A stretch of DNA of 39,811 nt, taken from NCBI GenBank assembly GCA_027011225.1, contig JALVAK010000019.1:1-39811 (forward strand), read 5' to 3'. The notes under the pieces were generated by a model. The model saw nothing but the letters and a program-made list of their open reading frames with translations. It ran no database searches and had not been told where the DNA came from. The stretch comes from Nautiliaceae bacterium. GTDB lineage: Bacteria; Campylobacterota; Campylobacteria; Campylobacterales; Nautiliaceae. Numbering within the stretch: position 1 is the first letter of the stretch; the number at the start of each line of letters is the position of its first letter. Positions 1 to 39,811 of the stretch are shown here, in pieces. A program made the translations under genes and the position numbers.

Positions 1-83
1 TTTTGTGTTGCATCGATATTTGTTTGAGCTAAAGCTCCTGTTACTAATAATCCTAATGTAATTACTGATAATTTAAGTTTCAT
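1..83 (-). CDS. Partial exported protein (N-terminus only)
   Basis: Only the first 27 codons lie in the window; the gene runs off the left edge. The ATG is preceded by a strong AAGGAG ribosome site. The visible residues form a classic Sec signal peptide: a short KLK positive start, a hydrophobic core (VITLGLLVTG) and an ALA|QT cleavage site near residue 19. The mature part begins QTNIDATQ, too short to name a family. The gene lies just downstream of, and in the same direction as, a response regulator/sensor kinase pair, with its own promoter and a repeat-rich upstream region. I infer that it is a target of that two-component system. It is likely periplasmic or outer-membrane; function unknown. 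Confidence 0.75.
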   Translation of the reverse strand, partial: MKLKLSVITLGLLVTGALAQTNIDATQ

Positions 84-119
84 CTTAAACTCCTTTTTCT
101 TTTTTTTTGTTGCATTGAA

Positions 120-125
120 ATTATA
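120..125 (-). promoter_or_regulatory. -10 promoter element of the exported-protein gene
   Basis: The minus strand reads TATAAT here, 36 bases upstream of the ATG. There is no TTGACA-like -35 at the usual distance. Instead the upstream DNA holds four phased heptamers, which would suit an activator-dependent promoter. Confidence 0.55.
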
Positions 126-134
126 AAATAAAAG

Positions 135-174
135 TGTAAACAATTTGTTAATACAATATAAATAAAGTGTTAAC
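135..174 (-). promoter_or_regulatory. Four 11-bp-phased heptamers (candidate response-regulator operator)
   Basis: On the plus strand, TGTAAAC (135), TGTTAAT (146), TATAAAT (157) and TGTTAAC (168) start exactly 11 bases apart. The outer two sit in a longer near-identical direct repeat, AAAGTGTwAACAAT (13 of 14 bases). The array ends 9 bases upstream of the TATAAT of the exported-protein gene, where a -35 would be. OmpR/PhoB-family regulators are known to bind direct repeats at 11-bp spacing in this position. The regulator is probably the one encoded by the adjacent gene; that link is inference. The distal repeat overlaps the kinase stop codon. Confidence 0.5.
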
Positions 175-1204
175 AATAATTCTTTAAATCTAAAATAATT
201 GTAGTGCCTTTTTCGTTTGATATTATTTCAATAGGAATTTTTAATTCATCGCATAGCTTTTTTACTATATTCATACCAATTCCAATACCTCTTTCATTTT
301 CTTTATAAAATCTATCAAATACTTTTTTTGGATTTTTTATTCCAATCCCTGTATCTTTTATATAAAGTTTTTTATTTTTAATAAAGATTTTTACATTGCC
401 ATTTTTTTTGTTATATTTAAAAGCATTGCTTATTATATTCTCTATTATTGCATCAAACGCATTTTTATTTATAGTAATTTTGCAATCTGCACTATTTTCA
501 TAAGTAATAGTAGGATATAATGAAGAGTAAAAATGTAATTTTTCATCTATTATACTTTTGATATTAAAAGTTTCTATTTGGTTTGGATTTAGGGATAGAA
601 AATTTTTAAGATTTTCTTGGTATTTTAATATTCTTTTTATATTTTTTTCCATCTCTTCAATTTTTTCTTTATTAGGCGATTTTTTTAAAAGATATAAATT
701 CATTTTAAGGGTTGTAAGAGGTGTGTTTAAATCATGCAAAATATCTTTTATAAATGTTTCATTGAGTTTATAAGCTTCTTTTAAAGGCAATAATAAAATA
801 TACATAAAAACAAAAGTAATAATTAATACAAAAATTACTTCAAAAAGAAAAATTTTTAATATCTTGATTTTTATATCTTTTAATTCTTTTTGGTATATTG
901 TTTTAGAAATAGAGAGTTTTAAGAAGTAATGTTTAAATTGTGGCAAGTTAAAAAGCATATGATAGTTTTTGTCATTTTCATATAAATATAAAACTTTTAA
1001 ATTGTCGTTTTTTTTAACAAAATCAATTTGTATATTTTTGCAATTAAGTTTATATGAGCATATTTCTAAATCTTTTTTTATTTTATCTAGCAAATAATGT
1101 TTTTCTTTTACATATATATTGTAATTTATAGAGCTTATGAGCAAAAATAAAAGCCCAAATATGATAAAAAAACTTAAAGTTAAAAATTTTTTCTCAAATT
1201 TCAA
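170..1204 (-). CDS. Sensor histidine kinase
   Basis: Inner-membrane two-component sensor of 344 residues. Transmembrane segments lie at about 8-27 and 117-139, enclosing a periplasmic sensor of about 90 residues that matches no domain I recognise and holds two cysteines (C49, C55). The cytoplasmic part has the phosphoacceptor H157 in HDLNTPLTTLK, an N-box (N256, N260), the DTGIG G1 box (D284) and GIGIG G2, so it looks catalytically complete. No clear HAMP domain separates TM2 from the H-box. The start overlaps the end of the upstream response regulator by 11 bases, so the two are translationally coupled. A CprS-type sensor, as in Campylobacter, is possible from the arrangement, but the signal is unknown. 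Confidence 0.93.
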   Translation of the reverse strand: MKFEKKFLTLSFFIIFGLLFLLISSINYNIYVKEKHYLLDKIKKDLEICSYKLNCKNIQIDFVKKNDNLKVLYLYENDKNYHMLFNLPQFKHYFLKLSISKTIYQKELKDIKIKILKIFLFEVIFVLIITFVFMYILLLPLKEAYKLNETFIKDILHDLNTPLTTLKMNLYLLKKSPNKEKIEEMEKNIKRILKYQENLKNFLSLNPNQIETFNIKSIIDEKLHFYSSLYPTITYENSADCKITINKNAFDAIIENIISNAFKYNKKNGNVKIFIKNKKLYIKDTGIGIKNPKKVFDRFYKENERGIGIGMNIVKKLCDELKIPIEIISNEKGTTIILDLKNYC

Positions 1205-1820
1205 TTGTATATCCTTCTCCTCTTATATTTTTTATATCAATTCCTAATTTTTGTTTTAGTTTATTGATGTTTACTCTCAAAGATGCATCAGTAGAATCAG
1301 TAATATCTAGTAGTCTTTCTTTTGAGACTATGTTATTTTTATTTGTAATTAGCTCATGGAAAATATCTTTTAATGTTTGGCTTAATGGAATTATTTTTCC
1401 TTCTTTTTTTAAAACTTTATTAATAGGCTCATACTCATAATCTTTAAATTTTATGGTGTTATTATTTTTTTTAATTTTTGCTTTAATTCTTATTAAAAGC
1501 TCTTCTGGCTCAAAAGGTTTTTTAATATAATCTTCGCTTCCTGCTTCAAATGCTTTTGCCATGGTATTTAAATCGGTTAATGCAGTTATAAATATGGTAG
1601 GCGTATTATCGTCTGCGTTTTTAAGGTTTTTTAATACTTCAATTCCGTTTTCATCAGGCAAGTTTATATCAAAAATATATAAATCATATTTATTGTTAAA
1701 TGTTTTCTCATATGCTTCGTTTGCATTATTTGCAATGTCTACTTTGTAGTTTTCAAGCTCTAAAATCTCTTTTAGGGTTTTTGCTAAATCGTAATCATCT
1801 TCTAAAAGCAATATTTTCAT
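1194..1820 (-). CDS. OmpR-family response regulator
   Basis: DNA-binding response regulator of 208 residues. The receiver domain (about 1-110) has the acidic pair D8/D9, phosphoacceptor D51 (YIFDINLP), T79 and K101 before a proline. A short winged-helix trans_reg_C domain follows (about 115-208), ending in the typical IRGEGYTIEI. It is slightly shorter than the usual 220-230 residues. It is the first gene of a regulator-kinase operon reading leftward, with ATG and an AAAGGAAA ribosome site. Its promoter is shared with hisD inside a symmetrical palindrome. Likely targets include the exported-protein gene at the left edge, given the phased repeats there. Confidence 0.94.
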   Translation of the reverse strand: MKILLLEDDYDLAKTLKEILELENYKVDIANNANEAYEKTFNNKYDLYIFDINLPDENGIEVLKNLKNADDNTPTIFITALTDLNTMAKAFEAGSEDYIKKPFEPEELLIRIKAKIKKNNNTIKFKDYEYEPINKVLKKEGKIIPLSQTLKDIFHELITNKNNIVSKERLLDITDSTDASLRVNINKLKQKLGIDIKNIRGEGYTIEI

Positions 1821-1826
1821 CCATTT

Positions 1827-1867
1827 CCTTTTTTTGAAATTTTATAATAAAATTTCTTAAAAAAAGG
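1827..1867. promoter_or_regulatory. Symmetrical divergent promoter (response regulator / hisD)
   Basis: Bases 1836-1856 are a perfect inverted repeat, GAAATTTTAT-A-ATAAAATTTC, with 10-bp arms. It contains TATAAT for hisD (1843-1848, plus) and TATTAT for the regulator gene (1844-1849, minus), overlapping by five bases. Beyond the palindrome, CCTTTTTTT and AAAAAAAGG supply the ribosome sites of the two genes. Each predicted 5' leader is under about 20 bases. RNA polymerase could not occupy both directions at once. Confidence 0.55.
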
Positions 1868-1873
1868 CAAAGT

Positions 1874-3178
1874 ATGAAAATACTTGATGTAAATAACCCA
1901 GGATTTGAAAAAGAGTTTGAAGAGATATTAAACAGAGGAAAAATGGATATTGAAGAAGTTGAAGGAATTGTAAAAAATATAATCAATGAAGTAAAAGAAG
2001 AGGGTAATAAAGCACTTTTTAGACATATTGCTAAATTTGATAAATGGACTCCAAAAGATGATAGTGATTTAGAAATAGATAAAAATTTAATGAAAGAAGC
2101 TTATGAGAGGCTTGATGATAAACTTAAAAAAGCACTTCATTTAGCGTATGATAGGATAAAAGCATATCATGAAAAACAGCTTCCAAAATCTTGGATGGAT
2201 TATGAGAAAAATGGCTCAATTCTTGGTCAAAAAGTTACACCAGTTGAAAGAGCTGGAGTATATGTACCAGGAGGGAAAGCATTTTATCCAAGTAGTTTAC
2301 TTATGAATGTAATTCCTGCAATTGTAGCAGGGGTTGATGAGATAATTGTTACAACTCCTGTAATTGAAAATAAACCAAATGAATTACTGCTTGCGGCTCT
2401 TTATATTTGCGGAATGCCAAGGACTTTTAAAGTAGGAGGAGCTAGCGCTATAGCAGCACTTGCTTATGGAACTGAGAGTATTCCAAAAGTAGATGTTATT
2501 ACAGGTCCTGGAAATATTTTTGTTGCTACTGCCAAAAAATTAGTTTATGGGGAAGTTAATATCGATATGATAGCAGGTCCAAGTGAAATTGGAATTATTG
2601 CAGATAGTACTGCTAAGCCAAATTATCTTGCAATTGATTTACTCTCTCAAGCAGAGCATGATGAAATGGCAAGCTCGATTCTTATAACTGATTCAAAAGA
2701 AATAGCAAATTTAACAGCTATTAAGGTAGAAGAGTTTTTAAAAGGGTTAGAAAGAGAGGAAATTGCAAGAAAATCAATTGAAAGTAGAGGCGCTATAATT
2801 GTTACAAATGATATTGATGAGGCAATTGAGCTTATGAATAAAATTGCACCAGAGCATCTTGAAATTATGACGGCAAATCCATTTGAGCTTTTGCCTAAGA
2901 TTAAAAATGCAGGAGCAATTTTCCTTGGTGAAAACACACCTGAGCCAATAGGCGATTATATAGCAGGACCAAATCACACTCTGCCAACTGGAGGTACTGC
3001 AAAATTTTATTCACCTTTGAGTGTTGAAGTATTTATGAAAAAATCATCAATTATCTATTTTAGTAAAAATGCAATTGAAGAAATGGGTAAAGAGTGTGCG
3101 CTTTTAGCTCATACTGAAATGCTTACAGCTCATGAAAAATCAGTATTAGAGAGATTAAATGATAGAGAAGGTGAGTGA
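1874..3178 (+). CDS. hisD: Histidinol dehydrogenase
   Basis: Catalyses the last two steps of histidine synthesis, L-histidinol to L-histidine, using NAD and zinc, in the cytoplasm. At 434 residues it has the family's normal length. Recognisable motifs are ERAGVYVPGG, DVITGPGN, the metal-binding LLSQAEHDE, the catalytic APEHLEI and GPNHTLPTGGTAKF, and the C-terminal HTEMLTAHE. The start ATG has an AAAAAGG ribosome site and a TATAAT about 25 bases upstream. No other his gene is in the window, so the pathway genes are dispersed or elsewhere. It overlaps the following small membrane-protein gene by 20 bases. Confidence 0.97.
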   Translation: MKILDVNNPGFEKEFEEILNRGKMDIEEVEGIVKNIINEVKEEGNKALFRHIAKFDKWTPKDDSDLEIDKNLMKEAYERLDDKLKKALHLAYDRIKAYHEKQLPKSWMDYEKNGSILGQKVTPVERAGVYVPGGKAFYPSSLLMNVIPAIVAGVDEIIVTTPVIENKPNELLLAALYICGMPRTFKVGGASAIAALAYGTESIPKVDVITGPGNIFVATAKKLVYGEVNIDMIAGPSEIGIIADSTAKPNYLAIDLLSQAEHDEMASSILITDSKEIANLTAIKVEEFLKGLEREEIARKSIESRGAIIVTNDIDEAIELMNKIAPEHLEIMTANPFELLPKIKNAGAIFLGENTPEPIGDYIAGPNHTLPTGGTAKFYSPLSVEVFMKKSSIIYFSKNAIEEMGKECALLAHTEMLTAHEKSVLERLNDREGE

Positions 3179-3572
3179 TTTTATAATCTCACTTCTTCCT
3201 TCTAATTCGATTGTCTTTATTATATATTTAGCTGTTATTGTAATTATTTCTATTTTTTTGATTTTTTTTCTTTCTAAGCTAAAAAAAAATAAGCAAAACA
3301 CTAAAAAAGAACTTACAATTGATGATTTGCTTGAAATTGCAAATTCACCAAAATCTAATACAAAAGATTTAGTATTTGCTTTAGAGTATTTTTTAAGCAA
3401 ATTTTCTATAAAAGATAATGAAGAAAAGTCATTTGAATTATTTAATAAAATTCTAAATCATAAAAATAGGTCTAAAATTTTATTTGATATTTTTCATGGT
3501 AAAATTTTGCCTGCAAATTTAGAATATAAAAATAAGCTCAATAATATTGAAAAGAGGGCATTAAATAAGTAA
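3159..3572 (+). CDS. Small single-pass membrane protein, unknown function
   Basis: 137 residues, no family recognised. One strong transmembrane segment lies at about 17-39 (IVFIIYLAVIVIISIFLIFFL), followed by a Lys-rich stop-transfer stretch and a predicted cytoplasmic helical region of about 90 residues. The first 20 bases overlap the end of hisD, so translation is probably coupled. A GTG at 3171 is an alternative start that would remove four residues. The gene ends directly before the hairpin shared with rpsO. Codon usage matches the neighbours and the frame is open throughout, so it is likely real. A link to histidine synthesis is not implied by the sequence. Confidence 0.75.
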   Translation: MIEKVSDFIISLLPSNSIVFIIYLAVIVIISIFLIFFLSKLKKNKQNTKKELTIDDLLEIANSPKSNTKDLVFALEYFLSKFSIKDNEEKSFELFNKILNHKNRSKILFDIFHGKILPANLEYKNKLNNIEKRALNK

Positions 3573-3592
3573 AGACAGATTAAACTCTGTCT
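3573..3592. terminator. Hairpin between convergent genes, rpsO terminator
   Basis: AGACAGA and TCTGTCT form a perfect 7-bp stem with a 6-base loop. It lies between the stop of the small membrane protein (3572) and the end of rpsO, and the rpsO TAA falls within the loop. Read leftward it is followed by TTTACTTATTT; read rightward by CTCTTAAGTTT. It is a likely intrinsic terminator for rpsO and perhaps works in both directions. Confidence 0.6.
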
Positions 3593-3855
3593 CTTAAGTT
3601 TAATTCTGTAATAACTTTTAGATATTTTTGATGATCTTTTTTCTTTAAATATCTCATAAGTCTTTTTCTTTGACCTACTAGTTTAAGAAGACCTAGTCTG
3701 CTTGAGTGGTCATGTTTGTGTTTTTTTAAATGCTCGTTGATTTCATTGATTCTTTCAGTCAAAAGTGCGATTTGAACCGCTGGACTTCCAGTATCTTTTT
3801 CATCATTTCCAAATTTAGCGATAATTTCTCTTTTTTTCGCCGAATCCAAAGCCAT
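3580..3855 (-). CDS. rpsO: 30S ribosomal protein S15
   Basis: Primary 16S rRNA-binding protein of the small subunit platform. 91 residues, close to the family's 89. It shows the classic KRKLI-type N-terminus ([11 protein letters not shown]), the [14 protein letters not shown] segment, the rRNA-contact motif [25 protein letters not shown], and the DHQKYLKVI end. The ribosome site AGGAGG lies seven bases before ATG. It stands alone on the minus strand with its own promoter and a hairpin terminator. In Campylobacter, rpsO also neighbours an Rrf2 gene and flhA; here a binding-protein/kinase gene sits between them. Confidence 0.98.
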
Positions 3856-3887
3856 GTTAGCCTCCTGATTGGTAATTTTGAACTGAA

Positions 3888-3893
3888 AGTATA
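3888..3893 (-). promoter_or_regulatory. -10 element of rpsO
   Basis: The minus strand reads GATATACTTTC, with TATACT as the -10, about 33 bases upstream of the start codon and ahead of the AGGAGG ribosome site. No clear -35, as is common in this phylum. Confidence 0.5.
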
Positions 3894-3921
3894 TCTGTTT
3901 TAATAAAAAAAAGCAAATTTT

Positions 3922-3929
3922 TGATAAAA
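3922..3929 (+). promoter_or_regulatory. -10-like element before the binding-protein/kinase gene
   Basis: GATAAAAT is placed about 20 bases before the ATG at 3949 and followed by TTCTTAAAAAAAGG, almost the same leader as hisD (TTTCTTAAAAAAAGG). The match to TATAAT is only moderate. Confidence 0.4.
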
Positions 3930-3948
3930 TTCTTAAAAAAAGGTAAAA

Positions 3949-5511
3949 ATGAAATTATTAATAATATTTTTATCTGTAGTTATGTTTGCTAAAAATATAT
4001 TAATTCTTAATTCTTATTCTGTTCAATTTCCTTGGACTAAAGGTGAGTTAGAGGGAATTTTACAAAACTTTAAACACAAAAAAGATATTAAACTATATAT
4101 AGAATTTATGGATACTAAGCTTTTTGCTCCTACACCTGAGTATATTAATAACTTTTCTAATTATTTAAAAACTAAATACAAAAATTTAAAGTTTGATATA
4201 GTTATTACTACTGATGATAATGCTCTTAGATTTGCTCTTACACATAATAAATTTTTTAAAGATTCTAAAATATTTTTTGCGGGAGTAAATGATTTATGTA
4301 TTGCTAAAATAATTGATAGAAATAGAGTAAGTGGAGTTTTTGAAAAAAAGGAGCCTCTTGCAAATCTTAAATTTTTGAAAAAAGTAGTGCCTGATTTAAA
4401 AAAAGTGTATGTTGTAGCGGATAATTCTAATTCTGCTAATGCTGTTATGAAAGAATATAAAAAAGAGTTAAATAAGGTAAAAAATTTAGAGTTTGTATTT
4501 ATTAATGATGAAAATCTCTCACGAGTTATAAATAAAATTAAAAACTATAAAAACAGCGGTATGCTTCTTTTAACTCCTTTTAGTTTTAAATTAAACTCTC
4601 ATCATATAAATTATAAAAAAGCAATAACACTTATTTCAAATAACTATCCAAAACCAATTGTAATCCATACTGATATTTTAGCATCTTTAGCTAATACTAA
4701 TATAGTAGGGGGAAGAGTTACTGATGCGATATCTCAAGGAAATAGCGTTAGTAAAAAAGTGCTTTTATATTTAAACGGCAAAAAAGTAAAGGATATTCCT
4801 CTTACTTACGAAAAAGCTAATAAAATGTATTTGAATGTTAAAAATTTAAAAAAATTTAATATAGAGCCTGAAAAATTAGGGTATAAAAATGCTGTTTATG
4901 TAAATAAACCCAATGATTATGATAAATACAAAAAATATTTAATGTTTGCATTTCTTGGATTAATCTTTTTAACTCTTTTTGTTATTATGCTTTTGTATAA
5001 AAACTACAAATTAGCACAATATAAAAAAAGTGTTGAGAAGATATCTGAAAAATTAGATAATGATTTAAAAGAAAAATATAAAGATATCTCAAATAATTAC
5101 ACTCATTATTTAGAAATTAAGTTGCAGGCTCTAAGGGATATTATATTAATTATGCTAAGACGTATAAATAAGCTTTATTTAGAAAATGATAATTTTATGA
5201 AAGAATTTATGGTTTTTTATGACTGGGAAAATAATAATCTTTATATTAAAGAATTTTTAAAAAGCTTAGCAACAATATTAAATAAAAATGTTGAAATAAT
5301 AGGAGAAGATTTTGAATTAAATTTGGATAAAATTTTGTTTGCGAAAGTGATGATAGAGCTTTTAGAAGATAATTCTAAGATAATTTTAAAAAATAAAAAG
5401 ATTATTATTAATTATCCGTATAATGTTAATTTTGATTTAAAAAACATTAAAAAAATTTTGGATTTGAATATTGAGCTAAATAAGGATAAATTGGTAATAG
5501 ATTTGGGATAA
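3949..5511 (+). CDS. Periplasmic binding-protein sensor fused to a degenerate histidine-kinase-like domain
   Basis: 520 residues. A signal-like start (1-14) is followed by a periplasmic domain to about residue 325 resembling the ABC_sub_bind family ([46 protein letters not shown]). Then come a transmembrane segment at about 330-350, a charged coiled coil (about 352-383) and a short cytoplasmic end. That end aligns with kinase parts: [15 protein letters not shown] matches the H-box, keeping the His (H386) but with Tyr and Lys where Glu and Pro normally stand. LLEDNSKI resembles an N-box. The DxGxG and GxG boxes are absent and the domain stops early, so ATP-dependent kinase activity is unlikely. 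Role as a ligand-sensing signalling protein is inference. It has its own promoter. Confidence 0.7.
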
Positions 5512-5517
5512 AATTGG

Positions 5518-5523
5518 TATAAT
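5518..5523 (+). promoter_or_regulatory. -10 element of the Rrf2-flhA unit
   Basis: TATAAT in the 30-base gap after the previous stop codon, preceded by GG (GGTATAAT) and followed by TTTTAAAAAAGG. The predicted leader before the ATG at 5542 is only about 12 bases and is essentially the ribosome site. Confidence 0.55.
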
Positions 5524-5541
5524 TTTTAAAAAAGGATATAA

Positions 5542-5958
5542 ATGCTTTTTACTAAATCAACTGCATATGCCCTTCAGGCATTAATTGAGCTTTCAAAATA
5601 TGATAAACCTATAGATGTTAATACATTATCTCAAAATACTGATATTCCAAAGCCATTTTTAGCAAAACTTTTGCAAAATTTATCTAAAAAAAATATTATA
5701 AAATCTTTTAAAGGAATTCATGGAGGATTTTTACTTCAAAAAAAACCACAAGATATAAAAATAATTGATATCTTCAAAACAATTGAAGATAAGGATTCAT
5801 TAGTATTTTATTGCTCTTCAAATGCTGATAATTGTACAAGAGGCAGAAGCTCAATTTGCTCTACTCTTCCTTTTTTTACAAAACTTGAAAATGAAGTTGA
5901 AAAAGTTATACAAAAATATACTTTAGAGGATGTTATAAGGATGAGAGCTGATAAATAA
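5542..5958 (+). CDS. Rrf2-family transcriptional regulator, probable Fe-S type
   Basis: 138 residues, normal for Rrf2. The N-terminal winged helix (about 1-65) starts with TKSTAYALQALIELSKY and holds the recognition part IPKPFLAKLLQNLSKKNIIKSFKGIHGGF, with the family's typical GxxGGF. The cysteines C91, C98 and C106 (C-X6-C-X7-C) sit where IscR/NsrR proteins bind an Fe-S cluster, although spacing is slightly wider than C-X5-C-X5/7-C. It directly precedes and overlaps flhA. Campylobacter jejuni also has an Rrf2 gene between rpsO and flhA, as I recall. Regulation of its own operon, including flhA, by redox, iron or NO is inference. Confidence 0.9.
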   Translation: MLFTKSTAYALQALIELSKYDKPIDVNTLSQNTDIPKPFLAKLLQNLSKKNIIKSFKGIHGGFLLQKKPQDIKIIDIFKTIEDKDSLVFYCSSNADNCTRGRSSICSTLPFFTKLENEVEKVIQKYTLEDVIRMRADK

Positions 5959-8107
5959 GGTCAAAAACACCTTAAAACTTCTTAGTGAAGTTGCAGATTT
6001 AGGTGTAGTAGTTTTTGTTTTTTCTATACTTTTAATTATAATCGTACCGCTTCCTAGCTCTATTTTAGATTTTTTCTTGACAATTTCACTTGCGGTATCA
6101 GTGCTTATTTTGCTTATTGCGCTTTATATTCCAAAACCTACTGATTTTACAACTTTTCCAACTCTTATATTGATTGTAACTTTGTTTAGATTATCTTTAA
6201 ATATTGCTACTACGCGTATGATTTTGAGTAAAGGTCATGAAGGTCCTGATGCGGTTAGTAAGATAATTACTGCTTTTGGGGAGTTTGTAGTAGGGGGAAA
6301 TTACATTATAGGGATAATAATTTTTATTATTTTGGTAGTTATAAACTTTGTAGTAATAACTCAAGGAGCTACAAGAGTAGCTGAGGTTGCGGCAAGATTT
6401 ACGCTTGATGCATTGCCTGGAAAACAAATGGCAATAGATGCTGATTTAAATGCAGGGCTTATAGATGAAGCAGAAGCTAAAAGAAGAAGAGAAGAGCTTA
6501 TTAAAGAAGCAAATTTTTATGGTGCAATGGATGGGGCTAGCAAGTTTGTAAAAGGTGATGCTATTGCTGGTATTATTATTACTACGGTAAATATTATTGC
6601 TGGATTTTTAATAGGGGTTTTTCAATATGGAATGGATTTGGCTGAGGCTGCTAGAACGTATACTATTTTAACAATTGGAGATGGCTTAGTATCTCAGCTC
6701 CCAGCCCTTATGACTTCAACTGCTACAGGTATTATAATAACTCGTGCAAGTAAAGATGAGAGCAATTTTGCAGAAGGTGTCATTAAACAACTTGCAAAAG
6801 ATTATAAAGTTATGTTTATTGTAGGGGCAATATTGATTTTTATGGCATTTATTCCAGGATTTCCAAAATGGAGTTTGATTTTTGTAGGTAGTGTTTTTAT
6901 AATAACTGGGTATTTAATGATGGAAACACAAAAAGGAGTTGACCCAATTGAATCTCTTTTAAATAAGTTTAGAAAAAAACCACTAATAAAAGAAGAGAAA
7001 AAAGAAAAAAAAGAAGAGAAAAAGGTAGAAAAAAAAGAGTCTGCTGAAGATGAGAAAAAAATATTAGAAGAGATATTAAAAGTAGAGCTTTTAGAGCTTG
7101 ATATAGGGTATCAATTAATAAAAATAGCGGACCCAAATCAAGGTGGAGATTTATTAGATAGAATAAAAGCTATGAGAAAAAAAATTGCAAGTGAGTATGG
7201 ATTTTTGGTGCCTCAAATTAGAATAAAAGACAATTTAAATTTAAAACCAAATGAGTATCAAATATTATTAAAAGGTGTAGAAGTTGCAAGAGGAGAAATA
7301 TATCCAGATAAATATCTTGCTATGGCAACTCCTATGGTAATAGAAGAAATTGATGGAATAAAAGTTAAAGAGCCTGCATTTGGAATAGATGCTATATGGA
7401 TAGATGAGGATAAAAAAGAAGAAGCTTTGATGAATGGATACACGGTAGTAGACCCATCTACTGTTATTGTTACACATTTGAGCGAGGTTATTAAAAAATA
7501 TGCAGAAGAGCTTTTAACTCGTCAAGATATTCAAGAAATTCTTGATAGATTAAAAAAAGATTATCCAGCTATTGTTGAAGATGCAATGAAAGTAGCAAGT
7601 ATTGGTTTAATTCAAAGAGTGCTTAAAAATCTACTTCACGAAAAAGTTCCAATTAAAGATATGATTACTATACTTGAGACAATTGCGGATTTAGCGGAAT
7701 ATACTAAAAATCCAGATGTTATCACTGAGCAAGTCAGAAGTGCTCTAAGTAGAGTGATTACAAAGCTTTATACAGATGAAGATGGGGTTTTAAAACTTAT
7801 AACATTTGATGCAAATACTGAGCAGTATTTAATGAATAAACTAAAACAACAAGGTGAGCAAAAACAATTTATTTTAACAGTTGCTGAGATGAATAAGTTG
7901 GTAGAAGAAGTTAATAACGCCGCAAGTGAGCTTTTGAACAAAGGTATTGCGCCAGTTGTATTAATTGTAGACCCACTTATTAGAAAACCTCTTGCAGAAA
8001 TTTTAGAAAGATTTGGAGTTGATGTAGTTGTATTATCTCACAATGAAATAGACCCAAATGCAAAATTTGAAGTTTTAGGAAGTATTTCAATAGATTTTAA
8101 TTCTTAA
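5948..8107 (+). CDS. flhA: Flagellar export gate protein FlhA (non-canonical start)
   Basis: Largest membrane component of the flagellar type III export gate. The track ORF begins at an internal TTG (6077), but the same frame upstream encodes [26 protein letters not shown], the conserved first transmembrane helix. The real start must lie between the TGA at 5942 and there. No ATG, GTG or TTG exists in that stretch; CTG 5948 or ATA 5951 are the best candidates, downstream of AAGG (5937-5940) and overlapping the Rrf2 stop. I used CTG, giving about 719 residues. The membrane region includes the FHIPEP-type motif [23 protein letters not shown] and [16 protein letters not shown] Lys/Glu-rich linker lies at about 343-373, followed by the cytoplasmic domain. 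The end overlaps cmoA by 11 bases. Confidence 0.95.
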
Positions 8108-8804
8108 ATGCTATAAAAGTTGCAAAATTATTCCATCTAAAAATTACATCAATATCATTAAATCCTGCATTTTTTAGCATCTCTATATTTTCATTCATAG
8201 TATAAGGAATCAAAACATTCTCAAGCGCTTCTCTTTTTTTTGCTATTTCATATTCTGTATAGCCTTTTTCTTTTTTGTAGTTATAATAAATATCAATCAT
8301 AATTTTATTTAATTTTTTATTTTCCGTTATTAATTTCTCACTCATTAAAAAAATCCCTTCTTTTTTTAATGAATTATAAATTTTTTGTATTAATTTTTCT
8401 CTTTTTAGGGGTCTTATAAATTGAATAGTATAATTAGCTATAATTGCTTTAGCTTTAGGCAATTCATACTCTAAAAAGTCTGCTTCAATAAATTTTGCAT
8501 TACTTCCAAAAGCTTTTGCTTTTTGAATAGCTTTTTTTACCATTGCGCTTGAGTTATCAAGCCCTATTAGATTTAAATTATCTATTTTTTTACTAAGCTC
8601 TATTAAAAAAGTTCCAGTAGAGCTTCCTAAATCTATTACTAAATCATTTTCTTTTAAAAAATTTTTAAGTATTTCAATTTGAAGTTTTAAATTTTCTTTA
8701 TAAAAAGGTATACTTCTATCTAGCATATCATCAAAAACATTTGCAACTTCTTCATCAAATTCAAATTGTTTAGTAATAGGTTTATTAAAAATGTTGTCTT
8801 TCAC
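8097..8804 (-). CDS. cmoA: Carboxy-S-adenosyl-L-methionine synthase
   Basis: Makes carboxy-SAM from SAM and prephenate, the donor that CmoB uses to form cmo5U at wobble position 34 of tRNAs. 235 residues, normal length. The family-specific N-terminus [22 protein letters not shown] is clear. The Rossmann SAM site is [11 protein letters not shown] with acidic GLDNS and EADFLEY, and [20 protein letters not shown] is typical of CmoA. Start is GTG with AAAGGA five bases upstream. It is a lone minus-strand gene, divergent from metY and convergent with flhA; no cmoB is in the window. Confidence 0.94.
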
Positions 8805-8817
8805 TTCTATCCTTTGA

Positions 8818-8837
8818 TATAATTTGAATAGATTTTA
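8818..8837. promoter_or_regulatory. Overlapping divergent promoters of metY and cmoA
   Basis: Plus strand TATAAT at 8818-8823 serves metY; minus strand TAAAAT at 8832-8837 would serve cmoA. Both lie in a 7-bp inverted repeat TTTGATA (8813-8819) / TATCAAA (8836-8842) spaced by 16 bases. Predicted start sites fall inside each other's promoter, so the two would compete. The cmoA -10 is less certain. Confidence 0.45.
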
Positions 8838-8855
8838 TCAAAAAAAGGCTATTTT

Positions 8856-10106
8856 ATGAAAGATGCAACTTTAGCTTTGCATGTAGGGTATGAAAAAGAT
8901 AAAGAAAAATCTATGCAAGTGCCAATATATATGACTACTGCTTATGAATATCAAGATACTGACCATGCAGCAAGACTTTTTGCATTGCAAGAAGAAGGAA
9001 ATATTTATACTCGTATAGGAAATCCAACTACAAGAGTATTTGAAAAACGAATTTCAGCGCTTGAGAGAGGAGTTGATGCGCTTGCAACTGCTAGTGGAAT
9101 GGGAGCTATATTTTATTCAATTGCAAATCTTGTAAGTAAAGGTGATAATATTATTATTTCCAATAAACTTTATGGAGGTAGTATTACATTATCTACTCAA
9201 ACACTAAAAAATTTTGGAATAACTGCAAAATATTTTGAGCCTACAAATCCAAGTGAGCTTGAAGAGTTAATAGATGATAATACAAAAGCAATTCTTTTTG
9301 AAAGTATTGCTAATCCAGCTTTAGTAGTGCCAGAATTTGATGAAATAGTTAAAATTGCAAACAAAAAAGGCGTTATTACAATTTGTGATAATACAATAGC
9401 AACTCCTTATAGTGTAAAACCAATAGAACTTGGAGTAGATATTGTTGCTCATAGCGCTAGTAAATATATAGTTGGAAATTCAACTGCAATTGGAGGGTGT
9501 ATAATTGAAGCTCCTTTTGCAAAAGAAAAGCTAAAATCAAAAAGATATCCTCAGTTTAATGAAAAAGATGAGAGTTATCATGGTCTTATTTATAATGAAA
9601 AATTTGATAATCCTTTTATAGCAAGAGCTAGATTAGCACTTCTAAGAGACTTTGGAGCGGTATTATCTCCATTTAACGCGTGGCTTTTTATTTTGGGGCT
9701 TGAGACACTTCATCTTAGAATCAAAGCTCATAGTGAAAATGCTCTAAAAATTGCTAAATTTCTTGCAACTCATCCAAAAGTAAAAAATGTAAATTATCCA
9801 TTTTTAGAAAATAATGAAAATTACAAAAGAGCAAAAAAATATTTAAAATACGCAAGTGGTATAGTTAGTTTTGAATTAAGTAGCTATGAAGAAGCAAAAG
9901 AGTTTGTAAAAAAACTTAAAATATTTTCACTTGTTACAAATATAGCTGATAGTAAATCTCTTGTAACTCATCCAGCAAGCACAACTCATCAGCAACTTAG
10001 CAAAGAAGAGCTAAAAAATGCAGGAGTGCCTGAAGGGCTTATTAGGCTTAGTATCGGGCTTGAAGATGTTGAAGATTTAATTGAGGATTTAAATAACGCA
10101 TTATGA
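8856..10106 (+). CDS. metY: O-acetylhomoserine sulfhydrylase / aminocarboxypropyltransferase
   Basis: PLP enzyme of the Cys/Met metabolism family. It joins O-acetylhomoserine to sulfide (or methanethiol), giving homocysteine (or methionine). 416 residues. Features are the substrate-loop YTRIGNPTTRVFEKRISALE, SGMGAIFYSI, the cofactor-binding CDNTIATPY and the Schiff-base lysine K203 in AHSASKY. The C-terminal STTHQQLSKEEL and GLIRLSIGLEDVEDLIEDL are typical. Its length and the presence of metX in the same operon favour MetY over MetB/MetC. The start ATG has AAAAAAAGG upstream. The next gene overlaps by four bases. Confidence 0.95.
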   Translation: MKDATLALHVGYEKDKEKSMQVPIYMTTAYEYQDTDHAARLFALQEEGNIYTRIGNPTTRVFEKRISALERGVDALATASGMGAIFYSIANLVSKGDNIIISNKLYGGSITLSTQTLKNFGITAKYFEPTNPSELEELIDDNTKAILFESIANPALVVPEFDEIVKIANKKGVITICDNTIATPYSVKPIELGVDIVAHSASKYIVGNSTAIGGCIIEAPFAKEKLKSKRYPQFNEKDESYHGLIYNEKFDNPFIARARLALLRDFGAVLSPFNAWLFILGLETLHLRIKAHSENALKIAKFLATHPKVKNVNYPFLENNENYKRAKKYLKYASGIVSFELSSYEEAKEFVKKLKIFSLVTNIADSKSLVTHPASTTHQQLSKEELKNAGVPEGLIRLSIGLEDVEDLIEDLNNAL

Positions 10107-12298
10107 AAAAACACATTAAACGCTATTTTTATGTTTTACTATTTATTTTTATTTTGTTTGGGATAGTTTATATTTCTTTTACTCAAATCGTTTTAAATAA
10201 TAAAATAAAAGAAGAGATAAAAAATATTCAAAAATTTTTGACAAAAGAGAAGAAAAATAATTTAAAATCAGAAGTTAAGAATATAAAATATGTTTTTAGA
10301 TTTATAAAAGATAGTATTTATTCAATAACAAATGAAGAGTTATTAAAGCTTATAAATGTTGTTATTGCGCATAAAATAGATAAATTATACTTTAATGATA
10401 TATTTGTTTATGGAAGATTAAAAAAGAAATTAAAATATGAAATTAAAGATAATTTTGTTTTTACTACTTTAAATAACACTAAATATTTGGTAGCTCTTGG
10501 AAATAAAGGTAAAAAAATATATATTTTTGGGATTAAAAAGGAATTTTTAGATAATCTTTTAATTTATACATTCTTAAAATATTTAGAGCATTACAATAAA
10601 GGTAAAATTAGCTATGTTGCACTTGGCAAAATAACAACTTTTCACCCTAAAAAAGATGGAGTTTTTGGATATATTTATTATATGCCAGATAAATTTAAAT
10701 TTCTTGAAGGCAAGCTTTTATCTATAAATGAGCCAGATATCAAAGGGAATTTTTATAGAAAGAAATATTTTGAGTGTTTAAAAGAAAATAAAGGTTGTTT
10801 TGTAAGTTATTTTTTTAAAAACCCAAAAACTGATATTATTGAAAAGAAAATTTCTTATTTTGATTTAATTAAAGATTCTAATTTTAGTATAGTAAAAGGA
10901 ATATATGAATCTCAAATTGCTAAAGATTTAAGAACTAAAATAAATTCGAAAATTTTAGAAGTTAAAAGATTAGTTTATACATTTTTTGCGCTGTTTGTAA
11001 TAATATATACTTTGTTTTTATTTTTTATGTTTTTATTTATCAATAAAGCAAAAAATATTTTGCTAAATGATTTTTCTTTGTTAGAAAATGAATTAATAAA
11101 TAGAGTTTATTTTGATAAATTAACTTCTTTGCCAAATAGAAATAAATTATTAGAGGATATAAAAGATGCAAAATCACTAGTTATTTTAGATATTGAGGAT
11201 TTTAGTGAGATAAATGATATTTATGGATTTGAAGCAGGAGATAAAATTTTGATAAATGCTGCTAAGATTTTAAAAAATTTATATAAAAAAGTATATAGAA
11301 TAGGCAGTGATGAGTTTGCAATAATATTTGATGAAAAGATAAATAAAGATATTTTAGAAAATATAGTAAATTTAAAAATTGTTTATTCTGATTTGCTTGC
11401 AAAATTTATAGCTGGAGGGAGCAATTGCAAAAAAAGACTTCTTGAGAGTAGCGAGCTTGCTTTAAAAGAAGCTTATAGAAATAATAAAGATTATATACTT
11501 TATGATGATTCAATCTTAAAAATTCAAAAAGCAAAAGTAGAGAAGTTAAAGTTATTAAAAGAAGCGCTTGATAAAAAGCAAATTATTCCTTATTACCATT
11601 GTATTGTAGATAAAAACAAAAAAGTAATAAAATATGAAGCATTAATGAGGGTTAAAATTGATGATAATGTTATTGTATCTCCATCGTTTTTTATGGAATT
11701 AATAAAAGAAGCAAAACTTTATATTCCTTTTTCTAAAATAATGATGAAAAAAATTTTTGATGATATAAAATATTTAGATAAAAAAGTCTCTATTAATTTA
11801 AGTTTTGAAGATATTGCAGATAGGGAAATGAGAGAGTTTATTTTAAGTTTAATTACAAAAGAAAATGCTAAAAAAATTATATTTGAAATTTTAGAGAGTG
11901 AGAGTATTAAAGATTACAAACTAGTAAAAAAATTTATGACTATCGCAAAAAACAAAGGTGTAAAAGTTGCAATTGATGATTTTGGAAGTGGTTATTCAAA
12001 TTTTGTTCAAGTGTTGAATTTAAATCCTGATATAATAAAAATTGATGCTACATTAATTAAGAATATTAAAGAAGCAAAAAATTATAAATTAGTTTCACTA
12101 ATAAAAGAATTTGCAAAAACTTTTAATATAAAAACAACAGCTGAGTTTGTCGAAAATGAAGAGATTTTTAGTATTTTAAAAAAATTAGATATTGATGAAT
12201 TTCAAGGGTATTATTTTTGTAAACCTCAACCTTTTGAAAAAATTATAAAAAAAGATAAAATTCCATTTAAAAAAGGCAATAATGAAAATAGAGACTAA
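10103..12298 (+). CDS. Membrane GGDEF/EAL protein, probable c-di-GMP phosphodiesterase
   Basis: 731 residues. Transmembrane segments at about 8-30 and 290-313 enclose a periplasmic Cache-like sensor of about 250 residues. The GGDEF domain (about 335-470) keeps the metal aspartate in ILDIEDFSEIND, but its signature reads GSDEF (401-405), so cyclase activity is doubtful. The EAL domain (about 480-715) keeps YEALMRV, N565, E595, DDFGSGYS (625-632), K646, E681 and QGY (701), so it looks catalytically complete. I infer hydrolysis of c-di-GMP tuned by a periplasmic signal. It overlaps metY by 4 bases and metX by 17, so it is embedded in a methionine operon. Confidence 0.93.
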   Translation: MKKHIKRYFYVLLFIFILFGIVYISFTQIVLNNKIKEEIKNIQKFLTKEKKNNLKSEVKNIKYVFRFIKDSIYSITNEELLKLINVVIAHKIDKLYFNDIFVYGRLKKKLKYEIKDNFVFTTLNNTKYLVALGNKGKKIYIFGIKKEFLDNLLIYTFLKYLEHYNKGKISYVALGKITTFHPKKDGVFGYIYYMPDKFKFLEGKLLSINEPDIKGNFYRKKYFECLKENKGCFVSYFFKNPKTDIIEKKISYFDLIKDSNFSIVKGIYESQIAKDLRTKINSKILEVKRLVYTFFALFVIIYTLFLFFMFLFINKAKNILLNDFSLLENELINRVYFDKLTSLPNRNKLLEDIKDAKSLVILDIEDFSEINDIYGFEAGDKILINAAKILKNLYKKVYRIGSDEFAIIFDEKINKDILENIVNLKIVYSDLLAKFIAGGSNCKKRLLESSELALKEAYRNNKDYILYDDSILKIQKAKVEKLKLLKEALDKKQIIPYYHCIVDKNKKVIKYEALMRVKIDDNVIVSPSFFMELIKEAKLYIPFSKIMMKKIFDDIKYLDKKVSINLSFEDIADREMREFILSLITKENAKKIIFEILESESIKDYKLVKKFMTIAKNKGVKVAIDDFGSGYSNFVQVLNLNPDIIKIDATLIKNIKEAKNYKLVSLIKEFAKTFNIKTTAEFVENEEIFSILKKLDIDEFQGYYFCKPQPFEKIIKKDKIPFKKGNNENRD

Positions 12299-13388
12299 AA
12301 TAGAAAAATTTACTAAGCCTTTATATCTTGAGAGTGGTAGGATACTTGAGCCTTGGCAGATTATTTATGAAACTTATGGTGAGCTTAATGAGGATAAATC
12401 AAATGTAGTTTTGGTAACTCATGCTCTCTCTGGCTCTCATCACGCTGCAGGTACATACCCTGGTGATAGAAAACCTGGATGGTGGGATAAATTAATAGGA
12501 GATGGAAAAGCCATTGATACTAAAAAATATTTTGTAATTGCTACAAATGTAATTGGAAGCTGTTTTGGCTCAACTGGACCTATGAGCCCAATATATCCTG
12601 GAAGTGATGAGAGATATAGACTAAAATTTCCAGTAATTACTATAAAAGATATGGTAAAAGCTCAAAAAATACTTCTTGATTCATTAGGTATTAAAAAACT
12701 TAAAGCGGTAATTGGTGGAAGTATGGGAGGAATGCAAGCACTCAGACTTGCAGTAGACTATCCAGGATTTGCCGAATATATTATTCCAATAGCTACAACT
12801 TATCAAACAAAACCTTATGTAATTGCAATCAATAAAGCAATGATAGAAGCAATTAGAGCTGATAGCGAGTTTAAAAATGGAAATTATCCAGTTGGGGCTG
12901 AGCTTAAAGGTCTTGCGGTAGCTAGGATGATAGGATATTTAAATTATATATCACCTTCTACATTTGATAAAAAATTTGGAAGAGAATATGTAAAAACTGA
13001 TGGTATGTTTGAATTATTTGGTAGATTTCAAGTAGAGTCATACCTTGAATATAATGGGGCAAATTTCCCAAAATGGTTTGATGCACTAAGTTATATTTAT
13101 CTGCTAAAAGCAATTTCTCTTTTTGATATAAGTAGAGGCTTTAATTCATTAGAAGATGCTTTTTCTCAAATTAAAGATAAATTATTTTTAATTTCATTCT
13201 CAGGAGATACATTGTTTTTCCCTCAAGAGATGAGAGATATTAAAAAATATATGGACAAAGTAGGAGGCAAAGCTCAATATTATGAGATTGATAGCGATTA
13301 TGGGCATGATAGTTTTTTGGTTGAGACTGAGAAATTTGATTTTTTAATAAAGGATATTTTAAAAGGAGAATTGGATGCAAGATTTTGA
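12282..13388 (+). CDS. metX: Homoserine O-acetyltransferase
   Basis: Acetylates homoserine from acetyl-CoA, making the substrate of MetY, two genes upstream. Alpha/beta-hydrolase fold, 368 residues. The oxyanion-region HALSGSHHAAG is present, as are the nucleophile elbow GGSMGGMQ (S147), D309 in FSGDTLFFP and H342 in DYGHDSFLVE, so the Ser-Asp-His triad is complete. The acyl donor preference (acetyl versus succinyl) cannot be settled by eye; the MetY partner favours acetyl. The ATG lies within the end of the GGDEF/EAL gene, with AAAAAAGG upstream. It overlaps xseB by 14 bases. Confidence 0.96.
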   Translation: MKIETKIEKFTKPLYLESGRILEPWQIIYETYGELNEDKSNVVLVTHALSGSHHAAGTYPGDRKPGWWDKLIGDGKAIDTKKYFVIATNVIGSCFGSTGPMSPIYPGSDERYRLKFPVITIKDMVKAQKILLDSLGIKKLKAVIGGSMGGMQALRLAVDYPGFAEYIIPIATTYQTKPYVIAINKAMIEAIRADSEFKNGNYPVGAELKGLAVARMIGYLNYISPSTFDKKFGREYVKTDGMFELFGRFQVESYLEYNGANFPKWFDALSYIYLLKAISLFDISRGFNSLEDAFSQIKDKLFLISFSGDTLFFPQEMRDIKKYMDKVGGKAQYYEIDSDYGHDSFLVETEKFDFLIKDILKGELDARF

Positions 13389-13557
13389 AAAAAAGATTGA
13401 AGAAGCAAAAAAATTACTTGAGAAATTAAATGACCCAGAAATAACTCTTTATGATGCAATGGAGTATTATAAAAAGGGTGTTAAGTTATTAAAAGAAGCT
13501 AGCGAAATGATAGAAAAAGCAAAATTAGAATTTGAAGAGATAAAAGGGAATCATTGA
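13375..13557 (+). CDS. xseB: Exodeoxyribonuclease VII small subunit
   Basis: 60 residues, slightly shorter than most XseB proteins (70-80). It shows the family pattern: FEKKIEEAKKLLEKLNDPEITLYDAMEYYKKGVKLLKEASEMIEKAKLEFEEI, two long helices that form the coiled collar around XseA. The complex degrades single-stranded DNA in both directions. The ATG follows AAAAGGAG and lies within the metX end. xseA is not in the window. The stop codon overlaps the TTG start of the next gene (TTGA). Confidence 0.9.
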   Translation: MQDFEKKIEEAKKLLEKLNDPEITLYDAMEYYKKGVKLLKEASEMIEKAKLEFEEIKGNH

Positions 13558-14330
13558 ATATAGCTGTTATTCAAACTGATAATTTGCCATATGATAAAGC
13601 AAAACTTAGTATTTTAATTCAAAGAGCAAAAAAAGAAAAATCAAGCTTAGTGCTTTTACCAGAATATGTATTAAATAGGTTTTTTAAAGAGCTTGAGGTA
13701 ATGCCAATAAGCTTCATATATAATCAAACAAAACATCAATTAAAACATTTAAAACATCTCTCAAAAGTGTATGATATTCCAATAATAGCACCTTTAATAA
13801 GAGTAGTTAAAGATAAAAAATATAAAGTAATTGCAAAAATCGATGCAGAAAAAGTAAAATATTACTATCAACAAGTTTATATGCCATATTCTCATTGGAG
13901 AGAAGATAAATTTTTTGATAAACATGACTCATTACCAATGACGTTTTCATTAGGAAATATAAAATTTGGAGTAATGTTTGGATTTGAATCTCACATTGAA
14001 AAGTTTTGGCAGTTTTTTAATGATAAAAATGTAGATTGTGTTTTAATCCCAAGTGTTTCTACTTTTAATTCTCATAATAGATGGCTAAATATGTTAAAGA
14101 CAAAAGCTTTTTTAAATCATAAATATGTAATTAGAGCAAATAGAATTGGAAATTTTGAGGATTGGGAATTTTATGGTAGAAGTTTTGGAATTAATCCTGA
14201 GGGCGAAGTTATAAATATTCTTGGAAATAAAGAGGAGATAGGGATTTTTAATATCTCTAAAGATATGGTAAAAGAAGCTAAAAAAGAGTGGAAATTTTTA
14301 GAGCTTAATAAATCAATCAAACACTTCTAA
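13554..14330 (+). CDS. Nitrilase-fold protein lacking catalytic Lys and Cys
   Basis: 258 residues with the carbon-nitrogen hydrolase fold pattern: MNIAVIQTDNLP at the start, LLPEYVLNRFF, then FGVMFGFESH, VLIPSVSTF and VIRANRIG. The family's triad is Glu-Lys-Cys. Here Glu is kept (E37 in LPEYV). The Lys position reads YYYQQVYMP, with Gln instead (Q106/Q107). The Cys position in the GVxxCYD motif reads FGVMFGFE, with Gly143. The only cysteine (C162) lies elsewhere. A hydrolase mechanism is therefore unlikely. Start is TTG with AAAAGGGA upstream, overlapping the xseB stop. My memory is that Campylobacterota homologues share the FGFE version, which needs checking. The end overlaps mqnC by 18 bases. 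Confidence 0.82.
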   Translation: MNIAVIQTDNLPYDKAKLSILIQRAKKEKSSLVLLPEYVLNRFFKELEVMPISFIYNQTKHQLKHLKHLSKVYDIPIIAPLIRVVKDKKYKVIAKIDAEKVKYYYQQVYMPYSHWREDKFFDKHDSLPMTFSLGNIKFGVMFGFESHIEKFWQFFNDKNVDCVLIPSVSTFNSHNRWLNMLKTKAFLNHKYVIRANRIGNFEDWEFYGRSFGINPEGEVINILGNKEEIGIFNISKDMVKEAKKEWKFLELNKSIKHF

Positions 14331-15356
14331 AATTTCATATGCAGTATTTCTTTTTGCTGGAATTTCTCCTACATCTTTAATAAGTCTTATCATCTCTTCT
14401 TGATTCATTCTGTTTTGTGCTCCTGCACTTCTTACAACATTTTCTTCCATCATAGTTGAGCCTAAATCGTTTGCTCCATAAAGCAAAGCCATTTGCCCAA
14501 TATAGCTTCCTTGAGTAACCCAAGAGGATTGTATATTTTTAAAATTATCAAGAAAAAGTCTAGCAACTGCTAAGTATCTTAAATATCTGTTTGAAGAAGT
14601 TTTATGTGTTACTATGCCTTCTTTCATTAAAGCAGTATTATATGGTTGAAAAGACCACATAATAAAAGCTCTAAAACCTCCTGTTTCATCCTGAAGCCTT
14701 CTTATTTTATCTAAATGTTCTACTACTTCTTCAATGCTTTCCACAGTTCCAAACATCATTGTAGCTGTTGTTTTCATACCGATTTCGTGAGCAGTTTTAT
14801 GAATTTCAAGCCATCTATCTGAGCTTATTTTTTTAGGAGCTATTATATCTCTTACTCTATCACTTAGTATCTCAGCTCCAGCTCCTGGAATTGAGCTAAG
14901 CCCTTTTTCTTTGAGTCTAATAAGTACTTCTTTAATAGGAATTTTACTAACCTTAGCTATATAATCAATCTCAGGAGCGGAGAAGCCATGAATTGTGATT
15001 TGAGGGTATTTTTTATGGATATGCTCAACTAATTTTTCATAATAATCTATTTTTAAATTTGGATGCACTCCTCCTTGAAAAAGTATTTGAGTGCCTCCTA
15101 TTTCTATTAATTCATCTATTTTTTTATCAATTTCTTCAAAACTTAAAATATATGCATCTTTGTCTTTTTTATGTCTATAAAAAGCACAAAATTTGCAATC
15201 TACCCAGCATACATTTGTATAGTTTATATTTCTATCTACAATAAAAGTTGTAATTTTCTTAGGATGAAGCTCTCTTTTTTTTTCAAGTGCCATTTTTCCA
15301 AGCGTTATTAAATCTTCATTTTTTATTAATTCTATTGCTTCTTCTTTACTAATCAA
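14313..15356 (-). CDS. mqnC: Cyclic dehypoxanthinyl futalosine synthase (radical SAM)
   Basis: Menaquinone synthesis by the futalosine route; converts dehypoxanthinyl futalosine to its cyclic form. 347 residues, usual length. The radical-SAM cluster motif is C50-X3-C54-X2-C57 in NYTNVCWVDCKFCAFYR, preceded by FIVDRNINYTN, typical of MqnC; the related MqnE has a different context. Also seen: LFQGGVHPNLKIDYYE, SAPEIDYIAKVS, PGAGAEILSDRVR and the C-terminal SAGAQNRMNQEEM. The start is TTG with a strong AAAAAGGAG. Lone minus-strand gene, divergent from a diguanylate cyclase, converging and overlapping with the nitrilase-fold gene. Confidence 0.94.
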   Translation of the reverse strand: MISKEEAIELIKNEDLITLGKMALEKKRELHPKKITTFIVDRNINYTNVCWVDCKFCAFYRHKKDKDAYILSFEEIDKKIDELIEIGGTQILFQGGVHPNLKIDYYEKLVEHIHKKYPQITIHGFSAPEIDYIAKVSKIPIKEVLIRLKEKGLSSIPGAGAEILSDRVRDIIAPKKISSDRWLEIHKTAHEIGMKTTATMMFGTVESIEEVVEHLDKIRRLQDETGGFRAFIMWSFQPYNTALMKEGIVTHKTSSNRYLRYLAVARLFLDNFKNIQSSWVTQGSYIGQMALLYGANDLGSTMMEENVVRSAGAQNRMNQEEMIRLIKDVGEIPAKRNTAYEILEVFD

Positions 15357-15373
15357 ATTATCTCCTTTTTTTG

Positions 15374-15379
15374 TATAAT
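15374..15379 (+). promoter_or_regulatory. -10 element of the diguanylate cyclase operon
   Basis: TTGTATAATTTTG with a perfect TATAAT, 30 bases before the chosen ATG at 15410. It also makes the track start (TTG 15371) untenable, since that codon would lie upstream of the promoter. For mqnC on the minus strand a TATGAT (15392-15397), within the palindrome ATGATATCAT, is a possible -10. Confidence 0.55.
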
Positions 15380-15409
15380 TTTGTAGATGATATCATAAAA
15401 GGCAAAATT

Positions 15410-16294
15410 ATGGAAGAATTAATAATTGATATTTCTAAAAAAACTTTAGAGGAATTGCAAAAGGCAAAAAAATTGCCATATCCTTTGTATTATAAAGAAA
15501 CTTTTAATTCAATAGCTTCAGATATGCAGATTTTAGAGCAGTTAAATCCAAAGTTGCTTTGTTTGCAGCCAAATTCTATTAGTGAAGATTTGATTGAATT
15601 AACTAAAATGACATTAGAAGAGGTGCAGAAAAAATCAAGTATAATTAAAACCTCTTCACAAGAAATCATTGAAGAGATTGATGAGGTAGATGCTGAGAGT
15701 TTAAAAGCAAGTATTATAAAATTTTCTGCTTTTTTAATTAAAAATATAGAAGAGTTAGAAAACAAAATAAAAGAGCTTGAGAGTGAACTTGATAAAGCAT
15801 ATAAAGAGCTTTTAATTGACCCATTAACAAAAGTTTATAATAGAAAAGCTCTTGAGAGAGATTTGTTAGAAATTTTAGAAAAAGGAAAAGAAAAAAAGCT
15901 TGATTTATGTATAGTAATGCTAGATTTAGACAATTTTAAATTAATAAATGATGCTTATGGGCATTTAGTAGGAGATTTTGTGCTAATTAAGTTTGTGCAA
16001 ATTATAAAATCTCTTTTAAGAGAGAGTGATAAAATATACAGATATGGAGGAGATGAGTTTGTAATAATTTTTAATAGAGCTTCTTTAGGAGTTGTAAAAA
16101 AAATTGTAGAGAGACTAATTAATAAAATTTCAAAAACAAAACTTAAATATAAAGAGCATTTAATTTCTATTAGCGTATCAGCTGGAATTACATGTCATAA
16201 GAAAGGAGATGATGTGGAATCATTAATAAAAAGAGCAGATGAAGCTTTATATGAAGCTAAAGTTACAAAAAATACTTTTAAAGTGAAGTTATGA
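15410..16294 (+). CDS. Diguanylate cyclase (GGDEF protein), soluble
   Basis: 294 residues from the ATG at 15410, which follows AAAAGGC; the track's TTG start at 15371 precedes the promoter. It makes c-di-GMP from two GTP. The N-terminal ~130 residues are helical with no recognised domain and end in a coiled coil (IEELENKIKELESELDKAYKELL) of the kind that couples sensor to GGDEF. The GGDEF domain has DPLTKVYNRKAL, MLDLDNFKLINDAYGH, RYGGDEF (213-217) and an RESD inhibitory site (204-207) exactly five residues upstream. Activity with product feedback is expected. No membrane segment. Its 4-base end overlap with cvpA suggests one operon. Confidence 0.94.
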   Translation: MEELIIDISKKTLEELQKAKKLPYPLYYKETFNSIASDMQILEQLNPKLLCLQPNSISEDLIELTKMTLEEVQKKSSIIKTSSQEIIEEIDEVDAESLKASIIKFSAFLIKNIEELENKIKELESELDKAYKELLIDPLTKVYNRKALERDLLEILEKGKEKKLDLCIVMLDLDNFKLINDAYGHLVGDFVLIKFVQIIKSLLRESDKIYRYGGDEFVIIFNRASLGVVKKIVERLINKISKTKLKYKEHLISISVSAGITCHKKGDDVESLIKRADEALYEAKVTKNTFKVKL

Positions 16295-16818
16295 GTTTGT
16301 TTGATGGAATTATTATTGCAATTACGTTGATTTTAGCAATAAAAGGCTTTTTTAATGGTTTTATAAAAGAAATTGCAGGATTAGTTGGGATTGTAGGGGG
16401 GCTTTTTTTAGCAAGTAAGTATTATCATCAAGCAGGTGTTTATATAAATGAAAATTTATTTAGCATCAAAAATCAATCGGCTATTGATTTAATCGGATTT
16501 ATTGCAGTTTTTGTAGGATTTTGGATAGTGGCTATATTTGTTGGATTTTTGCTAAGTAAGATATTAAAAATAAGTGCTCTTGGGATTATTGATAGAGTGC
16601 TTGGTATGATATTTTCTGCGCTTAAGTTTTTTTTACTTGTAAGTATTATAATCGCTCTTTTATACAAAATTGAATTTGTAAAAGAGAAATTAAACACGCT
16701 AGCTAAAAATTCTATCATTTTTCCTTATATGATTAAAATAGGCAATGAAATTATTAATTTAAAACCAGAAGATATTAAAAACTCAATTAAAAATGCTAAA
16801 ATTTCATTAAATAACTAA
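16291..16818 (+). CDS. cvpA: CvpA-family membrane protein
   Basis: 175 residues with four hydrophobic segments (about 4-20, 28-44, 64-89, 103-125). It shows the family's start, [40 protein letters not shown], and the [12 protein letters not shown] segment. CvpA proteins are linked to colicin V production and envelope homeostasis in E. coli; a biochemical role is unsettled. It lies directly before lysS-glyA, as in Campylobacter and Helicobacter; the Campylobacter fur gene that I recall between cvpA and lysS is missing here. Confidence 0.88.
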
Positions 16819-16828
16819 AAGGAGATTA

Positions 16829-18325
16829 ATGTTTTCAAATGAATATGTAAAACAAAGAATGGCAAAAGCTGAAAAACTAAAAGAAGCTGGAATTAATCCA
16901 TATGGACATTATGCAAAAAGAAATACAAAAATTGCTGATTTTTTGGAAAAAAATAAAGATATATATGAGCTTGAGAATAAAAGAGATGAAACAAAAAAAT
17001 TTATAGTAGCAGGAAGAGTTAAGTTTCTTAGACTTATGGGAAAAGCTGCATTTTTTAAAATTGAAGATGAAAGCGGGATTTTACAAGTTTATATGAGCAA
17101 AAATGATTTAGGAGATAAGTTTAATCTTCTTAAAAAAACTCTTGAAGTAGGTGATATTGTAGAAGTTGAAGGGTATCCATTTGTTACTAAAACAGGTGAG
17201 CTTAGCATTCATGCTGATGATGTAAAGATTTTAACAAAAGCTATTCACCCTCTACCTGAAAAATTCCATGGGCTTCAAGATGTAGAGACTAAGTATCGCC
17301 AAAGATATCTTGATATGATAATGAATAAAGAAACAAGAGAGAAATTTAAATTAAGAAGTAAAATTATCTCTTTAATTAGAGAATTTTTCTTAAGTAAAGG
17401 ATTTTTAGAAGTAGAAACTCCAATGCTTCATACGATTGTTGGTGGAGCAAATGCTAGACCATTTATGACTCATCATAATGCGCTTGATATTGATATGAAT
17501 CTTAGAATTGCACCAGAACTTTTTTTAAAAAGACTAATTGTTGGTGGATTTGAAGCAGTGTTTGAGTTAAATAGAAATTTTAGAAATGAAGGGATTGACC
17601 ACACTCACAATCCTGAATTTACAATGATAGAATTTTACTGGGCGTATCATACAATGGAAGATTTGATGGAGCTTACAAAAGAATTATTTGACTTTTTATT
17701 TGAAAAATTAAATTTACCTAAAAAACTTCAGTATGGTGATATGATAATAGACTTTGATGATTGGAGCACTATTACTTACAAAGATGCTTTAGTGAAAATT
17801 GGAAAAGTACCAGAAGAGATTTTAGATGATATTGAGGCTATGAAAAAATATCTAAAAGATGCGGGAGTTGAGATAGAAGAGCATATTGATAGCAAAGGCA
17901 AACTTTGGGCAGAATTATTTGATGAGTTTGTTGAAAGTAAATTAATAAATCCAACATTTGTTACAGAATTTCCTATTGATATCTCTCCACTTGCTAGAAG
18001 AAGTGAAAAAAATCCAGAATTTGCTGAGAGATTTGAATTGTTTATAGCTGGAAGAGAAATTGCAAATGGATTTAATGAGCTAAATGACCCGCTAGACCAA
18101 TATGAAAGATTTAAAGCTCAGCTTGAAGCAAAAGCAAAAGGCGATGAAGAGGGAATGGATATGGATTATGATTATATCCGTGCGCTTCAATATGGAATGC
18201 CTCCAACTGCAGGTGAAGGAATAGGGATAGATAGACTTGTGATGCTTCTTACAAATTCACACTCAATTAAAGATGTAATACTATTTCCAACAATGAAACC
18301 AAAAAAAGAAAATAAAGAAGATTAA
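16829..18325 (+). CDS. lysS: Lysyl-tRNA synthetase (class II)
   Basis: Charges tRNA-Lys. 498 residues. An N-terminal OB-fold anticodon-binding domain (about 55-145, with [31 protein letters not shown]) precedes the class II core. Motif 2 reads [23 protein letters not shown]; motif 3 ends [26 protein letters not shown]. LysS-specific signatures include [27 protein letters not shown] with AAAAGGAG ten bases after the cvpA stop. Followed after ten bases by glyA with another AAAGGAG, so the two are probably co-transcribed, a conserved Campylobacterota pairing. Confidence 0.98.
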
Positions 18326-18335
18326 AGGAGAATAA

Positions 18336-19586
18336 ATGAGTTTACTTAAAAATTATGATGCGGATGTTTATTCGATTTTGGAAAAAGAATTAGAAAGACA
18401 AACAAATCATCTTGAAATGATAGCAAGTGAAAACTTCACACTTCCAGAAGTTATGGAAGCAATGGGAAGCGTATTTACAAACAAATATGCAGAAGGGTAT
18501 CCTGGTAAAAGGTATTATGGTGGATGTGAATATGCAGATATGATAGAGCAGCTTGCAATTGATAGAGCAAAAGCTTTGTTTGGGTGTGAGTATGCAAACG
18601 TTCAGCCACATTCTGGCTCTCAAGCAAATGCAGCTGTGTATGTTGCTTTAATGAAGCCATATGATAAACTGCTTGGTATGGATTTAAGTAATGGTGGGCA
18701 TTTAACACATGGAGCTAAAGTTAACTTCTCTGGAAAACATTATCATAGTTTTTCATATGGGATTGATGAAAAAACAGGTAGAATTGATTATGATAAGGTA
18801 AGAGACATTGCTAAAATTGTAAAACCTAAAATGATAGTTTGTGGTGCAAGTGCATATCCTAGAGAAATAGACTTTGCAAAATTTAAAGAAATAGCTGATG
18901 AGGTTGGTGCTATTTTAATGGCTGATGTTGCTCATATTGCTGGTCTTGTAGTAGCAGGCGAGCATCCTAATCCATTCCCTCATTGCGATGTAGTAACTAC
19001 TACAACTCATAAAACTCTTAGAGGTCCAAGAGGAGGGCTTATTCTTACAAATAATGAAGAATATGCTAAAAAAATAAACTCTGCAATTTTCCCAGGGATT
19101 CAAGGCGGACCGCTTGTACATGTAATTGCCGCAAAAGCTGTTGGATTTAAAATGAATTTAGAGGATTCATGGAAGGATTATGCAAAACAAGTTAAGAAAA
19201 ATGCAAGAGTTTTAGCTGATGTATTACTTGAGAGAGGTTACGATTTAGTAAGTGGTGGTACTGATAATCATTTAGTATTAGTTAGTTTTCTAAACAAAGA
19301 ATTTAGCGGTAAAGAAGCAGAAGAAGCTCTTGGTAGAGCTGGAATTACTGTTAATAAAAATACAGTACCGGGTGAGAAAAGAAGCCCGTTTGTAACAAGT
19401 GGTATTAGAATTGGAAGCCCAGCTCTTACTGCAAGAGGTATGAAAGAAGAAGAATTTAGATTTATAGCAAATAAAATTGCAGATGTTTTAGATGATATAT
19501 ATAATCTAGAGCTTCAAGAAAAAGTGGCAAATGAATTAAAAGAGCTTGCTAGCAAATTTGTAATTTATGATAGACCAACTTATTAA
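18336..19586 (+). CDS. glyA: Serine hydroxymethyltransferase
   Basis: Interconverts serine and glycine with tetrahydrofolate, supplying one-carbon units. 416 residues, standard. Motifs are [65 protein letters not shown] and [16 protein letters not shown], with the PLP lysine K226. The C-terminal [18 protein letters not shown] is complete. AAAGGAG ribosome site. It feeds from serine made by serA, which also lies in this window. Confidence 0.98.
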
Positions 19587-19618
19587 TCTCTCCCCTTTGT
19601 GGGATATAAAGGTGTAAA

Positions 19619-20167
19619 ATGGCGTATAATGTAGAAATTTCTATGATTAAAATGAATAGAAATTATTATTTTGAATACAAAGGCACAATTGTTAAAAAAA
19701 TTGTTTATAAAGGCAGAACTTTTTTTGATAAGTATGAAAAAGTTGATAAACCTTTAACACTGCAAGTGATGAATGAGCATATTGAAAAGAAAAAAATAAT
19801 TGCACATGATTTGATTAATAGGCAAAGAAATATAGTTGAGAATATTGTATTTGATTATAATGGAAGAGACCCTGAGAGATTTTGGAATAGGGCAAGTTTA
19901 CTTTTAAGAGAAGAAGGATTTTTAAATTTTACTGCATATAAATCTAAAACACCTGGACATTTACATCTTTATATCCACAAAGGGCATACACAATTAAATG
20001 AAGCAATTCAATTAGGAAAAAAACTCTCAACTAAACTTTCAACCAAACTTCCAAAGCAATGGAGAATTTTTCCAACAGATGAATTACCGCCAGAGTTTAA
20101 TATATTAAATCTGCCATATGAGCTATATAAAAAAGAAAGAGGTGCTAGCTGGGCTAGACATATGTGA
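19619..20167 (+). CDS. DUF1882-type protein, conserved in Campylobacterota
   Basis: 182 residues, equivalent by position and sequence character to the DUF1882 protein that follows glyA in Campylobacter and Helicobacter. The N-terminal ~55 residues hold a small beta-rich region (YYFEYKGTIVKKIVYKGRTFF). The rest has IVFDYNGRDPERFWNRASLLLREEGF, then SKTPGHLHLYIHKGH, then WRIFPTDELPPEFNILNLPYELY. That order of elements is reminiscent of archaeo-eukaryotic primase folds, but the catalytic acid pair is not evident; I treat this as a hypothesis only. It has a tandem LSTKLSTKLP. Ribosome site AAAGGTG. The 32-base gap from glyA has no clear terminator. Confidence 0.85.
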   Translation: MAYNVEISMIKMNRNYYFEYKGTIVKKIVYKGRTFFDKYEKVDKPLTLQVMNEHIEKKKIIAHDLINRQRNIVENIVFDYNGRDPERFWNRASLLLREEGFLNFTAYKSKTPGHLHLYIHKGHTQLNEAIQLGKKLSTKLSTKLPKQWRIFPTDELPPEFNILNLPYELYKKERGASWARHM

Positions 20168-20178
20168 AAGGAGAAATT

Positions 20179-20826
20179 ATGGAAAAAGAAGATTTGTTAA
20201 ATTTAGGAAATAATAAAAATCCCAAAAAAGTAATAATTTATATAGCAGTTGCATTTTTGATATTTGTAGTAGGGGTTATTGCTTTTGCTCTTTTTAGTGG
20301 AAATGCTCAAAAAGAAAATAATGTAATACCACCTCAAGATACGTCTTTATTTAAAGAAATTCCAGTAGAAGTAAATACTGAGAATAATATCTCAGAGCAT
20401 CTTCAATTAAAAGAAGACTCTACTAACAAACCGGCAAAATCTGCTGCTAAAGAAGCAAAATCTAATAATGAAAAATTAAAACCTACTAATGAAAAAGTAA
20501 AAGCTACTCCTCAAAAGCTAAAATCTGCAAATGCAGAGAAAAAAATTGAAGCTAAAAGTAGTAATTTGCTAAATAAAGATAAAAAGTATTATATTCAAGT
20601 AGCGGCATTTATTAAATATTCAGCACCTAATAAAAAGCTTATTGAAAAAATCAAAAAATATGGATTTAACTATAAAATTTATACTGTAACAATAAACAAA
20701 AATGGTAAAAAACTTAAAGTTCATAAATTGTTAATAGGTCCTTTTGATAAAAAAGAGATAAAAAAAGAGCTTATCAAAGTCAAAAAATACATTAACAAAA
20801 ATGCGTTTATTTTCAAGGTAAAATAA
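20179..20826 (+). CDS. SPOR-domain membrane protein
   Basis: 215 residues from the ATG at 20179, which has a good AAAGGAG; the track's GTG at 20164 overlaps the ribosome site region and has none. Bitopic inner-membrane topology: cytoplasmic 1-17, one transmembrane helix (about 18-40), a Lys/Ala/Asn-rich periplasmic linker (about 45-133) and a C-terminal SPOR domain (about 136-213, with KYYIQVAAFIKY and KLLIGPFDKKEIKKEL). SPOR domains bind denuded glycan strands at division sites. FtsN or DedD type role is plausible. Same position as a SPOR protein in C. jejuni, as I recall, between the DUF1882 gene and aroE. Confidence 0.9.
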   Translation: MEKEDLLNLGNNKNPKKVIIYIAVAFLIFVVGVIAFALFSGNAQKENNVIPPQDTSLFKEIPVEVNTENNISEHLQLKEDSTNKPAKSAAKEAKSNNEKLKPTNEKVKATPQKLKSANAEKKIEAKSSNLLNKDKKYYIQVAAFIKYSAPNKKLIEKIKKYGFNYKIYTVTINKNGKKLKVHKLLIGPFDKKEIKKELIKVKKYINKNAFIFKVK

Positions 20827-22238
20827 TGGTTTATGATAAGTTTTTGGTTGATGAGTTTTCTGTAATTGCAGTATTTAATAAATTAAAAGAGTTATTTAAA
20901 GATGAAAGAATATTTTTATTTGAGAGTGTTATAAACAACAGCGATGGTAATTACTCTTTTATAGTTATAGGAGAGAGAGAAAGAGTTAAATATCAAGATG
21001 GAAAAACGTATTATTTTGATGGCAAAGAAGAGAAAATTTTAGATACTGAGCCTTTTAGTTTTTTAAAAAACTATTATAAAAATATAGATTTTTCTAAATA
21101 TAGAGAAATGACAAAAAAATTAAATATAGGATTTGTAGATGGATTTATTGGTTATATTGGATATGATTTAGTTAAGGATTTTGAGCCAGTTTTAAAAAAA
21201 ACCATGGATAATTTAAAAGATGAGACTAATATACCAGATTTTTATATGATAAGACCTAAAATTGTTGTTGGGTTTTCTCATAAATCATCTGAGATGACTA
21301 TAGTTATTAATGATGAAAGGTATAAAAATAAATTACAAGAGATTAAACAAAAAATTAATTCTAGTTATTCTCCTATTCCTCTAAAACCTGTAAAAATAAA
21401 AAAAGAGCCAGAATTTGTCTTTAGCAAGGAAAAATTTTTTGAAATGGTAAAAGCAGCAAAAGAGAATATAAAAGCAGGTGATATTTTTCAAATAGTGCTC
21501 TCAAATAGACTTAAAGTAAAAGCAGATGTGGATAGATTATCTTTTTATAGAAAACTTAGAAGTAAAAATCCTTCACCTTATCTTTTTTATTTAGATATTG
21601 ATGATTTTGCAATTATAGGTAGCTCACCTGAGGTTATGGTCAGACTTACAGATAAAGCAATTTTACTCAGACCAATTGCAGGCACTAGAAAAAGAGGAGA
21701 GAATTTAATTAAAGATTTAGAGTTAGAGCATGAGATGTTAAATGATGAAAAAGAAGTTGCTGAGCATATAATGCTTGTAGACCTTGGCAGGAATGATGTA
21801 GGAAGAGTTGCTAAAGCTGGTAGTGTAAAAGTAGAAGAATTGATGAGAGTTGAGAGATATTCACATGTTATGCATATGGTAAGTGATGTTGTTGGTATTT
21901 TAGATGATAAATATGATATGTTTGATTTGTTTAAAGCTACATTTACTGCAGGAACTATGACAGGAGCTCCAAAAATTAAAGCAATGGAGCTTATAGCAAA
22001 ATATGAAGGAATAAAAAGAGGATATTATGCTGGAAGTGTAGGGTATTTTGGATTTGATGGAAATATGGATAGTGCAATTACAATAAGAAGTGCACTATTA
22101 AAAAATGATGAAATTATTTTTCAAGCAGGTGCTGGAATAGTTGCAGATTCTAAAGAAGAGCTTGAATATAAAGAAGTTAATAATAAATTAGCCGCTTTAG
22201 TTGCTACATTGAAGGAACTTGAAAATGGGGGTAATTAA
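20826..22238 (+). CDS. trpE: Anthranilate synthase component I
   Basis: Converts chorismate and ammonia to anthranilate, the first step of tryptophan synthesis, with TrpG as partner. 470 residues. FLFESV (about 30-35) occupies the place of the LLES tryptophan-feedback motif. The catalytic domain includes QIVLSNRLKV, GSSPEVMVRL, PIAGTRKRG (the anthranilate-type Ala, rather than the PabB-type Lys), DLGRNDVGRV, YSHVMHMVSDV, TFTAGTMTGAPKIKAMELI and QAGAGIVADS. The ATG shares its A with the stop of the SPOR gene. No trpG, trpD, trpC or trpA is nearby; trpB lies 14 kb away, so the trp genes are scattered. Confidence 0.96.
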   Translation: MVYDKFLVDEFSVIAVFNKLKELFKDERIFLFESVINNSDGNYSFIVIGERERVKYQDGKTYYFDGKEEKILDTEPFSFLKNYYKNIDFSKYREMTKKLNIGFVDGFIGYIGYDLVKDFEPVLKKTMDNLKDETNIPDFYMIRPKIVVGFSHKSSEMTIVINDERYKNKLQEIKQKINSSYSPIPLKPVKIKKEPEFVFSKEKFFEMVKAAKENIKAGDIFQIVLSNRLKVKADVDRLSFYRKLRSKNPSPYLFYLDIDDFAIIGSSPEVMVRLTDKAILLRPIAGTRKRGENLIKDLELEHEMLNDEKEVAEHIMLVDLGRNDVGRVAKAGSVKVEELMRVERYSHVMHMVSDVVGILDDKYDMFDLFKATFTAGTMTGAPKIKAMELIAKYEGIKRGYYAGSVGYFGFDGNMDSAITIRSALLKNDEIIFQAGAGIVADSKEELEYKEVNNKLAALVATLKELENGGN

Positions 22239-23589
22239 AAATATTATAAACAATAAAATGCTTATAAAACCTCAAGGTTTTTTAGATGCTAATATGGCAA
22301 GTGAGCTTATTACTCCTTTAGATATAGAAAAAATAAGAAAAAGAGACATTAAATATTTGAGTATAGACTTCTCTAAAATAATAAGCGCTAATATGAATGC
22401 TATTAGATTTTTAAATGATATAGTAGAAAATCTTTTTAAAAAGGAAAATGTAGAGAGTTGTATATTTAGCCCAAATAAAAATGTTTATCAAATTGTTAGT
22501 AAGCTTGATAATTTGTATTTTAATATTTTTGAAAATGAGCATATTGAAAAAATTTTTTTTGATGATGATTATTTTGAAAAAAAACCAATTTATATATGCT
22601 GTATACAAGATGAGCAAAATAAAAATATGCTTATATACTATCTTTTAAAAAAGGGGTATACTCCAAAGATTATAAGTGATGAAGCTAAAGATGGAGTGAT
22701 TATTAAAAATTCTTTGATATTAAAAGTATCAAACAAAGTTGGAGCTATTGTTAAAAATTCAATAGTATACTTCTTTTTTGATGGATTTTTAGATGCAAAT
22801 TTAGCTAATATGTTTGATATAGAATATTTTAGAAGAAATCTTTTAATAGGATTTAAAGTTTTTATATTTGATATGAATGCGGTAAAAGGTCTTAATATCC
22901 ATGCAGTAAGATTTTTAAAAACACTTGGGGTAGAAGCTGCAGAATATGGAGCATTACTTGTAATTATAGGGCTTGATAAGAAAAGTGTTCAGCCACAATT
23001 GATAGAAGATTTGGTTGATATGGGATATATATTTTTTGCAAATGAAGAAGAGTTTTTCAAATCTAAAGAATATGAAGAAGCTATAAATTCAAGCGAAATA
23101 ATTTATAAAAAATCCAAAAAAATTACAAAAGATTTTGTAAGATTATTGCCTTATTTTGTAAATTCTACAATTTCTACAGTTGAGCTTATGACAGGAGTAG
23201 AAGCTAAAAAAGATACTCCAAAAATTACTGACGTTAGTATTGATACTACCAAAAACTATGTAGCAAGCTCAATTGGTTTTTATGGTGATATGGATGGGAT
23301 GATGATTTTAATTTTGAGTGAAAATCTAACAAAAAGGATTTCAAAAATTCTTTTAGGAGAAGAATATAAAACCAAAGAAGAATTAAATGACCTTGTTAGT
23401 GAATTTGCTAATATAATTGTGGGTACTGTTAAAAGAGAAATCCAAAAACATGATTTAAAAATTAATATAACTCTTCCAAAAGTTTTTGATGAGATTGAAA
23501 ATCTTAAAAATATTGTAGTAAATAGAAAAGGTGTTGAGGTGAAGTTTTATTTTGAAGATGAAGAATTTTATTTTTATTTAGTAAGGTAG
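22225..23589 (+). CDS. STAS-STAS-CheX domain protein
   Basis: 454 residues from ATG 22225, which follows AAGGA; the track's TTG at 22219 is worse placed. No membrane segment. Two copies of a STAS-like unit can be read: GFLDANMASELI...YLSIDFSKIISANMNAIRFL (about 18-63) and GFLDANLANMFD...VFIFDMNAVKGLNIHAVRFL (about 187-231). Neither has the usual DSSG phosphorylation loop. A CheX/CheC/FliY-like domain fills about 310-454: GDMDGMMILILSE, then SEFANIIVGTVKREI, which carries the E-X2-N catalytic motif (E393, N396). CheX proteins dephosphorylate CheY-P. Acting as a CheY phosphatase is inference. The start overlaps the trpE end. Confidence 0.82.
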   Translation: MGVIKNIINNKMLIKPQGFLDANMASELITPLDIEKIRKRDIKYLSIDFSKIISANMNAIRFLNDIVENLFKKENVESCIFSPNKNVYQIVSKLDNLYFNIFENEHIEKIFFDDDYFEKKPIYICCIQDEQNKNMLIYYLLKKGYTPKIISDEAKDGVIIKNSLILKVSNKVGAIVKNSIVYFFFDGFLDANLANMFDIEYFRRNLLIGFKVFIFDMNAVKGLNIHAVRFLKTLGVEAAEYGALLVIIGLDKKSVQPQLIEDLVDMGYIFFANEEEFFKSKEYEEAINSSEIIYKKSKKITKDFVRLLPYFVNSTISTVELMTGVEAKKDTPKITDVSIDTTKNYVASSIGFYGDMDGMMILILSENLTKRISKILLGEEYKTKEELNDLVSEFANIIVGTVKREIQKHDLKINITLPKVFDEIENLKNIVVNRKGVEVKFYFEDEEFYFYLVR

Positions 23590-23593
23590 AGAA

Positions 23594-24361
23594 ATGTTTG
23601 TAATTTTTGGAAATCCTGTAAGTCATTCAAAATCGCCTCTTATGCATAATTATTTTTTTAAGAAAATGAATTTAAATCATTGTTATGGAAGATATAAGCT
23701 TGAAGATGGAAGTAAAATTATTGATAAATTTAAAGAGCTTAAAATAAAAGGCGCTAATGTAACTATTCCTCATAAAGAGTGGGCTTATAAATTAGCAGAT
23801 GAAGTAAGAGGCGTTGCAAAAGAGATGGGAGCTGTTAATACTTTAGTTTTAGAAGATAATAAAGTTATTGGGTATAACACTGATGGTCCTGGATTTATGG
23901 AAATTATAAAAGAATTTGATTATAAAAAACCTCTAATAATTGGAGCTGGTGGGACAGCGAGAGCAATTTCATATTTACTTAAAGCTGATATAGTAAATAG
24001 AAGTGAAAATAGGCTAAATTTTTTTAAAGAAAAAGGGTTTAATACTTATACTTGGGATAACTTTGAATTTAAAGATTATGATTTAATCATAAATACAACC
24101 TCTGCTGGTTTAAAAGATGATTCTTTGCCAATGCCAAAGGAGATGTTAGAAAAAATTTTCAAAAATGCAAAATATGCAGTAGATGTAGTTTATGGAAGAG
24201 AAACTCCTTTTTTAAAACTTGCTAAAAAATATAATTTAATCACAAGAGATGGATTATATCTTTTAGTATATCAAGGAATTTTGGCAATGGAATTATTTTT
24301 AGGAAAAAAATTAAATAAAAAGGAAGTGGAAAAAATATATTTTGAGATACTTAAGGATTAG
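23594..24361 (+). CDS. aroE: Shikimate dehydrogenase
   Basis: Reduces 3-dehydroshikimate to shikimate with NADPH. 255 residues. The substrate-binding [14 protein letters not shown] and [15 protein letters not shown] (catalytic Lys) are intact; the nucleotide loop is [23 protein letters not shown] and the C-terminal [19 protein letters not shown] are typical. It lies four bases after the STAS-CheX gene. Position after the SPOR gene recalls C. jejuni, with trpE and STAS-CheX inserted. It converges on murA with an 11-base overlap. aroA is also in this window. Confidence 0.96.
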
Positions 24362-25619
24362 GCTCATCTAAAATTTCCATTTCTGCACCAAGTTTTTTAA
24401 ATTTTTCTACAAAGTTTTCATAACCTCTAAATAGATGGTATATTCTATGGACATTTGTTTCGCCTTTTGCAACTAAACCAGCTAAAACTAATGCAGAGCT
24501 TGCTCTAAGGTCAGTTGCCATTACATCAGCTCCAATTAGTTGAGTTGGTCCTATTATAGTGGCTGTTTTTCCATTTATAGATATGTTAGCTCCAAGTCTA
24601 TTAAGCTCTGCTACATGCATAAATCTATTTTCAAATAATCTCTCTTCTATCATGCTAACACCATTAGCTTGAGTAGCAATTGCCATAAATTGAGCTTGCA
24701 TATCAGTTGGAAATCCGGGATATTCAGTTGTTATTATTTTTACAGGATTTATATTGTTTGTAGGTTTTATTGTAAGTGAATTTTCACTTTCTTCAAAACT
24801 AAATCCCATTTCTTTAAATTTTACTAAAATTCCTTCTAAATGCTCAGGAATTATATTTTTTATGGTAATTTCACTATTAGTAATAGCGCCTGCTGCAAGA
24901 TATGTGCCAGCTTCAATCCTATCTGCAATTATTTTTATATCATTAAATTCTAGTAATTCTCCATCAGTACCATTTATTATTATTTCATTACTTCCAATTC
25001 CATCTATTTCTACTCCAGCATCTTTTAAAACTTCGCAAAGTTGAACAACTTCTGGCTCTTTTGCGGCATTTATTATTCTTGTTTTTCCTTTTGCAAGGCT
25101 TGCAGCCATAACTATATTTTCAGTTCCAGTTACTGTTACTTTATCAAATATGATATCAGCACCTTTTAGTTTTCCGCTTGCGTTTATATACCCGCCTTCT
25201 ATTTTAATCTCTGCTCCCATTTGTTTTAGAGCTTTTAGATGCAAATCAACAGGTCTAGCTCCTATTGCACATCCTCCAGGAAGACTCACTTTGCAATGGT
25301 TGAATCTTGCAAGAAGCGCTCCTAAAACTAAAATAGAAGCTCTCATGGTTTTTACAATTTCATAAATTGCGGTTGTGTTGTTTATTGTTGAAGTATCAAT
25401 TTGAAGGTTATTGTTTTGAAGGTTATAAGAAGCTCCTAAATATTTTAATAATTTAAGTAAAGTTTTTACATCTGCAACTTCTGGAACATTTGTGAGGTTT
25501 ATAGGGTTTTTAGCTAAAATAGAAGAAGCAATAATTGGCAAAGCCGCATTTTTTGCGCCGCTTATTGTTACTTCTCCTTTAAGTTTAGGCGAGTGTTTAA
25601 TTTTTAGATATTTATACAT
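24351..25619 (-). CDS. murA: UDP-N-acetylglucosamine 1-carboxyvinyltransferase
   Basis: First committed step of peptidoglycan synthesis: transfers enolpyruvate from PEP to UDP-GlcNAc. 422 residues from the second Met of the track ORF; the TTG at 25622 is too close to the AGGAG ribosome site, while ATG 25619 is well spaced. Motifs are [33 protein letters not shown] and [26 protein letters not shown], with catalytic Cys117, which suggests fosfomycin-sensitive chemistry rather than the Asp type. Also [14 protein letters not shown] and the [11 protein letters not shown] segment. It overlaps nfo by eight bases, third gene of HIT-nfo-murA. Confidence 0.97.
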
Positions 25620-26454
25620 CAAAGCTCCTAAGAAGTTTTATCTCTTCTGCCCAAATCTCTGGCTCTATTGTCTCAAGTATTAAAGGAATATTATCAATAC
25701 GTTTATCTTGCATTATGAATTTAAATGCATCAAGCCCGATTTCTCCCTTTCCGAGTGAATGGTGTCTATCAACTCTGCTTGCAAACTTTGCTTTTGAGTC
25801 ATTTATATGCATACCTTTTAAGTATTTAAAACCAATAATTTCATCAAATTCTTGCATTGTTTTTTCATAAGCATCTTTTGTGCGTATATCATATCCAGCT
25901 GCAAATATATGAGCGGTATCGATACATACACCTATTCGTGATTTATCTTCGATTTTATCTATAATGTAAGCTAAATGCTCAAATTTATATCCAAGATTGC
26001 TACCTTGTCCAGCTGTAGTTTCTATTACAAATATGCAACTCTCAGTCTCTTTCAAAGCTTTATTTACATTTTCACTAATTAAATCTAAGCATTCTTCTTC
26101 ACTTATTTTTTTTAAATGACTTCCTGGATGAAAATTTAGGTATTTTAATCCTAGAGCTTCTACTCTTCTTGCTTCATCAATAAAAGCATTTAGAGATTTT
26201 TCTCTTTTTTCACTCTCAGGATGTCCAAGATTTATCAAATAACTATCATGAGGAAGAATAGCATCTGCGCAAAAACCATGAATTTGCATATATTCTTTAA
26301 ATTTTTTTATACTTTTTTCACTAAGTGGTTTTGCTCTCCATTGTCTTTGATTTTTAGTAAAAAGAGCAAATCCGTTTGCTCCTATATCTACTGCATTTTT
26401 AACTGCATTTTCAACGCCTCCTGCCGCACTAACATGAGCACCAATATATTTCAA
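25612..26454 (-). CDS. nfo: Deoxyribonuclease IV (AP endonuclease)
   Basis: Zinc-dependent apurinic/apyrimidinic endonuclease of base-excision repair. 280 residues, standard. Seen: [139 protein letters not shown] and LILETIEP. These hold the metal-ligand His, Glu and Asp residues of the TIM barrel. Start is TTG with AAAGGA six bases before. Ten bases after the HIT gene, overlapping murA. Confidence 0.97.
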
Positions 26455-26464
26455 TAGATATCCT

Positions 26465-26800
26465 TTATGCTAATTTTGGCCAAGATAATTTTCCATTTGG
26501 ATTAGCTACCATATGAATATGAAGATGGAATACTTCTTGACCAGCACCTTTACCATTATTTGTAATTAATCTATAATCACTAATTCCTAGTTTTTTAGCA
26601 GTTTCTTTTATGAATTTTGCCATTTCTGAAAATAACTCTTCTGGAGTTTCATCAAATTTTTCATAATGTTTTTTAGGAATTATTAAAACATGAATTGGTG
26701 CTACGGGGTTTATATCATGAAATGCTAAAAATTTTTCATTTTCATTTACTTTTTTACTTGGAATTTCTTCATTTACTATTTTGCAGAAAATACAATCCAT
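26465..26800 (-). CDS. HIT-family nucleotide-binding protein (HinT-like)
   Basis: 111 residues. The histidine triad reads FHLHIHMV (H92, H94, H96), the signature of the HIT superfamily. The N-terminus [16 protein letters not shown] carries the CxxC that, with His residues, can bind zinc in many bacterial members. [19 protein letters not shown] and [10 protein letters not shown] are typical. HinT proteins hydrolyse nucleoside phosphoramidates such as aminoacyl-adenylates. First gene of the minus-strand run with nfo and murA. Divergent from pheS, the same neighbour as in C. jejuni as I recall. Confidence 0.95.
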
Positions 26801-26820
26801 ACTCTATCCTTTTTGTCGCA

Positions 26821-26826
26821 ATTATA
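26821..26826 (-). promoter_or_regulatory. -10 element of the HIT-nfo-murA operon
   Basis: Minus strand reads TTTTGATATAATTGCG: a perfect TATAAT about 20 bases before the HIT start codon, followed by AAAAAGGA as ribosome site. Confidence 0.55.
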
Positions 26827-26864
26827 TCAAAAGTAAAATTTTTGAAAAAGTGCTTTATTTTTGG

Positions 26865-26870
26865 TATTAT
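26865..26870 (+). promoter_or_regulatory. -10 element of the pheS operon
   Basis: TTTTTGGTATTATTTCC contains TATTAT about 25 bases before the GTG start of pheS, downstream of a T-rich stretch as is common for this phylum's promoters. It would drive the long run pheS-pheT-aroA-ispH-rpsA-serA. Confidence 0.45.
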
Positions 26871-26894
26871 TTCCAAAAATTTTAAGGAGCTTTT

Positions 26895-27878
26895 GTGGAT
26901 TTAAGTGAGATTTTAAGTGCTTCTTCTTTAGAAGAGCTAGATAAAATAAGAGTTAAGCTTCTTGGTAAAAATGGGATTATTACTAAAAAATTTAAAGAGC
27001 TTAAAAATTTAAGCAAAGAAGAGAAAAAACAAGTTGCAAAAGAGCTTAATGAATTAAAAGAAAAAGCAATAGAGCTTATAGCAAAGAAAAAAGCAGAGCT
27101 TGAAGAGGAAATTTTAAATCAAAAATTAAAGCTTGAGAGAGTTGATGTAACTTTATTTACTCCAAAGCCAACAGGCGCTATTCATCCAATTACTGATACA
27201 ATGAATAAAATTATTGATTTTTTTACAAAAATGAATTTTTCAGTTGAAGAGGGTCCACTTGTAGAAGATGATTTTCATAATTTTGAAGCACTTAATCTTC
27301 CAAAATATCATCCAGCACGTGATATGCAAGATACTTTTTATTTTAAAGATGGTGCGCTTCTTAGAACGCATACATCTCCTGTACAAATTAGAACAATGCT
27401 AAAGCAAAAGCCTCCTATTAGAATGATAAGCCCAGGAGCTGTTTTTAGAAGAGATTATGATTTAACTCACACTCCTATGTTTCATCAGGTAGAAGGTTTG
27501 GTAGTAGATGAAAAAGGAAAAGTGAGTTTTGCAAATTTAAAGTTTATACTTGAAGCATTTTTAACTCATATGTTTGGAGATGTAAAAGTTAGATTTAGAC
27601 CTTCATTTTTCCCATTTACTGAGCCTAGTGCTGAGGTTGATATTAGCTGTATTTTTTGTGAAGGGAAAGGGTGTAGAGTTTGCTCTCATACAGGGTGGCT
27701 TGAAGTGTTAGGATGTGGAGTAGTGGACCCTAATGTATTTAAAGCGGTTGGCTATGAAGATGTGAGCGGATATGCTTTTGGTCTTGGGGTTGAGAGATTT
27801 GCAATGCTACTTAATAGAATCAATGATTTAAGAAGCATGTATGAAGGAGATATTAGACTTATGGAGCAGTTTAAATGA
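26895..27878 (+). CDS. pheS: Phenylalanyl-tRNA synthetase alpha subunit
   Basis: Catalytic subunit of the alpha2-beta2 enzyme. 327 residues. An N-terminal coiled coil (about 1-80, Lys/Glu rich) binds tRNA; the class II core holds [75 protein letters not shown] and the C-terminal [16 protein letters not shown], then [19 protein letters not shown] (motif 3). A CxxC-rich insertion, [10 protein letters not shown], is usual in PheS. Start is GTG with AAGGAG. Overlaps pheT by four bases (ATGA). Confidence 0.98.
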
Positions 27879-30118
27879 TAGTAACAAGAAAATGGTTAGA
27901 AGAGTTTATTGATTTAGATGGAATATCAACGCAAGATATTATCTTAACATTAAATAGAATTGGTCAAGAGGTAGAAGGTTATAAAAAAATAGAAGTTCCA
28001 CAAAATGTAGTTGTTGGGGAAGTTATTGAATGCAAAAAACACCCTAATGCAGATAAATTAAATGTATGTATTGTAAATGTAGGAGATGAAGAGCTTCAAA
28101 TTGTATGTGGTGCAAGTAATGTGGCAGCAGGTCAAAAAGTTCCAGTTGCATTAGTTGGCTCAATACTTCCTGATAATTTTAAAATAAAAAAAGCAAAATT
28201 AAGAGGTGTTGAATCTTTTGGAATGATTTGTGCAGCAAGAGAAATTGGTTTACCTGATTTTCATGAAGGTATAATGGTTCTTGATGATTCACTAGGTGAG
28301 CTTAAGATTGGAGAATATGTCGGCAAATACTTAAATGATGAAGTAATAGAGCTTGGAGTTACTGCTAATAGGGGTGATTGTTTTAGTATTTATGGTATAG
28401 CAAGAGAGCTTAGTGCAGGATTAAATAAAAAACTTAAAGATATTGATTTTAATTATGAAGAGATGCAAGAAGGAATTGGCAGAGTTGTAAATATTGATAA
28501 GAATGATATTAAAAACTCTTCTCATTTTTTTAAAGCAGTAGAAGGCGAGCTTAATGTGCCTTTAAAAATCAATTATAGGCTTGCTTTGTGTGATATTGAG
28601 ACAAAAAATAAAATTGATAAATTTATAAAGTATGCTATGCATGCTACAGGAGTGTTATTAACTCCAATGAATGTTTGTGATATTGAGCTTGAAAATGAAG
28701 ATGGTGTTGATGTGGTTAAATGTTTTGGTAAGTATTATGTAGGTATTAAAAATGATATAAATGTAGAAGAAGTTGGAAAATATTTAATAGATGCTAATTA
28801 CATTGAGCCAAAATATGTAAATGAGATGGTATTTTTAAAAGGTTTAAAAACAGATGAATATTTCTTTCGTGCAAGTAGAGGAAGTGAGCCTAATTTAAAG
28901 TTTGGAATGGATTATTTATTAAATGAGATGAATCTTCCAGTTTATAGTGGATATATAGATTTGTCTAACGAAGTAAAACCAAAAGTTATAAATATAGATA
29001 TTAATGAAGTAAACAGTATCATAGGTTATGAAATAGATGAAAAAACTATAGTAGAAATTTTAAAAAGATTAGGATTTGAGATAAAATCAATTACAGAAAA
29101 TTCTATAAAAGTAGCAATTCCAAGTTTTAGACACGATATTGAAAATATTCAAGATGTAACAGAAGAGATTTTGAGAATTTATGGAATTGATAATATTCCA
29201 AGCAAACCTTTAGTGTTTGAAGAGAGAAATAGAATCAATGATGTAATGAAAAAAATAGATTTTATAAATGAGCTTAAATTAAAAGCTGTAGCAAATGGGC
29301 TTTATGAAGTTATTCATTTTATTTTTGAAGATAAAGATAGACTTAAAAAATATAATTTTGAAGTAGTTGATGATAATTTAGATTTAGTAAATCCTATTAT
29401 AAAAGAGCTTGATACTCTAAGAAGTACTCTTTTATTGCAACTTTTAGATGATATAAGATACAACAGGGCAAATGATTATAAAAGGGTTTATTTATTTAGT
29501 GTTGGAAGTGTTTATAATAAAAAAAGAGAAGAGTCTCAAAGGTTTGCATTTGTATTGAATGGATTTGCTGATTATGAAAATCCACAAAATCATGGAAAAC
29601 CTAGAAAAGTAGAATTTAAAGATGCAGTAGATAAGCTCTCTCAAATCATTGGAGAATTTTCTTTAATTCCATCAAATCATCAAATTGCGCATCCTTACCA
29701 ATGTGCAAAAGTGATTAAAGATAATGAAGAAATTGGAGTTATTGCAAAGCTCCATCCAAAAGTTGCAAAAGATTTTGAAATTGATGATACATATTTTGTA
29801 GAAATTAATTTAGACAAATTAAATAAAAAAGATAAAAAAGCAAATGAAATAAATAAATTTCAAAAGGTTACAAGAGATTTGAGTTTATTAGTAGATAAAG
29901 AGATGAATTATAAAGAAGTTTATGATATTATTAATAATCTTGATATTAAAGAGCTTAAAGAATTTTATCCAATTGATATATTTGATTTAGGAGATAAAAA
30001 TTCTTTAACTATTAGATTTATAATTCAAGGTAATAAAACTTTACAAGAAAATGAAATTAATGATATAATGGAGAAAATTTTAAAAGCTTTAGAAGAGAAA
30101 GGGATAAAACTTAGATGA
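27875..30118 (+). CDS. pheT: Phenylalanyl-tRNA synthetase beta subunit
   Basis: 747 residues, a little shorter than most bacterial PheT. The tRNA-binding OB domain (about 39-150) is clear: [70 protein letters not shown] follows. The central part (about 200-340), where the B3/B4 editing domain lies, does not show the usual NVVDVTNYVM, GQPLHAFD or AGVMGG motifs; instead [11 protein letters not shown] and [21 protein letters not shown] are seen. B5 ([20 protein letters not shown]) and the C-terminal FDX-ACB domain (from about 655) are normal. Editing may be altered. Overlaps aroA by four bases. Confidence 0.97.
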
Positions 30119-31413
30119 TATTAAAAGTTTTAAGAGGAAGAAGATTTGATGAAGAATTTGAAGTTGATGCTGATAAATCAATTTCTCATAGGTGTGCTAT
30201 CTTTTCTCTTCTTAGCGAGGGTGAAAATAGAATTAAAAATTATCTAAAAGCAGAAGATACCCTTAATTCTCTTGAAATTGCAAAAAAATTAGGAGCTGAG
30301 GTTAAAGAAGAAAATGATGAAATCATTATAAAAGCTCCTCAAAAGATTAAAGAGCCAGATGATGTTTTATATTGTGGTAATTCTGGTACGACAATTAGAA
30401 TTTATATGGGACTTTTAGCAAGTAATGATGGTTTTTTTGTTTTAACTGGTGATGAATATTTAAGAAGACGTCCTATGAAAAGAGTTATAAAGCCTTTATC
30501 GGAAATTGGAGCAAAAATTGATGCAAGAGAAAATGCTAACTTAGCTCCTATAGCAATTAGAGGAAATAAGCTTAAAAATTTTAATTATATATCTCCTATA
30601 GCTTCAGCTCAAGTAAAATCAGCTCTTATTTTAGCAGCTCTTCATGCTAATAAACCTTCTTTTTATAAAGAGCCATTTTTAAGCAGAGACCACACAGAGA
30701 GGATGTTAAAAGGTATGGGAGCTAAAATTAACCAAAATATAAATGAGAATAATGAGTGTGAAATTGAAATTTATCCACTTGAATCTAAATTAGAGCCTTT
30801 AAATATTATTATTCCAAATGACCCAAGCTCTGCATTTTTCTTTGCTGTTGGGGCAGCTATTAATAATTCAAAAGCTATAATTAAAAATGTAACACTCAAT
30901 CCAACTAGGATAGAAGCTTATAGAGTGCTTGAGAAAATGGGCGCAGATGTTGAGTATATTTTAAAAGAAAATAAATATGAGCCAATTGGAGATATTATTG
31001 TAAAAGGAAATAGTTTAAAAGCAGTAGAAGTTACTCAAAATATTCCATGGCTTATAGATGAAATCCCAGCACTTGCAATGGCAATGGCAGTAGCTAAAGG
31101 AAAAAGCGTAGTAAAAAATGCAAAAGAGCTTAGAGTAAAAGAGTCTGATAGAATAAAAGCAGTAGTTGAAAATCTTAAAAATTGTGGTATTGAAGCAAGA
31201 GAGTTTGAAGATGGATTTGAGATAGTTGGAGGAGAAGTAAAAGAGGCTAAGATAGACTCTTTTGGAGACCATAGAATTGCAATGAGTTTTGCAATACTTG
31301 GGCTTTTAGCGCCTATGGAGATTGAAAAAGCGGAAAGTATTTATACATCTTTTCCAAATTTTTTTAAACTTTTTAGTAAAATTGCAGAGTATAGGATTGT
31401 AGATGCTAATTAA
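30115..31413 (+). CDS. aroA: 3-phosphoshikimate 1-carboxyvinyltransferase (EPSP synthase)
   Basis: Sixth step of the shikimate pathway: shikimate-3-phosphate plus PEP to EPSP. 432 residues. Seen: [126 protein letters not shown] and [15 protein letters not shown]. The NSGTT form with no Ala substitution at the usual glyphosate-contact Gly cannot be fully judged by eye. ATGA overlap with pheT; 11-base overlap with ispH. Confidence 0.97.
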
Positions 31414-32233
31414 AAAAGCTAAAAGTTATGGTTTTTGTTTTGGTGTAAAAAGAGCTGTTGAAATAGCTGAGGATTCTAAAAATGCTGTAACTCTTGGTCC
31501 TCTTATTCATAATCCTCTTGAGATTGAGAGACTCTCTAAAAATTATAATGTTAAATTTGTAAACTCTATTGATGAGATTGATGAGAATATTAAAAGAGTA
31601 ATTGTCAGAACTCATGGAATTCCTAAAAATAAGTATAAAGAGTTGCTTGAAAAAAATGTAGAAGTTATTGATGCTACATGTCCATTTGTAAAAAAACCTC
31701 AAGAAATTGTAGAAAAGATGAGTAAAGAAGAGTATGATATAGTTATTTTTGGAGATAAAAATCATCCAGAAATTCAAGGTGTTAAAAGTTATAGTGTACA
31801 TGATAGAGTATATGTAGTTTTAGATGTAAGTGAGCTTAAAAATTTAAAATTAAGAGATAAAATAGCAACAGTAGCTCAAACTACAAGAAAAATATCAGAT
31901 TATTTAAAAATTACTAATTATTTGATTGAAAATTATAAGGAAGTTAGAGTATTTAATACAATTTGTAATGCAACTTTTGAAAATCAAGATGCAGTAAGAG
32001 AGCTTTCTAAAGAAGCAGATATTATGATAATAGTAGGAGGTAAAAATTCTTCTAATACAAAACAGCTTTTTAATATAGCAAAAGAAAATGCTGAGGCTTA
32101 CTTAGTGGAGAGTGAGAATGAGATAAAAAAAGAGTGGTTTGAGGGTAAAAAGTTATGTGGTATAAGCGCTGGTGCTTCTACGCCTGAGTGGTTAGTTGAG
32201 AAAATAATATCAAAGATAAAGGATGTAACATGA
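31403..32233 (+). CDS. ispH: 4-hydroxy-3-methylbut-2-enyl diphosphate reductase
   Basis: Last step of the MEP isoprenoid pathway; a [4Fe-4S] enzyme making IPP and DMAPP. 276 residues. The three cluster cysteines are present: C12 ([12 protein letters not shown]), C93 (IDATCPFV) and C188 ([11 protein letters not shown]). Substrate-contact residues H36 (LGPLIHNP), H71 (RTHGIP) and KNHPEIQGV are also seen, with [12 protein letters not shown] and [13 protein letters not shown] near the end. The start has no strong ribosome site and lies inside aroA, suggesting coupling. Overlaps rpsA by four bases. Confidence 0.97.
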
Positions 32234-33390
32234 AAGAACTTAATATTGGTGATGTAGTAGAATTTAAAATTGAAAAATTAATAAAAGGTGGTTTTTTAGG
32301 TCATGTTGGAGATGTTGAATTTTTCTTGCCAAAAAGTCTTAGCGGATTAAAAGAAGATGAGAGTGTAATAGGTAAAAATGTAAAAGCAAAAGTAAAAGAA
32401 TTTAAACAAAATTCAGTGGTAGTTGATAGAAAAGCGTATTTAAATGAAGTAAAAGAGAAATTAAATTCTTTAAAAGATAAAGAAATTGAAGCTGTGGTTA
32501 CTAAAGTTAAGAAAAATGGTTTGGTAATTGATGTGGATGGAATAAGCGGATTTGTACCAAAAGAAGAAATTTTTTATAAAAAAATAGACCATAGAAAATA
32601 TTTTGAAGAGGGTGATAGGGTTAAAGTTGTTTTGATTGAGCCAGAGAGAAGAGTTTTTTCTATTAAAAAAACGCTTCCAAATCCTTGGGATGAGGTGAAA
32701 AATTTAAATGTGGGAGATAGAATAAAAGCTACAGTTTCACACATTACTGAATATGGTGCATTTGTAGATATTGGAAATGGAGTAGAAGGGTTTTTACATA
32801 TTAGTGAAATTAATTGGGATGGAATTAATGATTTATCTTTAGGTGAAGAAATTGAAGTAGAGGTTGTTGAAATTAATCCTGAAGAAGAAAAACTAAGAGT
32901 TACAAGAAAAAATCTTTTAACAAAACCTGCTAGTATTTTTGCTGAAAAATATAATGTAGGCGATATTGTTGAAGGAATTGTGACTAAATTTATAAATGTA
33001 GGTGCTTTTGTTGAAGTTGATGGAATAAGTGTATTGCTTCCAAATAAATTTGTCTCTTATAAAAAAGGTGAAAAAGCAAATGAAGTTTTTGAAATAGGGG
33101 ATAAAGCGAAATTTAAAGTAATAACAATTGATGAAGATAATAATAAAGTGATTATTTCAAGAAAAGATGCAGCTCCTAATCCTTATGAAATTTTTGCAAA
33201 AGAGCATAATTTAGGCGATGAAGTAGAAGGAAAGGTTAAATATATTACAGATTTTGGTATGTTTGTAGATTTAGGAGATGTTGAAGCTCTTGTTAGAAAA
33301 GAGGATTTAAAAGATGAATTTAATATAGGAGATATATTTAGAGGAAAAATAATTGAAATGAATGGGGATAGAATTAAACTTGCTCAATGA
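32230..33390 (+). CDS. rpsA: S1 RNA-binding-domain protein, short ribosomal protein S1
   Basis: 386 residues. Five S1 OB repeats can be read: about 4-70 (diverged), 76-145 (diverged), 157-226 (the best match, VGDRIKATVSHITEYGAFVDIGNGVEGFLHISEINW), 240-315 (VGDIVEGIVTKFINVGAFVEVDGISVLLP) and 325-386 (GDEVEGKVKYITDFGMFVDLGDVEALV), the last ending at the stop. S1 of Campylobacter is about 556 residues with six repeats, so this one is shorter by more than 150. Position after ispH and before the small protein and serA matches C. jejuni rpsA. It binds mRNA and helps it onto the 30S subunit. Confidence 0.9.
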   Translation: MKELNIGDVVEFKIEKLIKGGFLGHVGDVEFFLPKSLSGLKEDESVIGKNVKAKVKEFKQNSVVVDRKAYLNEVKEKLNSLKDKEIEAVVTKVKKNGLVIDVDGISGFVPKEEIFYKKIDHRKYFEEGDRVKVVLIEPERRVFSIKKTLPNPWDEVKNLNVGDRIKATVSHITEYGAFVDIGNGVEGFLHISEINWDGINDLSLGEEIEVEVVEINPEEEKLRVTRKNLLTKPASIFAEKYNVGDIVEGIVTKFINVGAFVEVDGISVLLPNKFVSYKKGEKANEVFEIGDKAKFKVITIDEDNNKVIISRKDAAPNPYEIFAKEHNLGDEVEGKVKYITDFGMFVDLGDVEALVRKEDLKDEFNIGDIFRGKIIEMNGDRIKLAQ

Positions 33391-33824
33391 AATATCTATT
33401 TTTTATTCTATCCTTTTTTATTTTTTTAGGGCTTGTTTTTTTTTATTTTGAAATATCAAAGCCTCAAATAGAGTTAAAACCAACTAATACTCAAAAGAGC
33501 ATTAAAAGCGAAGATAATAGTTTTAAAATAAAAAAAGTAGAAGTTTCTAATTTGCCCGTTAGGGTTTTGTATATAAAGATTGATTTTAAAAAGCAAAAAT
33601 ATAAGGTAGTTTATAAAATTACTTTAGATAATATTGATAAATTTGCTCTATTTAATGTTAAAGCAATTTTAGATAATAGCAATATTGTTTATTCTATGAT
33701 AAAAGGCAGAAATTCTAAGATTTATATTTTTTTTAAAGATTTACAGCAAGCAAATTACATATTAAATTTATTTAAAGAGTATAATTTCAAAATAAAAATA
33801 GAAAAATTAGTAAAAAGGATTTAA
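33387..33824 (+). CDS. Small membrane-anchored protein between rpsA and serA
   Basis: 145 residues, no named family. An N-terminal hydrophobic helix (about 3-22) is probably a membrane anchor, followed by a linker (about 28-50) and a periplasmic domain (about 50-145) with a strand/helix pattern ending LQQANYILNLFKEYNFKIKIEKL. That end looks a little like SPOR or other small alpha/beta folds; I would not assign it. It overlaps rpsA by four bases and abuts serA with no gap. A protein in the same place in C. jejuni (Cj0892c, from memory) suggests conservation of position. Confidence 0.78.
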   Translation: MKYLFFILSFFIFLGLVFFYFEISKPQIELKPTNTQKSIKSEDNSFKIKKVEVSNLPVRVLYIKIDFKKQKYKVVYKITLDNIDKFALFNVKAILDNSNIVYSMIKGRNSKIYIFFKDLQQANYILNLFKEYNFKIKIEKLVKRI

Positions 33825-35393
33825 ATGAAAGTAGTTGTATGTGACCCAATTCATGAAGCTGGATTTGAAATACTTAAAAAAGCAAAAGATATAGAAGTAG
33901 TAGATGCAAGTAAACTACCAAAAGATGAGCTTTTAAAAGTAATTGAAGATGCAGATGGAGTAATTACAAGAAGCCCAACGCCAGTTGATAAAAAGTTTTT
34001 AGAGCATGCTAAAAAGCTTAAAGCTGTTGTTAGAGCTGGAGTTGGAGTTGATAATGTTGATATTGATGAAGCTAGTAAAAGAGGTGTGATTGTTATGAAT
34101 GTTCCAACTGCAAATACTCTTGCAGCAGTGGAGCTTACTATGGCACATTTACTTACATCTGCTAGAAGTTTTACAAATGCGGTATGGAATTTAAAAAAAG
34201 AGCATGAATGGAATAGAGAAAAATGGCTAGGAATTGAGCTAGCTGGTAAAAAACTTGGAATAATTGGGTTTGGTAATATTGGAAGTAGAGTTGGAATTAG
34301 AGCAAAAGCGCTTGAGATGGATGTAATAGCATACGACCCTTACATTGAGCCAAGCAAAGCAACGGATTTAGGATGTAAGTATACAACTGATTTTGATGAA
34401 ATACTTAAATGCGATTTTATTACAATTCACACTCCAAAAACTCCTGAGACTATTAATATGATTACAAAAAAAGAAATTGAAAAGATGAAAGATGGAGTTG
34501 TTTTAATTAACTGCGCAAGAGGTGGGCTATATAATGAAAAAGATGTATATGAGGGATTAAAATCTGGAAAAATTAGATGGCTTGGAATTGATGTTTTTGA
34601 AAAAGAGCCTGTAACTGAGCATCCATTTTTTGAGCTTGAAAACACTTCAGTAACTCCTCATATTGGGGCAAATACTCGTGAATCTCAAGAGAGAATTGCA
34701 ATTCAAGCAGCAGAAGCTATAATTGAAGCACTAAGAGGCTCTAGCTATCCAAATGCTTTAAATCTTCCAATTAATACAGCTAATACGCCTGAGTGGGTTG
34801 TGAAATATTTAGAATTAGCTCAAAAAATGGGTTATATTCTCTCTCAAATTATAAATAAACCAATTAAAAAAGTGAAAGTTAACTTAAGTGGGGATATTGC
34901 TAAAGAAGATAAATCAGTTTTAACGTTTGCGCTTGTTGGACTTCTTAAAAACATAACTGATAATGTAAATTATGTAAATGCTGAATTTCTTGCAAAAGAA
35001 AAAGGAATTGAGCTTGAGAGCAAAGAAGTTAAAAATCCAACTTATAAAAATTTAGTAACTTTAAAAGTTATAACTGATGATGGAGAGTATTCTATAAGTG
35101 GTACAATGCTTGAGAATCATCCAAGAGTTGTAGAATTTAAAGGTTTTGATTTAGAATTTGAGCCAAAAGGTAAAATGATTTTCTTTAAAAATACTGACGT
35201 TCCAGGTGTTATTGGAGAAGTTGGTATGACTCTTGCAAAACATAATATTAATATTGCAGATTTTAGGCTTGGAAGAAATAAAGAAAATCAAGCAATGGCA
35301 GTGATTATTGTTGATAATGATGTAAATGAAGATGTGCTTAATGAATTGAAAAATCTTAAAGCAGCCCTAAGTGTAGGGTATGCTGAAATTTAA
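33825..35393 (+). CDS. serA: D-3-phosphoglycerate dehydrogenase
   Basis: First step of serine synthesis. 522 residues: the long form with an extra ASB domain. Substrate domain (VITRSPTPVDKKFL, VVRAGVGVDNVDI), NAD-binding Rossmann domain (LGIIGFGNIGSRVG, about 140-290), catalytic Arg in INCARGGLYNE, Glu in DVFEKEPV and His in VTPHIGANT. The ASB domain (about 310-445) precedes a C-terminal ACT domain (about 450-522, KNTDVPGVIGEVGMTLAKHNINIADFRLGR) for serine feedback. ATG directly follows the previous stop, with AAAAAGGA. Supplies serine for glyA. Confidence 0.97.
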   Translation: MKVVVCDPIHEAGFEILKKAKDIEVVDASKLPKDELLKVIEDADGVITRSPTPVDKKFLEHAKKLKAVVRAGVGVDNVDIDEASKRGVIVMNVPTANTLAAVELTMAHLLTSARSFTNAVWNLKKEHEWNREKWLGIELAGKKLGIIGFGNIGSRVGIRAKALEMDVIAYDPYIEPSKATDLGCKYTTDFDEILKCDFITIHTPKTPETINMITKKEIEKMKDGVVLINCARGGLYNEKDVYEGLKSGKIRWLGIDVFEKEPVTEHPFFELENTSVTPHIGANTRESQERIAIQAAEAIIEALRGSSYPNALNLPINTANTPEWVVKYLELAQKMGYILSQIINKPIKKVKVNLSGDIAKEDKSVLTFALVGLLKNITDNVNYVNAEFLAKEKGIELESKEVKNPTYKNLVTLKVITDDGEYSISGTMLENHPRVVEFKGFDLEFEPKGKMIFFKNTDVPGVIGEVGMTLAKHNINIADFRLGRNKENQAMAVIIVDNDVNEDVLNELKNLKAALSVGYAEI

Positions 35394-35407
35394 TTAAAGG
35401 AGATATT

Positions 35408-35971
35408 ATGGCATATGGTATGAGTGATTTAAAAAAATATTTAAATATTGAGCTTGATGGAATTCCATATAAAATTATTGAATATCATCATGTAAAACCT
35501 GGAAAAGGTGCAGCGTTTGTTAGAACAAAACTTAAAAATTTAATTGATGGAAGAGTAATTGAAAAAACGTTTCATGCAGGTGATAAGGCAGATGAGCCAA
35601 ATCTTGAGAGAAGAAAATATCAATATTCATATAATGAAGGTGATGTGTATTATTTTATGGATTTAGATACATATGAGATGATTCCTGTTGATGTGAAAGT
35701 TTTTGAAGAATCTAAAGACTTTTTACTAGAAGGTATGGAAGTTGATATTTTATTTCACAATGGTAAGGTTATTGGGGTTGAGCTTCCAATGCAAGTAGTT
35801 TTAGAAGTGGTTGAGACTCAACCAGTAAGCAATAGAGATAGAAGTGGAGCATGTAGAAAACCCGCAAAACTTGAAACTGGGGCAGTTGTAACTGTGCCTT
35901 GTCATATAGTAGAAGGTGATAAAATAAAAGTTGATACAAGAAGCGGTGAATATTTAGAAAAAGTGAAATAA
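35408..35971 (+). CDS. efp: Elongation factor P
   Basis: Relieves ribosome stalling at polyproline. 187 residues, three beta-barrel domains. The conserved loop is [16 protein letters not shown], with K33 at the position that EpmA modifies in E. coli. [25 protein letters not shown] and the C-terminal [27 protein letters not shown] are diagnostic. The start has AAAGGAG; a second Met at residue 5 is less well placed. 14 bases after serA; one base before apt. Whether epmA/epmB exist cannot be seen here. Confidence 0.98.
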
Positions 35972-35972
35972 A

Positions 35973-36500
35973 ATGTTAGAAGAGAGAGTAAAAAACGCAA
36001 TCAGGGATGTCCCTGATTTTCCTAAAAAGGGAATTATTTTTAAAGATATTACTACTCTTTTGAATAAGGGTGAGCTTTTTTCTGAAGTAATTGATTATTT
36101 TGGAGAAAAGTATAAAGATATAGATTTTGTATGTGGGATTGAGAGTCGTGGATTTATTTTAGGTGCTCCTATTGCATATAAATTAAAAAAAGGCTTTGTG
36201 CCAATTAGAAAAAAAGGTAAACTTCCTTCTACAACTGCAGCTGAGAAGTATGCTTTAGAATATGGATTTGATGAAATTGAAATTCATATAGATGCTTTTG
36301 ATGGTATCAAAAATCCAAAAGTATTATTAGTTGATGATTTGATAGCAACGGGTGGGACGGCAGAGGCTGCAGTTAAACTTCTTAAAAAGCTTAATGCAGA
36401 TATTGTTGCGGCTGCTTTTTTGATTGAGCTTACATTTTTAGATGGTGCTAAAAAACTAAAAGACTTGGGAATCAATGTAGATAGCTTGGTTAAATATTGA
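35973..36500 (+). CDS. apt: Adenine phosphoribosyltransferase
   Basis: Purine salvage: adenine plus PRPP to AMP. 175 residues. The N-terminus [26 protein letters not shown] and [34 protein letters not shown] are typical; the PRPP site is [17 protein letters not shown]. Ribosome site is weak (GTGAAATAAA), so it probably depends on translation from efp. In Campylobacter, apt lies near dedA-pepA-ychF, as here. Confidence 0.96.
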
Positions 36501-36526
36501 ATATTATGTTAACAAAGGAAAAATAA

Positions 36527-37723
36527 ATGTATATTCCAAAGCCGATATTTGATCCAGATGAGAGAGGGCATTTTGATAAATTTGGAGGAAGATTTGTTCC
36601 AGAAACTCTTATGCCAGTTTTATATGAATTAGAAGAGTTTTATAAAAGTGTAAGATTTGATAAAGAGTTTTGGAAGGAGATGGATTATTACTATAAAGAG
36701 TATATTGGAAGACCAACAGGGTTATATTTTGCTCCAAATATAAGTGATGAGCTTAATGCAAAAATCTATTTAAAAAGAGAAGATTTAAATCATACAGGCG
36801 CTCATAAAGTAAATAATACAATAGGTCAAGTTTTACTTGCAAAAAAAATGGGCAAAAAAAGAGTAATTGCAGAAACTGGAGCGGGACAACATGGAGTTGC
36901 AACTGCTACTGCTGCTGCACTTTTGGGGTTAGAGTGTGAAATTTTTATGGGTGAGAAAGATATAAAACGACAAGAGCTAAATGTTTTTAGAATGAAGCTT
37001 CTTGGTGCAAAAGTGCATAGTGTAAAAAGTGGAAGCAAAACACTTAAAGATGCTATGAATGAAGCTATCAGATATTGGGTGACAAATGCTAGAGATACTT
37101 TCTATGTGATAGGTACGGTTGCTGGACCTCATCCATATCCTATGATGGTAAGAGATTTTCAAGCAATAATTGGATATGAAGCAAAAGCTCAGATTCTAAA
37201 AAAAGAAGACAGATTACCTGATTATGTAATTGCTTGTATTGGCGGTGGAAGCAACGCAATGGGTATTTTTTCTCATTTTTTAGAAGAAGAAAATGTTCAA
37301 TGTATTGGAATTGAAGCTGGAGGGCTTGGGATTGAGAGTGGAAAACATGGGGCTAGTTTAAATGCTGGAAGCCCAGGAGTTTTACATGGGCAAATGAGTT
37401 ATTTACTTCAAGATGAAGATGGACAAATTTTAGAAGCTCATTCAATATCTGCTGGGCTTGATTATCCAGGAATTGGACCAGAGCATGCTTATCATTTTGA
37501 AAAAGGCAATGTAAAATATGACTATATTACTGATAAAGAAGCGCTTGATGCATTTGTATGGCTCTCTCAAAAAGAAGGGATAATTCCTGCATTTGAATCT
37601 TCACATGCTGTGGCATATCTTAAAAAATTGCCTGATATAAAAGATAAGCTTGTTATTGTTAATCTCTCAGGAAGAGGTGATAAAGATATGATGCAGGCTA
37701 AAAACTTGCTTGAAGGCATTTAA
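36527..37723 (+). CDS. trpB: Tryptophan synthase beta subunit
   Basis: Condenses indole and serine to tryptophan using PLP. 398 residues. Motifs are [35 protein letters not shown] with PLP lysine K94, [56 protein letters not shown] and the NLSGRGDKD end. The complete ERLN(H)TGAHK core marks it as TrpB1, which normally works with TrpA; no trpA is adjacent. Ribosome site AAAGGAAA. It sits between apt and dedA, apart from trpE, and shares one base with dedA. Confidence 0.97.
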
Positions 37724-38367
37724 TGAGATATATAAAAGTTGCTTTTTTAGCTGTTTTTTTTGTCTCTTTTCTTTATGGATTTGATTTAGATTCACTTAAA
37801 GAGTTTTTTTCTGAAGAGCATTTAATTGAGCTTCTTAAAAAGTATGGGTATATTATTCTTTTTGTGTGGTCTATATTTGAAGGTGAAACAGGTCTTGTAA
37901 TGGCAGGAGTATTAGCTCATCAAGGTTATATGAATTTAGCTCTTGCAATAGTTGTAGCAGCTATTGGAGGTTTTATAGGAGACCAGATTTATTTTTATCT
38001 TGGCAGAATTAATAAAGATTGGGTTCTTAAAGAATTTAAAGCTCATAGGAGAAAATTTGCAAAAGCTAGACTTCTTCTTAAGAAATATGGGGGATGGATT
38101 ATCTTTATTCAAAGATTTATATATGGGATGAGGACAATTATTCCTATGACAATAGGTCTTAGCGGGTATGACCCTAAAAAATTTGCAATTATTAATTTTA
38201 TAAGTGCTTTTATATGGGCAAGTATTACAATTTTGCTTAGTTATTATTTTGGGGAAGAAATATTAAAAATTTTAAAATGGCTAAAAGAGCATTGGTATGT
38301 GGCAATAGTGATTTTGGTTATTTTTTGGGGAATTTTATGGTATATTAATAAAAAGGAGGATGAATGA
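37723..38367 (+). CDS. DedA-family membrane protein
   Basis: 214 residues. Membrane protein of the SNARE-associated/DedA (VTT) family, linked to undecaprenyl-phosphate or phospholipid flipping and to membrane potential. Motifs: the reentrant FEGETGLVMAGVLAHQGYMNL, GGFIGDQIYFYLGR, and RFIYGMRTIIPMTIGLSGYDPKKFAIIN (the family's F-x3-R). An N-terminal signal-like segment (about 4-19, VAFLAVFFVSFLYGF) precedes the usual domain. Final transmembrane helix at about 190-207. Start shares A with the trpB TAA. Same place before pepA as in C. jejuni. Confidence 0.92.
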   Translation: MRYIKVAFLAVFFVSFLYGFDLDSLKEFFSEEHLIELLKKYGYIILFVWSIFEGETGLVMAGVLAHQGYMNLALAIVVAAIGGFIGDQIYFYLGRINKDWVLKEFKAHRRKFAKARLLLKKYGGWIIFIQRFIYGMRTIIPMTIGLSGYDPKKFAIINFISAFIWASITILLSYYFGEEILKILKWLKEHWYVAIVILVIFWGILWYINKKEDE

Positions 38368-39728
38368 AATTTACAAAAGGAAAAGCTCAAGTAAAAGCTG
38401 AAATAGTTGTTAATGGAGCTAAAAAATTTGAAGAATATGGATTTGAAGGGAAAGATGGTGAGGTTTTAGTACTGCCTGAGAGAAAAAGAGTTTATGTAGG
38501 AATTGATGAAGTTAATGCTGAGAATTTAAAAACTGCAACAGCAAATATTATTAAAGCTCTAAAAAAATATAAATTTGAAAGTGTAGAAATTACTCCCCCA
38601 AATACAAAAAATGAAGATTTACTATTAGCATTTTTTGAAGGATTTATGCTAGGTGATTATGAATTTGATAAATATAAATCAAATAAAGCTAAACATCCAA
38701 TAAAAGAAGTTTGTATTAACTCAAAAAGAGATTTTGATAAAATCATTAAAGAAGCTGAAATTAGAGCAAAAAATATAAACTTTGTAAGAGATATAATAAA
38801 TTCAATGCCAGATGAAATTACTCCTGCAAAGCTTGCTGCAATTGCTGAGGAAGTGGCAAAAGAAAATAAGCTTGAGTGTAAAATTTATGATGAAAATTAT
38901 CTTTATGAAAATGGCTATCATGCATTTTATAGTGTAGGAAAGGCTAGTAGTAATCCTCCAAGATTAATTCATCTAACCTATAAACCAAAAAATGCTAAAA
39001 AGAAAGTTGTTTTAGTTGGTAAAGGACTTTGTTATGATAGTGGAGGGCTAAGTTTAAAACCAGCTGAATATATGGTAACAATGAAAAGTGATAAATCTGG
39101 GGCAGTTACAGCGCTTGGAATTATAAAAGCTGCAAGTGAGCTAGGGCTAGATGTAGAAATTCATGCAATTTTAGGGGCAGCTGAGAATATGATAGGTCCA
39201 AATGCTTATAAGCCAGATGATGTATTAAAAGCAAAAAATGGAAAAACTATTGAAGTTAGAAATACTGATGCAGAAGGTAGACTGGTATTAGCTGATTGTT
39301 TGTGTTATGCTGAAGAGAATATAAAAGATTTTGATAAGATTTTTGATTTTGCTACATTAACTGGGGCGTGTGTGGTAGGACTTGGAGAGTATACTGCTGG
39401 AGTTATGGGATTTAATAAAAAAGAGATTGATAATATACTTAAAACTAGCGAAAAAACAGGTGAGCATTTTGCATATTTACCATTTAACAAATATTTACCA
39501 AAACTTCTAAAAAGCAATGTAGCAGACATTTGCAATATTGCTTCAAGCAGATATGGTGGCGCTTTGACTGCAGCACTTTTTTTAAGTGAATTTGTAGAAA
39601 ATAAAGATAAATGGACTCATTTTGATATAGCAGGTCCTGCTTATGTAGAAAAAGAGTGGGGATATAATCCATTTGGAGCAAGCGGATTTGGGGTAGATAC
39701 TATGATAACTTATCTTAAATCTCTTTAA
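38364..39728 (+). CDS. pepA: Leucyl aminopeptidase (M17)
   Basis: Two-metal cytosolic exopeptidase, hexamer. 454 residues, near the lower end of the family (C. jejuni about 480). The C-terminal catalytic domain (about 150-454) has GKGLCYDSGGLSLKPAEYMVTMKSDKSGA (metal Lys/Asp and catalytic Lys), the signature NTDAEGRLVLADCLCYAEE (carrying D, E and catalytic R) and DFATLTGACVVGLGEYTAGVMG. The start overlaps dedA by four bases and follows AAAAGGAGG. In addition to cleaving peptides, E. coli PepA binds DNA; nothing here shows whether this one does. Confidence 0.96.
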   Translation: MKFTKGKAQVKAEIVVNGAKKFEEYGFEGKDGEVLVLPERKRVYVGIDEVNAENLKTATANIIKALKKYKFESVEITPPNTKNEDLLLAFFEGFMLGDYEFDKYKSNKAKHPIKEVCINSKRDFDKIIKEAEIRAKNINFVRDIINSMPDEITPAKLAAIAEEVAKENKLECKIYDENYLYENGYHAFYSVGKASSNPPRLIHLTYKPKNAKKKVVLVGKGLCYDSGGLSLKPAEYMVTMKSDKSGAVTALGIIKAASELGLDVEIHAILGAAENMIGPNAYKPDDVLKAKNGKTIEVRNTDAEGRLVLADCLCYAEENIKDFDKIFDFATLTGACVVGLGEYTAGVMGFNKKEIDNILKTSEKTGEHFAYLPFNKYLPKLLKSNVADICNIASSRYGGALTAALFLSEFVENKDKWTHFDIAGPAYVEKEWGYNPFGASGFGVDTMITYLKSL

Positions 39729-39740
39729 TCTCTTTTTCGT

Positions 39741-39746
39741 TATAAT
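39741..39746 (+). promoter_or_regulatory. -10 element of ychF
   Basis: CGTTATAATTTC: TATAAT in the 36-base gap after pepA, about 18 bases before the ychF start codon, followed by AAAAAGGA. No hairpin terminator is visible for pepA. Confidence 0.55.
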
Positions 39747-39764
39747 TTCACAAAAAGGATATGA

Positions 39765-39811
39765 ATGAAAGTTGGTATTGTTGGACTTCCAAATGTTGGA
39801 AAATCTACTAC
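39765..39811 (+). CDS. ychF: Partial redox-responsive ATPase YchF (N-terminus)
   Basis: Only 15 codons plus two bases lie in the window: MKVGIVGLPNVGKST. That sequence is the P-loop (GLPNVGKST) at the very N-terminus, the arrangement of YchF/Obg-like ATPases. Start ATG has AAAAAGGA eight bases upstream. The order pepA-ychF matches C. jejuni (Cj0929-Cj0930 from memory), which supports the name. Other P-loop GTPases cannot be fully excluded from so short a piece. Confidence 0.8.
   Translation, partial: MKVGIVGLPNVGKST

Follow-up and report, generated by a model that had tools for sequence, protein, structure and literature searches.

The window analysed here is a stretch of 39,811 nucleotides at the start of a contig from a Nautiliaceae genome with a GC content of 28%. 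Its opening genes are all read from the minus strand, in the order response regulator, sensor histidine kinase and, from an ATG at 83-81, an exported-protein ORF referred to below as gene E (Table 1). The 86-bp gap between the co-directional kinase gene and gene E holds a promoter preceded by four heptamers (TGTAAAC, TGTTAAT, TATAAAT and TGTTAAC on the plus strand), which start at 135, 146, 157 and 168 and thus follow one another in steps of exactly 11 bp. On the minus (coding) strand this ladder reads GTTAACA-cttt-ATTTATA-ttgt-ATTAACA-aatt-GTTTACA-cttttattt-TATAAT. Nine bases (126-134) separate it from the TATAAT hexamer (minus strand, 125-120), and the distal heptamer GTTAACA contains the kinase stop codon, TAA (172-170).

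Re-derivation of the coordinates returned precisely the arrangement of the initial annotation, an 11-bp ladder ending nine bases before a minus-strand TATAAT. The same annotation regarded the ladder as replacing the -35 element, which holds insofar as no -35 box is present but is in itself unremarkable, since σ70 promoters of Campylobacter jejuni normally lack one (PMC3656092, PMC3847290). Its recognition motif, TGTwAAy-N4, describes the AT-rich form found in Nautiliaceae, whereas across the phylum the coding-strand unit is better written RYTAAYA-N4 (TRTTARY on the opposite strand). Two units are usual across the phylum and the four of the window represent a long form. Most relatives have the G that marks an extended -10 (TGn; frequency 0.75 in their motif), but the window promoter lacks it.

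Table 1. Features at the start of the window.
Feature	Position	Strand	Basis or remark
Start of exported-protein gene (family E), MKLKLSVITLGLLVTGALAQTNIDATQ, truncated by contig end	3..83	-	Full-length relative: L033 4904-5566
AGGAG, likely ribosome-binding site	90..94	-	Sequence
-10 hexamer TATAAT	120..125	-	9 bp downstream of unit 4
Unit 4 GTTTACA, proximal	135..141	-	Near -28 to -22, taking the hexamer as -12 to -7
Unit 3 ATTAACA, distal member of the widely conserved pair	146..152	-	Motif matrix
Unit 2 ATTTATA, weakest of the four	157..163	-	Window sequence, relatives
Unit 1 GTTAACA, distal	168..174	-	Holds kinase TAA; GTTAAYA in the 3 compared Nautiliaceae relatives
Sensor histidine kinase, 344 aa, small periplasmic domain, HisKA + HATPase_c	170..1204	-	Pfam
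OmpR-type response regulator, 208 aa, Response_reg + Trans_reg_C	1194..1820	-	Pfam

The regulator belongs to the OmpR/PhoB family, with PF00072 (1.1e-28) and PF00486 (1.3e-6) both over the gathering score. In the kinase, Cys49 and Cys55 of a periplasmic CSYxLxC segment are invariant in alignments of 13 and of 28 rows; the pair is missing from divergent kinase relatives (for example L072-L074 and L081-L084). The sensor domain was modelled as helix, strands, helix with a pLDDT of 92.6, and its fold found no match in the PDB at E 0.001. Further into the window, positions 3949-5511 encode a 520-aa protein with an ABC_sub_bind domain and a membrane helix, whose C-terminal part looks kinase-like.

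Members of family E, whose start codons were picked by a simple rule, have a signal peptide, a conserved ERVxLMNxFKxxLxxMN segment and a Met/His-rich tail, with 14.6% Met and His as against about 3% in the regulator, the kinase and the TSP3 proteins. The gene that usually follows E encodes such a TSP3-repeat protein (T), with barrel-like strands, and in the genome of the window it opens a different contig (G000 C28 30-782, L045). The E relative in L033 carries internal NVANTQANAQTNTQ-like repeats, and repeats of this kind may explain the assembly break in the window's E. Gene E matched no family in Pfam, and a comparison using all 48 members found no link to DUF1104. Its structure model has a mean pLDDT of 63, a low confidence that makes fold matches meaningless, and a profile of E run against PDB sequences gave short helical matches only, which were taken as chance.

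Comparison with related loci ties E, the pair and the ladder together. The 133 loci combined orthologous loci from whole genomes with 80 named records; because some are shared between these collections the locus counts are not independent events, an overlap that is lessened in a non-redundant set of 90 E upstream regions and in counts of distinct sites. E lies beside the pair on the same strand in 96 of the 133 loci, in two gene orders, one of which, E-T-regulator-kinase, occurs in at least 24 loci. Across 249 genomes of the phylum, E is present in 27 and a relative of the kinase in 54; all 27 genomes with E have the kinase relative, and E adjoins it in 26. Among 41 relatives, E is confined to genomes having the regulator.

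The site itself is conserved as well. The three Nautiliaceae relatives compared retain the four units together with the 9-bp gap, with 20 of 28 positions invariant in the units as against 5 of 12 in the spacers between them. Identical 6-mer pairs in E upstream regions peak at a lag of 11 (74 pairs), followed by 42 at lag 21 and 2-25 at most other lags. A motif search of these regions gave the consensus RCTAACA-cttc-RCTAACA-N9-TATAAT/GATAAT, and two units plus a -10 (RYTAAYA-N4-RYTAAYA-N9-TATAAT) are found in 71 of the 90 non-redundant E upstream regions. Over these 71 sites the mean -10 score is positive at a gap of 9 only, and additional upstream units lie at -11 and -22 only, bar two cases at -21. 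The ladder is thus conserved in the same intergenic region of relatives, a comparison for which the initial annotation had called. The motif is absent from the other 19 upstream regions. In several of these (for example the L073-L084 group) E begins at or inside the end of the kinase gene, and some motif-less E loci carry a site before the regulator gene instead. Genome G037 has no site before gene E, which is far from the pair. At the locus concerned (L197) both the E and TSP3 genes are distant from the pair and box-less, and a lone GCTAACA unit precedes another Met-rich exported gene nearby.

The motif matrix extends the prediction beyond E. In 1.19 Mb of loci it gave 170 hits of at least 15 bits, compared with 4 for a reversed-matrix control; shifting the unit spacing by 1 bp left 3-4 hits and shifting the gap by 1 left 11-12. 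As the matrix was trained on E upstream regions, the 92 hits elsewhere form the independent part of this result, and nearly all of them lie immediately upstream of genes. The 154 distinct sites include 63 before E, 24 before the regulator gene and 55 before other genes of the exported/surface class, as assigned by a crude signal-peptide rule. Apart from the regulator gene, the non-E targets encode lipoproteins, DUF1104-like, DUF2202 and DUF4214 proteins and Met-rich exported proteins; five AT-rich sites (L183, L188, L190, L191 and L196), which may be chance, were left out. DUF2202 proteins are encoded at or near box-bearing genes in several genomes (L200, L201, L203). A strict pattern run on the 249 phylum genomes found 15 sites in 11 genomes. 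The E system is present in 10 of these genomes, which together hold 14 of the 15 sites; the remaining site is among the 222 genomes without the system.

The genome of the window has a second site, GTTAACT-N4-GTTTACA-N9-TATAAT (G000 C36 111-143, L210), with one mismatch, which precedes a run of PqqD-like, ATP-grasp and decarboxylase-like genes. A site without mismatch stands before a PqqD-like ORF in the same-genus genome G007 (L172), where the contig end truncates the ORF. L117, which is more distant, has a site ahead of a run of PqqD, ATP-grasp, decarboxylase and urea-transporter-like genes. In the 120 bp upstream of the regulator gene of the window, no site of this kind was seen. The sites before the regulator gene in relatives suggest that autoregulation is probably common there, and the order E-T-regulator-kinase would close a positive feedback loop by way of the E promoter. 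The initial annotation had named the downstream exported gene as the target of the adjacent pair, and this assignment gains support from synteny, from the fixed geometry of the site and from the sites before the regulator's own gene.

The ladder shows the 11-bp direct repeats of an OmpR/PhoB-type box, and to judge from the sequence its proximal unit falls within the -35 region and keeps a constant distance to the -10. Several known boxes are built in a related way: the PhoB unit is TGTCA, the DccR box repeats TTCAC every 11 bp across the -35, and the PmrA/BasR box is an 11-bp repeat with a TTAA core. The last looks alike in core and spacing, whereas its regulon and signal give no sign of being shared; of the full-length regulators with a solved structure, BasR is one of the nearest to that of the window. 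PhoB/OmpR-type direct repeats of 11 bp placed as the initial annotation described have precedents in PhoP (PMC3335776), PhoB (PMC3978041) and PceP (PMC7755780). The Pho box of E. coli consists of two 11-bp direct repeats (PMC3978041), and a sigma contact is predicted, in work cited in PMC3335776, for PhoB at a box overlapping the -35; the ladder has the same repeat spacing and differs in its unit, and the Pho box serves the phosphate regulon. The Salmonella PhoP box, (T/G)GTTTA-N5-(T/G)GTTTA, lies 12 nt upstream of the -10, and its phasing to the -10 is essential (PMC3335776). It shares with the present sites a two-unit, head-to-tail 11-bp repeat upstream of the -10 in which phasing matters, and differs in unit sequence, in the Mg2+/peptide/acid sensor of the PhoP system and in an unrelated regulon. 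The ladder is not a PhoP box, as only the window's proximal unit, tGTTTACA, is similar and the phylum consensus is RCTAACA.

In Sulfurospirillum, organohalide respiration is controlled by PceP (RR2), a member of the OmpR family that uses CTATA units with six-nucleotide gaps over the -35 (PMC7755780). It comes from the same phylum and regulator family and has direct 11-bp repeats over the -35, but its unit is CTATW with a reported functional pair CTATW-N17-CTATW, its targets are others, and its kinase has seven transmembrane helices; CTATW units do not account for the ladder, the core of the motif matrix being TAA. DccRS of C. jejuni, the most relevant known system, is likened here by description only: it is OmpR-type and switches on a small number of genes whose products are periplasmic or membrane proteins (PMC9449129). 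No published description of the box or the regulon was found in the literature searched, which had most subscription journals outside its reach, and neither the motif, nor DUF2202 in connection with response regulators, nor TSP3 in Epsilonproteobacteria led to a relevant paper there.

We propose that the ladder is a binding site of the adjacent OmpR-type regulator, which in its phosphorylated form would activate the E promoter, a reading that the comparative data make highly probable. The regulator is the likely ligand because sites precede its own gene and track its presence. We infer that upon an envelope signal the kinase would phosphorylate the regulator, whereupon at least two regulator molecules would bind head-to-tail on the 11-bp repeats and activate rather than repress. 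The proximal dimer would occupy the usual position of the -35 and recruit RNA polymerase to the -10, switching on E and the following gene for a TSP3-repeat, outer-membrane-type protein. The four-unit form of the window would offer room for two dimers. This box would also govern further genes for exported proteins, and in many relatives that of the regulator itself.

How far the window itself bears this out is limited. Pairs of units with up to two mismatches occur at shuffle frequency (13 found, 14.6 expected), so a lone pair proves nothing and the ladder has to be judged together with other genomes; its very AT-rich units, taken without relatives, would be indistinguishable from ordinary promoter periodicity. 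Looser pattern scans of window and genome gave counts at chance level and were excluded from the statistical evidence. The full geometry (two units and a correctly spaced -10, all without mismatch) occurs solely inside this ladder in the 1.64-Mb genome, so that the scan proposed in the initial annotation turned up no equally good array elsewhere. With a matrix whose training set left out all Nautiliaceae, the ladder is the top-scoring site of the window, at 12.9 bits against 1.7 for the runner-up; since 4 of 100 whole-window shuffles hold a site reaching that score, an array arisen by chance has some footing in the window, yet position, spacing and gene are all conserved in relatives and this explanation is extremely improbable. 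Such conservation is the decisive support for the ladder. Another view is that the units are the A/T periodicity of about 10-11 bp that replaces the -35 in σ70 promoters of the phylum, with no specific regulator involved. In these promoters of C. jejuni, the place of a -35 is taken by periodic A/T and an extended -10, and -35-less promoters are predicted for this bacterial group too (PMC3656092, PMC3847290); the AT-rich units of the window and the unexceptional number of mismatched pairs agree with this. Against it, the units of relatives hold a fixed C and R (RCTAACA) even amid GC-rich DNA (for example L040), the spacing is exact rather than approximate, and the sites are restricted to one gene set and to genomes with this regulator. 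RpoD periodicity thus fails as a whole explanation, and we regard this view as very unlikely.

Another OmpR-type regulator of the same genome could bind the ladder, with the pair linked to E for other reasons: the regulator has 15 matches in this genome, mostly paralogues, OmpR-type boxes look alike, and G037 has E without a site. That 24 distinct sites precede this particular regulator's gene, that strict sites are missing from nearly all genomes without the system and that the kinase accompanies E in every genome with E render this quite unlikely. It is also unlikely that the regulator binds the ladder and represses, blocking polymerase at the -35 until a signal arrives. The units do overlap the region covered by polymerase, and sequence reads alike for repression and activation; repressor sites are not known to need so exact a gap. 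The fixed 9-bp gap and the helical phasing to the -10 fit contact between an activator and polymerase, as for PhoP (PMC3335776).

The cysteine pair of the kinase and the Met/His-rich tail of E make a metal or redox (thiol/oxidant) cue a reasonable guess and a possible signal. More tentatively, the system may constitute an envelope-sensing regulon of Campylobacterota that is new to the literature, in which the CSYxLxC kinase would sense metal or redox state and the RYTAAYA ladder would induce Met/His-rich exported proteins, TSP3-barrel, DUF2202, DUF1104 and DUF4214 proteins and a PqqD/ATP-grasp pathway.

An orphan pair, which at the chosen cutoff is present in roughly one in five of the Campylobacterota genomes sampled, thereby gains a precise predicted box and a predicted list of targets, nearly all of which are exported proteins of unknown function. 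Reading promoters by this box would unite many uncharacterised proteins of vent and sediment bacteria in one response, and would make the inducing signal testable.
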